Source: Gemmatimonas groenlandica (GTDB lineage: Bacteria > Gemmatimonadota > Gemmatimonadetes > Gemmatimonadales > Gemmatimonadaceae). Taken from it: DNA of 64,000 nt. Of this stretch, positions 1-64,000 are shown piece after piece. Both the position numbers and the translations under genes were made by a program. Where the stretch lies: positions 1,364,001 through 1,428,000 of the forward strand of contig NZ_CP053085.1 of assembly GCF_013004105.1 (NCBI RefSeq), given 5' to 3'. Every line of letters starts with the position of its first letter. Positions within the stretch are counted from its first letter, which is position 1. The notes under the pieces were generated by a model. That model was given only the letters and a program-made list of their open reading frames with translations, was not told the DNA's origin and made no database searches.

Positions 1-51
1 GAATCGTCGGCGGCCACTGCGCTGGCGACGCCCGCTGCGGAGACCCACTGA
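1..51 (+). CDS. C-terminal tail of upstream gene, possibly sdhC (partial)
   Basis: The first 17 codons of the window form an open frame ending in TGA at 49-51, one base before the sdhA start. The visible tail is Ala/Thr/Ser-rich (ends PAAETH) and carries no diagnostic motif. The position directly upstream of sdhA-sdhB suggests the membrane cytochrome b subunit sdhC, the usual order in sdhCAB operons. The identity is inferred from context only. Confidence 0.4.
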
Positions 52-52
52 T

Positions 53-1965
<1,913 letters not shown>

Positions 1966-1966
<1 letters not shown>

Positions 1967-2736
1967 TGAAGCTCACACTGAACGTCTGGCGTCAGCCGGC
2001 CTCGCAGGCTCCGGGCAAGCTCGAGACGTACACTCTCGATGGTGTCAGCGCGGACATGTCGTTCCTCGAGATGTTCGATCTGCTCAACGAGCAGCTCACG
2101 ACGGAAGGGAAGGTGCCGGTCGCCTTCGCTCACGATTGCCGCGAAGGCATTTGCGGTTCGTGCTCGATGATGATCAACGGGCAGGCGCATGGGCCATGGG
2201 CCGGTGCGGCTACGTGTCAGTTGCACATGCGTGCCTTCAAGGACGGTGACATCATCACGGTCGAGCCATGGCGCGCATCGGCGTTTCCGATCGTGAAGGA
2301 TCTGGTAGTGAATCGCGGATCGTTCGACCGCATCATTCAGGCGGGCGGATACGTGTCGGTGAATACCGGCGGCGCGCGTGATGCCAACTCGATTCTGATC
2401 GGCAAGGACACGGTCGAGGAGGCCATGGACGCCGCGGCTTGTATTGGTTGCGGCGCCTGCGTGGCCGCGTGCCCGAACGCGTCGGCATCGCTGTTCACCG
2501 GGGCCAAGATCACGCACCTCGGCATGTTGCCGCAGGGGCAGCCTGAGCGTGACACGCGCGCGCTGGCCATGGTCGAGCAGATGGATATCGAGGGCTTCGG
2601 ACACTGCACGCTGGTCGGTGAGTGTCAGGAAGCGTGCCCGAAGGAGATCAGTATCGACGTGATCAAGAAGATGAATCGAGACTATCTCGTGGCGAGCGCC
2701 AAGCGGCAGGAGCCCAAGGCGGCTAGCGCCAGCTGA
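1966..2736 (+). CDS. sdhB: succinate dehydrogenase iron-sulfur subunit
   Basis: Electron-transfer subunit of complex II, 256 aa. The start is the ATG at 1966, whose A is the last base of the sdhA stop; the open frame reaches further upstream but that part lies inside sdhA. [2Fe-2S] ligands are C58, C63, C66 and C84 (CREGICGSC motif). The ferredoxin-like C-terminal domain has C159-x2-C162-x2-C165-x3-C169 and C214-x5-C220-x3-C224, which in this family supply the [4Fe-4S] and [3Fe-4S] clusters in crossed fashion. All ligands expected for a three-cluster SdhB are present. A hairpin terminator follows 26 bases after the stop, so the operon ends here. Confidence 0.95.
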
Positions 2737-2762
2737 TCGATTTGGGTCTGAGTGGCTGCGAG

Positions 2763-2802
2763 ATCGGGGGGGCGTCGCTTCGGCAACGCGCCCCCGATTT
2801 TT
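2763..2802 (+). terminator. Rho-independent terminator of the sdh operon
   Basis: A 13-bp stem with one mismatch (arms 2763-2775 and 2786-2798) encloses a 10-base loop with CTTCGG and is followed by a run of five T. It lies 26 bases after the sdhB stop and just before the next gene. Confidence 0.85.
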
Positions 2803-2817
2803 GTCGTATGTTGGAGT

Positions 2818-3660
2818 ATGCGAGCTCCCTCTCTTTTTCGCTCGATCGTCTCGTTGCTGCTGACGCCGCTCCTGATCGGGTGCGCCGAGCACGCTCCGGC
2901 TCCCACCGCAGGCAACGCGGAACGCGGCCTCGCGCTGGTGACGGCTTTTCGCGACTCGCTGCCGGAGCACAGCGGCAATGCGCTGCGCTGCGTAAGCTGC
3001 CATCTCGACAACGGCACACGGCCGACCGCGATGTCGTGGCAGGGGACCGCCGCGCGGTATCCGCGTTATCGCGCACGTCCCGGCTATGAAGAAACGTTGG
3101 CGCGTCGCGTGAACGAGTGCATCGCGCGCAGCTTGGCGGGGCGCATGCTGCCGGAAGACGGTCAGGACATGCGTGACATGTTGGCGTATCTCGAGACGAT
3201 GCGGTCGTCACCTCGTCCGGCGCCAGTCGATTCCGTGAAGCTGGTTGGGGTCGCGGCGCGCGGCGACATCGGCTACGCGGGGCAGTGTGCCCGCTGCCAC
3301 GGTGCCGGCGGGGCGGGGGTGCCTGCGATGGCGGCGCCAGCGGTGTGGGGAAGTGAGAGCTACGCCATCGGCGCCGGCATGGCGCGGCAGTATACGCTCG
3401 CCACATTCATTCGCCATAACATGCCGTTCGATCACGCGGACACGCTCACCGCGCAGGAAGCCGCCGACATCGCCGCGTTCGTGTTGACGCGGCCGCGCCA
3501 GGATCATCCCGGCAAGGAGCGCGACTGGCCGAAGGGGGACCCGCCGGTCGACGTGGCGTACGCGACGACCGCAGCGGCGGCGGCCGGAAAGCCGATGCCG
3601 CCGGATCGTCCGCTCTTGGCTCGTCGGGTTTCTCCCGATTCACTCCTCTCTCGTCGCTGA
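2818..3660 (+). CDS. TsdA-like dihaem c-type cytochrome (putative thiosulfate dehydrogenase)
   Basis: Exported dihaem cytochrome, 280 aa. The start is taken as the ATG at 2818, preceded by GGAG; an upstream in-frame start at 2752 would run through the sdh terminator. A hydrophobic leader ends in LLIGC (C22), a probable lipobox. Haem motifs are C58VSCH62 and C157ARCH161. A cysteine (C101, in NECIARS) lies 39 residues after H62, where TsdA has its axial Cys. M202 (HNMP) lies 41 residues after H161, where TsdA has its Met ligand. The C-terminal GKERDWP segment is also typical of this family. TsdA enzymes couple two thiosulfates to tetrathionate, or run the reverse reaction. The family assignment is good; the substrate is inferred. 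The next gene is DsrE-like, which also points to sulfur chemistry. Confidence 0.7.
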   Translation: MRAPSLFRSIVSLLLTPLLIGCAEHAPAPTAGNAERGLALVTAFRDSLPEHSGNALRCVSCHLDNGTRPTAMSWQGTAARYPRYRARPGYEETLARRVNECIARSLAGRMLPEDGQDMRDMLAYLETMRSSPRPAPVDSVKLVGVAARGDIGYAGQCARCHGAGGAGVPAMAAPAVWGSESYAIGAGMARQYTLATFIRHNMPFDHADTLTAQEAADIAAFVLTRPRQDHPGKERDWPKGDPPVDVAYATTAAAAAGKPMPPDRPLLARRVSPDSLLSRR

Positions 3661-3668
3661 GCACTGCT

Positions 3669-4319
3669 ATGACGCACGACACTCCCTCGACCTCGGGTCG
3701 TCGCACGTTCCTTTCGCGTGTGGTGACGGTCGGTGCCGCGCTCGGTTTCGCGGCTCCTCGTTCTGCTGACGCGCTCGAGCGGCCGCTCGCACCCGGTGCT
3801 CCTTTGCTCGCGGCGACGGATGATCCGTGGATCTCACGTCTGAAGGGCAAGCACCGCGTGGTGTTTCATTCGCACCTGGCGAGTGACGGCATCGCGTTGC
3901 GCTGGGCGCAGACCTTTCTCGATACGCAGAAGAGCGCGTATGGCCTCACCGATGCCGACAGTAGCGTGGTTGTGGGCTTGAACGGCCGAGCCATCGGTCT
4001 GCTGTTCAATGATGTGCTCTGGGGGAAGTATCCGATCGGCGAGACGCTTCAGATGCCTGGCTCGCGGAACGCAAACATCGCTCTCGTGGCACAGCTTGTC
4101 GCGCGCGGCGTGATCATTCTGGCCTGCAATAATTCCATCCGCGCGTCCGGACAGCGCTTCCTACCGGAGGCGCAGCGAGGGGATGCCACGCTGCGGACGG
4201 CCTTCGCGGACGAGGCGCGGGCGAGTCTCCTACCCGGCATCGACGTCGTGCCAGCCATGATCGTGACGCTACAGCAGGCGCAGGATCGGGGCTGCCGATA
4301 CATCTACGGCGGCGGCTGA
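3669..4319 (+). CDS. Tat-exported DsrE-family protein
   Basis: 216 aa. The N-terminus has a twin-arginine motif (GRRTFLSRV, R11-R12) followed by a hydrophobic stretch and an Ala-rich cleavage region, so export by the Tat system is likely. The mature part resembles the periplasmic DsrE/DsrF-like family: an early beta strand (KHRVVFHSH), GLNGRAIGLLFND in the middle, and one cysteine in a hydrophobic strand (ILACNNSIR, C153) where DsrE proteins carry the sulfur-binding Cys. It starts eight bases after the TsdA-like cytochrome and is probably co-transcribed with it. A role in handling sulfane sulfur beside that cytochrome is inferred. The family call is moderate. Confidence 0.65.
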   Translation: MTHDTPSTSGRRTFLSRVVTVGAALGFAAPRSADALERPLAPGAPLLAATDDPWISRLKGKHRVVFHSHLASDGIALRWAQTFLDTQKSAYGLTDADSSVVVGLNGRAIGLLFNDVLWGKYPIGETLQMPGSRNANIALVAQLVARGVIILACNNSIRASGQRFLPEAQRGDATLRTAFADEARASLLPGIDVVPAMIVTLQQAQDRGCRYIYGGG

Positions 4320-4357
4320 GTCCGTCGCGAAGTCAGCCACCGCCCAGCCCTGTCAGC

Positions 4358-4912
4358 TCAGATGCGCGGCAGTGTGACGCCGTGCTGCCCCTGATACTTG
4401 CCTTTCTTGTCACCGTACGACACCTCGGGCGGCTCGTCCCCCGTGAAGAAGACCACCTGTGCGATGCCTTCGTTGGCGTAGATCTTCGCCGGAAGCGGGG
4501 TCGTGTTCGAAATCTCGAGCGTGACGTAGCCTTCCCACTCGGGTTCGAAGGGCGTCACGTTCGTGATAATGCCGCAACGGGCGTAGGTGCTCTTGCCGAC
4601 GGTGAGCGTGAGCACATTGCGCGGAATGCGGAAGTACTCCACGCTGCGGGCCAGCGCAAAGGAATTCGGCGGCACGATGCAGACGTCGCCCTCGAACTCG
4701 ACAAAGCTCTTCGGGTCGAAGGCCTTCGGATCGACGATCGAGCTGAGCACGTTCGTGAAGATCTTGAACTCCCGGGCGACACGCATGTCGTAGCCGTAGG
4801 AGCTGACGCCATAGGAAATGACGCCTTCGCGGACCTGACGGTCTTCGAACGGTTCGATCATGCCGTGCTCACGCGCCATACGCGTGATCCAGCGGTCAGA
4901 GCAGAGCCCCAT
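4358..4912 (-). CDS. dcd: dCTP deaminase
   Basis: Converts dCTP to dUTP for thymidylate synthesis. 184 aa from the ATG at 4912 (MGLCSDRWI); the frame is open further upstream but without family similarity. Core motifs of the trimeric dCTP deaminase/dUTPase fold are visible: [19 protein letters not shown], the GKSTYARCG nucleotide-binding segment, [13 protein letters not shown] and the C-terminal [12 protein letters not shown] lid. It is convergent with the DsrE-like gene and divergent from nuoA, and is one of only two minus-strand genes left of the terminus region. The shorter form with an MREHGMI-type N-terminus is common outside the Proteobacteria. Confidence 0.92.
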
Positions 4913-5185
4913 GAGGCGGGAGGGAAGAGGGTGAGCCGTGCCGGATAGGACCACCCGGTCCTCTCCGCAGCGCACGATCGGCGCGAAACATAGTCGAAAC
5001 TGCCGCGGAAAATACGGACGCGAAGCGCGACAGGCCAAACTGGCTTAGTCGGTTAGTTCGTCCAAGTCGGGGTGCGACTTGCAGTTGAGCGCGGGCGGTC
5101 CTTCTGGTAGCTTCCGCATGCTGCATTGTGAATTCTTTCACGAGCAAAGGACGCGCCTTGGCGCGGCCATCCGTTCGCACCTGCG
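4913..5185. promoter_or_regulatory. divergent dcd/nuoA intergenic region with a candidate nuo promoter
   Basis: This 273-bp gene-free region must carry promoters for dcd (-) and the nuo operon (+). On the + strand TTGAGC (5085-5090), a 17-base spacer and TAGCTT (5108-5113) form a weak sigma70-like candidate about 70 bases before nuoA. A small perfect inverted repeat, GTGAA-TTCT-TTCAC (5128-5141), lies just downstream and could be an operator or an mRNA leader hairpin. Neither is more than a pattern match. Confidence 0.35.
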
Positions 5186-5590
5186 ATGCTACGAAACTAT
5201 CTCCCGGTTCTGCTTCTGTTGGGCTTCGTGATCATCAACGCGGTGCTGATTCTCGGCATCGCGCATCTCACGGTGCGGCCGCAACCCACGATGGTGAAGT
5301 CGCAGCCGTACGAATCCGGTATGAGCCCGCTCGGTGATGCGCGTGAACGCGTTTCGGTGAAGTTCTATCTCGTCGCCATGCTCTTCATCGTCTTCGATAT
5401 CGAGACGGTGTTCATGATCCCATGGGGCGTCTATTACCGGCAGCTCTCTTGCCACGTCCCGATGGTTGCCGGGGCATGTCCGGTCGGGCAGCTATCGTTC
5501 TTCGGCCTTGGGGAGATGCTCGTGTTCGCGGCCATTCTCGTCGTCGGCTTCGTCTATGTCTGGAAGAAGGGAGCGCTCACGTGGGATTGA
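5186..5590 (+). CDS. nuoA: NADH-quinone oxidoreductase subunit A
   Basis: Small membrane subunit of complex I at the junction of the peripheral and membrane arms, 134 aa with three predicted membrane helices (about residues 5-28, 60-80 and 105-125). The conserved KSQPYESGM loop (cysteine usual in E. coli-type loops is replaced) and the [11 protein letters not shown] segment are diagnostic. First gene of the nuo operon. Its last ten bases overlap nuoB. The insert between helices 2 and 3 ([15 protein letters not shown]) contains two cysteines not usual in E. coli NuoA. Confidence 0.93.
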
Positions 5591-6207
5591 TCTCGCCCGC
5601 GGATAACCGCCTCGTACAGGTCGATCCCGGCGCGCAGGATGGCTGGATCACAACCCGTCTCGATTTCCTGGTGAACTGGGCACGTGCTGGCTCGCTCTGG
5701 CCTATGCCTTTCGGTACGGCCTGCTGCGCCATCGAGTTCATGGCGACCGCCGCGAGCCGCTTCGACCTCGCGCGCTTCGGCATGGAGCGACTCAGCTACT
5801 CGCCGCGACAGGCCGACGTGCTGCTGTGTGCCGGTCGCGTGCCACTCAAGCTCGCGCCGGTGATTCGTCGTATCTACCAGCAGATGCCGCAGCCGAAGTG
5901 GGTCATCTCCATGGGCGCGTGCGCATCCACGGGCGGCATGTTCGACAACTACGCCGTGGTGCAGGGCATCGACACGATCATTCCGGTCGACGTGTATGTG
6001 CCGGGCTGTCCGCCGCGTCCGGAAGCGCTCATTTACGGCATCATGATGCTGCAGAAGAAGGTGATGCAGGATCGCATGAAGGACACCACGCGTCACGTGG
6101 AGATCGTCCCCGACACCGAGAGCCAGCTCTACATTCCGCCGTCGCGCATCGATGAACTCTCGGAGCCGTTCGGCAACTCGGTGCATCAGACCCGGTCGGC
6201 GCCGTGA
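5581..6207 (+). CDS. nuoB: NADH-quinone oxidoreductase subunit B
   Basis: Carries cluster N2, the last iron-sulfur centre before quinone. 208 aa from a GTG at 5581; a TTG at 5587 is an alternative, and the longer frame upstream is nuoA in another frame. N2 ligands are visible as tandem C48-C49 ([10 protein letters not shown]), C114 (MGACASTGG) and C143 (PGCPPRPE). The quinone-site segment [10 protein letters not shown] is intact. It overlaps nuoA by 10 bases and nuoC by 4 (GTGA). Confidence 0.94.
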
Positions 6208-6974
6208 CCGCGCCGATCGTTCCGGCGGTCGAGCCCAGCACGCCCTCCGTGGCGCTGCAGGCCGCGATTGCGTCCGACGCCAACGGCGCACCGATCACGC
6301 CCACGAATATTGCGCATCGTGGAGGTCCGGTGAATCCGACCGCCGCGGCGCTCGTCACGCGGTTCGGCGCCGCCGTCGTGCGCACCGAGGTCACGTGGGG
6401 CGAGACCACGGTGTTCGTCACGAACGAGGCGCTGCATGACATCGTGCGCTGGCTGCACGACGAGCCGAGCGAACGCTACGACTATCTGGTCGACGTGACG
6501 GCGGTCGAGTATCGCGACGCCGATCGTCCGATGGAGGTGGTGTGGCATCTGCGTGCGCTCGCCCATCGTCGATTTCTGCGGCTCAAGGTCGAACTCGTGA
6601 AGCGCGCGACGTTGTCCGTCGCGTCGATCATGGACATCTACAGCGGAGCGGATTGGCTCGAGCGCGAGTGCTTTGACATGTTCGGCATTCGCTTCGATGG
6701 TCATCCGGATCTGCGGCGTCTCCTGATGTGGGAGACGTACAAGGAAGGCCATCCGCTCCGCAAAGACTTTCCGTTGCGGGGCCGGTTCAGTCGCGCCGAA
6801 CAGCTCAAGCAGGCGCTCGCCGCCGATCCGGAAGCGCGCTATTCCATGGAAGAGCTTTCCATCGCCGATGCCTTCGATTCGTTACCGGAAGACATGAAGC
6901 GCCGACTCGCTGAGCGCGCGGAACGGCACGATGTCAACCACGTCACCGACCTCAATGACGAGGTGGGCGAATGA
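6204..6974 (+). CDS. nuoC: NADH-quinone oxidoreductase subunit C
   Basis: Peripheral-arm structural subunit, 256 aa. The 30-kDa-subunit signature is present: [20 protein letters not shown] followed by [10 protein letters not shown]. It is a separate gene, not fused to nuoD. The first 45 residues are a Pro/Ala-rich extension without conserved motifs, and the last 50 residues (after FSRAEQLKQ) are an acidic/basic helical tail. The start is GTG in the GTGA overlap with nuoB, and the stop overlaps the nuoD start. Confidence 0.92.
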
Positions 6975-8281
6975 GTTCACGCCGTACGATTGAGGTCGCA
7001 CTCGGCACCAGCGGACTCGATGCGAACGGGATGCCGTTGCGCGCGCCGCTGGTCGCACAAGGTGGCAGGGCGGTCGCGCTCGAGACACCGGTGATGGTTC
7101 CGGAGCCCGAGATGGACTCCGACCACATGCTGATCAACATCGGCCCGCAGCATCCCGCCACACACGGTGTGTTGCGCCTCGTGCTCGAACTCGATGGCGA
7201 AACTGTGGTGCGTTGCATTCCGCACATCGGCTATCTGCACTGCGGATTCGAGAAGATCGGTGAGTACCGCCAGTACAACCAGATCATCCCGTGGACGGAC
7301 CGCGAGGACTATCTCAACTCGCCGGGCAACAACGTCGCGTTTGTCCTTGGCGCCGAGCGACTGTTCGGCGTGGGGATGACCGATCGCTGCAAAGTGCTGC
7401 GCGTCATCCTCATGGAGCTGTCGCGTATCATTTCGCATTTGGTGTGGCTGGGCACGACGTCCGTCGACCTCGGCGCGTTCACACCGTTCCTGTGGTTGTA
7501 CCAGGAACGCGAGAACGTGTACAACCTGCTCGAGGGGTGGGTCGGTGCCCGCCTGACCACCACCGCGACGCGCGTTGGTGGCATGGCGGCCGACATTCCC
7601 GACGGCTGGCTCGACGGACTGCGGGCATTTCTCCGCGGCTTCCCGAAGACGCTGGAGGAATCGGTGCGCATGCTCGAGACCAATGCGATCTGGGCTGGAC
7701 GCACCGTTGGACTGGGGGCGATGAGCGCGCAGGAGGCGGTGAACGCCGGGCTCTCCGGCCCAATGCTTCGCGCCTCGGGTGTCGCGTACGATGTGCGCAA
7801 GGACTTCCCGTATCTCGACTACGAGACGTACGACTTCGACGTGGTCGTGGGCACCGCGGGCGACGTGTACGATCGCTTCCTCGTGCGCGTGGAAGAGATG
7901 CGTCAGAGTGTGCGCATTCTCGAGCAGGCGCTCCAGCGTTTGCCTGATGGCCCGGTGAACATCAACGATCCGCGTCTCATCCTACCGCCCAAGCATAAGG
8001 CGACGAGCGAGATGGAGTCGATGATCCATCACTTCAAGCTCGTGATGGAAGGCCCGCGTCCGCCGGCCGGCGAATGCTACGTACCGGTGGAAAGTCCGAA
8101 AGGCGAGAAGGGCTACTACATGGTCAGCGACGGCACGTCGAAGCCTGTGCGTTGGCGAATCCGTCCGCCCTCGTTCGTGAATCTGTCGGCGATTCCGAAG
8201 ATGGTGGAAGGCCATTTGCTGTCGGACGTGATTGCGATCAACGCCAGCATCGACATCGTGATGGGAGAGATCGACCGGTGA
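6971..8281 (+). CDS. nuoD: NADH-quinone oxidoreductase subunit D
   Basis: 49-kDa subunit forming the quinone cavity with NuoB, 436 aa. Diagnostic motifs: INIGPQHPATHGVLRL, with the quinone-headgroup His in the HPATHG loop; HIGYLHCGFEKI; and the C-terminal RWRIRPPSFVNL. The last residues IDIVMGEIDR match the family C-terminus, so the protein is full length. About 45 N-terminal residues are an extension before the conserved domain. It overlaps nuoC (ATGA) and nuoE (GTGA). Confidence 0.95.
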   Translation: MSSRRTIEVALGTSGLDANGMPLRAPLVAQGGRAVALETPVMVPEPEMDSDHMLINIGPQHPATHGVLRLVLELDGETVVRCIPHIGYLHCGFEKIGEYRQYNQIIPWTDREDYLNSPGNNVAFVLGAERLFGVGMTDRCKVLRVILMELSRIISHLVWLGTTSVDLGAFTPFLWLYQERENVYNLLEGWVGARLTTTATRVGGMAADIPDGWLDGLRAFLRGFPKTLEESVRMLETNAIWAGRTVGLGAMSAQEAVNAGLSGPMLRASGVAYDVRKDFPYLDYETYDFDVVVGTAGDVYDRFLVRVEEMRQSVRILEQALQRLPDGPVNINDPRLILPPKHKATSEMESMIHHFKLVMEGPRPPAGECYVPVESPKGEKGYYMVSDGTSKPVRWRIRPPSFVNLSAIPKMVEGHLLSDVIAINASIDIVMGEIDR

Positions 8282-8829
8282 GTCATGGCCCTTCAGCCAG
8301 CGGCGGCGCGCTTGTCGCGGCCCCGCCGCATGGCACGCACCACGACGAGCCGCATATGCCGGTTTTCGTCGGAGACACGCGCGTCGAACTCGATCGTATC
8401 CTGTCGCGCTATCCCACCAAACAGGCCGCGTTGCTGCCGGCTTTGTGGATGCTACAGGACGCCCGTGGCTGGGTGAGCGAGGGTGGTATCGAAGAAGTCG
8501 CCGCTGCGCTCGACATCACGCCGGCGTACGTGAAGGGGGTCGTCAGCTTCTATACGATGTACCACCAGCATCCGGTTGGACGCCACTTCATTCAGGTGTG
8601 CACCACGACGCCGTGCAACGTGTGCGGCGCCGAAGACGTGGTGAAGTCGCTGCTCGAACACACGGGATGCGGAGACCTCGGACTCACCAGCTCCGATGGC
8701 CGCTTCACCGTGATCGAGGTCGAGTGCCTTGGCGCCTGCGGTTTCGCCACGCCGATCATGATCAACAACGATTTTGTGGAATCGGTGACGCCGGAGTCGG
8801 TGCCGCGGATTCTGTCGGAGCTGAAGTAA
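8278..8829 (+). CDS. nuoE: NADH-quinone oxidoreductase subunit E
   Basis: 24-kDa subunit with [2Fe-2S] cluster N1a, 183 aa from the GTG at 8278 that overlaps the nuoD stop. An ATG at 8356 would give 157 aa and also keeps the whole domain. Cluster ligands are visible as CTTTPC (C-x4-C) and ECLGAC (C-x3-C). The thioredoxin-like fold is preceded by the helical bundle with LPALWMLQDARGW. The GTGA coupling supports the longer form. The stop TAA overlaps the nuoF start. Confidence 0.93.
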   Translation: MSHGPSASGGALVAAPPHGTHHDEPHMPVFVGDTRVELDRILSRYPTKQAALLPALWMLQDARGWVSEGGIEEVAAALDITPAYVKGVVSFYTMYHQHPVGRHFIQVCTTTPCNVCGAEDVVKSLLEHTGCGDLGLTSSDGRFTVIEVECLGACGFATPIMINNDFVESVTPESVPRILSELK

Positions 8830-10157
8830 TGGGGTACCCGCATCCGTCGCATCCGCGTGAGACGCCAATCCTGTCGAAGTACTTCGGTGATCCCGAGGCA
8901 CGCACCCTTTCGGGCTGGCGCGCGCGCGGGGGATACGAGGCGCTCGAAAAGGCGCTGAATACCGATCCGCAGGAATTGCAGACCGTCGTGAAAGACTCCG
9001 GGCTGCGTGGCCGTGGCGGTGCCGGTTTCCCCACGGGCATGAAGTGGTCGTTCATGAAGCCCGACGGCAAGACGCACTACCTCTGCTGCAACGCGGACGA
9101 ATCGGAGCCGGGCACGTTCAAGGATCGCGAGATCATGCGCTGGACCCCGCACGGGCTCGTGGAGGGCGTCGCGCTTGCCGCGCATACGATCTACGCGCAG
9201 ACCGCATACATCTACATCCGCGGTGAATTCACCGAGCCGTACGCACGCGTGTGCGCGGCCGTCGAAGAGGCATATGCGGCCGGTATACTCGGTCCGAATG
9301 CGATGGGCTCTGGCAAGCACGTCGATGTGCACGTGCATCGTGGTGCCGGCGCGTACATCTGCGGCGAGGAAACGGCGCTCATGAACTCGCTGGAGGGGCG
9401 GCGCGGCAATCCGCGGATCAAGCCGCCATTCCCCGCGGTGGCCGGACTCTTTGGCAAGCCGACGACGATCAACAACGTCGAGACGCTCGCCACGGTCCCG
9501 TACATCATCAAGAACGGCGCCGAGTGGTACAAGCAGTTTGGACGTCCGGACAATCCCAAGAGCATCGGCACCAAGCTGTTCTCGGTGTGCGGCAACATCA
9601 GCCGTCCGGGCAACTACGAAGTAGCGCTCGGGTTTCCGTTCAAGGATTTTCTATACGATCTCTGCGGTGGCCCGCTCGAAGGTCGTGAGATCAAGGCCGT
9701 GATTCCCGGCGGTTCGTCGGTGCCGATCCTCACGCGTGAGGAGGCGGAAGGCGCGGTTATGGACTATGAAGGAATGGTCGCGGCTGGGACCATGCTGGGC
9801 TCCGGCGGCGTGATCGTCTTCGACGATCGACAGGACATGGTGCGCCAGATCGCGCGCCTCACCCGGTTCTACGCGCACGAGAGCTGCGCCCAGTGCACGC
9901 AGTGCCGCGAGGGAACGGCGTGGATCACGCGCATCATGGAGCGCATCCGCGACGGGCAAGGCACGGCCGAGGATCTCGATACGCTGGTCGCCATTTCTGA
10001 CGGCATGAGCGGCAAGACGATCTGTGTGTTGAGCGATTCCTGCGCGACGCCCGTGATGTCCGGTCTCAAGAAGTTCCGACACGAATTCGAGGCGAAGATC
10101 GCCGCGAACAAGTCGGTGGTCACCGTACCGGGGGCGTTCCGCGCCTCCGCCGCGTGA
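8829..10157 (+). CDS. nuoF: NADH-quinone oxidoreductase subunit F
   Basis: 51-kDa NADH- and FMN-binding subunit, 442 aa. The start ATG at 8829 shares its A with the nuoE stop; the longer open frame upstream is nuoE in another frame. Motifs: GLRGRGGAGFPTGMKW (FMN/NADH glycine-rich loop), CNADESEPGTFKDR, GAYICGEETAL, and the N3 [4Fe-4S] ligands ESCAQCTQCREGT plus a later Cys in SDSCATP. The length is standard for the family. The NADH site appears complete, so NADH rather than ferredoxin is the likely donor. Confidence 0.95.
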   Translation: MGYPHPSHPRETPILSKYFGDPEARTLSGWRARGGYEALEKALNTDPQELQTVVKDSGLRGRGGAGFPTGMKWSFMKPDGKTHYLCCNADESEPGTFKDREIMRWTPHGLVEGVALAAHTIYAQTAYIYIRGEFTEPYARVCAAVEEAYAAGILGPNAMGSGKHVDVHVHRGAGAYICGEETALMNSLEGRRGNPRIKPPFPAVAGLFGKPTTINNVETLATVPYIIKNGAEWYKQFGRPDNPKSIGTKLFSVCGNISRPGNYEVALGFPFKDFLYDLCGGPLEGREIKAVIPGGSSVPILTREEAEGAVMDYEGMVAAGTMLGSGGVIVFDDRQDMVRQIARLTRFYAHESCAQCTQCREGTAWITRIMERIRDGQGTAEDLDTLVAISDGMSGKTICVLSDSCATPVMSGLKKFRHEFEAKIAANKSVVTVPGAFRASAA

Positions 10158-10164
10158 GGAACTG

Positions 10165-11748
10165 ATGGCTGATGTGAAGATGGTGTCGCTCACGATCGAG
10201 GGCCGCCCGGTCACCGTGCCGGACGGCATGTCGATTCTTGAAGCGGCCAAGACCGCCGGCGTGCTCATTCCGCACTATTGCTACCATCCGGGACTCCCGG
10301 TGGCTGGCGTGTGTCGCATGTGCCTCGTCGAAGTCGAAAAGTTTCCGAAGCTGGCGCCGGCGTGCGCCACGTCGGTCGGGGAAGGGCAGGTCGTGCACGT
10401 GCACTCCCCGAAGGCGCTCGAGGCCCGCAAGGGAGTGCTCGAGTTCCTGCTCATCAATCATCCGCTCGACTGTCCGATCTGCGACCAGGCCGGCGAATGC
10501 GAATTGCAGGACTACACGTTTGCCGAAGGACGCGCCGACTCCCGCTACCGTGAGCCGAAGCGTTTCAACCCGGTCGAGGATTTCGGCGGCGATGTGTTAT
10601 ACGTGCAGAATCGCTGCATTCTGTGCACGCGCTGCGTCCGCTTCATGTCGGATGTGGCGCAGGAGCCGGTGCTGAACGTCTCCGAGCGTGGCGATCGCGC
10701 GTTCATCGGCAAGGCTGAAGGGCATGATCTCACGAATCCGTGGGCCGGCAACGTTGTCGATCTCTGCCCCGTCGGGGCGCTGCTCTCGAAGGACTTCCTG
10801 AATCGCGCGCGGGCGTGGGAGCTTGATCGCGCACCCACCGTCTGCACGGGCTGTAGTCAGGGGTGCAACGCCGTCGCGGAGACGCGCGACAACGTGGTGG
10901 TGCGCCTCAAGCCGCGCGCCAATGATCAGGTCAACCAGTATTACATGTGCGAAGTTGGCCGTCAGGGGTATCGCGAGTTCAATCGACGGGATCGCGCCGA
11001 TCAGCCGCTCGTACGTCGCGGGAACGCGCTGGCGATCGCCGAGTGGGACGACGCGATCGCCAGTGCGGCGCGCGCGCTATCGGGACGTCGACTCGTTGTG
11101 CTCGCGTCACCCAATCTTTCGAACGAAGCGTTGTTCCTGTTGGAGCGCATGCTCGTCGCCGTCGATGGTGCCGGGGTGTTTCGCCTTGAGCGTGGCGTCG
11201 AAGCGCCGCTCCCTGGAGCGCCGGATCTCGCGCTGCGGAACGAGCGTGCGGCGAACGCCACCGCGGCTCGCCTGCTCGGGTTCACCGAAACCGAGGCCGT
11301 GGGATCGTCGCTGGGCGACGGTGACGCATTGCTGATCGTCGGTGATCAACTCGACGGGATCGGCTCGGCAGACCTCGACCGGGCATCGTCGATCGTGTAC
11401 GTGGGCACGGCACTGCCGGCGTCGCTCGAAGCGCGCGCGGTGGTCGTGTTGCCCATAACGAACATCGTGGAAGAAGAGGGCACGCTGACGAACCTGCGGG
11501 GACGCGTCCAGCGCTTCCTGCAGGCCAAGGCCGCACCCGGTGTGGCGCGTCCCACGTGGTACGTGCTCGCTGACCTGCTTGCCGCGGTCGGTGGCGACGG
11601 ACGCTTCTTTATGCCGGCCGAGGTGTTCGCGGCCCTTGCTGCCACACATGCGTCATTCGCCGGATTGGACTATGAGGCCCTCGGACTTCGCGGACTCCCC
11701 CTGGTCGAGTCGGGCACGCCGGCCGACACCGCCGAGGTGACGGCGTGA
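10165..11748 (+). CDS. nuoG: NADH-quinone oxidoreductase subunit G (short form)
   Basis: Large iron-sulfur subunit, 527 aa, clearly shorter than the roughly 780-910 aa of Thermus or E. coli proteins. Cluster ligands in order: [2Fe-2S] C39, C50, C53, C67; the His/Cys N5-type set H99, C103, C106, C112; N4 set C151, C154, C157, C201; and C227-x2-C230-x3-C234-x27-C262, exactly the spacing of the extra N7 cluster. The shortening therefore falls in the C-terminal molybdopterin-oxidoreductase-like domain, of which only about 260 residues remain, ending in the conserved TNIVEEEGTLTNLRGRVQ region. No frameshift is visible: the stop overlaps the nuoH start, so this looks like a native compact form. Confidence 0.92.
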   Translation: MADVKMVSLTIEGRPVTVPDGMSILEAAKTAGVLIPHYCYHPGLPVAGVCRMCLVEVEKFPKLAPACATSVGEGQVVHVHSPKALEARKGVLEFLLINHPLDCPICDQAGECELQDYTFAEGRADSRYREPKRFNPVEDFGGDVLYVQNRCILCTRCVRFMSDVAQEPVLNVSERGDRAFIGKAEGHDLTNPWAGNVVDLCPVGALLSKDFLNRARAWELDRAPTVCTGCSQGCNAVAETRDNVVVRLKPRANDQVNQYYMCEVGRQGYREFNRRDRADQPLVRRGNALAIAEWDDAIASAARALSGRRLVVLASPNLSNEALFLLERMLVAVDGAGVFRLERGVEAPLPGAPDLALRNERAANATAARLLGFTETEAVGSSLGDGDALLIVGDQLDGIGSADLDRASSIVYVGTALPASLEARAVVVLPITNIVEEEGTLTNLRGRVQRFLQAKAAPGVARPTWYVLADLLAAVGGDGRFFMPAEVFAALAATHASFAGLDYEALGLRGLPLVESGTPADTAEVTA

Positions 11749-13133
11749 TCAGTCCTTCGCTCGTGCCGTTGCTCGATGTCGTGAGCTGGTTTCCGACGGC
11801 CGATCCGCAGCAGCAGCCGAAGGCGATCGGCACGTATGTACTCGCCAGCGCCATCAAGATCGTCGTGGTGTTCGGACTGTACATGCTTGGCGTAGCGCTG
11901 TTGACGCTCGCTGAGCGTAAGCTCGCGGCGTGGTTTCAGGATCGGCGTGGTCCGAACCGGGCAGGGCCAGGCGGCATCCTGCAGCCCGTCGCTGACGGCA
12001 TCAAGAATTTCATGAAGGAAGAAACGAACCCGGCCGCTGCCGATCGCTGGCTCTTTCTCATTGCGCCCGCGCTGGCCTTCATTCCTGCGATGCTCACATG
12101 GGCGGTGCTGCCGATCGCCTCCTCGCTGCCGACGCCGTGGGGGCTCATCGATATGGCCGTCGCTCCGCTGCCCGTCGGATTTCTTTTCACGCTCGCCATC
12201 TCGTCGCTTGGCGTGTACGGCATCGTGCTCGCCGGCTGGTCGTCGAACAACAAGTACGCGCTGCTAGGCGGACTGCGCTCGAGCGCGCAGATGATTTCGT
12301 ACGAAATCGCGATGGGCATGTCGACGATCCCGGTCATCCTGCTCGCCGGCAACGTGTCGCTCACCACCATCGTGCAGCAGCAGTCGCACATGGGCTGGAA
12401 CGTGCTGTCACTCACCGTGGCGTGGTTCACGTTTCTGGTGGCGGCGTTCGCCGAGACGAACCGCTTGCCGTTCGACTTGCCGGAAGCGGAGTCCGAGTTG
12501 GTGGCCGGATACCATACCGAGTACAGCGGCATGAAGTTTTCGATGTTCTTCATCGCCGAGTATGCGAACATGGCGACCGTGAGCGGTCTCACAGCCACGT
12601 TGTTCTTCGGTGGCTGGGACATCCCGTTTACCCAGTGGGACAATGTCGGCGCCTACAGCGCGCTGAAGACGCTGGCTACCATGTCGATGTTCGCGATTAA
12701 GACCGGTTTCTTCCTGTTCGTCTTCATGTGGGTGCGCTGGACGGTCCCGCGCTTCCGCTACGATCAGCTCATGTCGCTCGGCTGGAGTGTGATGCTGCCG
12801 ATCGCCCTGGGTTACATCGTGGTGATCGCGGCCGCCACGTTGGGCCTCGATATGCTCGGCGTCGCTCGCGGACCGATGTTCTCGCTGGCGCTGCTCGGCA
12901 TGAACATCGTGATCATCGCCGTACTGCTCGCCTGGCTCGATAAGGGCAAGTTGATCAGTCCGTCGAGCGCGCGCGTTGGTCCGACCGATCTCGAGCGATT
13001 GCGCGCGCGTGGGCTCGATCTGTCGCGTCGCCAGCTCGCTTCGCAGCGAGCGCCGGTGAGCGCGCCCGCGTTGTCGGCGTCGCTGACGGCGCTGCCCGTT
13101 GCAACCACGTTGATCGCTGAAGGAGGCGACTGA
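11745..13133 (+). CDS. nuoH: NADH-quinone oxidoreductase subunit H
   Basis: Membrane subunit that closes the quinone chamber, 462 aa, longer than the usual 320-430 aa. Conserved elements: AERKLAAWFQDRRGPNRAGP, PFDLPEAESELVAGYHTEYSG, and the final RWTVPRFRYDQLM. About eight to nine membrane helices are visible. The excess length is an N-terminal segment of about 35 residues and a C-terminal tail of about 70 polar residues (after LDKGKLISPSSARVG) without helices. An AGGAGG Shine-Dalgarno for the next gene (13121-13126) lies inside its last codons. It overlaps nuoG (GTGA) and nuoI (TGATG). Confidence 0.94.
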   Translation: MISPSLVPLLDVVSWFPTADPQQQPKAIGTYVLASAIKIVVVFGLYMLGVALLTLAERKLAAWFQDRRGPNRAGPGGILQPVADGIKNFMKEETNPAAADRWLFLIAPALAFIPAMLTWAVLPIASSLPTPWGLIDMAVAPLPVGFLFTLAISSLGVYGIVLAGWSSNNKYALLGGLRSSAQMISYEIAMGMSTIPVILLAGNVSLTTIVQQQSHMGWNVLSLTVAWFTFLVAAFAETNRLPFDLPEAESELVAGYHTEYSGMKFSMFFIAEYANMATVSGLTATLFFGGWDIPFTQWDNVGAYSALKTLATMSMFAIKTGFFLFVFMWVRWTVPRFRYDQLMSLGWSVMLPIALGYIVVIAAATLGLDMLGVARGPMFSLALLGMNIVIIAVLLAWLDKGKLISPSSARVGPTDLERLRARGLDLSRRQLASQRAPVSAPALSASLTALPVATTLIAEGGD

Positions 13134-13630
13134 TGGCCATTGGTGTGAAGGTCATGAATCGGCCTCTTGAGCGCGTGAGTTACGTGCGGGCGACGCTGAA
13201 AGGCATGGCCACCACGCTCAAGCACCTTGTGGATCCCCACAAGGTCACGATGCAGTACCCCGAGACGAAGTGGGATCTGTCGCCGCGCTGGCGCGGCACG
13301 CATCGCATGCTCACCACGGAAGACGGCAAGGCGAAATGCGTCGCCTGTGGCCTGTGCCCCACGGTCTGTCCGGCCAACTGCATCAAGCTCACGCCCGGTG
13401 AGGATGAGCAGGGCAATCGATATCCGCTCGTGTTCGAGATCGATGAGTTCCGCTGCATCTTCTGTGGATTCTGCCAGGAAGTGTGCCCCGAAGAGGCGAT
13501 CCATCTGGGTCGTCACTACGAGAACGCGGAGTTCGATCGCGCGTCGTTCGTGTACGACCTCGAGCGCCTGATGGCGCAGACCCATCCGGTGAGCGAGCTC
13601 TGGGACCCCGCCGATCCGAAGGGCGAATGA
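13133..13630 (+). CDS. nuoI: NADH-quinone oxidoreductase subunit I
   Basis: Ferredoxin-like subunit with clusters N6a and N6b, 165 aa. The two [4Fe-4S] motifs are C69VACGLCPTVC79 and C108IFCGFCQEVC118, each followed by the Pro/Glu residues typical of the family. It has the strongest ribosome-binding site of the operon, AGGAGG at 13121-13126, six bases before the ATG. The stop overlaps nuoJ by four bases (ATGA). Confidence 0.95.
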   Translation: MAIGVKVMNRPLERVSYVRATLKGMATTLKHLVDPHKVTMQYPETKWDLSPRWRGTHRMLTTEDGKAKCVACGLCPTVCPANCIKLTPGEDEQGNRYPLVFEIDEFRCIFCGFCQEVCPEEAIHLGRHYENAEFDRASFVYDLERLMAQTHPVSELWDPADPKGE

Positions 13631-14133
13631 ACGGTTTCTACGAATTTCAGTTTTACCTGTTTTCGCTGCTCGCGATCGCGTCGGCGTTGCTGTTCGTCAC
13701 GCGCAAGAATCCGGTGCCGGCCGCGCTGTGGCTGGTGAACGTGATGTTCGCACTGGCTGGACTGTACGTGATGCTTGATGCGCCGTTCGTCGGCGTGATA
13801 CAGGTGCTCGTCTACGCCGGCGCCATCATGGTCGTGTTCGTTTTCGTGGTCATGCTGCTCAACCTTGGTCGCAGCGGTATCTCCGACATCCGGTCCCTGG
13901 GCTCACGCCTCGGGGCCGGCGCCGTCGGGCTGGCGTTGCTGGCAAATCTGCTGGTTGTTCAGCGGCAGAAGATTCCGCGCGTGGCGCTGGCACCCGAGAT
14001 CGACAACGTCGTGGAGAATGTCGCCGCTTCGCTCTTTACCGATTACCTCGTGGCGTTCGAACTGACCAGTCTCGTATTGCTGGTGGCGGTCGTCGGCGCC
14101 GTCCTCCTCGCCAAGAAGCGGGTGCGACTATGA
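13627..14133 (+). CDS. nuoJ: NADH-quinone oxidoreductase subunit J
   Basis: Membrane subunit with five predicted helices, 168 aa, starting at the ATG that overlaps the nuoI stop. The conserved [21 protein letters not shown] segment (residues about 59-79; helix 3 with its pi-bulge region) is intact. The frame is open 48 codons further upstream, but that part is nuoI in another frame. The stop overlaps nuoK. Confidence 0.92.
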
Positions 14134-14423
14134 TCTCCGAAGCGCTTATCGTGTCGGCGATTCTGTTCGTGATCGGTGTGGTCGGCGTGCTGACCCGCCG
14201 AAACGCGATCATCTTGTTCATGTGCGCCGAGCTGATGCTCAACGCGGTGAACCTCAGCTTCGTGGCGCTCGCCAAGATGCACAACGTGACGGGTCACGTC
14301 TTCGTGGTCATGGTCATGACGATCGCGGCGGCAGAAGCGGCCGTGGGACTGGCGATTCTCATCTCGGTGTACCGGCATTTTGGAACGGTGGATTTGTCCT
14401 CGCTCCGGACACTTCGCGGATGA
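14130..14423 (+). CDS. nuoK: NADH-quinone oxidoreductase subunit K
   Basis: MrpC-like proton-channel subunit, 97 aa, three helices. The two conserved membrane glutamates needed for proton transfer are visible in helix 2 ([12 protein letters not shown]) and helix 3 ([12 protein letters not shown]). It overlaps nuoJ (ATGA) and nuoL (ATGA). Confidence 0.94.
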
Positions 14424-16447
14424 TCCCGACCATGCTTGGCGCGCTCATCCTGTTGCCGATCCTTGGCTTTCTGGCCAACGGATCGATCGCGTTCTTCGGC
14501 AGGCGGCCGGACGGCGACACGGCGACCAGCGCGCGCCACCCGCTCGTCACCCTGATTGGTCCGGGCGTGATTCTGGCCGCGTTCGGCATCGCCGTCGCGC
14601 TGTTCCTCGACATGCAGCGTGCTCCTGAGCAGGCGCTGCACATCGTGCGCTATGGGCAGTGGATGCCGGTCGGCAATCTGGTGGTCGACTGGAGCCTCCA
14701 GCTTGACCAGCTGTCGATCCTGATGGTGCTGGTGATCACCGGCGTCGGTTCGCTGATCCATCTCTTTTCCATCGGCTACATGCGCGACGATGCGAGCTAC
14801 GCGCGATACTTCGCGTATCTCAATCTGTTTGTGGCCTTCATGCTGGTGCTGGTGCTGGGCGCGAGTTACCCGGTGCTCTTCGTGGGCTGGGAGGGTGTCG
14901 GTCTTGCGTCGTACCTGCTGATCGGATTCTGGTTCAGCGACAAGGCGAATGCCGAAGCGGGCAAGAAGGCGTTCGTGGTGAATCGCGTTGGCGACTTCGG
15001 ATTCCTCGTCGCCATGTTCTTGATCTGGGTCACCACGCAGAAGCTCGACTTCATCGGAGCGCACGCGGCACTTGGTGGCATGGCCGGTACCCCGGTAGTG
15101 CTGGCGATTGCGCTGTTTCTGTTCATCGGCTGCGCGGGGAAGAGTGCGCAGCTGCCGCTGTACATCTGGCTTCCCGACGCCATGGCCGGTCCGACGCCGG
15201 TGTCGGCGCTGATCCACGCCGCCACCATGGTGACCGCCGGTGTGTATCTCGTCGCGCGCGCCGCTCCGATCTTCTCCGGTGCTCCGGAAGCGTCGCTGGT
15301 GATCACGGCCGTTGGCGCGCTCACCGCGCTCTTCGCCGCCACGATCGCGCTGCGTCAGTGGGATATCAAGAAGGTGCTGGCGTACTCCACGGTATCGCAG
15401 CTGGGGTACATGTTCGTCGGTGTGGGCAGCGGTGCGTACACCGCCGGCGTGTTTCATCTCGTCACGCATGCATTCTTCAAGGCGCTGCTGTTTCTCGGCG
15501 CCGGCTCGGTGATTCACGCCATGCACCACGCGTATCACCACACGCATCGCGATGACGACCCGCAGGATCTGCGCAACATGGGTGGCCTGGCCAAGTACAT
15601 GCCAGCGACTGCCGCCGCGATGACCCTCGCCACGCTGGCGATCGCGGGAATTCCACCGCTGGCCGGATTCTTCTCGAAGGACGAGATCCTCGCGTCGGTG
15701 TTCGCGCGCGCGCACGGTAGCCCGCTCGCCAGCGCCTCGTTGCTCGGCATTCCCGGCAGCACCGTGCTGTACCTCGCGTACGGCATCGGTGTGCTGACGG
15801 CGCTGCTCACAGCGGTCTATATGACGCGCATGCTACTGCTCGCCTTCTACGGCAACAGCCGTACGGGAGAGGCGGAGCAGGAGATGCTGCACGAGGCGCC
15901 CGCTATCATGACCGCACCGGTGCTGGTGCTCGGTGCCCTGACGGTGATCGGCGGCTGGCTCAATCTTCCGGCTCTTATCCCGCTCGGCCCGGTCGGCATT
16001 CTTGAACGCTGGCTCGAGCCGGTGACTGGAAGCAGTGCCACCCGGCTGGCGGGTACCGGCCATCTCGACCATCGAACGGAGACGTTGCTGGTCGCGGTGG
16101 CCACCACGGTCGCTGTGGTCGGTATCGCGATTGCGCTACTGCGCTACCGAAAGCCGATCGCCGACAAGGCGCACTCGCCGGTTGATGACAGCCTCCTCGC
16201 GCGTGCGTACCACGTGGATGGATTGGTGGACGCGATCATCGTGCGACCGATTTCCGCATTCGCCAATGTGGTGCTCACGCGAGGCGTGGAAACGGGCGTG
16301 GATCGCACGTTCAGCGCCGGCGGATCGATGTTGTCGCGAACCGCAGCCCTCGTGGGCAGCAAGTTGCAGGATGGAGACGTGGGAAAATACGCCTGGCTGT
16401 TGGCCGCCGGTGCGCTCGCGATTCTGGCTGCCCTCACCCTGAGCTGA
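14420..16447 (+). CDS. nuoL: NADH-quinone oxidoreductase subunit L
   Basis: Distal antiporter-like proton pump, 675 aa, about 16 helices. Key motifs: [18 protein letters not shown] with the conserved helix-5 Glu, the [20 protein letters not shown] stretch (channel Lys/His region), and [17 protein letters not shown]. The C-terminal part includes the amphipathic lateral helix region and a last membrane helix ([14 protein letters not shown]). The start ATG is inside the nuoK stop overlap. Confidence 0.94.
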
Positions 16448-16450
16448 CCG

Positions 16451-18025
16451 ATGCGCGATTTTCTTCTCTCAATCGGCGCCTCGCAGTGGGTGCTGCCGGC
16501 CATGCTGCTCTGGCCCATGGCGGCGGCGTTACTGGTGCGCTTCGGTGGGCGCGACATGTCGCGCAACGAGGACGGCACTGAAGCGCCGAGTGGCGGGCCG
16601 GACGCCCGCACACTCACGCTCGCTGCGCTGTCCATCGAAGCGCTGCTCAGCCTCGTGCTGTGGGCGACCTACGATCCGTCCACGACAGGATGGCAGGCGC
16701 GCGTAGACCTGCCGTGGCTGACCGACATCGGTGCCACCATCAGTCTTGGCGTCGATGGACTCTCGCTGCCCATGGTCGTCATGACGGCGATCGTCCTGCC
16801 GCTCGCGTTGCTCGGGTCGTGGAACAACGTACGCGTGCGCACGCCGGCGTTCGGCGCCCTCGCGCTGTTGCTCACCACAGGACTGATCGGCGTGTTCGTT
16901 ACGCTCGACCTCCTCGCCTTCTATCTCGCGTGGGAGCTGATGTTGATTCCCACGTATTTCCTCATCGGCGTCTGGGGCGCGGCGGGGCAATCGCGTGCCG
17001 GCCTGCGGTATGTGCTGTTCACGCTGGTCGGCTCGCTGCTGATGCTGGTGGCGATACTGGCCCTGTGGACGTTGGGCGGTGGCACGTCGTTCCATATCGA
17101 TCAGCTCATGGGACTCGCGCTCACCCCGCGCGCACAGCTGTGGATGTTCGGCGCGTTCTTCCTCGCATTCGCGGTGAAATCGGCGCTGGTGCCGTTCCAC
17201 ACATGGTTGCCGGATGCGCAAGGTGCTGCGCCGACCTTTGCCGCCGTCACCCTCGGCATCAAAGTCGGCGCCTACGCCATCCTTCGATTTGCCATTCCGC
17301 TCTTTCCCGCCGCCGCCATGGAACCGACGGTGCGTGGAACGATCCTGGTGCTGTCGGTGATCGCGATTGTCTATGGCGCGCTGCTCGCCATGTCGCAGCG
17401 CGACATGAAGCGCATGGTGTCGTACAGCTCGATCAGCCACCTCGGCTTCATCATGCTCGGCTGCTTCGCTCTCACGCAGCAGGCTGTGCAAGGGGCTGTA
17501 CTGAGCATCGTCAATAGCGGTATCTCCACTACGGCGCTCTTCCTGCTGGTCGGCATGCTCGAGGACCGTCGCGGCACCACCGACATGACGGGCTTCGGTG
17601 GAATCGCCCGAGTCGTCCCCATGTTCAGCGTCATGCTGACGCTGGTGATGCTGTCCACCATCGGCTTGCCCGGCACCAACGGATTCGTCGGCGAGTTCCT
17701 CGTGCTGATCGGCACGTACGCGGAGCGCCCGGTACTCGCAGTGATTGCGACCAGCGGCGTGATCTTCGCGGCGGCGTACGGTCTTCGAGCGCTGCAGCGC
17801 GTCCTGTTCGAACGGATCGACACCGCCAAGAATGGAGCGCTGACCGACTTCACCGGCCGCGAGCGCGTGGTGATGGCGGCGTTCGCCATCGCGATCATCT
17901 ACCTCGGCGTGTCGCCGCAGCCGATGCTGCAGCGTATCGAGGGCGCCTCACAGAACATCATCGAGTCGGTGCGCTTCGGTCCGAATGCCGCGACTTCGCT
18001 CCCCAACGTCTCCGTGGTCCGCTGA
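16451..18025 (+). CDS. nuoM: NADH-quinone oxidoreductase subunit M
   Basis: Antiporter-like proton pump, 524 aa, about 14 helices. The helix-5 glutamate sits in FYLAWELMLIPTYFLIGVWG, and the channel motif KSALVPFHTWLPDAQGAAPT and SYSSISHLGFIMLG are intact. Three bases separate it from nuoL; the stop shares one base with the nuoN start (TGATG). Confidence 0.94.
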   Translation: MRDFLLSIGASQWVLPAMLLWPMAAALLVRFGGRDMSRNEDGTEAPSGGPDARTLTLAALSIEALLSLVLWATYDPSTTGWQARVDLPWLTDIGATISLGVDGLSLPMVVMTAIVLPLALLGSWNNVRVRTPAFGALALLLTTGLIGVFVTLDLLAFYLAWELMLIPTYFLIGVWGAAGQSRAGLRYVLFTLVGSLLMLVAILALWTLGGGTSFHIDQLMGLALTPRAQLWMFGAFFLAFAVKSALVPFHTWLPDAQGAAPTFAAVTLGIKVGAYAILRFAIPLFPAAAMEPTVRGTILVLSVIAIVYGALLAMSQRDMKRMVSYSSISHLGFIMLGCFALTQQAVQGAVLSIVNSGISTTALFLLVGMLEDRRGTTDMTGFGGIARVVPMFSVMLTLVMLSTIGLPGTNGFVGEFLVLIGTYAERPVLAVIATSGVIFAAAYGLRALQRVLFERIDTAKNGALTDFTGRERVVMAAFAIAIIYLGVSPQPMLQRIEGASQNIIESVRFGPNAATSLPNVSVVR

Positions 18026-19587
18026 TGGGCGCTACCCTTTCGGCCGGCGCGCTCTTCCGCGCGCTGGCCCCTGAACTTCTGCTCGCCGCCGGCGCGATGG
18101 TCCTGCTGCTGGCGACGGTCTGGAATCCGCAGAGCAACGAGGCGGCCATGGCGGAAGGGGCCGAGAAGACCAGTACACTGACCCGTTTCGGCGTGGTGCT
18201 CTGTCTGCTCGTCGGCCTCGTCGTGATGATCGCGTGGGGAGATGGCGTGAATGGCACGCCCGATCAGCGCATTGCCGGCGACGGCTTCCGCTGGGCGATC
18301 GATCTCGTGATTCTGCTCGGCACGGTGCTATCGCTCATCTTGCTCGACGCCGAGCACCACAGGAGTGCTGCGTTCAGTCCGGAAGTACCCGTACTCATGT
18401 TGCTGGCGGCGACGGGCATGATGGTCCTCGCCGCGGCGCGCGATCTGATGTTCGTGTTCCTCGGCATCGAGTTGATGTCCCTCGCCATCTACGTGCTCGC
18501 CGGAGTGAACCGTCGTAGCGCTCGCGGCGCCGAGGCGGCGGTGAAGTATTTCTTGCTCGGATCGGTGTCCTCCGCATTCCTGCTGTATGGCATCGCGCTG
18601 ATCTACGGGGCAACGGGCAGTACGCGCCTGGTGGACATCGCGCAGTGGGTCTCAACGCAGCAGAGCCTCGGGCCGATGTTCATCGTCGGTATCGGTCTCC
18701 TGCTCGTCGGCTTTGGGTTCAAAGTCGCGGCCGCTCCGTTTCATCTGTGGACGCCCGACGTCTATGACGGCGCGCCGTTGCCGATCACGGCGTTCATGTC
18801 GGCTTGCGTGAAGACCGCGGCCTTCGCCGTCTTCGCACGGGTGATGATCGAAGCGATGCCGGGTGCCGCTGCACGCTGGCACTCCGCGATGTGGTGGCTC
18901 GCGGTGGTGACGATGGTCGCGGGCAACGTGTTCGCACTGTCGCAGAAGAATCTGGTGCGATTGCTCGCGTACTCCAGCGTCGCGCACGCTGGCTACCTCC
19001 TCGTCACGATCGTGGTGGCCTCGACCGCTGGCACGACGGCGCTGGTCTTCTATGCCGTGTCCTACACGTTGGCCACGATGGGTGCCTTCGGCGTGCTGAT
19101 CATCATCAATGCTGGGCGCGACCGGTCGCCCACGCTCGACGATATCGCCGGCCTGTGGTTGGTCCGACCGTGGCTTGCGGTCTCGATGGCGGTGTTCCTG
19201 CTCGCATTCATGGGCATGCCGCTGGTCGGTGGCATGGGCTTCTTCGCCAAGTGGTATCTCCTGCAAGCCGCATTGCAGGCCTCGACGCCGCAGACTATTC
19301 TCGCGGTCATCGTGGTACTCAGCAGTGTTGTCTCGGCGGCGTATTATCTGTCCGTCATCTCGGCGATGTTCATGCGCCCGCGTCCCGAAGGTCAGCCCGT
19401 GCCGTCCACCATTCCGATGGCGCAATCGCTGATCACCATTACCTGTGTGCTGTTGCTCGCGCTCGGCGTCTATCCCACCCCCATGATCGAACTCGCCCGT
19501 CGCGCACTCCCGGGGACCGCCGCGTCCGCCGGCGTGCCGACGACGAACGGCGCACCACGACTGCAGGCTGCGAGCCTCGTCCGTTGA
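18025..19587 (+). CDS. nuoN: NADH-quinone oxidoreductase subunit N
   Basis: Third antiporter-like subunit and last gene of the nuo operon, 520 aa, about 14 helices. Motifs: MFVFLGIELMSLAIYVLAG (membrane Glu), KYFLLGSVSSAFLLYG, KVAAAPFHLWTPDVYDGAP, and LLAYSSVAHAGYLL. The next gene begins 55 bases later; only a weak 5-bp hairpin lies between, so read-through is possible. Confidence 0.94.
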   Translation: MGATLSAGALFRALAPELLLAAGAMVLLLATVWNPQSNEAAMAEGAEKTSTLTRFGVVLCLLVGLVVMIAWGDGVNGTPDQRIAGDGFRWAIDLVILLGTVLSLILLDAEHHRSAAFSPEVPVLMLLAATGMMVLAAARDLMFVFLGIELMSLAIYVLAGVNRRSARGAEAAVKYFLLGSVSSAFLLYGIALIYGATGSTRLVDIAQWVSTQQSLGPMFIVGIGLLLVGFGFKVAAAPFHLWTPDVYDGAPLPITAFMSACVKTAAFAVFARVMIEAMPGAAARWHSAMWWLAVVTMVAGNVFALSQKNLVRLLAYSSVAHAGYLLVTIVVASTAGTTALVFYAVSYTLATMGAFGVLIIINAGRDRSPTLDDIAGLWLVRPWLAVSMAVFLLAFMGMPLVGGMGFFAKWYLLQAALQASTPQTILAVIVVLSSVVSAAYYLSVISAMFMRPRPEGQPVPSTIPMAQSLITITCVLLLALGVYPTPMIELARRALPGTAASAGVPTTNGAPRLQAASLVR

Positions 19588-19642
19588 GTGCCGTCGTTGC
19601 GCACGGCGTGATTTCTTCCCCGACTTTCGTCACTCTACGATA

Positions 19643-21022
19643 ATGTCCATCAGTCAGACGATCTTCCGGCAGTACGACGTCCGCGGCATCGTGGGTACCG
19701 ACCTCACTGAAGAAGTGGCCTACGGACTCGGACGCGGCTACGCGGCCTATCTCGACGCCAACGGCATCACGGGCGCCGTAGCGGTCGGACGCGATAACCG
19801 GCCGAGTGGCGATGCGCTGCGCGACGCGCTCGTGCGCGGACTCACCGAGTGCGGTGTCGATGTTGTGGACGTGGGCGTGGTCCCGACACCGCTGTTGTAT
19901 TGGACGCTGCATCACGAGCCCGTGGTCGGCGGCATCCAGATTACCGGTTCGCACAATCCGCCTGAGTACAACGGCTTCAAGATGTGCGTCGGCACAGGAT
20001 CGCTGCATGGTGAAGAGATCCAGGTGCTGTACCGGCTGATCACCGGCGGCGCCTTTCCGTCCGGCGCCGGTACGGTGCGACATGTTCCGGTCATCGACCG
20101 CTACGTCAGCGACATCGCGACGCGGGTCGGTCGGATCACGCGCCCCGACGGATCGACGCTGAAGGTCGTGTACGACTGTGGCAACGGAGCGGCTGCACTG
20201 GTCGCGCCGCAGCTGATGACCGCGCTCGGTATCGACGGGATCGGTCTGTTCACCGAAAGTGATGGAACGTTCCCCAATCATCACCCCGATCCGACGGTTC
20301 CCGAGAACCTCGAGGACTGCATTTCGGCAGTGAAGGCGAGTGGCGCCGAGATCGGCGTGGCCTTCGATGGCGACGCCGATCGCATCGGCGTCGTTGATCG
20401 CGACGGTCGCATCATCTGGGGCGATCATATTCTCATTCTCTACGCGCGGGACGTCCTTGCCCGCACCGGTGCCGGTCAGCCGATCATCTTCGATGTGAAG
20501 TGCTCGCAGGCGTTGATGGACGGCATTGAGAAGGCCGGTGGCATACCCGTCATGTGGAAGACGGGTCACTCTCTCATCAAGGATAAGATGAAGGAGATGC
20601 ATGCGCCCATCGCCGGTGAGATGTCAGGGCACATGTTCTTCACCGAGAGCTTCTACGGACACGATGACGCCTTGTACGCGGCCGCAAGATTGCTGCGCAT
20701 CATCGCCGATTCCGGCACGCGCATCGATGAGCTGCTGGCCGATGTTCCGCCGTTCGTGTCCACGCCGGAGCTGCGCATCGATACCGACGAAGAATCCAAG
20801 TTCGCGATCGTCGCCCGGGCGGCCGCGCATTTCAAGGCCACCCACGAGGTGATCGACGTGGACGGCGTTCGCGTACTGTTCGGTGACGGCTGGGGACTTC
20901 TGCGCGCCTCGAACACGCAACCGGTGATCGTCGCGCGATTCGAAGCCAGCTCGGCCGAACGATTGGCCGAGATCCGCGACACGATGGAAGGATGGCTGCA
21001 CACTCAGGGCGTTTCGCTCTGA
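19643..21022 (+). CDS. phosphomannomutase / phosphoglucomutase
   Basis: Alpha-D-phosphohexomutase, 459 aa, interconverting hexose 1- and 6-phosphates for nucleotide-sugar supply. The four-domain layout is visible: RQYDVRGIVG at the N-terminus, the phosphoserine loop TGSHNPPEYNGFK with S103, the metal loop FDGDADRIG with D242, D244 and D246, the sugar-specificity loop GEMSGHMFF, and the C-terminal phosphate-binding RASNTQPVIVARFE. It is of the AlgC/ManB type with dual glucose/mannose specificity; the preferred sugar cannot be read from sequence. The glycosyltransferases at 50313-56809 are plausible consumers of its products. Confidence 0.88.
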   Translation: MSISQTIFRQYDVRGIVGTDLTEEVAYGLGRGYAAYLDANGITGAVAVGRDNRPSGDALRDALVRGLTECGVDVVDVGVVPTPLLYWTLHHEPVVGGIQITGSHNPPEYNGFKMCVGTGSLHGEEIQVLYRLITGGAFPSGAGTVRHVPVIDRYVSDIATRVGRITRPDGSTLKVVYDCGNGAAALVAPQLMTALGIDGIGLFTESDGTFPNHHPDPTVPENLEDCISAVKASGAEIGVAFDGDADRIGVVDRDGRIIWGDHILILYARDVLARTGAGQPIIFDVKCSQALMDGIEKAGGIPVMWKTGHSLIKDKMKEMHAPIAGEMSGHMFFTESFYGHDDALYAAARLLRIIADSGTRIDELLADVPPFVSTPELRIDTDEESKFAIVARAAAHFKATHEVIDVDGVRVLFGDGWGLLRASNTQPVIVARFEASSAERLAEIRDTMEGWLHTQGVSL

Positions 21023-21043
21023 TCGCGCGAAGGGGTCGCTGAG

Positions 21044-23572
21044 ATGGGCGCCCGCAGCGGGCTGGTTCTGGGTCTGGCGATCGCCGCCGCGCTGCTCCTG
21101 CTGGGGCGCGCGGTCACGGCGCTGCTCGTCGACCACGCGTGGTTCACCGCGATGGGTCTAGCCGCACTGTTCTGGGAGCAGGTCATCGACACCGCGATCC
21201 TGCAGGGCGGGGCCTGGGTCGTCGGTACGCTGTTCGCATTTGCCAACTTGCACGCGGTACGCCGGACGATTGTGGCGGTCGCCGTGCCGTCACGCGTAGC
21301 GAATCTCGAACTCACCGCGATGATCTCGGGACAGCGGCTGCTCGCTGTGACGGTGGTCCTGGCGATTCTGGTCGGTGGCGTGCTCGCGGTTCCGCTCACC
21401 AACTGGGTGGATCTCGCGCTTTTGCGCCACGGACTGCCGTTCGGCGAGATCGAAGGTGTGCTGGGGCGCGATCTCGGCTTCTACTTGTATTGGTTGCCAA
21501 TCGAAGAGACGCTCTACCTCTGGTCGCTCGTGAGCGTCGTGTCGATGACGGCGTTGGTCGTCGTGCTCTACGCTCTGACGCGAAGTCTTCGCATGGAAGG
21601 CCGTCGCGTGGCTGCGTCGACGCACGTGCGGCGTCACCTCAGCGTGTTGGGTGCCGTCGTCCTGCTACTGTTGGCTTGGAGCTACCGTCTCGATGCCTTC
21701 GACCTGCTGCGACAGGGCAGTGGGCCTGACGGAATGTTCCTCAAGGTCGATCATCGGGTCACGTTGCGGATGGACTACCTCCTGTCGTTTGGCAGCGCCC
21801 TCGCCGCGCTCGTCGTGTTTCGGACAGGTTGGGTCGGTCAGCTGCGTGCTGCGTTTCTCACGCTCACCGCGATCTTGATTGCCGCGCTGGGCTTGCGGCA
21901 CGCCGCACCCGCCGTGCTGAGTCGCACGAGTCTCCTCGGTAATCCCGCCACCCGCGATCTCGACTACTTCGCGTCCCGCGCGCTGTACAGCCGACGCGCA
22001 TTCGACGTCGAGGGCATGCGGGTTGTGCATCGCGATAGCGGTGCGGCGTTGCTGACGCGTGTGGACCGTGCTGCCCTGCCGACGCGACTCAGTTTGTGGG
22101 ATCGTGGCACGCTGGCGAGCGCCATGCCGGCGTCCCGTGCGCCCGAGGGCGAGGCGCGCGACGAGGCGCCTTCCGATCAGCCGATGGTCGACGTCTCGCC
22201 ATTGGGATGGACCGTCGTAGGCGATCGTACCACCGCGCTCGTCGTGCGTCGACCCGTCGGCAGCTCCGAGGGCTGGCTGGTGTCGGCGGTCGACGCCACG
22301 AAGCCGACCGTGCGTGACAGCCAGGTCGAGTTCGCGCAAACGTCCGACGACTACGCCGGCGACGAGCCGCTTGTCGGCCCCGGCCTGCGCGGCGCACGGC
22401 TGATCGATGCCGAACACGCCCGTGGAGTGCGCGGCGTATCGTTGGCCTCGTTGCGTGCGCGGATCGCGCACGCGTGGGCGCTCCGCGACCTCTCGTTGCT
22501 CAATGTGGACACCGTCGCCGTGGAGCCGTTGCTCGTGACGCATCGCGATGTGCGCGAGCGGGTGGAGCGTCTTGCGCCGATTTTCGTGCAGGGAAACGAC
22601 GTCTTACCGATCGTTCACGAGGGGCGCCTGTACTGGACGCTACAGCTGTACAGCGCGTCGGATCGCTATCCGCTGAGTCAGCAATGGCAGCTGGCGACGG
22701 GCGTGTACAGCTATTTCCGCCTCGCCGCGACCGCCGTCGTCGAGGCGTCCACTGGACGTGTCCGGCTCGTGGCAGCACCCCGGCCGGACGCCCGGACACG
22801 GACGTGGATAACACGGCTGCCGTCGCTGTTCGCGACGCCGGGCGAATTACCTCCGGCACTCGTGGCGCAGCTACCGCCGGCAAGTGAGAGCGCCGTGGCG
22901 CAGATCAAGACGTTTGCGCGCTTTGGCTCCCGACTCGAGGGAACGGTGCTCCGACAGCTGCCGGATAGTGCGCTGGTCGGCGGCACCCCACCGCCGCACT
23001 GGATCGGCAACGACAGCGAACGACTGGTCGCGTGGAGCGTGCCGCTCCTTGATGGGGGGGACCAGATCGGCGGTGTCGTGACCGTGAGCGGCGGTATCTC
23101 TCGGCAGACCTGGTGGGACTCGACCACGGTCCCCCGGCAGCGGTGGCGAGCGGTGACCGAGCGAATGCAGGCGGCGCTCGACAGCGCTCGCAACACGATG
23201 CCGGACGGCACCCGCCGTGAACCGCGTATTCGCGCCGGGCGGGTCACCACGGTGATGACGCCGACCGGACCGCTACTGGTGCAGCCTCTGCTCTGGAATC
23301 GCGCGGAAGGCAGCGCCATCATCGCCCGCCTCGTGGCCTCCGACGGCGTGCGCCTCGGAGTCGGCAGCACATTGGTCGAAGCATTGGGACGGATGGGCGA
23401 TATCCCGATGCCGCTGGCGCCGACGGCAGGCTCAGGAGACGAGGGCGGGTCGTCGGATGCGGCCCGCCGCTGGTACTCCGCCATGCGCGAAGCACTTCGA
23501 CGTGGCGATTGGGCAAAGTTCGGTGCAGCGTTTGATAGTCTGGGCCGCGTATTGGAACGACCGCCGCAATGA
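21044..23572 (+). CDS. UPF0182-family large membrane protein
   Basis: 842 aa. The N-terminal third has seven or so membrane helices (first at residues 7-27), including the family-like GRDLGFYLYWLPIEETLYLW. The rest is a large extracytoplasmic domain with conserved ARIAHAWALRDLSLL and PIVHEGRLYWTLQLYSASDRYP. This architecture matches UPF0182 (COG1615), a family of unknown function. It follows the phosphohexomutase by 21 bases and may be co-transcribed. No catalytic motif is recognised. The size is slightly below typical actinobacterial members. Confidence 0.7.
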   Translation: MGARSGLVLGLAIAAALLLLGRAVTALLVDHAWFTAMGLAALFWEQVIDTAILQGGAWVVGTLFAFANLHAVRRTIVAVAVPSRVANLELTAMISGQRLLAVTVVLAILVGGVLAVPLTNWVDLALLRHGLPFGEIEGVLGRDLGFYLYWLPIEETLYLWSLVSVVSMTALVVVLYALTRSLRMEGRRVAASTHVRRHLSVLGAVVLLLLAWSYRLDAFDLLRQGSGPDGMFLKVDHRVTLRMDYLLSFGSALAALVVFRTGWVGQLRAAFLTLTAILIAALGLRHAAPAVLSRTSLLGNPATRDLDYFASRALYSRRAFDVEGMRVVHRDSGAALLTRVDRAALPTRLSLWDRGTLASAMPASRAPEGEARDEAPSDQPMVDVSPLGWTVVGDRTTALVVRRPVGSSEGWLVSAVDATKPTVRDSQVEFAQTSDDYAGDEPLVGPGLRGARLIDAEHARGVRGVSLASLRARIAHAWALRDLSLLNVDTVAVEPLLVTHRDVRERVERLAPIFVQGNDVLPIVHEGRLYWTLQLYSASDRYPLSQQWQLATGVYSYFRLAATAVVEASTGRVRLVAAPRPDARTRTWITRLPSLFATPGELPPALVAQLPPASESAVAQIKTFARFGSRLEGTVLRQLPDSALVGGTPPPHWIGNDSERLVAWSVPLLDGGDQIGGVVTVSGGISRQTWWDSTTVPRQRWRAVTERMQAALDSARNTMPDGTRREPRIRAGRVTTVMTPTGPLLVQPLLWNRAEGSAIIARLVASDGVRLGVGSTLVEALGRMGDIPMPLAPTAGSGDEGGSSDAARRWYSAMREALRRGDWAKFGAAFDSLGRVLERPPQ

Positions 23573-23706
23573 ACGCGGCCGTGGTGGGCATCGCCGGTTC
23601 ACGGTGCCTGGCACGTACGGGCGCGCTTCGCGCGACAGGCGGGCTGCTGTCGTCGGACACGACCACCTAGCATTGAACCGCTGACATTCCTCGATTCGGA
23701 GAACGC

Positions 23707-24852
23707 GTGAACCTACACGAGTATCAGGCGAAAGAGCTGTTGCGGGCGGCCGGCGTGCCGATCCCGCCCGGCGAGATCGCTACGACGCCGGAACAGGCGG
23801 AAGCCATCGCGCAGCGCTATGGCGCAGCGGTGATGGTGAAGGCGCAGGTGCATGCTGGTGGCCGCGGTAAGGCCGGCGGCGTGAAGTTCTGCCCGACGCC
23901 AGAAGCGGCGAAGGAGAAAGCGACTGCCATTCTCGGTATGACGATCAAGGATCTCGTCGTCGAGAAGGTCCTCGTGACCGTTGCGGCCGACATCGGCTCT
24001 GAAGCGTACGTCGGTATCATCGTCGACCGGGCGACCAAGAAGCCGGTGTTCATGGTGAGCGCGGCCGGCGGTATCGACATCGAAGAAGTGGCGGCCAGCA
24101 CGCCGGAGCTGATCCTGTATCACCCGGTCGACACACGGTATGGCCTGTTGTCGTTCGAGGCGATGCGCATGGGCTTCTTCCTGTTCAAGGACGTCAAGCT
24201 CGCGCGTCAGGCCGCGAAGATCATGCAGCAGCTGTACACGGCGTTCATGAACGCCGGCTGCTCGCTCGCTGAGATCAATCCGCTCGTGCTGACGCCGACG
24301 GGCGAACTGATTGCGGTCGACGGCAAGATGGTCATCGATGACAACGAGCTCGATCGCCGCCCCGATATCGCCGCGTTGCGCGACGAATCGTCAGAAGCGC
24401 CGAGCGAAGTCGATGCGCGCAATTCGAACCTCACGTTCATCAAGCTCGATGGAAACGTCGGCTGCGTCGTGAACGGCGCCGGCCTGGCCATGGCCACGAT
24501 GGACTTGGTGAAGCACTACGGCGGTGATCCGGCCAACTTCCTCGACATTGGCGGTTCGTCGAACCCGGAGAAGGTCGTGAACGCGCTGCGCATCATCACG
24601 TCCGATCCGAACGTGAAGTGCATTCTGTTCAACATTTTCGGCGGCATTACGCGCACCGATGACGTGGCCAACGGCATCGTCACGGCGACCAAGGCGAATC
24701 CGCTCAAGGTGCCTATCGTGATCCGTCTCACCGGCACCAACGAGGAGATTGCCGTGAAGATCCTGCAGGACAACGGCTTCTCGGCGTCGAACGACATGGA
24801 TGCCGCCGTGCAGCGTGCGGTGGAACTTGCGACGAAGGGAGGTGCCGCGTGA
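23707..24852 (+). CDS. sucC: succinyl-CoA synthetase (ADP/GDP-forming) beta subunit
   Basis: TCA-cycle enzyme making ATP or GTP from succinyl-CoA, 381 aa. ATP-grasp domain with [18 protein letters not shown] at the start and [17 protein letters not shown]. The C-terminal CoA-ligase domain has [17 protein letters not shown] and FNIFGGITR. The start is GTG at 23707 with a GGAG ribosome-binding site. It overlaps sucD by four bases. Confidence 0.95.
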
Positions 24853-25721
24853 GCATCTTCATCGACAACGGCACCAAGCTGATCGTGCAGGGCATCACGG
24901 GCCGTGACGGCTCGTTCCATGCCAAACAGATGATCGAGTACGGCACACAGGTCGTGGCCGGTGTGACACCGGGCAAGGGTGGTCAGACGTTCGAAGGCAC
25001 CGTGCCCATCTTCGATACGGTCTATGACGCCGTGCAGGCTACCGGCGCGAACACCTCCGTCATCTATGTGCCGCCGATGTTCGCGGCCGATGCGATGATG
25101 GAAGCGGCGGCGGCGGGCGTGAAGCTCATCGTCTGCATCACCGAAGGCGTGCCCGTGCTGGACATGACCAAGGTGTATCCGTACGTGAAGGAACACGGCG
25201 CGCGTTTGATCGGCCCGAACTGCCCGGGGCTCATCACGCCAGGCCAGTCGAAGGTCGGCATCATTCCGGGTCGTATCTGCATGCCGGGCAACGTCGGCGT
25301 CGTCAGCCGCTCCGGCACGCTGACCTACGAAATCGTCAACCAGCTCACGAAGGCCGGCATCGGCCAGAGCTCGTGCGTCGGTATCGGCGGCGATCCGATC
25401 AACGGCACGAACTTCATCGATTGCCTCGCGGCATTCGAGGCGGATCCGCAGACCAAGGCCATTGCGATGATGGGTGAGATCGGCGGCACCGACGAGCAGG
25501 AGGCTGCCGCGTTCATCAAGGCGCATATGAAGAAGCCGGTGGTCGGTTTCATTGCCGGTCAGACGGCTCCGCCGGGCCGTCGTATGGGGCACGCCGGTGC
25601 GATCATCTCTGGATCGGAAGGCACGGCTGCCGAGAAGATCGAGTCGTTCCTGGCTGCCGGGATGGGCGTGGCCCAGCGCCCGGTGGACTTCGTCGACCTG
25701 ATCAAGGCGCGTCTGGCGTAA
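24849..25721 (+). CDS. sucD: succinyl-CoA synthetase alpha subunit
   Basis: CoA-binding, phosphohistidine-carrying subunit, 290 aa, full length. The CoA-binding Rossmann domain shows [25 protein letters not shown] and SRSGTLTYE follow. The phosphorylated His is H248 in [10 protein letters not shown]. It starts inside the sucC stop (GTGA) and is followed by a very strong terminator. Confidence 0.96.
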
Positions 25722-25743
25722 TCGGGCCAGCCGTATGGTTCGG

Positions 25744-25785
25744 AGCGGGGTGGATCACGAGCGTCGTGATCCGCCCCGCTTTCTT
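25744..25785 (+). terminator. Rho-independent terminator after sucCD
   Basis: Near-perfect 17-bp stem (arms 25744-25760 and 25764-25780, one G-U pair) with a three-base loop, followed by a TTTCTT tract. It starts 22 bases after the sucD stop. Confidence 0.92.
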
Positions 25786-25833
25786 GTGCGCGCCCCCCTG
25801 CGTGGCGCGCCCGCGCGGGCGCAGATTCCACCT

Positions 25834-26736
25834 ATGCCAATCACGCCCCAACGCCTCGCCGATCTCCTCGTCGCCTCGCGCGTCATCATGCCGCTCACGG
25901 CGGGAACCGTGGCCGATGCGGCGGAAGCCCTCTGCGTATCGCTGGACGAGAGCGGGGCGCTCTCCAATGCCGACCTGCTGCGCGAGCGGATCGAGGAGGC
26001 CCGGAGCGAGGACATCGTGGGGCTCGCGGACCGCGCCTTCGTTCTGCACTACCGCACCGATGCCGTTCGGGACCTGGTGGTGTCCATCGGCGTCGCCCCC
26101 AAGGATGTAGTGCGCGTGCTCGACGACAACGAACTACAGCGGGCACGCCTCGTGGTGCTGGTGTGCGCGCCGCCGAGGCAGATGGCGCGGCATCTCCAGG
26201 TGGTCAGCGCGCTCGTCCGCGTGCTGTCCAATCCCGCGACCGTGGCCGCGGCGCTGGCCGCGGAGACCCCGGCGCAGCTGGTGGCGCTCGCCCAGTTCAC
26301 CGGGAAGGAGCTTCCGGCCCAACTGACTGTCCGGGAGTTGATGTCTGAGCGTCCGCGGACCGTCGGACCCGAAGCACCGCTCCGGAGCGCCGTGCTCGAG
26401 ATGCTGCGGGCCGGACTCGGCGGGCTCCCCGTGGTGGACGAATCGAACCGGGTCATCGGCATGTTGAGTGAACGTGAGCTCTTGCGGGATCTCCTGAGCC
26501 ATTATCTTCCGCGCGCCGGGGGTGTCAACGCACTCCAGCCGCCAGCCGCGGCGCGGCGCACGGTGCGCGACATCATGACCCGTCAGGTCCTGTGTGTGGC
26601 GCCTGAGCAGCCGCTCGCCGAGGTGGCGTCCCTGATGCTCAACAAGGACGTCGACCGGGTACCTGTCGTGAAGGATGACCGATTAGTCGGTTTTCTCACG
26701 CGCGGGGACATCGTTCGCAAATTGATCGGATCCTGA
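25834..26736 (+). CDS. PTS EIIA-type domain fused to two CBS domains
   Basis: 300 aa from the ATG at 25834. Residues 1-145 resemble the PtsN/fructose-type EIIA fold: H72 in FVLHYRTDAV sits where EIIA proteins have the phosphorylated PH motif, here LH. The following VVSIGVAP and the closing ALVRVLSN..AALAAETPAQLVAL helix pair also fit. Residues about 160-215 and 240-298 are two CBS domains (VRELMSERPRTVGPEAPL, VRDIMTRQVLCVAPEQPL). No membrane part. A regulatory sensor joining phosphotransfer or nucleotide binding to an unknown output is plausible; the target is unknown. A perfect 16-bp GC palindrome (25807-25822) covers the ribosome-binding region. Three bases separate it from ndk. Confidence 0.7.
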   Translation: MPITPQRLADLLVASRVIMPLTAGTVADAAEALCVSLDESGALSNADLLRERIEEARSEDIVGLADRAFVLHYRTDAVRDLVVSIGVAPKDVVRVLDDNELQRARLVVLVCAPPRQMARHLQVVSALVRVLSNPATVAAALAAETPAQLVALAQFTGKELPAQLTVRELMSERPRTVGPEAPLRSAVLEMLRAGLGGLPVVDESNRVIGMLSERELLRDLLSHYLPRAGGVNALQPPAAARRTVRDIMTRQVLCVAPEQPLAEVASLMLNKDVDRVPVVKDDRLVGFLTRGDIVRKLIGS

Positions 26737-26739
26737 CAC

Positions 26740-27165
26740 ATGGCTGGTCGTCGCACTCTTACCATCGTCAAGCCGGACGCCTTCGCCAATGGCAAGGCCG
26801 GCCTCATCATCGCGCTGCTCGAGAAGTCGGGCTTCACCATCAAGGCAGCGCGCGTCATGCACCTCACCACTGCGCAGGCGGGTGAGTTCTATGGCGTCCA
26901 CCGCGAGCGCGGCTTCTTTGGCGAGCTCGTCGAATTCATGACCAGCGGTCCGTGCATGCCGCTCGTGCTCGAGCGCGACGACGCGGTGGCCACGCTCCGC
27001 ACCGTGATCGGCGCCACCGACCCGGCCGAGGCGGCTGAGGGTACGGTGCGGAAGCTGTACGCCGAATCGAAGGGACGGAACGCGATTCATGCGTCCGACT
27101 CCGACGAGAATGCCGCGATCGAAGCGGCGTTCTTCTTTGCCGGCACGGACGTCCTCGCGAGCTGA
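26740..27165 (+). CDS. ndk: nucleoside diphosphate kinase
   Basis: Transfers the gamma-phosphate between NTPs and NDPs, 141 aa, standard length. [14 protein letters not shown] at the start and the active-site motif [13 protein letters not shown] with phospho-His H117; the usual G after His is A here. It starts three bases after the EIIA-CBS gene and is probably in the same transcript. Confidence 0.95.
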
Positions 27166-27231
27166 ACAGCGTGATCGGCTAACTCACGGTCGGCGCGTTA
27201 CTTGGACGTACCGACTCGGGTGGGAAAAGGG

Positions 27232-27265
27232 AGCGGGAGCCCTTGTGTCTGAGGGGCTCCCGCTC
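27232..27265 (+). terminator. stem-loop after ndk, possible terminator
   Basis: 11-bp perfect stem (27232-27242 with 27255-27265). There is no T-run after it, so it may be an mRNA hairpin or a Rho-assisted stop rather than an intrinsic terminator. It sits 15 bases before the yceD start and could also affect that gene's translation. Confidence 0.4.
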
Positions 27266-27279
27266 TACGTTACACGGCT

Positions 27280-27792
27280 ATGCTGTGCTTTGACATCCGG
27301 AGTCTGGAAGCCCGTGCGGAGAGCGTGGACGGAGTGCTCGACACATCGGATCCGGTGTGGGAGGCGGACGACACGCGCCCGGCTGGTGCCGGTGTACACG
27401 TAACCGGCCGACTCTCTGCTGCAGGTCACGGTCGCTTTTATCTCAGCGGCCGGCTGGAAGGGGCGGCAGTCACCGAGTGCAGGCGTTGCCTGTCCGAAGT
27501 GACGGTCGCTGTATCGGAAGACGTGCATATGTTGTTTGCGGAGTCGGGTCTCGATGACGCAGACGAACAGGACGTGTTTCCGATCCCCGCTGGGGCGCGA
27601 GAGCTCGATATCCGTCCGGCGGTGCGCGAGGAATGGCTGTTGGCCGTTCCGGCATTCGCGCTCTGTCGGGAAGATTGTCTTGGCTTCTGCGCGACCTGTG
27701 GTGCCGATCGCAATACAGGGGCATGCACGTGTGCTCCAACAACTGATCCCCGTTGGGCCGGACTGCGCGATCTGCGTGGCTCCGACGCCTAA
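27280..27792 (+). CDS. YceD/DUF177-family protein
   Basis: 170 aa. The YceD (DUF177) core GRFYLSGRLEGAAVTECRRCLSEV is followed by VFPIPAGARELDIRPAVREEWLLAVP and a C-terminal cysteine cluster (CREDCLGFCATCG...GACTC), a likely zinc site seen in many members. YceD is almost always directly upstream of rpmF, as here, and has been linked to 23S rRNA accumulation in bacteria and plastids. First gene of the rpmF-plsX-fab block. Confidence 0.82.
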   Translation: MLCFDIRSLEARAESVDGVLDTSDPVWEADDTRPAGAGVHVTGRLSAAGHGRFYLSGRLEGAAVTECRRCLSEVTVAVSEDVHMLFAESGLDDADEQDVFPIPAGARELDIRPAVREEWLLAVPAFALCREDCLGFCATCGADRNTGACTCAPTTDPRWAGLRDLRGSDA

Positions 27793-27830
27793 ACGGTTCT
27801 TCTCGTCTCGAACGTTCAGGTCAGAGTCCC

Positions 27831-28013
27831 ATGGCCGTACCGAAGCGCCGCACATCTAAGCGGCGGAAGCGCGCCCGCAACACTCATAAGGTCGCGCCCG
27901 CCATCGTCATTCAGTCGTGCCCGCAGTGCGGCACGATGAAGCGCCCGCACCGCGTGTGCAACGAGTGTGGGTTTTATGCGGGTGAGCAGCGGGTAACTGC
28001 GCAGGAAGCGTAA
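27831..28013 (+). CDS. rpmF: 50S ribosomal protein L32
   Basis: 60-aa ribosomal protein, start ATG at 27831 (MAVPKRRTSKRRKR). It retains the zinc-ribbon cysteines, C30-x2-C33 and C43-x2-C46, so this is the zinc-binding paralogue type. It lies between yceD and plsX in the classic order. Confidence 0.96.
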   Translation: MAVPKRRTSKRRKRARNTHKVAPAIVIQSCPQCGTMKRPHRVCNECGFYAGEQRVTAQEA

Positions 28014-28015
28014 GT

Positions 28016-29050
28016 TTGGCGCGCATCGCCGTGGATGCCATGGGGGGTGACTTTGCCCCCCGGGCCCCCATCGCTGGCGCACTCCAAGCGCTTGGAGCGC
28101 TGCCCCCGCAGCATTACATCGAACTCGTAGGGCAGACCTCGGTCATCGAGGCGGAACTCGACGCGCTGTTGCGCGGCGATTTCGCCCCGCTGGCGCGCGT
28201 CCGTGATCGAATCGCGATCGTCGAGGCGCCTGACGTTATTGCCATGACCGACAAGCCGTCCGTTGCCCTCCGCGGCAAGACGAACAGCTCCATGGTCGTC
28301 GGCATCAAGCGTGTCGCCGATGGTCACGCGCACGGCTTCGTCTCGGCCGGCAACACCGGCGCGCAAATGGCCGCCTCGCTCGTGCACCTGAAATTGCACA
28401 CGGGACTGACGCGCCCGGCCATCGGTACCATCTTCCCGACCGCGAAAGATCCCATCCTGGTGCTCGATTCTGGCGCCAACATGGATTGCTCGCCAGAGGA
28501 ATTGGTGCAGTTCGCGCGCATCGGCACCGTCTACGCGCGTGCGCTCCTCGGCCGCGACAATCCGGCGGTCGGTCTCCTCTCCGTCGGGGAAGAGCCCGAG
28601 AAGGGCAATGCCGCCGTGAAAGACGCGCATCAGCGACTCCTCGCCTCAGGACTGAACTTCCTCGGCAACGTCGAGGGACGTGACATTCCCAATGGACGCT
28701 GCGATCGCGGCGTCATCGACGTCGTGGTCTGCGATGGCTTCACGGGGAACGTGCTGCTCAAGTTCTACGAGAGTATCGGACCCATGCTTATCGGGATGGT
28801 TGCGAAAGTTGCCGCGCTCGACGCTCGCGAAATCGCCCGCTCGCTCACGCAGCTCGACGTCGACGAGCAGGGTGGGGCACCGCTGCTTGGTGTGCGGGGC
28901 GTCAGCATCATTTCGCACGGCAAGAGTTCGCCACGCGCGATGGAGAACGCCATCATGGTCGCGCTGCGCGCCTACGAGTCGGGCATGACCGACGAGATCG
29001 GTCGTCGGCTCTCTGATACCATGCCTACTACGTCCGGGAACGCCGCATGA
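28016..29050 (+). CDS. plsX: phosphate acyltransferase PlsX
   Basis: Makes acyl-phosphate from acyl-ACP for the PlsX/PlsY route to phosphatidic acid; plsY is at the right edge of this window. 344 aa. Conserved IAVDAMGGDFAP, SAGNTGA, DSGANMDC and GFTGNVLLKFYE. The only in-frame start that keeps the DAMGGD motif is TTG at 28016, two bases after rpmF, so initiation probably depends on coupling. It overlaps fabH by four bases. Confidence 0.94.
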   Translation: MARIAVDAMGGDFAPRAPIAGALQALGALPPQHYIELVGQTSVIEAELDALLRGDFAPLARVRDRIAIVEAPDVIAMTDKPSVALRGKTNSSMVVGIKRVADGHAHGFVSAGNTGAQMAASLVHLKLHTGLTRPAIGTIFPTAKDPILVLDSGANMDCSPEELVQFARIGTVYARALLGRDNPAVGLLSVGEEPEKGNAAVKDAHQRLLASGLNFLGNVEGRDIPNGRCDRGVIDVVVCDGFTGNVLLKFYESIGPMLIGMVAKVAALDAREIARSLTQLDVDEQGGAPLLGVRGVSIISHGKSSPRAMENAIMVALRAYESGMTDEIGRRLSDTMPTTSGNAA

Positions 29051-30045
29051 AGCGTCCGATTGCCTACATCGCCGGCACGGGTCACGCCGTGCCGAAGAAC
29101 ATCATGACCAACGCTGACATCGCAGCGATGGGGCTCGAAACGAATGATGAGTGGATCGTCGATCGGACCGGCATCAAGCAGCGTCACATTGCCAAAGACG
29201 GCGAGACGCTGACGTCGCTCTCCGCCGATGCGTCGCGTATGGCCATGGCGCGCGCTGGCGTGCAGCCGGGCGAGATCGATGTCATCATCCTCGGCACTGC
29301 CTCTCCCGATCACTTACTGCCGGCAACGGCGGTCGAGATTCAAACGGCGCTCGGATGCACGCGGGCGGCGGCCTTCGACATCTCGGCCGCCTGCTCGGGC
29401 TGGCTGTACGGCGCAATCATGGGCGAGTCGCTCATCGCGAGCGGATCGGCCGACACGGTACTCGTGATCGGCGCCGAGAAGCTCAGCACGATCGTCGATT
29501 GGACCGATCGGAATACCTGCATTTTGTTTGCGGATGGCGCCGGTGCGACCGTGCTGCGCCGCAACAAGGAGCGGGGAAGTACCAAGGGCGTGCTGTCCTC
29601 GTTTATGCGCTCTGATGGCGCGCTCGCCGAACTGCTGTGGCGTCCGGCCGGCGGCGGCGCGGAGCCGTTCTCGCCCGAAGTATTCGAGCAGAAGCGGCAC
29701 TATGTACGCATGGCCGGCCGAGAAGTGTTCAAGCACGCCGTGCGATCGATGGCCGAAGCCACCGATCGCGCGCTCGACAGCGCGCGCCTCACGGCGGCTG
29801 ACGTCGATCTGCTCATTCCGCATCAGGCCAACGTGCGCATCATCGAGGCGACTGCCAAGCACGCCGGTATTTCGATGGACAAGGTGTTCGTCAACGTCGA
29901 TCGCTTCGGCAATACGTCGGCGGCCTCGATCCCGATCGCGCTCAGCGATGCGGTAGAGCAAGGGCGCGTAAAAGACGGATCGACCGTGCTCTTCGCGGCC
30001 TTCGGTGCCGGCTTCACGTGGGGATCGCTGGTCGCTCGCTTCTGA
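29047..30045 (+). CDS. fabH: beta-ketoacyl-ACP synthase III
   Basis: Starts fatty-acid chains by condensing acyl-CoA with malonyl-ACP, 332 aa. The catalytic triad is visible: C116 in DISAACSGWL, His in LIPHQANVRI, Asn in RFGNTSAASI. Start ATG overlaps the plsX stop (ATGA). Confidence 0.95.
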   Translation: MKRPIAYIAGTGHAVPKNIMTNADIAAMGLETNDEWIVDRTGIKQRHIAKDGETLTSLSADASRMAMARAGVQPGEIDVIILGTASPDHLLPATAVEIQTALGCTRAAAFDISAACSGWLYGAIMGESLIASGSADTVLVIGAEKLSTIVDWTDRNTCILFADGAGATVLRRNKERGSTKGVLSSFMRSDGALAELLWRPAGGGAEPFSPEVFEQKRHYVRMAGREVFKHAVRSMAEATDRALDSARLTAADVDLLIPHQANVRIIEATAKHAGISMDKVFVNVDRFGNTSAASIPIALSDAVEQGRVKDGSTVLFAAFGAGFTWGSLVARF

Positions 30046-30080
30046 GCGGCACGCACTCCGAACTCGATATCCGGAACGAC

Positions 30081-31028
30081 ATGGAATACGTGCTGCTGCT
30101 GCCGGGTCAGGGGTCGCAGAAGGTGGGCATGGGCAAGGATCTCGCCGACGCCTTCCCGGTCGCCCGCGAGGTGTTTGATGCGGTCGACGACGCCGTCGCG
30201 GCGTCCATCTCCACACTCGCCTTTGCAGGGCCGGCGGACGAGCTCACCCGCACTCTGAACGCCCAACCAGCACTGCTGGCGCACAGCGCCGCGGTGTGGG
30301 CCGTCGTGAAGAGTGCGATCGGCCCCCACGTGCGTGCGGCGGCTGGTCACTCGCTGGGCGAGTTCTCGGCCTACCATCTAGCCGGTGCCATCGACGTCGC
30401 CGCCGCGGCGCGCATCGTGCGACGGCGCGGCACGCTCATGTACGAGCAGGGGGTCGCCCGGCCCGGTGCCATGGCCGCGATCTTGGGCGCGCTTACATCG
30501 CCCATCGACGACATCTGCCGACAGGCCACCGCCGAGCGCGGGCTCGTCGTGCCGGCCAATTACAACAGCGATGAACAGGTCGTGATTTCCGGTGAGGTCT
30601 CCGGAGTCGCGCGCGCCATGGAGCTGGCCAAAGAAGCCGGCGCCAAGCGTTGTCTCCCGCTGCCGGTAAGCGGTGCCTTCCACTCGCCGCTCATGGAGCC
30701 GGCCGTCGCGGGACTCAGCGATGCCCTCCGTGCGGAATCGTGGAATGATCCGCAGGTGCCGGTCGTGGCCAACGTCAACGCGTCGCCCGTCACGTCGGCG
30801 AGCGCCGCTTGCGATCTTTTGGTGCAGCAGCTCACTGCGCCGGTCCAGTGGACGCGCGTCAGTCGCCGGCTCGTGGAGCAGTACCCCGACGCCACGTTCG
30901 TCGAAATCGGTAGCGGTGCGGTGCTCACCGGGCTGCTGCGACGTCTCGCCCCGTCGGTGAAAACTCTCTCGTGCGGGACCGTTGCCGAGGTCGAAAAGTT
31001 GCTGAGCCTCGCCAGCGTGCCCGCCTGA
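30081..31028 (+). CDS. fabD: malonyl-CoA:ACP transacylase
   Basis: Loads malonyl groups on ACP, 315 aa. Start taken as ATG at 30081 (MEYVLLLPGQGSQ); an in-frame start at 30018 would overlap fabH. The nucleophile loop GHSLGEFSAY contains S91, with the partner His in SGAFHSPLM. Between fabH and fabG. Confidence 0.94.
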   Translation: MEYVLLLPGQGSQKVGMGKDLADAFPVAREVFDAVDDAVAASISTLAFAGPADELTRTLNAQPALLAHSAAVWAVVKSAIGPHVRAAAGHSLGEFSAYHLAGAIDVAAAARIVRRRGTLMYEQGVARPGAMAAILGALTSPIDDICRQATAERGLVVPANYNSDEQVVISGEVSGVARAMELAKEAGAKRCLPLPVSGAFHSPLMEPAVAGLSDALRAESWNDPQVPVVANVNASPVTSASAACDLLVQQLTAPVQWTRVSRRLVEQYPDATFVEIGSGAVLTGLLRRLAPSVKTLSCGTVAEVEKLLSLASVPA

Positions 31029-31059
31029 CGTTGACGAACTGCAATCTTACGACGGTTTC

Positions 31060-31818
31060 ATGAGCGGACTTCGCATCGACCTGACCGGGCGCGTGGCGCT
31101 GGTGACCGGTTCCACCCGCGGCATTGGTCGCGCTATCGCGGGTACCTTGGCGTCGGCCGGCGCTCGCGTGGCGGTGACCGGACGTGATCAGGCCCGCGCC
31201 GACGCCGCCGCGCAGGAAATAGCGGCCCAAACCGGTGTCGAAACGCGCGGGTACGCGGCCGACGTGTCGGAGACGGCGCAGGCCATCGCGCTCGTCGACG
31301 CGGTCGAAAAGGACTTCGGACAGCTGGACATTCTGGTCAACAACGCCGGTCTGACGCGCGACAATCTGCTGATCCGCCTGAAGGACGACGATTGGGACGC
31401 CGTGATCAACGCGAATCTGCGTGGAGCCTTCGCAACCTGCCGTGCCGCTTCACGCGGCATGATGAAGCGCCGCTACGGTCGCATCATCAACGTCGCCAGC
31501 GTGGTCGGCTTGATCGGCAACAAGGGGCAGGCGAATTACGCGGCGAGCAAGGCGGGCTTGATCGGCATGACCAAGTCGATCGCCAAGGAGCTGGCATCGC
31601 GGAACATTCTGGCGAATGTGGTGGCCCCCGGCTTCATCGACACCGATATGACGGCGGCGATGACACCGGAGGCGCGCACTGCGCTCAGTGCGGGCATTCC
31701 GCTCGAGCGCCTCGGCAGCGCCGAGGACATCGCGAGCATGGTGGCTGTGCTCGCTTCAGACTTGACCAGTTATGTGACCGGTCAGGTGTTCGTGGTGGAC
31801 GGCGGTATGGTCATGTAG
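31060..31818 (+). CDS. fabG: 3-oxoacyl-ACP reductase
   Basis: NADPH-dependent short-chain dehydrogenase, 252 aa. TGSTRGIGRAIA cofactor loop (residues 16-27), NNAG, S147, and the Y160-x3-K164 catalytic pair in NYAASKAG. C-terminus GQVFVVDGGMVM is typical of FabG. Confidence 0.94.
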   Translation: MSGLRIDLTGRVALVTGSTRGIGRAIAGTLASAGARVAVTGRDQARADAAAQEIAAQTGVETRGYAADVSETAQAIALVDAVEKDFGQLDILVNNAGLTRDNLLIRLKDDDWDAVINANLRGAFATCRAASRGMMKRRYGRIINVASVVGLIGNKGQANYAASKAGLIGMTKSIAKELASRNILANVVAPGFIDTDMTAAMTPEARTALSAGIPLERLGSAEDIASMVAVLASDLTSYVTGQVFVVDGGMVM

Positions 31819-31935
31819 GGTCGCGGTTGCTCGGGACAGACTTTGCGGTTCTTGCCGTCAAGCCCTCCCAGCGACGCCCTTGTATGGCTAAGTTCCCCAC
31901 TCTCAACTACTCCAACATCCCAGAGGATCGTTCCT

Positions 31936-32175
31936 ATGTCGGATCACGCGTCGAAGATCAAGGATATCATCGAAAAGGAGCTCGGAGTGGAGCGCGAAAA
32001 GCTCACGCCCGAGGCGAGCTTCATCGAAGACCTCGGCGCCGACTCGCTCGACATCGTCGAACTGGTCATGGAGTTCGAGAAGGAATTCAACATCGACATC
32101 CCCGATGAGGATGCCGAGAAGCTCCGCACGGTCGGCGACGCGGTTGCCTACCTTGAGGCGAAGGTCGCAGGCTAA
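31936..32175 (+). CDS. acpP: acyl carrier protein
   Basis: 79-aa acidic carrier, start ATG 31936. The phosphopantetheine attachment motif [12 protein letters not shown] has S37. Preceded by a 117-bp gap after fabG, where a promoter for higher expression would be expected but none is clear. The stop shares one base with the fabF start. Confidence 0.97.
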
Positions 32176-33416
32176 TGCGGCGGCGGGTCGTCGTTACGGG
32201 GCTTGGTGCCGTTACGCCTGTCGGCAACGACGTGGCGACGACCTGGCAGTCTTTGCTCTCTGGAGTGTCCGGGGGCGCTGACATCACGAAGTTCGATGCG
32301 TCCAAGTATTCCGTGCGGTTCGCGTGCGAGGTCAAGCAGTTCGACCCGCTCTCGTACATGGATCGCAAGGAAGCGAAGCGCGCGGACGTCTATGCGCAGT
32401 ACGCCGTCGCGGCGTCGGTGCAGGCGGCGGCTGACGCGGGCATCGCTCCGGGTGGCATTGACCCGGAAATGATGGGCGTCATCATAGGCAGTGGTATCGG
32501 CGGTATTCGGAGCTTCGAAGACCAGCACGATGTCTACCGCACACTGGGTCCCAGCAAGATTTCGCCGTTCTTCATTCCGATGTTCATCGGCGACATCGCC
32601 GCGGGCATCGTGTCGATGCGCCTGCAGGCGAAGGGCCCGAATTACGCCACCGTTTCCGCCTGTGCCTCGAGCGCGCACGCGATCGGCGATGCGTTCCGGA
32701 TCATCCAGTATGGTGATGCCGACGTGATGTTCGCCGGCGGATCCGAAGCGGCCGTCACGCCGATGTCGATCGGTGGTTTCGCCAACATGGGCGCCCTCTC
32801 TACGCGCAACGATTCGCCAGCCACGGCGTCGCGTCCGTTCGACAAGGATCGCGATGGCTTCGTGATGGGCGAAGGGTCGGGAGTCGTCGTGCTCGAGGAA
32901 CTCGAGCACGCTCGGCGCCGCGGTGCGCGCATTTACGGCGAGATCGTTGGCTATCGCGCTACAGGCGATGCCTATCACCTCACGGGGCAGCCGGAAGCGC
33001 ACGAGGGACTGCAGCGAGCCATGCGTGGCGCGTTGAAGGACGGTGGGCTCGCGCCCACGGATGTCGACTACATCAACGCACACGGCACGTCCACGCCGCT
33101 GAACGATCCCAACGAGTCCAAGGGCATCCAGGCGGTGTTCGGCGACCACGCGCGCGTGCTGTCGATCAGTTCCACCAAGTCGGCCACCGGACACATGCTC
33201 GGCGCGGCTGGCTCGGTGGAGTTCATCGCCTGCGCCCTGGCGATGCGCGACAGCATGGTTCCACCCACGATTAACTACGCGACTCCGGATCCTGAGTGCG
33301 TTCTCGACTACACGCCGAACACGCCGCGGGCGCGGGCGGTAAATGTCGCGATTTCGAACAGCTCGGGTTTCGGCGGTCATAACGTCTCGATTGCACTCCG
33401 ACGGTGGCACGACTAG
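32175..33416 (+). CDS. fabF: beta-ketoacyl-ACP synthase II
   Basis: Chain-elongating condensing enzyme, 413 aa. Catalytic C163 in TVSACASSAHAI, His residues in INAHGTSTPLND and SATGHMLGAAG, and GFGGHNVS near the end. It overlaps the acpP stop (TAATG). The usual following gene, rnc, is absent; mqnE comes next. Confidence 0.96.
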   Translation: MRRRVVVTGLGAVTPVGNDVATTWQSLLSGVSGGADITKFDASKYSVRFACEVKQFDPLSYMDRKEAKRADVYAQYAVAASVQAAADAGIAPGGIDPEMMGVIIGSGIGGIRSFEDQHDVYRTLGPSKISPFFIPMFIGDIAAGIVSMRLQAKGPNYATVSACASSAHAIGDAFRIIQYGDADVMFAGGSEAAVTPMSIGGFANMGALSTRNDSPATASRPFDKDRDGFVMGEGSGVVVLEELEHARRRGARIYGEIVGYRATGDAYHLTGQPEAHEGLQRAMRGALKDGGLAPTDVDYINAHGTSTPLNDPNESKGIQAVFGDHARVLSISSTKSATGHMLGAAGSVEFIACALAMRDSMVPPTINYATPDPECVLDYTPNTPRARAVNVAISNSSGFGGHNVSIALRRWHD

Positions 33417-33485
33417 GCCGGTCGGGGCGTTCATCGAGGTGAAGGTCTGCGCGAATGGTTCGCGCACTTGCCCGAGTACGCCCTG

Positions 33486-34682
33486 ATGCCTGTCTCTATT
33501 CCGTTCGATCTCGATCGACTCCGCGATCCCGCGCTGCGCCCTATCGGGGAGAAGCTGCGCGCTGGTGAGCGTCTGTCCATCGCCGATGGAGTCACCCTGT
33601 TCCGCTCGCCCGATCTGCTGGGTGTGGGCGCCATGGCCGACGCGGCCAACCGTGCCCGTCACGGTGACCGCGTCACGTTCGCGTCGAATCAGCACATCAA
33701 CCCCACCAACGTCTGCGTGCTGCGCAAGACGTGCGTGTTCTGCGGGTATGCGCGACTGCCCAAGGAAGAGGGGGCCTATCGGTACAGCATCGAGCAGGTG
33801 CTCGCCGAATCTGATCGCGCCGACGGTTCGATCACCCGGGAGTTCCACATCGTCGGCGGCCTCGATATGGAGGCGGGCCTCGAGTACTACCAGACGATGT
33901 TCCGTGCGCTCAAGGAGCGGCACCCGCAGGTGCACATCAAGGCGCTCACCGCCGTCGAGATCGCGCACATCGCGCGTATCGAGAAGATGAGCCGCGAAGA
34001 CGTGCTGATCGCGTTGCGTGAGGCTGGCCTCGACACGATGCCGGGCGGCGGCGCGGAGACGTTCAGTGCCGCTGTCCGCGACGTGATCGCGGATAAGAAG
34101 CTCGGCGGGGCCGACTACATCGACGTGCATCGCACCGCGCACAAGCTCGGTATCCGCTCGAACTGCACGATGTTGTACGGGCACGTGGAAACGATCGAGG
34201 ATCGCATGCAGCACCTCAACATGCTGCGTGAACTGCAGGATGAGACCGGCGGCTTTCTCGCCTACATCCCGCTCGCGTACCACCCCGACGATAATGAACT
34301 CGGGAAGACGCTTGGCCGCGAAGGCACCTCCACCACCGGCTTCGACGATCTGCGTAACCTCGCGGTTGGGCGACTCTTCCTCGACAACTTCGAGCACATC
34401 AAGTCGCACTGGATCATGGTGTCGACGCCGGTGTCTCAGATCTCTCTGCATTTCGGCGTAAACGATATCGAGGGCACCGTCGTGCGCGAGAAGATCTATC
34501 ACGCGGTCGGCGCGCACACGCCCCAGGGCATGACGCTGCCGCAGTTGCTCGGACTCATTCGCGGCGCGGGCAAGGTTCCGGCCGAACGTGACTCGTTCTA
34601 TCGCGTGCTGCGCGAGTTCGAGCCCGACGACACCGGCGCGACAGACGCGTCGACCGAGCCGCTCGCTGGCGCGGTGGGCTGA
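33486..34682 (+). CDS. mqnE: aminofutalosine synthase MqnE (unusual cysteine spacing)
   Basis: Radical SAM enzyme of the futalosine menaquinone pathway; joins the MqnA product to SAM to give 6-amino-6-deoxyfutalosine. 398 aa from the ATG at 33486; an in-frame TTG at 33468 is the alternative. Family motifs: SNQHINPTNVC, FHIVGGLDMEAGLEYY, IKALTAVEI, GLDTMPGGGAE, NCTMLYGHVE and the C-terminal NDIEGTVV. The cluster-binding cysteines are C77, C83 and C86, i.e. CX5CX2C instead of CX3CX2C. Codons TGC at 33714, 33732 and 33741 were checked and the frame is continuous. It lies with mqnA and mqnC. Confidence 0.9.
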   Translation: MPVSIPFDLDRLRDPALRPIGEKLRAGERLSIADGVTLFRSPDLLGVGAMADAANRARHGDRVTFASNQHINPTNVCVLRKTCVFCGYARLPKEEGAYRYSIEQVLAESDRADGSITREFHIVGGLDMEAGLEYYQTMFRALKERHPQVHIKALTAVEIAHIARIEKMSREDVLIALREAGLDTMPGGGAETFSAAVRDVIADKKLGGADYIDVHRTAHKLGIRSNCTMLYGHVETIEDRMQHLNMLRELQDETGGFLAYIPLAYHPDDNELGKTLGREGTSTTGFDDLRNLAVGRLFLDNFEHIKSHWIMVSTPVSQISLHFGVNDIEGTVVREKIYHAVGAHTPQGMTLPQLLGLIRGAGKVPAERDSFYRVLREFEPDDTGATDASTEPLAGAVG

Positions 34683-34687
34683 GCGAG

Positions 34688-35536
34688 ATGCTGCGCGTCG
34701 GGCGCATCCCGTATATCAACTGCTTCCCCGTCTACGGCGCGATCGATCGTGGGATCGTGCCGCTCGACGGGAGTCTGATCACGGGCATCCCCACCGTGCT
34801 CAACCGGTTGATGGCCGACGGCGAGCTCGATGTGAGCGTGGTGTCCGCCGTTGAATATGCGCGCGATGCGAAGCGCTATCTGCTGCTGCCGGAGCTCGGT
34901 ATCACGAGCGACGGCCCGGTGCGAAGCGTGATGCTGTTCAGCAAGCGTCCGCCTGCGGAGCTCGGTGGACGCAAAGTGATCGTGAGTCGAAGCTCCATGA
35001 CATCCGTCGCACTGCTTGAGCTGTTGTTCGAGAACGTGTGGCGTTGCCGCCCCGAGTTCGTGCTTGGCGACGCCGAGTTGGTGGATGTCGAGCGCTTCGA
35101 AGATGAGCCGCATGAGGCGCGCTTGGTCATCGGGGACGCCGCGCTCAAGCTCTTCGATCAGGCAAATCGTGGCGGCGCGTGGGCCGTGCGCTATCCGTTT
35201 CGCGAGGATCTGGGCGGTGTGTGGAAATCGTGGACCGGACTCCCATTCGTCTTTGCCGTCTGGGTCGCGCAGCGTCGCGCACCGGTGCATGAGGCGCTCT
35301 CCGCGCACGCATCCTTGATCGCATCGCGCGACTGGGGTCTGACACACATCGATCAGCTGTCGGCGCAGGCGGCCCTGGCTACCGGCGTGTCGCGCGAAGT
35401 CTGTGCCGAGTACTTCTCGGGACTGGATTACCGCTTGTCGTACCCGCACCTCGCGGGTCTCACCGAATTCTTCCGTCGACTCGTACTGGCTGGGCGCGTG
35501 CCTGATGGCACGCTCGCCTTTCTGCCGGCTGCATGA
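34688..35536 (+). CDS. mqnA: chorismate dehydratase MqnA
   Basis: First enzyme of the futalosine pathway, dehydrating chorismate to 3-enolpyruvyl-benzoate. 282 aa, periplasmic-binding-protein-like fold without a signal peptide. Characteristic start RVGRIPYINCFPVYGAI, then VSVVSAVEYARD, LGITSDGPVRSVMLFS, SRSSMTSVALLELL and a GLPFVFAVW segment. Starts five bases after mqnE. Confidence 0.9.
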   Translation: MLRVGRIPYINCFPVYGAIDRGIVPLDGSLITGIPTVLNRLMADGELDVSVVSAVEYARDAKRYLLLPELGITSDGPVRSVMLFSKRPPAELGGRKVIVSRSSMTSVALLELLFENVWRCRPEFVLGDAELVDVERFEDEPHEARLVIGDAALKLFDQANRGGAWAVRYPFREDLGGVWKSWTGLPFVFAVWVAQRRAPVHEALSAHASLIASRDWGLTHIDQLSAQAALATGVSREVCAEYFSGLDYRLSYPHLAGLTEFFRRLVLAGRVPDGTLAFLPAA

Positions 35537-35575
35537 TCGACTTCCTGTGTGCTGCCGGTCGCAAGAGAATCATCT

Positions 35576-36622
35576 ATGCGTGACCTTCTCGATTTCTATA
35601 CCAACGCTCCGTTGCTCGAACTCGGCATGGAAGCCGATCGCGTGCGTCAGGCGAAGCATCCTCATGGCGTGGTCACATACATCGTCGACCGCAACATCAA
35701 CTACACGAACGTCTGTGTGGCAGACTGCGGATTCTGCGCCTTTTATCGTCGGCCGAAGAACGGGGAAGGGTACACCCTGTCCTTCGAGCAGATCGGCGAG
35801 AAGATCGAGGAAACCAAGGCGCTCGGCGGTGTGCAGATCCTGATTCAGGGCGGGCATAATCCGTACATCCCGTTCGAGTGGTATCTGGACCTGATGCGCT
35901 ACATCAAGCAGCATCATCCGATTCACATCCACGGGTTCTCGCCCAGCGAAGTCGATTTCTTCGCGACGCGTTTCCGGATGGAGGCGCGCGACGTGATTCG
36001 CGAGCTCAAGGCCGCCGGTCTCGATTCGATTCCCGGCGGTGGTGGTGAGATCCTCGTGCAGCGCGTCCGTGACATCGTGGCGCCCAAGAAGGCGGGCGCC
36101 GACCGCTGGCTCGAGATCATGGAGCTCGCGCACAACGAGGGCATGAAGACCTCGGTGACGATGATGTACGGCATCGGGGAAACACTCGCCGAGCGCATCG
36201 AGCATCTGCAGCGCGTGCGCGATCTGCAGGCGCGTACCGGCGGCTTCACGGCCTTCATCACGTGGCCGCTGCAGCCGGAGAACACGCCGTCGATGTCGCA
36301 CATGCCCAAGACCGACGCGGTCACGTACCTGCGGACGGTGGCGATGTCCCGCATCGTGCTCGACAACGTGCCGAATCTGCAGTCGAGCTGGGTCACGATG
36401 GGTATGAAGGTCGGGCAGATGGCGCTCAACTACGGCTGCAACGATTTTGGCTCGCTGATGATCGAGGAGAATGTCGTCTCTGCGGCCAACACCACACATC
36501 GCACGACGGTCGAGGAGCTCGATCGCTTGATCCGTGACGCCGGTTTCACGCCGGCCCGGCGCCGCCAGGACTACACGCTGATTGCCAGTGGTGCACAGGC
36601 GCACGCGACGGTGGCGGCGTGA
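35576..36622 (+). CDS. mqnC: cyclic dehypoxanthinyl futalosine synthase MqnC
   Basis: Radical SAM enzyme that cyclises dehypoxanthinyl futalosine, 348 aa from the ATG at 35576 (alternative GTG 35549). The cluster motif is the normal C47-x3-C51-x2-C54 in YTNVCVADCGFCAFY. LIQGGHNPYIPFEWY, HGFSPSEVDFFA, LDSIPGGGGEIL, MMYGIGET and NDFGSLMIEENVVS match the family. Together with mqnE and mqnA it makes a three-gene cluster; mqnB and mqnD are not in the window. Confidence 0.93.
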   Translation: MRDLLDFYTNAPLLELGMEADRVRQAKHPHGVVTYIVDRNINYTNVCVADCGFCAFYRRPKNGEGYTLSFEQIGEKIEETKALGGVQILIQGGHNPYIPFEWYLDLMRYIKQHHPIHIHGFSPSEVDFFATRFRMEARDVIRELKAAGLDSIPGGGGEILVQRVRDIVAPKKAGADRWLEIMELAHNEGMKTSVTMMYGIGETLAERIEHLQRVRDLQARTGGFTAFITWPLQPENTPSMSHMPKTDAVTYLRTVAMSRIVLDNVPNLQSSWVTMGMKVGQMALNYGCNDFGSLMIEENVVSAANTTHRTTVEELDRLIRDAGFTPARRRQDYTLIASGAQAHATVAA

Positions 36623-37113
36623 GCACGGCGCTGCCCCTGCGCGTGGGCATCGGCTACGATTCGCACCGATTCGGCGAGGGTGGACCGATGCGTCTGGGCG
36701 GTATCGATATTCCGGCCGACATGCATTGCGCCGGTCACTCAGATGGCGACGCCATCTGCCATGCCGTGACCGACGCGCTGCTCGGTGCGGCGGCACTCGG
36801 GGACATCGGGGAGATGTTTCCTGATACCGACGCGGCCAACAAGGGCAAGGATTCCACCGTGATGTTATCCGCGGCCGTGGCGCGGCTTCACGACGCCGGC
36901 TGGCGCGTCGGCAATGTCGACATCACCGTGGTGACGCAGCGTCCCAAGATCGGTCCGCATCGTGCCGCCATCAGGGCGCGGCTCGCCGAACTGCTCGACG
37001 TCACCGACATCGATGTGTTCGTGAAGGGCAAGACCAATGAGTCCATGGGATGGATCGGGCGGGAGGAAGGGCTGGCCGTGATGGTCACCGCGACCGTCCT
37101 GCCGTATCGCTGA
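36619..37113 (+). CDS. ispF: 2-C-methyl-D-erythritol 2,4-cyclodiphosphate synthase
   Basis: MEP-pathway enzyme for isoprenoids, 164 aa, GTG start in the overlap with mqnC. RVGIGYDSHRFGEG carries the zinc-binding Asp/His, GHSDGDAICHAVTDALLGAAALGDIG the third ligand region, and the closing KGKTNESMGWIGREEGLAVM is diagnostic. Its neighbourhood with mqn genes fits, since menaquinone needs a polyprenyl tail. Confidence 0.95.
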   Translation: MSTALPLRVGIGYDSHRFGEGGPMRLGGIDIPADMHCAGHSDGDAICHAVTDALLGAAALGDIGEMFPDTDAANKGKDSTVMLSAAVARLHDAGWRVGNVDITVVTQRPKIGPHRAAIRARLAELLDVTDIDVFVKGKTNESMGWIGREEGLAVMVTATVLPYR

Positions 37114-37156
37114 TCTGCCCCACGATTCCGGCATCACCCATGCAACGGGTGGGTGA

Positions 37157-37765
37157 ATGACCGACATCCTCGCCTGGCTCTCGTCGCTGCCGGAGCCGCT
37201 GCTCTACGGCGCGCTCGTACTCGCGGCCTTCGCGGAAAACATCTTTCCGCCGCTGCCGGCCGATACCGTCATCGCGCTCGGTGCCTTCGTGGCAGCGCGC
37301 GGAAATGGCAGCGCCGTCGGCGTCTGGACCGCGACGATGATCGGAAATATCGGTGGCGCCATGATGATGTACGGGCTTGGGCATCACTTCGGACTCCCCT
37401 GGCTGATGCAGCGTTTTCCTTCGCTGTTTCCGGCGGGAGCGACCCAACGCGTCACCGAGCGTTTCAAGTCGCAGGGAGTGCTGGCCGTCATCGTGAGCCG
37501 CTTTCTTCCTGGTGTACGGGCCGTGGTGCCGCCGCTGGCCGGCGCGATGGGAATAGGTGCCGTGCGAGCCCTGCTCGCGATGTCGCTGGCGTCCGGTGCG
37601 TGGTATGGACTGGTATGCGTCCTGGCCTTTCGCGCTGGTGCGAATGCCGACGCCCTGCTGGCGCGGATCGCGGCACAGCAACGGACGGTCGGCCTGGTCG
37701 CTGCGGCGATCGTCGTCCTGGCCATCGCGGTCATCTGGTGGCGACGGCGGAGCAGTCGACCGTGA
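37157..37765 (+). CDS. DedA-family membrane protein
   Basis: 202 aa. DedA/SNARE-associated family, thought to act as lipid carriers (undecaprenyl phosphate or phospholipid recycling) at the inner membrane. Visible family features: ENIFPPLPADTVIALGAF with re-entrant helix, GNIGGAMMMYGLGH, and SRFLPGVRAVVPPLAGAMG. Four to five hydrophobic segments; a basic C-terminus. The stop overlaps the start of the recombinase gene. Confidence 0.82.
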   Translation: MTDILAWLSSLPEPLLYGALVLAAFAENIFPPLPADTVIALGAFVAARGNGSAVGVWTATMIGNIGGAMMMYGLGHHFGLPWLMQRFPSLFPAGATQRVTERFKSQGVLAVIVSRFLPGVRAVVPPLAGAMGIGAVRALLAMSLASGAWYGLVCVLAFRAGANADALLARIAAQQRTVGLVAAAIVVLAIAVIWWRRRSSRP

Positions 37766-38697
37766 CGGCTTCTGTACCGACCCCCTCGCCTGAAGAGCAG
37801 TCCCTGCGTCGAGGATTCCACCTCCTCGCGTTCGAGGATGCGCTTGCCCTCGAGGAAAGGGCGTCGCCGCGCACGATCGAAGCCTATCGTCGTGACGTGA
37901 TACGTTGTGCGGCGTTCATGCGCGAGCAGGGCATCACCAAAGCGACCGAGATCACGCCAGGATCGCTGCGTGAATTCGTGTACCACTTGAAGGATCTCGG
38001 GCTCGCCGGCACGTCGATCCGCCGGAACATCTCGGCGTTGCGCACCTGGTTCCGCATCATGCTGGCCGAAGGACTGGTAACGCACGACCCGACCGAGCGA
38101 CTCGACACGCCGGCGCGATTCCGGACGCTGCCGGAAGTGCTCACTGTCGAGGACGTCTTGAAGCTCCTGGCCGCGCCCGGCCTCGACGAGCGGCTTGCGT
38201 TCCGGGACCGCGCGATGCTCGAGTTGGCCTATGGCGCCGGCCTCCGCGTGTCCGAATGGATCGGGCTGGCGCTCAAGGACGTCCTGCTCGACGAGGGCTT
38301 GGTGCGCGTGCTGGGTAAGGGCAGCAAGGAGCGCCTCGTGCCCATCGGCCGCTCCGCGATCGGTGCCGTTGCGGTGTACGTCCGTGAACTGCGTCCGGTG
38401 CTGGAGCGCGGCGAAGGAAAGGGCGTCCTGTTTCTCAACGGACAAGGGAAGCCGCTCACCCGGATGGGCGCGTGGAAAATCCTCCGCAAGTACGTCACGA
38501 TGGCCGGTATCGAGAAGCCTGTGTCCCCGCACACGCTGCGGCACTCCTTCGCGACCCACCTGCTGGAGGGGGGGGCCGATCTCCGCGCGGTGCAGGAGAT
38601 GCTCGGCCATGCCGATATCGCCACGACCCAGATCTACACGCACGTGGATCGCGAGTATCTTCGAAGTGTGCACCGCCAGTTCCACCCGCGTCCCTGA
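37762..38697 (+). CDS. tyrosine recombinase of the XerC/XerD family
   Basis: Site-specific recombinase resolving chromosome dimers, 311 aa from the GTG at 37762 inside the DedA stop (GTGA). N-terminal SAM-like DNA-binding domain (ALEERASPRTIEAYRRDV). All catalytic residues present: R162 (GLRVSEW), K186 (GKGSKER), H257 and R260 (HTLRHSFATHLLEGG), H283 (LGHADIATTQIYTH) and nucleophile Y292. This is the housekeeping Xer pattern, not a phage integrase. A candidate target, a dif-like site, lies about 19 kb downstream at 57887. XerC and XerD cannot be told apart here. Confidence 0.9.
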   Translation: MTASVPTPSPEEQSLRRGFHLLAFEDALALEERASPRTIEAYRRDVIRCAAFMREQGITKATEITPGSLREFVYHLKDLGLAGTSIRRNISALRTWFRIMLAEGLVTHDPTERLDTPARFRTLPEVLTVEDVLKLLAAPGLDERLAFRDRAMLELAYGAGLRVSEWIGLALKDVLLDEGLVRVLGKGSKERLVPIGRSAIGAVAVYVRELRPVLERGEGKGVLFLNGQGKPLTRMGAWKILRKYVTMAGIEKPVSPHTLRHSFATHLLEGGADLRAVQEMLGHADIATTQIYTHVDREYLRSVHRQFHPRP

Positions 38698-38708
38698 CCT
38701 CGACGTCC

Positions 38709-39305
38709 ATGCTGCTCGTCATCGACAACTACGATTCGTTCACGTACAACCTCGTGCAATACTTCGGCGAGCTCGGCGAAACGCTCGAGGTGCACCGCAA
38801 CGACGCACTCACGGTCGATCAGGTGGGCGACATGGCACCCGATGCCATCGTCGTTTCGCCCGGGCCCTGCTCGCCGCGCGAGGCGGGTATCTCGGTTGAC
38901 GTGATCCGTCGTTACGGCGGCGAGATTCCGCTGCTCGGTGTATGCCTCGGACACCAGGCGATCGGCGAGGCATACGGTGGTGTCGTCAAGCGGGCCAACC
39001 GGGTCATGCACGGCAAGATGTCGAAGCTCGTACACGACGGGACCCGTCTCTTTGCCGGCATTCCATCGCCTGTCGGCGTGATGCGCTATCACTCCCTCAT
39101 CGTCGAGCGCGTGACGCTGCCGGCCGAGTTGCAAGTGACCGCCGTCGCGGTCGACGACGCGACCGAAATTCATGCCCTGCAGCATCGCACGCATCCCGTC
39201 TGGGGCGTACAGTTTCATCCCGAGTCGATTCTCACCGAGCACGGTCGCGACCTGCTGGTGAATTTCCTCGCGATGTCGCGCGCGTTCCGGGCGGCGTCGG
39301 TCTAA
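38709..39305 (+). CDS. anthranilate / aminodeoxychorismate synthase glutamine amidotransferase
   Basis: Class I glutaminase of the TrpG/PabA type, 198 aa from ATG 38709 (MLLVIDNYDSFTYNL). Triad: Cys in GVCLGHQAIGEAYGG, His-x-Glu in GVQFHPESILTEHG. The synthase partner (TrpE/PabB) is not adjacent, so the choice between tryptophan, folate or a shared role stays open. Its TAA stop overlaps the terC stop on the other strand by four bases. Confidence 0.9.
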   Translation: MLLVIDNYDSFTYNLVQYFGELGETLEVHRNDALTVDQVGDMAPDAIVVSPGPCSPREAGISVDVIRRYGGEIPLLGVCLGHQAIGEAYGGVVKRANRVMHGKMSKLVHDGTRLFAGIPSPVGVMRYHSLIVERVTLPAELQVTAVAVDDATEIHALQHRTHPVWGVQFHPESILTEHGRDLLVNFLAMSRAFRAASV

Positions 39306-40264
39306 GGCGCGTCGGCCTTGGCGGCGGCCTGCTCGGTCGATTCCTTCGGCGTGATCACCAGGGACAGCAGCACACTGCCCACGAGCAGCGTCCCGACGAC
39401 GCCAAGTGAGATACCGATGCTCAGCGGCCAGATCTCCGAGAGGAGCATCTTCGTGCCGACGAAGGCAAGCACGAGCGCCAAGCCGTACTTGAGGAGATGA
39501 AACTTGCCGATCACGCCGGCAAGCACGAAGTAGAGCGACCTCAGGCCAAGAATCGCGAACACATTCGACGTGTACACGAGAAATGGATTCCGCGTGACGC
39601 CGAAAATGGCGGGAATGGAATCGACCGCGAACACCACATCGGTGGTTTCGACGAGCGCGAGCACTACGAAGAGGGGCGTCGCGACCAGCCTGGCTGCCTT
39701 CCCGTCGATGCGCTCGCGCACGAAGAAGTGCTCACCATGGAACTTCGTGGTGATCGGGAGAAAGCGCCGCACGACTCGGATGACGGGGTTCGACTCCGGC
39801 TCGATCTCGCTCTCACCACCGAAGGCCATCTTCGCCCCCGTGTACACCAGGAACGCGCCGAACACGTAGATGATCCAGTGGAACTGGGCGATGAGGACGG
39901 CGCCCGCGCCGATCATGGCCCCGCGCATGAAGAGCGCGCCAATGATGCCCCAGAAGAGCACGCGGTGCTGCAGCTCAGCGGGAATGCGGAAGTAGCCGAA
40001 GATCAGGATGAACACGAACAGGTTGTCCACGGACAGCGCCTGCTCGATCAGGTATCCGGCGAAGAACTCCAGCATCGACGGGCGGCCCAGCGACGACCCG
40101 ATCCAGAGCCCGAAGCCCACGGCTAGGGAGATCCAGACCGCGCTCCATCCCAGAGCCTCTCGGACGCTCACCGCGTGCGCCTTCCGGTTGAATACGCCGA
40201 GGTCGATCGCCAGCAGGGCGAGCACCATTGCGTTGAACGCGATCCACCACCAGGTCGTCGGCAT
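39302..40264 (-). CDS. TerC-family integral membrane protein
   Basis: 320 aa from the ATG at 40264. TerC/Alx-type protein with about nine helices. The conserved acidic membrane motifs EQALSVDNLFVFILIFGYF and VETTDVVFAVDSIPAIFGVT are intact; in this family they are linked to metal ion (Mn2+, tellurite) handling. The long loop after helix 5 (about residues 175-215) is charged. One of two minus-strand genes left of the terminus region; convergent with the amidotransferase and divergent from kdsB. Confidence 0.88.
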   Translation of the reverse strand: MPTTWWWIAFNAMVLALLAIDLGVFNRKAHAVSVREALGWSAVWISLAVGFGLWIGSSLGRPSMLEFFAGYLIEQALSVDNLFVFILIFGYFRIPAELQHRVLFWGIIGALFMRGAMIGAGAVLIAQFHWIIYVFGAFLVYTGAKMAFGGESEIEPESNPVIRVVRRFLPITTKFHGEHFFVRERIDGKAARLVATPLFVVLALVETTDVVFAVDSIPAIFGVTRNPFLVYTSNVFAILGLRSLYFVLAGVIGKFHLLKYGLALVLAFVGTKMLLSEIWPLSIGISLGVVGTLLVGSVLLSLVITPKESTEQAAAKADAP

Positions 40265-40296
40265 GCAGGGAACGAAAGAGTGAAACGACGACCTGT

Positions 40297-40325
40297 TTGC
40301 CTTCAGGCGCCAAACTGCGTATCTT
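40297..40325 (+). promoter_or_regulatory. candidate sigma70-type promoter of the kds-lpt-rpoN operon
   Basis: TTGCCT (40297-40302), a 17-base spacer, and TATCTT (40320-40325), 45 bases before the kdsB ATG in the 106-bp terC/kdsB divergent region. Good hexamer matches and ideal spacing, locally AT-richer than surroundings. Confidence 0.55.
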
Positions 40326-40370
40326 AACTGGCGTGAAATTTGCTGCAACCACGCCCAGTCCAACAGGACA

Positions 40371-43699
<3,329 letters not shown>

Positions 43700-43703
<4 letters not shown>

Positions 43704-44362
43704 TGGTCGATGCGTCTCCGTCCGCGGTCGATGTGCTCCCTCCGCTCGTCGTCGATTCGCCCCGCATCGCGCCGACGCTCGCGCGCCGCATTCGGCTGGT
43801 CGGACTCGACGTGGACGGTGTGCTGACCGACGGTGGTGTGTATCTCGGTGCGGCGACGTCAGGCGGCATCAACGTGCCGTTCGAGCTGAAGCGCTATGAC
43901 ATTCAGGACGGCCTCGGCATCCAGATGCTCCGCGACTGCGGCGTCAAGGTCGTCATCATTACCGGTCGCGTGTCGGACAGCGTCGCGCAGCGGGCACGAG
44001 AGCTTCGGGTCGATGCAGTCGTGCAAGACCCGGAAGCTCGCAAGCTGACGGCGCTCACGAAGATCGTCAGCGATTTCGGCTGTACACTCGATGAAGTGGC
44101 GTTCGTCGGCGACGACCTCCCCGATCTCTCGGTGCTCCGTCGCGTTGGACTTCCCGTTGCCGTAGGCAATGCGGTTGCCGAGGTACGACGCGTGGCGCAA
44201 CTGCAATTGCACGCGCCCGGGGGACATGGCGCCGTGCGTGAGTTTGCGGAGGCACTGCTGCTCGCTCGAGGGGAGTGGACTGACGCCGTGGAACGCTATG
44301 TCGCCAGTCGCAGTGTTCCCGCAGCGACACCAGATGACGCGCGTGAGGACGCGCTCCCATGA
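43700..44362 (+). CDS. kdsC: KDO-8-phosphate phosphatase
   Basis: HAD-family phosphatase, 220 aa from GTG 43700 (the next codon is ATG). HAD motif GLDVDGVLTDGGVYL with D37 and D39, then VIITGRVS, QDPEARKLTAL and FVGDDLPDLSVLRRVGLPVAVGNA. About 30 N-terminal and 20 C-terminal residues exceed the minimal enzyme. Between kdsA and kdsD. Confidence 0.93.
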
Positions 44363-45321
44363 CTGCTGAACTGATCGTCGAGCGCGGTCGACGCGTGTTG
44401 AATCTCGAAGCGGCCGCCTTGACCGACGTCGAGCGTACGCTGGGAGACGATTTTGCACGTGCCGTACAGCTGTTGGCCGCGTGCCGCGGACGCGTCATCA
44501 TTGCCGGCGTCGGAAAGTCCGGCTTGGTCGGCCGCAAGATGGCCGCGACCTTCACGTCCACGGGCTCGCCGGCGATGTTTCTGCATCCGGTGGAAAGTGT
44601 GCACGGCGATCTCGGTATCGTTGGCACGGACGACGTCGCCATTCTGATCTCGAAGAGTGGTGAGAGTCAGGAATTGCTCGGCCTCATCGATGCGCTTTCG
44701 CGGCTCGGTGTCCGCATGATCGCGATAACCGCCGACCGCGCGTCACGCTTGTCGCGACACGCCGACGTCACGCTGGACCTTGGCGTCCGCGAGGAGGCGT
44801 GCCCGCATGACCTCGCACCAACTACGAGCACCACGGTCACGATGGCGCTGGGCGACGCGCTGGCCGTCGCGCTGATGGAAGAGAAGGGCTTTCGCGCCGA
44901 GGATTTCGCCCGGTTTCATCCGGGGGGATCGCTCGGTCGGCGGTTGCTCACTCGGGTAGCCGATGTCATGGTGTCGTCGGACCTACCGGTGCTCGACCGC
45001 ACCGCGACCATGCGCGAGGCCATCGTCTTGCTCGCCGAACGCCGCGGAATCGCCGTGGTCGTGGAACATGATCGCGTGTTGGGGGTCGTCACCGCAGGCG
45101 ACCTGACGCGCTTGCTGGAGCGCCATACGGACGTGTTGTCCGTGCCCGTCGCGTCGGTGATGACGACCACGCCGCGGATGGCGCACGATCATGAACTGGG
45201 GAGTGCTGTGGTGCACCGTATGGAGACGCATGGCATCATGGCGATGCCAGTGCTGAATGAGCACGAAGGTCTCGTCGGGATCGTGCATCTGCACGACCTG
45301 ATGCGTGCGGGCGCGGCATGA
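44359..45321 (+). CDS. kdsD: arabinose-5-phosphate isomerase (KdsD/KpsF type)
   Basis: Turns ribulose 5-phosphate into arabinose 5-phosphate for KdsA, 320 aa. SIS domain (GVGKSGLVGRKMAATFTSTG, ISKSGESQELL, DLAPTTSTT) followed by two CBS domains (VADVMVSSDLPVLDRTAT; VASVMTTTPRMAHDHEL). Overlaps kdsC and lptC by four bases each. Confidence 0.94.
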   Translation: MTAELIVERGRRVLNLEAAALTDVERTLGDDFARAVQLLAACRGRVIIAGVGKSGLVGRKMAATFTSTGSPAMFLHPVESVHGDLGIVGTDDVAILISKSGESQELLGLIDALSRLGVRMIAITADRASRLSRHADVTLDLGVREEACPHDLAPTTSTTVTMALGDALAVALMEEKGFRAEDFARFHPGGSLGRRLLTRVADVMVSSDLPVLDRTATMREAIVLLAERRGIAVVVEHDRVLGVVTAGDLTRLLERHTDVLSVPVASVMTTTPRMAHDHELGSAVVHRMETHGIMAMPVLNEHEGLVGIVHLHDLMRAGAA

Positions 45322-45884
45322 AGTGGCGCACCGTTGCCGCATTGGGACTCAGCGCGCTGGTGCTGTCTGCCGCCGCCTGTCCGAACGCGAAGGGCAAGAC
45401 GCAGGTCAAGACCAAGGCCACGAAATCCGCTATTCCCGACTCGGCGGATCAGATCATCTTTGGCTTTCGCACGTTCTTGACCGACCAAGGCATTTCGAAG
45501 GGTGTGCTACTCGCCGACACTGCGCTGTCGTATGACGATGCCACGCGGATGGAGCTGCGCCGGGTGAACGTCACGTTTTACACGTCGGTGGGTATCAGGG
45601 ATGGCGTGCTCACGGCGAAGGCTGGCACGTACAACTTGCGACTCTCCCGCCTCGACGCGCGCGGTGACGTCGTGGTCGTTCGCGATGATGGAAAACGGCT
45701 GTCGTCCCAGCAGCTCGTGTACGATCAGGTCCGCAATCAGATCTTCACCGACAGCACGTTCGTCCTCAACGAGCCGTCGCGTACCTTCACGGGCCTTGGA
45801 TTCGAGTCGGATCCGCAGCTCACGAAGTTCCGCTGTCTCCGCAACTGCAAGGGCCTCGCGCCCGTCAAGATTCCCACCAAGTAA
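45318..45884 (+). CDS. lptC: LPS export protein LptC-like
   Basis: Inner-membrane bitopic or lipid-anchored component of the LPS bridge, 188 aa. The N-terminus ends in LSAAAC (C21), a possible lipobox. The beta-jellyroll pattern (TALSYDDATRMELRRVNVTFY; GVLTAKAGTYNLRLSRLDARGDVVV) matches the LptC/OstA fold. The order kdsD-lptC-lptA-lptB is the standard one, which supports the call more than the weak sequence conservation. Confidence 0.85.
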   Translation: MKWRTVAALGLSALVLSAAACPNAKGKTQVKTKATKSAIPDSADQIIFGFRTFLTDQGISKGVLLADTALSYDDATRMELRRVNVTFYTSVGIRDGVLTAKAGTYNLRLSRLDARGDVVVVRDDGKRLSSQQLVYDQVRNQIFTDSTFVLNEPSRTFTGLGFESDPQLTKFRCLRNCKGLAPVKIPTK

Positions 45885-45887
45885 CGC

Positions 45888-47585
45888 GTGACTCCTCGAC
45901 GTTCGCGCATTCGCGCCATCACCGTGCTCGGCACGGTCTCGCTGCTGGCGATTTTCGCCGGTTGCCGCGGGGCGCGCCGTGGTGCGACGTCGGTCACCCC
46001 CGGCACGACGGCGGCCGTGTCCGACAGCGCCCGCCGGTCCGGCGCACGCGCGGATTCGGTGCGTGCCGATTCGATGCGCGCCGACTCGCTCGCGGTGCTT
46101 GCGAAGGCGGCGGCAAAGGACAGCGCCGCGACGCGCGATAGCTCGGCGCTTGCGACGGCTCGTCGAGACAGTCTGGCGGCCGCCAAGTCGCGTCCCGCCA
46201 AGAAGGCGGTGTCTTCCGGCACGTCGCGAAACTGCGTGTTGGATTTCGCCGATAGTCCGCCGGAAACCCGCTTGCTGTACACGCGGCTTCCCGACAGCAC
46301 GGCGAACACCTTCATCGGCGGTGGCTTCGTCGGTCGTTGTCAGGGTGAGAACAACCGGATCAGCGCCGACAGTGCCGAACAGTTCGAGTCCGCCGGCATC
46401 GTCAACATGTACGGCAACGTGGTGTACGAGGAGCCGAATAAGCTGCGGGTGACGGCTGCCCACGCCACCTACTTCACGCGGGAAGGACGGTTGTTTGCCG
46501 ACGGCGGCGTGGTGGCTACGCAGCTGGCGTCCGGCAGCACGTTCAGCGGGCCGAACATCGAGTACTACCGGGTCATGCCGGGGCGTCCTGTCGCCAAGCT
46601 GGTCGCACCAAACCGGCCAACCGCTCAACTCATCGAGAAGGACAGCACGGGCAAGCCGGGGCAGCCCACCGTCGTGACGGCGGATCGGTTTGAAGATGTC
46701 GGCGACACCCTCGTGCTCGGTTGGGGCGATGTCATCATCACCCGCGAGAAGATCATCGGGCGTTCGGATTCGCTGGCTTACAACAAGACCACCCAGCTGG
46801 CGCGGCTCGTGCGCGCCGCTCGTATTCGCAGCCTGGATACGGCGCAGGCGTTCACGCTGAATGGGGACACGATCGACCTGTTCACCACCGACAAGAAGCT
46901 CGATCGGGTATTCGCGCTGCACAGCGCCACCGCCACCAACAAGGACCTGGTAATCAACGCCGAGCGTATCGATCTGCGCCTCAAGGAGCAGAAGATCGAC
47001 GAAGCGTACGCCTTCGGCAAAGGGCGCGCACGCGCCAAGACACCGCAGCAGGATGTCGAGGCCGACTCGATGCGTATCGTGCTGACCGACCAGCGTCCGC
47101 GGGAAGTACGCGCAATCGGCGGGGCGGTGGCGAAGGGAGTTGCGGACACGCTCAAGATCAAGTCGGCCGATCGTGACATGCTTCGCGGTGACAGCCTCTT
47201 CGCCTACTTCGACACGGCGCAGGTGGCGGCCGACACGAGCAAGCAGACCCGAATCAAGGAGATCCGCGCGTTCGGGAACGCCAGTTCGCTTTTTCAGATT
47301 GCCTCGAAGAAGGGACCGACGGCACCGCCGGCCCTCAACTACGTGCGCGGTCAGCGCATCTTCGTGCAGTTCGATACGGGCTCTGTGCGGGATGTTCGAG
47401 TAGATTCCTCCGCGTCGGGACTGTATCTCGAACCGGCTCCGGACAGTCTTGCCGACAGCACCGTTCGGAAGCCACCCGCCAAGAAGCCCCCCCTCGCCCC
47501 CGTTGCCCCGCTGCCCGAGCCTCCGGCTCCGATGTACGCCCCGATGTCCGCCGCCGTCGTCACCATCTCTCGCCGACCGTCATGA
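45888..47585 (+). CDS. large LptA/OstA-like LPS transport protein
   Basis: 565 aa, about three times a classical LptA. Start GTG 45888. N-terminal leader with IFAGC (C26), so probably a lipoprotein. Residues about 45-115 are an Ala/Ser/Asp/Arg-rich low-complexity, likely helical stretch with repeated RADSxRAD units. The rest shows repeated OstA-type beta segments ([42 protein letters not shown]), a Pro-rich tail follows. Likely acts as an extended periplasmic LPS bridge. Confidence 0.75.
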
Positions 47586-48790
47586 CCGATTCCGCTTCGC
47601 CCACGCCGTCGTCGCTCGAGGAAACCCTCGCGCTGGTCGATCGCGTCGTGCACGGCGACCGATCGATGGCGTCGGCCCTCGGCGCGGTTATCGAGGCGGC
47701 AGACGCGCACGGCTCAGCGGCCCTTCACGCCATCGCGAGCCGATACATCGAGCAACACGCCGACGGTCCGCGGCTTCCGATGGACGAAGTCCGCGCGCAT
47801 CTGGCGTCGGCGATCTTGCCACGGTTGGCGGCGGGTGGGGTGTTGGAGGTTCCGGCGAATGGCCTGGGGTCGCCGGAGTCCACGGTCCAAGTCTCACCGG
47901 CACTGTGGACGGCACTGCGTGCGCATCGCGCCGAGCTCGCACGTCAGTTGAAGGCGACCGGCGAGTTTCCGCGAGTTGGCCGTACGCCCACCACGGGCGC
48001 CACTCTGCCCGTCACCGGCGACTCGGTGCTCAGCGCGGAGGGGCTGATCAAGGCCTACCGCGGCCGTCGCGTCGTGAACGACGTCGCATTGAATGTCGCG
48101 CAGGGCGAGATCGTTGGACTCCTCGGCCCCAACGGCGCGGGTAAGACGACCACCTTCTACATGCTGGTCGGCCTCATCGAACCGCAGTCTGGACGCATCA
48201 AGCTCGATGGGCAGGACATTACCGGCATGCCGATGTACCAGCGAGCGCGCCAGGGTATCGGTTACCTCTCGCAGGAGCCGTCCATCTTCCGAAAGCTGAC
48301 CGTCGAGCAGAACATTCTCGCGATCCTCGAGACGTTGCCGCTCTCGGCGGCTGAGCGGAAGGAACGCCTGGAAACGTTGCTCGACGAACTCAGTATCAAG
48401 CATCTCCGGAGTAGCCGCGCCTTCCAGCTTTCCGGTGGTGAGCGTCGTCGTCTGGAGATTACACGAGCCCTGGTCACGCAGCCGAAATTCATGATGCTCG
48501 ACGAGCCGTTTGCCGGTGTCGACCCGATTGCGGTTCACGACATCCAGACGATCGTGGCGGGACTGCGCCATCGGGGTATCGGCGTGCTCATCAGTGACCA
48601 CAATGTTGAACAGACGCTGGACATTGTGGATCGGGCGTACATCATGTTCGATGGGCAGGTGAAAGTCTCGGGCACCGTTCGTGAACTAGTGTTCGACGAT
48701 ACGGTGGCGGAGATCTACCTGGGGCCGACGCTTACTGCGCGACTCCGAGCGCGCTTCGCTGAAGCTGATGAAGAGGTGGTAACGTCATGA
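47582..48790 (+). CDS. lptB: LPS export ABC transporter ATPase LptB with long N-terminal extension
   Basis: 402 aa; classical LptB is about 240. The ATPase begins near residue 148 ([20 protein letters not shown]), Walker [12 protein letters not shown] at 182-192, signature [11 protein letters not shown], Walker [14 protein letters not shown] and the switch His in [10 protein letters not shown]. The first 147 residues are mostly helical, Ala-rich and acidic, with no motif I know. The start overlaps the previous stop (ATGA), so the extension is part of the annotated gene unless an internal start is used. Powers LPS extraction with LptFG, not in this window. Confidence 0.92.
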
Positions 48791-50274
48791 GGCCAGGTCT
48801 CCAACAGAGCACCGGACTCCGGCAGGAGCTCAAAGTCAATCCACGCCTGTATCAGGCGATGGATTTGCTATACATGCCCCTGCTCGACTTGCAGCAGCAC
48901 CTTAAGCAGGAGCTCCTCACGAATCCGTTCCTCGATCTCGTCGAGCCCGAGGACGAGGACGACGAATCGGCCGACGCGGACGAAGTGCCGGAGGCAGAGG
49001 ACCTGGCCGAACCGGAAACCGCCGTCGAGTCCGAGCCGGAGAAGACGGGGGACGATGACGTCGACTGGGAGGCCGTGCTCCTCGACGGCTTCGAGACGGG
49101 CGGTCAGCGGGAAGAGCACGAGCAGCGCGAGTGGTACGAGCCGGTCACGGTCGACACGAAGCATCTGTCGGATCATCTCACGGAACAGTTGTCGTTGATC
49201 GAGATGTCGCCGCGCGAAGCCATCCTGGCGGACGAATTCGTGGGCAATATTTCTGACGACGGCTATCTCGCCTGTCCGCTGGAAGTCATCCAGCGTGGCG
49301 TGAACGAATGGCTCGCGGCGGAAGCGGAAGAGCGCGACGCCGAGGTCACGCCGTTCAGCGATGACGAAATGCAGGCGATGCTGAAGATCATTCAGGAGCT
49401 CGATCCGCCGGGTGTCGGCGCACGTGATCTTCGCGAATGCCTGCTGCTGCAGCTGCGTGCGGCCGGCCATCGGGATTCGATGGCGTATCGGCTCGTCGAG
49501 GAATCGTTCGAAGAGCTGATCTCCCATCGGTGGAGCGAGCTCTCCAAGCGGTTCGGCATCAGCGCGCAGGAAGTGCAAAGCGCCGCCGACGAAATCGCGA
49601 AGCTCGATCCGAAGCCCGGCCTGCGCTACAGCGCCGGCGGCGACAACTACATCATTCCCGATCTCGTTGTCGACAAGATCGATCAGGCGTATCACATCTT
49701 CCTGAACGACGGGAATCTGCCGCGGCTCAAGCTGTCGCGTGCCTATCAGGAGATCGCCCGCGACAAGAAGAAGTTCGATACCGAGAGCAAGGACTTCATC
49801 GCCAGCAAGCTGAACTCGGCGAACTGGATGATTCAGGCCATCGAGCAGCGTCGTCAGACGATGCTGAAGGTCATGCACTACATCGTCGATCGGCAGCGTG
49901 ACTTCTTCGAGCGTGGTGTACAGGCGCTGCGTCCGCTGACGCTGCGTGAAGTGGCAGAAGCGGTGGGCATGCATGAATCGACCGTCAGTCGCGTCACCAA
50001 CGAGAAGTTCGTGCAGACGCCGCGCGGGGTGCTGCCGCTCAAGTTCTTCTTCTCGTCAGGGCTCGCCACCAGCGATGGCGACGACGTGTCGGCGCGCGGG
50101 ATCAAGGATCAGATTCAGAAGCTGGTGTCGGGCGAGGATACCAAGAGTCCGCTCACCGATCAGGCCATCGTCGAGATCCTGCAGCAGACGGGTGTGCAGA
50201 TTGCGCGCCGTACGGTCGCCAAGTACCGTGACCAACTCGGCGTGCTGCCCGCCCGCATGCGAAAGCGCGTCTGA
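48787..50274 (+). CDS. rpoN: RNA polymerase sigma-54 factor
   Basis: 495 aa. Region I is Gln/Leu-rich ([24 protein letters not shown] begins at residue 4); region II is a strongly acidic linker (about residues 55-90); region III has the core-binding domain and the helix-turn-helix [19 protein letters not shown]; the RpoN box [14 protein letters not shown] is near the end. lptB-rpoN adjacency is widespread in Gram-negatives. Last gene of the operon. Confidence 0.96.
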
Positions 50275-50312
50275 CCGCGCGCGACTGAACGCGATCTCCT
50301 CTCTCATTCCGA

Positions 50313-51356
50313 ATGGCCGTCTCCGCTCGTCCGCTTCGGCGCGTCTCCCAGTCGACGGCGACTTCTGTCGTCGACGTCAGCGTTCTCGTGCCCGCAAAAG
50401 ACGAGGCAGGCAATCTCGCGCTCTTCCTCGAGCTGTGTGAGGCGACCTTCCGAAACGAGTCCGCCCGCTACGAGGTCGTGGTCGTCGATGACGGATCGAC
50501 CGACGGAAGCTGGGCGCTCTTGCAGGAACTTCGCGCGTCGTATCCGTTCCTGCGGCCGGTGCGCCACCGCGCGCAGCGCGGTATCGCCGAAGCACTCCGC
50601 ACCGGTTATCTCCAGTCGCACGGGCGCGTGCTGGTGTTCTATCCGGCCGATCTGCAGTTCAAGCCCGAGGATATCCCGCGCCTGGTGAACCCCATTCTGG
50701 CCGGTGAGTCGGACATGGTCACGGGATACAAGCAAGGGAAGTACGAGAAGGCTTTCGTCTCGGGCATCTACAACAAGCTCAGTCGCACGCTCTTTCACGT
50801 GCCGGTGCGTGACCTGAACAACGTGAAGGCGTATCGTCGCGAAATCATGGCGGCACTACCGATGCGCCCCGATTTCCATCGGTACATGATCGTCATGGCG
50901 GCGGCGCAGGGATTCACGGTCACCGAAGTCCCGGTGCCGCTGTATGCGCGTCATTCCGGCCGGTCGAAGTTCGGCTTGTCGCGCATCCCGATCGGCGTGC
51001 TCGACATGCTCGCGGTGTGGTTCGAACTCAAGTTCGGCCAGAAGCCGCTGCTCGCGTTCGGCATGCTCGGTGTGGCGCTGTTTGCCTTGGGCGTACTGTC
51101 GGGACTTGGCGCGCTCGTGTGGTTGGCCATGACCGGACAGGGCCAGCGTTGGGTGTGGACGGTGATTCAGACATGTCTCATGCTCGGCTCGATCTTCTTT
51201 GCCACTGGTTTGCTTGGTGAGCAAATCGCGCAGCAGCGCTCCGAGGTGCGAGAGTTGCGGCGCGAACTCGGCGAGCTCGCGAGCGCGCAGCACGACGAGG
51301 ATGCCGACGACGTCACGCCAAGCGTGACCGCCGGCGTCGATCGCGACCACCGCTGA
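50313..51356 (+). CDS. GT2 glycosyltransferase with two C-terminal membrane helices
   Basis: 347 aa. GT2 domain with VSVLVPAKDEAGNL, VVVVDDGSTDGSW and the VFYPADLQF acceptor region, as in polyprenyl-phosphate sugar transferases (DPM1/ArnC/GtrB type). Two membrane helices at about residues 245-270 and 280-300, then a charged helical tail (QRSEVRELRRELGEL). Likely transfers a sugar to undecaprenyl phosphate; the sugar is unknown. First gene of the surface-glycan block. Confidence 0.82.
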   Translation: MAVSARPLRRVSQSTATSVVDVSVLVPAKDEAGNLALFLELCEATFRNESARYEVVVVDDGSTDGSWALLQELRASYPFLRPVRHRAQRGIAEALRTGYLQSHGRVLVFYPADLQFKPEDIPRLVNPILAGESDMVTGYKQGKYEKAFVSGIYNKLSRTLFHVPVRDLNNVKAYRREIMAALPMRPDFHRYMIVMAAAQGFTVTEVPVPLYARHSGRSKFGLSRIPIGVLDMLAVWFELKFGQKPLLAFGMLGVALFALGVLSGLGALVWLAMTGQGQRWVWTVIQTCLMLGSIFFATGLLGEQIAQQRSEVRELRRELGELASAQHDEDADDVTPSVTAGVDRDHR

Positions 51357-51370
51357 CGGTCGGCGCTTCG

Positions 51371-52588
51371 GTGCCTCGCGCCGCGCGCGTGCTGTTTGTC
51401 ACACACAATGTGCCGCGCTTTGACGGCGACGCGGCCGGTTCGTTCGTCCTGCGACTCGCGGTGGCGTTGCAGTCGGCCGGTGCGACGGTCGACATCATTG
51501 CACCGGGTGCTGCCGGACTGGCGGATGACGGCACACTTGAAGGTGTGCGTATCCGGCGCGTGCGCTACGCCAGCGATGCGCGGATGACGCTCGCCTATGC
51601 TGGCAACATGGCCGAACAGGTCATGGCATCGTGGGGCGGAAAGATGGCGCTGCTGGGGATGTTGCGCGCACTCCGCCGTGCGGTTCGCGCGCAGCTCGAT
51701 GCGGCGGCGCGAGCTGGCGCGCCGTACGATATCGTGCATGCGCATTGGTGGTTCCCGTCAGCCCTTGCACTCTGGCATGCACGACGTGCGGGTGATCCGC
51801 CGTTGGTGATCACGATGCACGGATCGGACGTGCGTCTGGCGCAGCGAACCGCGCCGGCGCATCCCGTCATGCGCGCCGTACTCGGCCAAGCGGCGATGTG
51901 TACGGCGGTCTCTGGTTGGCTGGCTGACACCGCGCGCCGTATCGCACCCGACGCGACGATTGCAGTGTCACCGATGCCGGTCGATGCGCGACACTTCGCT
52001 CCGCCAGCAGACAGCTCGTCCGCGCGAAGTGGGATCCTTTTTGTGGGGCGTCTCAACGCGCAGAAGGGACTCGCGGACTTGCTCGACGCCATGATATCGC
52101 CCGCGATGCGCGCGTACGACGCGCAGCGCGATAGCGAACCGACGACGCTCGACGTCGTCGGGGACGGGCCAGAGGCCGATGCGTTGAAGGCGCGTGCCGC
52201 GGCGCTCGGTCTCGCAGATCGCGTACGCTGGTACGGTGCCCTTCCACAGCCGGCACTGGTGCCACTGTATCAAGGCGCGTGTGCCCTCGCCATCCCGTCG
52301 CGCGAAGAAGGGCTTGGCCTGGTGGCCGTCGAGGCCCAGCTGTGCGGCACACCCGTCGTCGCGTATGCCGACGGTGGTCTGCTCGACGTGGTACGTCCCG
52401 AACACGGTGGCACGTTGGTGACCGTGGGCGATTCTCAGGCGCTCGGCGTGGCGCTGGCCCGCTTGCTTGCCGACGAGACGACTGCTCGAACACTCGGCAT
52501 GTCCGCGCGGCATCAAATGCTGGAGCGCTTTTCGCCAGCGAGTGTGGCCGATCGCTACCTGACGCTTTACCGACAGGCCGCGCGATGA
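51371..52588 (+). CDS. GT4-family glycosyltransferase
   Basis: 405 aa from GTG 51371. GT-B fold: N-terminal VLFVTHNVPRFDGDAAGSFV, middle DIVHAHWWFPSALALW and LVITMHGSDV, C-terminal ILFVGRLNAQKGLADLL and the EX7E region PSREEGLGLVAVEAQLCGTPVV. No membrane helices. Builds a surface glycan from a nucleotide sugar; donor and acceptor cannot be read. Overlaps the next gene by four bases. Confidence 0.87.
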   Translation: MPRAARVLFVTHNVPRFDGDAAGSFVLRLAVALQSAGATVDIIAPGAAGLADDGTLEGVRIRRVRYASDARMTLAYAGNMAEQVMASWGGKMALLGMLRALRRAVRAQLDAAARAGAPYDIVHAHWWFPSALALWHARRAGDPPLVITMHGSDVRLAQRTAPAHPVMRAVLGQAAMCTAVSGWLADTARRIAPDATIAVSPMPVDARHFAPPADSSSARSGILFVGRLNAQKGLADLLDAMISPAMRAYDAQRDSEPTTLDVVGDGPEADALKARAAALGLADRVRWYGALPQPALVPLYQGACALAIPSREEGLGLVAVEAQLCGTPVVAYADGGLLDVVRPEHGGTLVTVGDSQALGVALARLLADETTARTLGMSARHQMLERFSPASVADRYLTLYRQAAR

Positions 52589-53559
52589 CGCAGTCGGGGA
52601 CGTGGCGTGAGCGCGGCGTGTTGCGTCATCCCGCGCTCAAGGTCCTCTTGCTGCTGCTCACTGGCAGTTTTATCGCCTGGGCGCTGCACGGTCAGTGGAC
52701 GGAGATGCGCGCGTCGGCGCGAGACCTCCGCGTGGAGTGGCGCTGGGTGGCGGCGGCCAGCGCCACGGTCCTGGCGGTGTACTCGCTGCTGATTCAGAGC
52801 TGGCGCGTACTGCTGCGCGGATGGGGAGGCGAACTGTCGTATCCCGCGGCCGCGCGCATCTGGACGATCGCCAATCTTGGTCGGTGGATTCCCGGTAAAG
52901 TGTGGTCGGTTGGCGCCCTGAGCGTGTTGGCGGCGCGCGAAGGCGTCTCGGGAACGGCGGCGGCTGGTGCGGCCGTGCTCGGAACACTGCTCAACATCGG
53001 TGCCGGGTTTGGCGTCGCCGTGATCATGGGTGCCGAGGGACTCGACACGGTGTATCCCGGTTTCCGCACCGGCGCGATGGTCGCGACCTTCGTGTTCATC
53101 GCCGGTGTGTTGGCGCTGCCGCGTCTGCTGCCGCCGGTGCTCGCCTGGTTCGCGGCCAAACGCGGCGTGCCACTGGCCAGCAAGCAATTATCGGCGAGGA
53201 CGCTTTGGACGGCAGCCGCCATGAACGCCGCGTCGTGGTTGGGGTATGGGATGGCGTTTGCCCTCTTCTCCCGCGGCGTGACGCCGCGGATCAGTAGCGA
53301 TCCAGCCCTATTTATCGCAGTATTCACCGCGTCCTACCTCATCGGCTATCTCGTGCTGTTCTCTCCAGGAGGACTGGGATTCCGCGAGGCGGCACTGACC
53401 GTATTTCTGGTCGGTGTGAGCGCCGCAGGGCAGGGGGACGCCGTGATCCTCGGGGTCACGTCTCGGGTTTGGCTCACGGTGCTCGAGGTGCTGCCGGGGC
53501 TCGTCAGCCTGTTCTTCCTCCCCGCCTCGCAGCGCGCTGCCTTGCAGCAGGCGAAGTGA
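52585..53559 (+). CDS. UPF0104 / LPG-synthase-TM-like membrane protein
   Basis: 324 aa from ATG 52585, about eight helices. Family features: TIANLGRWIPGKVWSVGAL, a Gly/Ala-rich loop (GTAAAGAAVLGTLLNIGAG), and YLVLFSPGGLGFREAALTVFL. The UPF0104 family includes the transmembrane part of lysyl-phosphatidylglycerol synthase and putative flippases. Coupled to a glycosyltransferase, a role in moving lipid-linked intermediates is possible but inferred. Confidence 0.72.
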   Translation: MTQSGTWRERGVLRHPALKVLLLLLTGSFIAWALHGQWTEMRASARDLRVEWRWVAAASATVLAVYSLLIQSWRVLLRGWGGELSYPAAARIWTIANLGRWIPGKVWSVGALSVLAAREGVSGTAAAGAAVLGTLLNIGAGFGVAVIMGAEGLDTVYPGFRTGAMVATFVFIAGVLALPRLLPPVLAWFAAKRGVPLASKQLSARTLWTAAAMNAASWLGYGMAFALFSRGVTPRISSDPALFIAVFTASYLIGYLVLFSPGGLGFREAALTVFLVGVSAAGQGDAVILGVTSRVWLTVLEVLPGLVSLFFLPASQRAALQQAK

Positions 53560-53607
53560 GCGCTTCCGCTTGGAACGCGCTCACCGATCACCCTTCCAGT
53601 CTTCCCG

Positions 53608-56037
53608 ATGGCCCGCACTGACGCGACGAATGTAGCGCCCCCGGCACCTCGCTTTCCGCTCGCTTGGGCGGCGCTCGTCTGCGTCATCGCGACGATGCTG
53701 CTGGCGTGGCCGGCGCTCGGCGGGGCCTTTCTCGTCAATCCGAATTCGGATCAGTATATCGCGGGCTATTCGTTCCGGGAGTTCGCGGCACGCGCGCTGC
53801 GCGACGGACAAGGATTCCCGCAATGGAATCCATACCAGTTCGGCGGCATGCCGTATGTCGCGGCCATGCACGGCGACATCTTCTATCCGACGTTCCTCTT
53901 GCGATTGGTGCTCCCGACCGATATCGCGATGACCTGGGGCTTTGTGCTCCACATGCTCTTGGCCGGCGTCTTCACGGTGGGATTCCTGCGGGCAGCCGGT
54001 GTCCGGTTTCAAAGCGCCGTCGTGGGTGGTATCGCCTATCTGCTCAGCGGGGCGGTCGCGTCGTACGCGTCACCGGGGCACGATGGAAAGCTGTTCGTCA
54101 GTGCGTTGTTGCCGGCCGCGCTCTGGGCGCTGGTGCGCGGCCTGCGCGATGGTCGGCGCGGCGCCTGGGGACTGCTGGCCTTGATCGTCGGTCTCGCAGT
54201 GCTGTCGCCACATCCGCAGTTGCTGCAGTACATGCTGCTCACCTGCGGTGGCTACGCCCTGTTCCTCGCGCTTCGACCGTGGAGTCTCCCGGCCGAGTCT
54301 TCGGCACCGGGGCGAGACGCGAGTCCGTCGCGGCCCCTAACACGATTGGCGCTGGCGCTCGGGGCCGTCGTCCTCGGCGCGGTGATCGGCGCGGTGCAGT
54401 ATCTCCCAGTTCAGGAGTACGTGCCATGGTCCCCACGCGCCGGCGGAAAGGGCTACGACTACGCGACCAGCTTCTCGTTTCCTCTCGAGGAGACAATCAA
54501 CATGTACCTGCCGCAGTTCTCGGGCATTCTCGAAAAGTACTGGGGACGCAACGGCATCCACTTCCACAGTGAGTACATCGGTGCGACGGTGCTTGTGCTT
54601 GCCCTCTTTGCGTTCGGCGGCGGGCTGGCAAACCGGAATCGCTCGCACGCCTGGTTCTGGCTCGGTGCGCTGATCGTCTCCCTCGTCTGGGCGTGGGGCG
54701 GCAACACGCCATTCTATCAGCTGGTCTACGCCGTCGTCCCCGGCTCCAAGTTCTTCCGTGCGCCGAGCACGATTCTGTATGTCACGGCCTTTTCCTGTGC
54801 GGTCCTGGCGGCGTTCGGCGCTGAGCGGCTGCTCGCGGGAAAGGGTACGAGCCGGTACGCCATCGGCTGGGGAAGCTTTGCCCTTCTCGTCGGAGTCCTT
54901 GCCACAACCGGAGCCTTTACCAACGTCGCGATGTCGCTCCTCGGCGACGCGCGCGGTGAGCTTATCGAAGCCAACGCAGCCTCCGTCGTCGGCGGCGCCT
55001 GGCGATCGGCCGTCGCCGTTCTGGCACTGGTCGGGCTGATGCTCGCGGTTGCGCGCGGCGCACTGAAGGCAGCGTTAGCCGGCTGGCTGCTTGCCGCGTT
55101 GGTCGCTCTCGACCTCTGGAGTGTGGAGCGACACTACTGGACGTTTTCGGCTCGCGCCGAGCAGCTCTACGCGGAAGACGACATCATCCGGTTCCTCAAG
55201 TCGCAAACAGAACCGACCCGTGTTATTGCCATTCCCCTCGGCGACAACATGGCGCCGCATGATCCGTTTGTTCTGGGTGATGCGCTGATGCACCATGGCA
55301 TCCGCGGAGTCCTCGGATACCACGGTAACGAGATCGGCCGCTATCAGGAGCTCTACGGAAAGAGCGATGGTTTCCAGTCCATCGCCAATCCCAACTTCTG
55401 GTCGCTCACCAACGCGCGGTTTTTTTACACCAACACGCCCGGTTTGCCCTTCCAAGGGGCGAAGTTGGCCGCCGGCCCTGTGCGCAACGCGGCGGGCACG
55501 ATGACCTATCTTTACGAGCTTCCCGGTGATCACCCGGCCGCGTGGGTTGCACCTCTGATCGTGAAGCTCGACGATCCGACGACGAAGGCGACGGTGCTCA
55601 ACCCGTTGTTCGACGTAAAGCGCGTCGCAATCTTCGATACGACTTCGACCATACAGGCTAAACCGGTGAACTCGCCGTTGCCTGACCCTGTACCGTTCGG
55701 CGTCGAGATTACGAAGTATCAGGCAGGGGCGATCGACATCATACTGGGCGGACCTGCGCCAGCCGGCAGCGCTTTGCTTGTCTCCGAGAATTACTATCCG
55801 GGTTGGACGGCGACGGTGGATGGCAAACCTGCCACGATCGCCCGGGCCGACTATACACTTATCGGCGTCGAGCTGCCGACGGGCGCGAAGTCCGTGCAGC
55901 TCCGCTTCGACAGCGCACCATATCACACGGGGAAGTTGTTGACTTTGCTGGCACTTGGCGCGGCGTTGCTCTGGTGGATTATCGGGTTCGCGCTCGATCG
56001 AAAGGCCGACGCACCGGCCAACGTTCTCGCGGCGTGA
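53608..56037 (+). CDS. YfhO-family membrane glycosyltransferase-like protein
   Basis: 809 aa. About 12 N-terminal helices with FLVNPNSDQYIAGYSFREFA and QWNPYQFGGMPYVAAMHGDIFYP, a GT-C-like pattern with acidic residues in the first periplasmic loop, then a C-terminal beta domain with SENYYPGWTATVDGKPATI, and a last helix. This is the layout of YfhO (PF09586). Bacterial YfhO proteins transfer sugar from lipid-linked donors to surface polymers. Its neighbours, two DPM1-like GT2 enzymes, could supply such donors. Confidence 0.78.
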   Translation: MARTDATNVAPPAPRFPLAWAALVCVIATMLLAWPALGGAFLVNPNSDQYIAGYSFREFAARALRDGQGFPQWNPYQFGGMPYVAAMHGDIFYPTFLLRLVLPTDIAMTWGFVLHMLLAGVFTVGFLRAAGVRFQSAVVGGIAYLLSGAVASYASPGHDGKLFVSALLPAALWALVRGLRDGRRGAWGLLALIVGLAVLSPHPQLLQYMLLTCGGYALFLALRPWSLPAESSAPGRDASPSRPLTRLALALGAVVLGAVIGAVQYLPVQEYVPWSPRAGGKGYDYATSFSFPLEETINMYLPQFSGILEKYWGRNGIHFHSEYIGATVLVLALFAFGGGLANRNRSHAWFWLGALIVSLVWAWGGNTPFYQLVYAVVPGSKFFRAPSTILYVTAFSCAVLAAFGAERLLAGKGTSRYAIGWGSFALLVGVLATTGAFTNVAMSLLGDARGELIEANAASVVGGAWRSAVAVLALVGLMLAVARGALKAALAGWLLAALVALDLWSVERHYWTFSARAEQLYAEDDIIRFLKSQTEPTRVIAIPLGDNMAPHDPFVLGDALMHHGIRGVLGYHGNEIGRYQELYGKSDGFQSIANPNFWSLTNARFFYTNTPGLPFQGAKLAAGPVRNAAGTMTYLYELPGDHPAAWVAPLIVKLDDPTTKATVLNPLFDVKRVAIFDTTSTIQAKPVNSPLPDPVPFGVEITKYQAGAIDIILGGPAPAGSALLVSENYYPGWTATVDGKPATIARADYTLIGVELPTGAKSVQLRFDSAPYHTGKLLTLLALGAALLWWIIGFALDRKADAPANVLAA

Positions 56038-56047
56038 GGCGACCCAC

Positions 56048-56809
56048 GTGACCCGAATTCCGACTCCGGCGCGTGGTTCACTCGCGCTGGGCGAGCGCGC
56101 CCTCGTGATCGTCCCGACGTACAACGAGAGCGAGAATGTCACCCGCATCGTACCGCTGATCCTCGCGCAGGACTCGCGGCTCGATGTGTTGGTGGTTGAC
56201 GACAATTCTCCTGATGGCACCGGTCAGCTCGCCGATCAGCTGGCCGCGGCCGATCCACGTGTGCATGTGCTGCATCGGGCAGGGAAGGAGGGACTCGGCC
56301 GTGCGTATCTGGCCGGGTTCAAGTGGGCGCTCGAGCGCGACTACGCCTTCATCTTCGAGATGGATGCCGACTTTTCCCACGATCCCGGGCATCTCCCTGA
56401 GTTCCTGGCCGCGATCCGCGACACCGATTTGGTGCTTGGGTCCCGCTATCGCGACGGCAAGGTGACGGTCGTCAATTGGCCGATGACGCGGCTCATGTTG
56501 TCGTACGGCGCGAACATCTATGCGCGCGCGGTGACCGGCCTGCGGTTGGGCGACGCGACGGGCGGCTTCAAGTGCTTTCGGCGCGAAGTGCTGATGGCGA
56601 TCCCGCTCGATCAGGTCCGGTCCAACGGATACGCCTTTCAGATCGAGATGAGTTTCAGGGCCTGGAAGCGGGGATTTCGCATTGCTGAGATTCCTATCGT
56701 CTTCCACGATCGCACGGAAGGCGAGTCGAAGATGTCCAAGCGTATCGTTCGTGAAGCTATTTGGATGGTGTGGCGCCTCCGCTGGTGGGCCATTACGGGG
56801 AACGCGTGA
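56048..56809 (+). CDS. polyprenol monophosphomannose synthase-like GT2
   Basis: 253 aa from GTG 56048; soluble, no membrane helix. DPM1-like motifs: VIVPTYNESENV, LVVDDNSPDGTGQL, KEGLGRAYLAGFKWAL, FEMDADFSHDP (DxD), DATGGFKCFRREVL and FHDRTEGESKMSKRIV. Likely makes polyprenyl-phosphate mannose or glucose. Follows the YfhO-like gene by ten bases; the stop overlaps dapF. Confidence 0.87.
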   Translation: MTRIPTPARGSLALGERALVIVPTYNESENVTRIVPLILAQDSRLDVLVVDDNSPDGTGQLADQLAAADPRVHVLHRAGKEGLGRAYLAGFKWALERDYAFIFEMDADFSHDPGHLPEFLAAIRDTDLVLGSRYRDGKVTVVNWPMTRLMLSYGANIYARAVTGLRLGDATGGFKCFRREVLMAIPLDQVRSNGYAFQIEMSFRAWKRGFRIAEIPIVFHDRTEGESKMSKRIVREAIWMVWRLRWWAITGNA

Positions 56810-57648
56810 CCGCGCCCTTGTCGACGTTACGCGGAATTCCCTTCGCGAAGATGACGGGATCGGGTAATGATTTCGTGTTTTTCGACGGCCGTGATGTGCC
56901 ACTCGAACGTGTGACATCACCTGAGGTGATACAGTCTATCTGCAATAGGCACAACGGTATAGGAGCCGATGGCATTGTCGTTCTCGAACCGGCGCGTCCC
57001 GAGGCGGATGTGCGGATTCATTACTTCAACAGTGATGGAACGCCGGCCGATCTCTGCGGAAACGCGACGCTCTGCTCGACGTCCATGTCGGCCATGCTGG
57101 GCCTTGCCGCAGATTCGGGAATGACGCTCACCACGCCGGCCGGCCTCATTGCCAGCCGCGTCGGCGACGGGCTTCCCGAGATCGATCTGCAGCCGGTCAG
57201 CGGGATCCGACCTGCCATGCCGATCGACCTGGTCGTCGGTGAAGAGCGTATCGGCTTCGCCATCGCCGGCATTCCGCATCTCGTGATCCTGTGCGCCGAC
57301 GCCGATGCGGTGGATGTGGAAGGTCGCGGGCCGCTACTGCGCCGGCATCAGGCGTCGGGCCCGGCGGGGGCGAATGTGAATTGGGTCTCGCCGATGGTAG
57401 GCGGCCAGTGGCGGTATCGCACGTTTGAGCGCGGCGTGGAGGGCGAGACCTTGGCCTGTGGCACCGGAGCCGTCGCGACGGCGGTGCTGCTGACCGCGTG
57501 GGGGCTCGTTGCGCCATCGACGGTGGCGATGCGCACCAGCTCCGGCCGCGATCTCGAGGTGCGTCTGACGGCGACGGAGTCGGGCTTCCGACCAACGCTT
57601 CGTGGTGAGGGCCGCGTGGTATTCCGCGGCGTAATCGACTCGATCTGA
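56806..57648 (+). CDS. dapF: diaminopimelate epimerase
   Basis: Converts LL- to meso-diaminopimelate for lysine and peptidoglycan, 280 aa from GTG 56806. AKMTGSGNDFVFFD start; two catalytic cysteines C84 (ADLCGNATLC) and C218 (LACGTGAVAT), and FERGVEGETLACG. The first active-site loop deviates from the usual CGNGxR: it reads CGNATL, so the conserved Arg is replaced by Leu. Last + gene before the terminus region; convergent with the TPR gene. Confidence 0.9.
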   Translation: MTAPLSTLRGIPFAKMTGSGNDFVFFDGRDVPLERVTSPEVIQSICNRHNGIGADGIVVLEPARPEADVRIHYFNSDGTPADLCGNATLCSTSMSAMLGLAADSGMTLTTPAGLIASRVGDGLPEIDLQPVSGIRPAMPIDLVVGEERIGFAIAGIPHLVILCADADAVDVEGRGPLLRRHQASGPAGANVNWVSPMVGGQWRYRTFERGVEGETLACGTGAVATAVLLTAWGLVAPSTVAMRTSSGRDLEVRLTATESGFRPTLRGEGRVVFRGVIDSI

Positions 57649-57886
57649 GCGGCCGCCGCGCCTCTGTGCGGCGAGCTGGCCAGTTTGCGCTGTTGGCGCG
57701 AGCTCATGCGGTCCATATCACACAAACCATGTGGGAAGGTGGACAGCTTTACGGTTCGTGAGCTTTGACTGCCGAGCCAGATGTGCAGAGAAAGGCTAAC
57801 GCACATATCTGGAAGGGTTTACCGCATTCATCCACAGCGTGATGGAGAAATCCCCAAATCTTTTCCCACAGTTATCCACCAACAAT

Positions 57887-57914
57887 GGTTTACATAACAT
57901 GTATTATGCGCATA
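57887..57914 (-). other. dif: dif-like chromosome dimer resolution site
   Basis: Read on the minus strand: XerC arm TATGCGCATAA, six-base centre TACATG, XerD arm TTATGTAAACC. As I recall them, E. coli dif is GGTGCGCATAA / TGTATA / TTATGTTAAAT and the B. subtilis XerD arm TTATGTAAACT. Matches are 9 of 11 (XerC arm), 8 of 11 (XerD arm against E. coli) and 10 of 11 (against B. subtilis). The 11-6-11 layout is exact. It lies where the gene strand switches from + to -, as expected at a terminus, and a Xer recombinase is encoded about 19 kb away. Confidence 0.85.
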
Positions 57915-58006
57915 TGTAGATGCCGCCCTTTCCCACAGACTGATGCTATTCGGACGTGTTCTGGACGCGTTGATGTCGTATTCGTCGGTGTGGACCGTCT
58001 CCATGC

Positions 58007-58040
58007 AAAAACGGCGACCCGGAATCGCTCCGGACCGCCG
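58007..58040 (-). terminator. Rho-independent terminator of the YfgM-like gene
   Basis: On the minus strand a 12-bp stem with two G-U pairs (58029-58040 and 58012-58023), a five-base loop and a T5 run (58007-58011 as A on +). It is about 50 bases after the stop of the minus-strand gene. Confidence 0.8.
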
Positions 58041-58089
58041 CCGCTCACTTCCTCACAAATCAGCGCTACGGTGCTTCATCCACAGTCGC

Positions 58090-58755
58090 TCAGTTCTTAA
58101 CGGCTCCGGCCAGCTCGCCAAGGCGGACGTTGGCTTCCTGAGCGGCCGGACTGTCCGACTTCGCCAAGGCCTCCCAAATCGTTTTGGCTTCGGCATTCTT
58201 GCCGGCGGCCATGAGACTGCGTGCTTCAGACGCCTTATAGCTGTTCTTGTCGTTCTCGAACTTCGCCGCCGCCGAAGCCTTGCCGTAGTGCGTCGCCGCG
58301 TCGGCCAGCTTACCCTGAAGCTCGTAGCCGACCGCGATCATCGATTCCATCGACGCCTTAAAGTCTGCACTGGCGCTGCCAACCGACTTTTCGAGCGACG
58401 CAATACCCTCGGCGTACTTCTTCTGCTCGAACTGCGTTTGCGCCAGCAGTAGCGAGGCCTGCTGGCCCGAAGCCGTACCCGAATAGCCCTTGGCCACCTT
58501 GTCGAGCGCCTTCGTGGCCTCGTCCAGCTTGCCCTGCGCCATCGGAGCCTGGGCAGCATACAGTGCCGTTGACGCCTTCGCGTTCTGGCCCGACGAATAG
58601 CTGCGGTAGCCGAAAATTGCGAGCGCAGCCACGGCGACGCCGCCAACTGCCATGCCGATCGGACGGCTGTTCGACTGGAACCAGTCGCCAAGCTTCTCCA
58701 TCGGATCGTCGGAGAGGCTCGAGGAGGACGACGCGGAACGGGACGACTGGGCCAT
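58090..58755 (-). CDS. membrane-anchored tetratricopeptide protein, YfgM-like
   Basis: 221 aa from the ATG at 58755. Ser-rich cytoplasmic N-terminus, one membrane helix (residues about 33-53, PIGMAVGGVAVAALAIFGYR), then TPR-like helical repeats (ALYAAQAPMAQGKLDEATKAL; LLAQTQFEQKKYAEGIASLEK; GYELQGKLADAATHYGKA). This resembles YfgM, which works beside the Sec translocon in the periplasm. Role inferred from architecture. Confidence 0.7.
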   Translation of the reverse strand: MAQSSRSASSSSSLSDDPMEKLGDWFQSNSRPIGMAVGGVAVAALAIFGYRSYSSGQNAKASTALYAAQAPMAQGKLDEATKALDKVAKGYSGTASGQQASLLLAQTQFEQKKYAEGIASLEKSVGSASADFKASMESMIAVGYELQGKLADAATHYGKASAAAKFENDKNSYKASEARSLMAAGKNAEAKTIWEALAKSDSPAAQEANVRLGELAGAVKN

Positions 58756-58866
58756 GCGGAAGACCAGCGATGAGGGGCGAAGAACGAAACGGACGAAGAT
58801 AGCCTTATAACATAGTGCCGCATGCTCCCGGAGTGTATGGGGGCGTGCGGATTGCACTCGAGAAGG

Positions 58867-58940
58867 TGTCCCCGGCAGGGATCGAACCTGCGGCCTGAAG
58901 TTTAGGAAACTTCCGCTCTATCCAACTGAGCTACGGGGAC
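58867..58940 (-). tRNA. tRNA-Arg (anticodon CCU)
   Basis: 74 nt cloverleaf. Acceptor GTCCCCG pairs with CGGGGAC plus discriminator A; D-arm AGCTCAGTTGGATAGAGC; anticodon loop TTCCTAA with CCT at 58904-58906; T-arm GCAGGTTCGATCCCTGC. The 3' CCA is not encoded (the genome reads ACACC). Reads AGG, a rare Arg codon in a high-GC genome. Confidence 0.97.
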
Positions 58941-59027
58941 GGCACCGCACGGAGTGTCCGCCGCGCGGTCGATGCGAATCTCGCCGATCGGTGCACCGCG
59001 CTCAAGTCTGCCCGTCGGTTCTTGTGC

Positions 59028-59558
59028 TTAGAATGTCACCACTGCGTGCACGGCGCGATCCGGGAGTTTCGCCCGACCGTGAAGGAAACCGAGCTCGACC
59101 AGCACTGAAACGCCAACGACCGAACCGCCGAGCCGCTCGATCAGTCGGCAGGTCGCCGCAGCGGTTCCGCCGGTAGCGAGGACGTCGTCGACCACCAGCA
59201 CGCGCGCACCTGCCCCGACGGCGTCCGTATGCATTTCCAGCACGTCGCTCCGGTATTCCAGATCGTACGACTCACGCGCCGTTTTCCAGGGCAGCTTGCC
59301 GGGTTTGCGCGCTGGCGCGAACGGCACATCGAGCTGCAGCGCCATCGGCACGCCGAACAGGAAGCCACGACTCTCCACGCCGACCACATGTGTAACGCCG
59401 GAGCCGCGAAGAGGCGCGAGCATCGCCGTGATCACGTCGCGCATCAGCGCCGGATCGGCGAGCACTGGAGTGATGTCCTTGAAAAGGATGCCTGGGCTCG
59501 GAAAGTCCGGGACATCTCGGAGTGTGGCTGACAATCGTTCGGTGAGTATGGCAGTCAT
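59028..59558 (-). CDS. apt: adenine phosphoribosyltransferase
   Basis: Salvages adenine to AMP, 176 aa from the ATG at 59558 (a TTG at 59567 is also in frame). FPSPGILFKDITPVL, VVGVESRGFLFG, RKPGKLPWKT and the PRPP loop VLVVDDVLATGGTAAA are all intact. Confidence 0.95.
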   Translation of the reverse strand: MTAILTERLSATLRDVPDFPSPGILFKDITPVLADPALMRDVITAMLAPLRGSGVTHVVGVESRGFLFGVPMALQLDVPFAPARKPGKLPWKTARESYDLEYRSDVLEMHTDAVGAGARVLVVDDVLATGGTAAATCRLIERLGGSVVGVSVLVELGFLHGRAKLPDRAVHAVVTF

Positions 59559-59585
59559 GCGTGCCAAACTATCGCAGACCGCCGC

Positions 59586-59873
59586 TTATCGCTCGATCGC
59601 GAACGGCGTGGGTAGACCCACGGCGTCGAAGCTGGTGAGCTCCCGGCGAACCACGTCGCTGACCGTCGAGTTCCGTGGACCGATTTTGAGTCCGCGTTCC
59701 AGCGTGTCCAGACTCGCTTCCTCCCCATGCGCCACGAGCACCACGGCGCCATCGGGCTCATTACGCACCCACCCAGCGAGCCCAAGCGCACGAGCGTGCT
59801 CGCGCACGTACCATCGGAAGCCAACGCCCTGCACTTCCCCTTCCACCCGATAGCGGCGAACCGCCAGCGCCAT
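59586..59873 (-). CDS. acyP: acylphosphatase
   Basis: Hydrolyses acyl phosphates, 95 aa. EGEVQGVGFRWYVREHA with catalytic R20 and GWVRNEPDGAV with N38, the two conserved residues. Ends 27 bases before the apt start; its start codon touches the stop of the upstream gene. Confidence 0.93.
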   Translation of the reverse strand: MALAVRRYRVEGEVQGVGFRWYVREHARALGLAGWVRNEPDGAVVLVAHGEEASLDTLERGLKIGPRNSTVSDVVRRELTSFDAVGLPTPFAIER

Positions 59874-60892
59874 TACCGACGGACGCCCAGCAGGGCGGCG
59901 AGTGCCGCGGCCAGAGCGGCGGCGTCACCGAGACGAGGCTCGTAGCCGGCCAGTGAGATCTCGCCATCGCGAACACGCCGGGCAAGCAGCTCGAGCGCGC
60001 GGGCCGCCGCCTCGGCGCTTTCGTCGCCGGCTCGACGCGCCCGATCAGCCCACGGTTCGAGCGCGCTGTTCGACGCCGGTGTCGGCGCACGGTTCGGCGT
60101 AGCGGCGCGCTCCTGTTGAACCGGCATGATGTCAATCATGTCATCGTCGCTCCAGGCCGGCAGCGGGTCCGGCGATGGTGACGCGTCGAACAACCGTGCA
60201 GCCTCGCCCAATCCACCTGCGATTCCCTCGTGGTCGCGCAGTTCGTCGGCGATGGCTCGCATCTGTTCTGCAGCTTCGTCGAGGGCCCATGCATCCGATG
60301 GCGTCGGCGCCTCAGGAGCGGGGGCCGTCATCGGCCATTCGATGGCGGCGACCGCCTCGTCGACAATGGTCTCCGATGAGGGAGGTGTGAATGACGCGAC
60401 CGGCTCATCGACCACTCGCATCGGCATCGCCGGCGTCGACGAAAGAAACGCGTCGATCCAGGGGAGCGATGACGTCTCCGGCAGCGACGACTCCACCGGT
60501 TCGGCGAAGGACACGGCTGCCAAGCCTTCGGTTTCGTCAACAATGGCCGGCAGGTCGAACGCCGGCGTCACGAAATCATCCTGCGAGCGCGACCCGAGCG
60601 GCGTAAAGTAGGCCGGCGTCGGATACGACGGCGGCATCTCCGACACGGGCATCGCCACAACCGACAGCGGCGTAACCGACAGCGGCGTGACCGACAGCGG
60701 CGTGACCGACAGCGGCGTTCCGCTCAGCGCTGGTTTTCCGCGCCACGGCGCCGGCACGTACGGACCGACTTTCACGCGCGCCACGTTCGATGTATGGCTG
60801 CCCGACGCGCTCGCCGTTTGCGGAAACGCGTACGGCGCGTGCATCGAGCGCAGGTCCGCGCTATTGGATGGAGACGAGTCAGATGTGGACAT
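59873..60892 (-). CDS. unknown protein with TPLSV repeat and helical C-terminus
   Basis: 339 aa, not recognised. Residues 59-78 are four TPLSV copies from a 15-bp DNA repeat. The first 260 residues are Pro/Ser/Glu-rich with little predicted structure. The last 70 residues are helical (ADRARRAGDESAEAAARALELLARRVRDGE starts near residue 278) and look like the only conserved part; LAGYEPRLGDAAALAAALAALL ends the protein. No signal peptide or membrane helix. It overlaps acyP by one base. Confidence 0.6.
   Translation of the reverse strand: MSTSDSSPSNSADLRSMHAPYAFPQTASASGSHTSNVARVKVGPYVPAPWRGKPALSGTPLSVTPLSVTPLSVTPLSVVAMPVSEMPPSYPTPAYFTPLGSRSQDDFVTPAFDLPAIVDETEGLAAVSFAEPVESSLPETSSLPWIDAFLSSTPAMPMRVVDEPVASFTPPSSETIVDEAVAAIEWPMTAPAPEAPTPSDAWALDEAAEQMRAIADELRDHEGIAGGLGEAARLFDASPSPDPLPAWSDDDMIDIMPVQQERAATPNRAPTPASNSALEPWADRARRAGDESAEAAARALELLARRVRDGEISLAGYEPRLGDAAALAAALAALLGVRR
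60660..60719 (-). repeat. 15-bp tandem repeat, four copies
   Basis: Unit ACCGACAGCGGCGTR on the + strand, copies starting at 60660, 60675, 60690 and 60705, differing only in the last base. In frame, so copy changes would add or remove TPLSV units from the encoded protein. Confidence 0.92.
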
Positions 60893-60967
60893 AGCGTGGT
60901 CAGGCCGTGAGTGGCGAAGATGCGCTGCGGAGCAGTCGAGCGCAAACGCGCGCGGCTGCCGGGTCCG

Positions 60968-61624
60968 TCAGGCCGGCCAACCACCGGCCCCAATCAAGGG
61001 GACGAAGCGGACCGGAACGATGTCACGACCTTCCAGCTTTCCGTTCCGCTTTATGAACAGCGTCAGCATCTGTTCGTCCCTGTCACCGATCGGAACCAGC
61101 ATGCGTCCGCCTTCGGCCAGCTGTTCCTCCAACGCAGGCGGAACATGAGGCGCGCCGGCGCTGACGACGATTCCGTCATACGGACCATACTCACGCCAGC
61201 CGAGCGTGCCGTCACCCAGCAGGATCGAGACGTTACGCACGTTGGCTTGCTGCAGAATCGGTCGCGTCTTGTCGAGAAGTGCCGGAAAGCGCTCGATCGA
61301 GAACACCTGCGCCGCCAGCTCCGACAGCAGGGCCGTCTGATACCCGGACCCGGTGCCGATCTCGAGCACCTTCTCCTTTCCCGTGAGCATCAACTGCTCG
61401 AGTGCGCGCGCGTGCACGTACGGCTGCGAGATGGTCTGTCCGCTGCCGATCGGCAACGCCGAATCCTCGTACGCGCGATGGCGCACCGTGGGCGGTACGA
61501 ACAAATGCCGTGGCACCTGATCGATCGCACGCAGCACGGCGAGGTCGCGAATACCCTTATCTTGGAGCGCCTCGACGAGTCGTCGACGTGCGCCGCGGAA
61601 CTCCGGCTCTACAGAGGACGCCAC
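60968..61624 (-). CDS. pcm: protein-L-isoaspartate O-methyltransferase
   Basis: Repairs isoaspartyl damage using SAM, 218 aa from the GTG at 61624, overlapping surE by 16 bases (a TTG one codon upstream also possible). RHLFVPPTVRHRAYEDSALPIGSGQTISQPY and the SAM loop VLEIGTGSGYQTALL are diagnostic. surE-pcm linkage is common. The longer frame upstream is surE in another frame. Confidence 0.93.
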   Translation of the reverse strand: MASSVEPEFRGARRRLVEALQDKGIRDLAVLRAIDQVPRHLFVPPTVRHRAYEDSALPIGSGQTISQPYVHARALEQLMLTGKEKVLEIGTGSGYQTALLSELAAQVFSIERFPALLDKTRPILQQANVRNVSILLGDGTLGWREYGPYDGIVVSAGAPHVPPALEEQLAEGGRMLVPIGDRDEQMLTLFIKRNGKLEGRDIVPVRFVPLIGAGGWPA

Positions 61625-62367
61625 CAATCCGTCGCCGTATCGAGCACATCGCGGTGCGTGAGGTCGAGGTGCAACGGGGTCACCGAGATAAAGCCATCGT
61701 GGACGGCGCGAAAATCCGAATCCTCCGGACCACTCCACGCCACGCTGCCACCGCCGATCCAAAGGATTTCGCGACCCCACGGGTCCTTCATCTTCGTGAT
61801 GGAATCGCTGAACACGCGACGGCCAAGGCGAGTGAGGCGCACGCCTTTGATCTGGTCGCCGGCCACGTTCGGCAAGTTCACGTTCAAGAGCGTTTCGCGC
61901 GGAAACGACGTGAGCGACATCAAGTGCTTCAGCAGGTCGCGCAGCACATCGACCTGCGTCTCGAGCAGCGCATCGGCGCGTAGCACACTGCCGGCGAACG
62001 AGACCGCGATCGACGGAATACCAAGGGCGAGGCCCTCCATCGCTGCCGCCACGGTGCCGCTGTAGAGCACATCTTCGCCCATGTTCGGGCCGTGATTGAT
62101 TCCGCTGATCACGTAGTCCGGCCGCGCATCGAGCAGCGCCTCGCAGGCGAGCATCACACAATCGGTCGGCGTACCGTCTACCTGCCAGCGACGCGCGCCG
62201 AGTTGCACGGGTCGCAACGGATGATGCAGGGTGAGCGAATGGCTCGTCGCGCTCTGTTCACGATCGGGAGCCACGACACTGAGCTCGCCAAGCGGGAGGC
62301 AGGCCTGCTCGAGCACGCCCAACCCCTTGGCGAGAATGCCATCGTCGTTACTGAGGAGAATGCGCAT
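61609..62367 (-). CDS. surE: 5'-nucleotidase SurE
   Basis: Metal-dependent phosphatase for nucleoside monophosphates, 252 aa. MRILLSNDDGI with metal ligands D8-D9, then DREQSATSHSLTL and the SGINHGPNMGEDVLYSGTV motif. C-terminus overlaps pcm. A 90-bp gap with a tandem repeat separates it from the regulator gene upstream. Confidence 0.95.
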   Translation of the reverse strand: MRILLSNDDGILAKGLGVLEQACLPLGELSVVAPDREQSATSHSLTLHHPLRPVQLGARRWQVDGTPTDCVMLACEALLDARPDYVISGINHGPNMGEDVLYSGTVAAAMEGLALGIPSIAVSFAGSVLRADALLETQVDVLRDLLKHLMSLTSFPRETLLNVNLPNVAGDQIKGVRLTRLGRRVFSDSITKMKDPWGREILWIGGGSVAWSGPEDSDFRAVHDGFISVTPLHLDLTHRDVLDTATDWWRPL

Positions 62368-62409
62368 TGGATCGGGTGAAAGACAAAGAGCGGAAAGTGG
62401 GCAGCATCC

Positions 62410-62463
62410 GCCTGAGCGAATCGCGCCTGAGCGGATGGCGCCTTAGCGGATGGCGCCTTAGCG
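62410..62463. repeat. 15-bp degenerate tandem repeat, about 3.6 copies
   Basis: Units beginning GCCTKAGCG at 62410, 62425, 62440 and (partial) 62455, differing at a few bases. It lies between surE and the MerR-type gene, whose TAA stop (62458-62460) is inside the last unit. Confidence 0.8.
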
Positions 62464-62835
62464 AGGACGGGGTACCGGCCGATCGTCGAGAATCGCCTGC
62501 AACTCCGCGAGATCGCGCTCGATACTCTCGAGCGCTTCGACTTCGAGTGCCGCACGAGCGGCGGGTCGCAACGAGCCGCCTTTCCGGTGCTCATCAAGCT
62601 TTTGACGGGCGCCGTCGATCGTATACTTCTCGGTGTACAGGAGGTGCTTCACAAGAAGAATCAGCTCGACCTCGCGACGAGCGTAGACGCGGTTGCCGCT
62701 CCGATTCTTGGCGGGATTGAGCAGCTTGAACTGGCTCTCCCAGTATCGCAGGACGTGCGGCTTGAGATCGGTGAGTGAACAGACCTCACCAATGGAGTAG
62801 AACTCCTGAATCGGCTCGCCGCGGGGCGCTGCCAC
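62458..62835 (-). CDS. MerR-type HTH regulator, short form
   Basis: 125 aa, GTG start 62835, one base after the gpsA stop. N-terminal MerR winged helix: FYSIGEVCSLTDLKPHVLRYWESQF, RVYARREVELILLVKHLL. The C-terminal helix (ALEVEALESIERDLAELQAIL) is probably a dimerising coiled coil. No effector-binding domain or metal-binding Cys cluster. Target unknown. Confidence 0.85.
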   Translation of the reverse strand: MAAPRGEPIQEFYSIGEVCSLTDLKPHVLRYWESQFKLLNPAKNRSGNRVYARREVELILLVKHLLYTEKYTIDGARQKLDEHRKGGSLRPAARAALEVEALESIERDLAELQAILDDRPVPRPR

Positions 62836-62836
62836 G

Positions 62837-63841
62837 TCAGTCGCGCTCCGCGCGCAGTTCGCGCGCCATCAATTCCGTCACCGCTTCACGCGGGGCCTGT
62901 CCTTCGAACAGGATACGATATGTCGCATCGATGATCGGCATCTCGACGCCGGCACGGTCGGCGAGCGCCTTCGCGCTCTGCGCGTTGAGCACGCCCTCAG
63001 CCACACTGTCCTTCCCGGCTAGAGCCTCATCAAGCGACTGCCCCTGCCCGATCGCCACGCCGAGCGCGCGATTACGTGAGAGGGCGCCCGTGCAGGTGAG
63101 CACGAGATCGCCCAACCCCGCGAGACCGGCAAACGTTTCCGCGCGCGCGCCGAGCGACACGCCAAGGCGCGTCATCTCTGCCAGACCTCGGGTCATCAAC
63201 GCCGCGCGTGGATTGTAGCCGAGTCCCAACCCATCGAGGATGCCCGTCGCGACCGCCATGACGTTCTTGAGCGCGCCACCGAGTTCCACACCAACCACGT
63301 CGTCGCTGGTGTACACACGGAAGGCGGCCGCGCTCATTGCGGCCTGCACCAACTTGGCCGCGTCATGCGACGCACACGCGGCGACGACGGCGGTCGGCTG
63401 CCCCTGCGCCACTTCGGCCGCAAAGCTCGGCCCACTCACCGCCACGACCGCATGACCGATAGCTTCCTGCGCCACGACATCCGTCATCAGGGCCAGCGTC
63501 TCCCGCTCGATGCCCTTGGTGGCGACCGACAGCACGGCCCCCGGCGCGATCGAACCGGCGCAGGACGCCACGACGGCACGCAGCACATGTGACGGCGCGG
63601 CGTAGACCACCAGACCGGCATCCCGCAGCGCGACACCAATGTCGCTGCTGGCGGTGAGCCCCGGTGCGAGCGCGACGTTCGGCAGGAATCGCGGATTCTC
63701 GTGACGGGCGTTGATCGCCTCGACCACGTCCTGCTCACGCGCCCAGATCGTAACTCGATGCCCGTTGCGGACGAGACGATCGGCGATCGCCGTTCCCCAC
63801 GCACCGCCACCGATCACGGCGCAGCTAAGTGGATGCGTCAC
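62837..63841 (-). CDS. gpsA: glycerol-3-phosphate dehydrogenase [NAD(P)+]
   Basis: Makes sn-glycerol 3-phosphate for phospholipids, 334 aa from GTG 63841. Rossmann loop GGGAWGTAIADRL, catalytic-Lys segment ELGGALKNVMAVATGILDGL and GLAGLGDLVLTC. It overlaps plsY by four bases, coupling the two steps GpsA and PlsY. Confidence 0.95.
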   Translation of the reverse strand: MTHPLSCAVIGGGAWGTAIADRLVRNGHRVTIWAREQDVVEAINARHENPRFLPNVALAPGLTASSDIGVALRDAGLVVYAAPSHVLRAVVASCAGSIAPGAVLSVATKGIERETLALMTDVVAQEAIGHAVVAVSGPSFAAEVAQGQPTAVVAACASHDAAKLVQAAMSAAAFRVYTSDDVVGVELGGALKNVMAVATGILDGLGLGYNPRAALMTRGLAEMTRLGVSLGARAETFAGLAGLGDLVLTCTGALSRNRALGVAIGQGQSLDEALAGKDSVAEGVLNAQSAKALADRAGVEMPIIDATYRILFEGQAPREAVTELMARELRAERD

Positions 63842-64000
63842 GACGCGCGACCTCCAGCGGAAGACGACGAGCTCGAACCGACGCGACGTTCTTCGCCGCG
63901 CCGAAGGCGACCGATATTCTCGCGATGGGTCCAGAAAACAAAGGCGCCGACCGCCGCACTGAGCAACACCAGCGGCGTGACTTCCCGCTGCTGCAGCAAC
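63838..64000 (-). CDS. plsY: acyl-phosphate glycerol-3-phosphate acyltransferase, C-terminal part
   Basis: Partial: 53 codons before the TGA at 63838-63840; the N-terminus is outside the window. The visible part has a last membrane helix (PLVLLSAAVGAFVFW) and the typical HRENIGRLRRGEE ending, then a Ser-rich tail. PlsY takes acyl-phosphate from PlsX (28016) and GpsA's product. Confidence 0.85.
   Translation of the reverse strand, partial: LLQQREVTPLVLLSAAVGAFVFWTHRENIGRLRRGEERRVGSSSSSSAGGRAS

Follow-up and report, generated by a model that had tools for sequence, protein, structure and literature searches.

The window analysed here is a stretch of 64,000 nucleotides from the chromosome of Gemmatimonas groenlandica, and all positions refer to it unless stated otherwise. 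Near its right end, dapF and the gene of a TPR-repeat protein run towards each other and leave between them a gap of 441 bp, from the end of dapF at 57648 to the TPR gene at 58090, which agrees with the gene-free stretch between convergent genes described in an earlier note on this DNA. Inside the gap lies a 28-bp dif site, and on the side of its XerD arm lie two short repeats that we call box A and box B. The features of the locus, together with the xerD gene of the same window, are as follows.

37762..38697, plus strand: xerD, with a GTG start at 37762; 350.9 bits against TIGR02225, whose cut-off is 329.6.
56761..57648, plus strand: dapF, given as the longest ORF (the true start may be further in); adjoins dif on its XerD side, an arrangement kept across the order.
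57729..57746, plus strand: second box pair ATGTGGGAAGGTGGACAG (also CTGTCCACCTGTCCACAT; minus strand CTGTCCACCTTCCCACAT), in opposite orientation and farther out, conserved in the genus only.
57756..57763, minus strand: octamer CTCACGAA, which adjoins the second pair and is conserved across the genus.
57862..57870, minus strand: box B, TGTGGGAAA (plus strand TTTCCCACA), 10 bp from box A.
57872..57880, minus strand: box A, GGTGGATAA (plus strand TTATCCACC), DnaA-box-like; its GTGGATAA begins 7 nt from dif.
57887..57914, minus strand: dif, the whole site, TATGCGCATAA-TACATG-TTATGTAAACC, in an 11-6-11 layout.
57887-57897, minus strand: XerD arm, TTATGTAAACC.
57898-57903, minus strand: dif centre, TACATG.
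57904-57914, minus strand: XerC arm, TATGCGCATAA.
58090-58857, minus strand: gene of the TPR-repeat protein; adjoins dif on its XerC side, an arrangement likewise kept across the order.

The site dif is where XerC and XerD unlink fused sister chromosomes as replication ends. The 28-bp site has the exact layout that the earlier note had read at this position, on the minus strand, with two 11-bp arms that resemble known XerC and XerD arms around a 6-bp centre. A search pattern that joins the XerC arm of E. coli to an XerD arm of the Bacillus type matched the 64-kb window once and had zero matches in 100 dinucleotide shuffles. The 28-mer is also present in one copy per chromosome, since allowing up to 3 mismatches it occurs a single time in the 5.18-Mb single-contig genome, and the equally good matches elsewhere that would have spoken against the site were thus not found. 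The machinery expected to act on dif is encoded as well. The Xer protein at 37762, which the earlier note had named as a possible binder, is a bona fide XerD with a TIGR02225 score above the cut-off, and it is expected to bind the XerD arm. XerC, encoded at 460.6 kb, exceeds its curated NCBIfam cut-off, and an FtsK with the gamma domain is encoded in the genome, so that XerC, XerD and FtsK-gamma, the full gene set of a standard dimer-resolution system, are present; recombination by this set is predicted from the genes. A third tyrosine recombinase is integron-integrase-like (TIGR02249, 441 bits; G000:C1:4064027, L050), and an integron may adjoin its gene.

We then considered the location of the site relative to the replication terminus. 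For the genome-scale skew and KOPS figures, stretches adding up to 858 kb were sampled. Left of dif the windowed GC skew is mostly positive, and from dif on it is negative. Over the sampled stretches its value is +0.017 on the arm from dnaA to dif versus -0.020 on the other arm; in the sampled stretches of the far left arm the skew is weak, mixed and noisy. The change of sign proposed as a check near 57.9 kb is therefore seen, from positive to negative, at the site. In the same 858 kb we ranked all octamers, assuming no motif, by the frequency with which they are oriented to dif, and the top octamer of this unbiased screen was GGGCAGGG (44 versus 3), which is a form of the KOPS motif GGGNAGGG. 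In the sampled sequence, all 15 KOPS left of dif (-181 to -1.6 kb) are on the plus strand and point right, and all 12 right of dif (+5.1 to +84 kb) are on the minus strand and point left. The distance from dnaA to dif is 0.44 of the chromosome, and it is 0.42 and 0.45 in two single-contig relatives. Among further genomes having dnaA and dif on one near-complete contig, the distance is 0.44-0.50 in five (G046, G084, G094, G095, G098), and the misfits are G219 (0.26) and G099 (0.16, with a weak dif match). A genome of family f9, G180, has two dif-like sites on one contig (777057 and 3732202; L246, L247) and is also a misfit to this pattern. With a skew switch, an exact switch of KOPS polarity and a position roughly opposite dnaA, the site lies at the replication terminus, as the earlier note had claimed. 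Its further claim that gene direction flips at the site stands as a strong strand bias and not as an absolute flip: counted over long ORFs, about 43 kb are on the plus strand versus 13 kb on the minus strand in the left part of the window, and 8.1 kb versus 10.4 kb in the 20 kb beyond the window. On the sequence evidence taken together, 57887-57914 is a genuine chromosomal dif, at which recombination is predicted to take place.

The site and its neighbourhood are conserved. With a dif profile built from 17 sites, dif was detected in 173 of 200 Gemmatimonadota genomes, mostly as a single match. Within families f1, f2 and f3, all three of the window's order (f5, f7, f9 and f11 denote other Gemmatimonadota families), 57 loci were fetched; dapF lies on the XerD side of dif in 52 of them, and in 47 the XerC side is taken by the TPR gene. 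The suggestion to look for the 28-mer between these two genes in relatives is thus borne out by a TPR-dif-dapF order kept across the three families. We regard dif as a terminus marker for the whole of the Gemmatimonadota. The Gemmatimonas dif module also occurs on a contig of a public MAG that bears the label Candidatus Kuenenia stuttgartiensis (CALQGY020000030.1, L026); this contig is probably mis-binned. A dif was already predicted in the only Gemmatimonadetes genome then available (Kono et al. 2011, PMC3025954); the prediction for the phylum is not new, and dif in Gemmatimonadota is of a known kind. The text of that paper nowhere refers to accessory, flanking or DnaA sequences, and the predicted dif is common to both studies, whereas accessory boxes are described only here.

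Although the dif site itself was read correctly in the earlier note, the reading was not complete, as it missed the boxes at 57862-57880, with which dif forms part of a larger conserved unit. In the genus alignment, GTGGATAA-S-TGTGGGAAA, which stands 7 bases beyond the XerD arm, is essentially invariant while its surroundings have diverged, and in the genomes of the genus this 18-mer, at 0-1 mismatches, is found only at dif. Over 46 genera of the order the unit consists of two 9-bp boxes, 10 bp apart, with the consensus TGTGGANAA (other strand TTNTCCACA). GTGG of the inner box is at +6 or +7 from dif and that of the outer box at +16 or +17, and where a genus has both boxes, the two are almost always displaced together. 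Of the 46 genera, 40 match the consensus at 8/9 or better in the outer box and 20 in the inner box, and every one of the 46 sampled genera has at least one box at 7/9 or better, the background rate of a box by chance being 1.5e-4. Most loci were chosen by the dif sequence alone; two of the genera (G264 and G300) were found by means of the box pattern itself, and leaving them out gives 38 of 44 for the outer box and 18 of 44 for the inner box. As outgroups for the boxes we used E. coli and the other Gemmatimonadota families. No box was found beside dif in families f7, f9 and f11, the loci of which were likewise chosen by dif sequence, as in the box-bearing families. In family f5, a box in mirrored orientation, mostly TTTTCCACA, stands on the XerC side of dif at 7 of 31 loci, which represent four genera. 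The boxes are also kept in genomes where dapF is not adjacent (G054, G057, G128, G178 and G047), which argues that they belong to dif. We conclude that the boxes are probably an accessory, protein-binding site of dif in the window's order; binding by a protein, and the role of that protein, are inferred. A box at a base-pair-exact distance from dif in 46 of 46 genera points to an extra regulator of dimer resolution or termination.

In the E. coli-type picture the chromosomal dif is under the control of FtsK, and accessory sequences are a property of plasmid sites such as cer and psi. The Gemmatimonas site shares with the E. coli dif/XerCD and FtsK-KOPS system the 28-bp, 11-6-11 site, the arms, a single copy at the terminus, KOPS GGGNAGGG pointing towards dif, and XerC, XerD and FtsK-gamma. 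It differs in the position-locked boxes on the XerD side; the flanks of the E. coli dif have no such boxes. With plasmid cer (ColE1) and psi (pSC101) it shares an Xer core with an adjacent accessory protein-binding sequence, binding here being a prediction. The accessory DNA of cer and psi is about 180 bp and serves PepA together with ArgR or ArcA (PMC5357621); these sites are plasmid-borne, whereas the Gemmatimonas unit is chromosomal, about 20 bp long and of a different motif. In a search of the open literature we found no accessory site at a fixed distance from a chromosomal dif. A chromosomal dif with a position-locked accessory site thus appears to be new, dif itself being known.

Our main reading, to which we give a probability of about 85%, is that the site is the dif of a canonical FtsK-KOPS-XerCD dimer-resolution system that has been extended in the window's order by an accessory, probably protein-binding site. 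Of the two arms of dif, XerC would occupy the right one and XerD the left one, and FtsK, steered by GGGNAGGG pointing to dif from both sides, would join two dif copies at the septum and activate XerD, so that recombination at dif would split the dimer into monomers. The two TGTGGANAA boxes lie on the same helical face, at fixed offsets of 6/7 and 16/17 bp from the XerD arm. Bound at 6-25 bp outward of this arm, a factor would stand in the path of the arriving FtsK, or would touch XerD or lie beside it. Such a factor could assist recombination by helping to assemble or activate the synapse, could delay or time recombination until a cell-cycle signal, or could pause forks at dif.

The binder is most likely DnaA, to which we assign somewhat less than an even chance, most of the remainder going to another factor. 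The box consensus TTNTCCACA resembles the TTWTCCACA boxes close to dnaA in the same genomes, which are mostly TTTTCCACA and TTATCCACA, and the DnaA of the genome has the DHSTV recognition signature. The 9-mer TTNTCCACA is likewise close to TTWTNCACA, the DnaA box of oriC, datA and DARS; it differs from those boxes in being at dif, in an unconstrained position 3 and in its 10-bp tandem arrangement. Position 3 is free in the dif boxes and mostly A or T in the boxes of the dnaA region (Fisher p = 6e-4), so the dif boxes are not simply copies of strong DnaA boxes, and the Gemmatimonas boxes TTATCCACC and TTTCCCACA deviate from the DnaA consensus. Repeats in known DnaA arrays are spaced by 11 bp or more, and the 10-bp spacing of the dif boxes is tighter than this. 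We advance only tentatively, as a proposal that may well fail, that a built-in site for DnaA (or a dedicated terminus factor) at the XerD arm would couple dimer resolution to the initiation state or cell cycle across the order.

Other explanations were weighed against this reading. It is extremely improbable that the 28-mer resembles dif by chance or as a relic and that the working dif lies elsewhere. Nothing was found in favour of this, there is no second match in the genome, and conservation, the KOPS switch and the skew switch all coincide at the 28-mer. An unlikely but more serious alternative is a replication fork trap, Tus/Ter-like or RTP/Ter-like, to which the boxes would belong and in which opposed pairs would arrest forks. 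Within the genus two pairs do face each other beside dif, roughly 115-150 nt apart, loosely like terI and terII of B. subtilis, which are about 0.1 kb apart (PMC13220808); the opposed second pair is genus-specific, however, only the pair locked to dif being present elsewhere in the order, and a fork trap has no need of a rigid spacing to dif. The boxes might instead serve dapF or the TPR gene, as control sequence or as part of a 3' region, and be tied to dif by synteny only, given that these two genes are the neighbours of dif in most of the order's genomes. We consider this very unlikely: the boxes keep their offsets to dif (6/7 and 16/17), whereas their distance to dapF ranges from tens to hundreds of bases, the boxes persist in genomes without an adjacent dapF, and there is no promoter to control at the site because dapF and the TPR gene both end there.

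Among other possible binders, MraZ recognises direct repeats of the GTGGG type, 10 bp apart, and the dif boxes share this 10-bp periodicity and a GTGGR core. Its domain (PF02381) was found in 0 of 15 genomes tested from families f1-f3, which carry the boxes, and this makes MraZ an almost negligible candidate in the order, short of a form too diverged for PF02381; the same domain is present in 7 of 7 tested genomes of families f5 and f11. An Xer or integrase that binds arm sites was rejected, as the three tyrosine recombinases fit the XerC, XerD and integron-integrase models with normal lengths. A DnaA-like double-AAA protein, encoded in a GTPase operon, was rejected as well: its matches stop before the DNA-binding domain, and G055, which has a single DnaA-type match, still carries a box. 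A matS-like system dispersed over the terminus was set aside after counting boxes, which occur at 18 per Mb near dif versus 15 per Mb elsewhere and are not enriched. With regard to an RNA element, there was no Rfam match above the gathering score; with regard to spread by plasmids, no plasmid match; and with regard to spread by phages, the sole viral match, on a contig that also carries ribonucleotide-reductase-like genes, appears to be due to chance.

The double-AAA protein of the window's genome has 591 aa with two tandem DnaA-type AAA+ domains (G000:C1:1714214-1715791; L044, L045) and also occurs in G001 and G002. It shows no sign of the DnaA DNA-binding domain, and its gene adjoins an MglA-like GTPase gene. 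Similar double DnaA-type AAA+ matches are found in many relatives.
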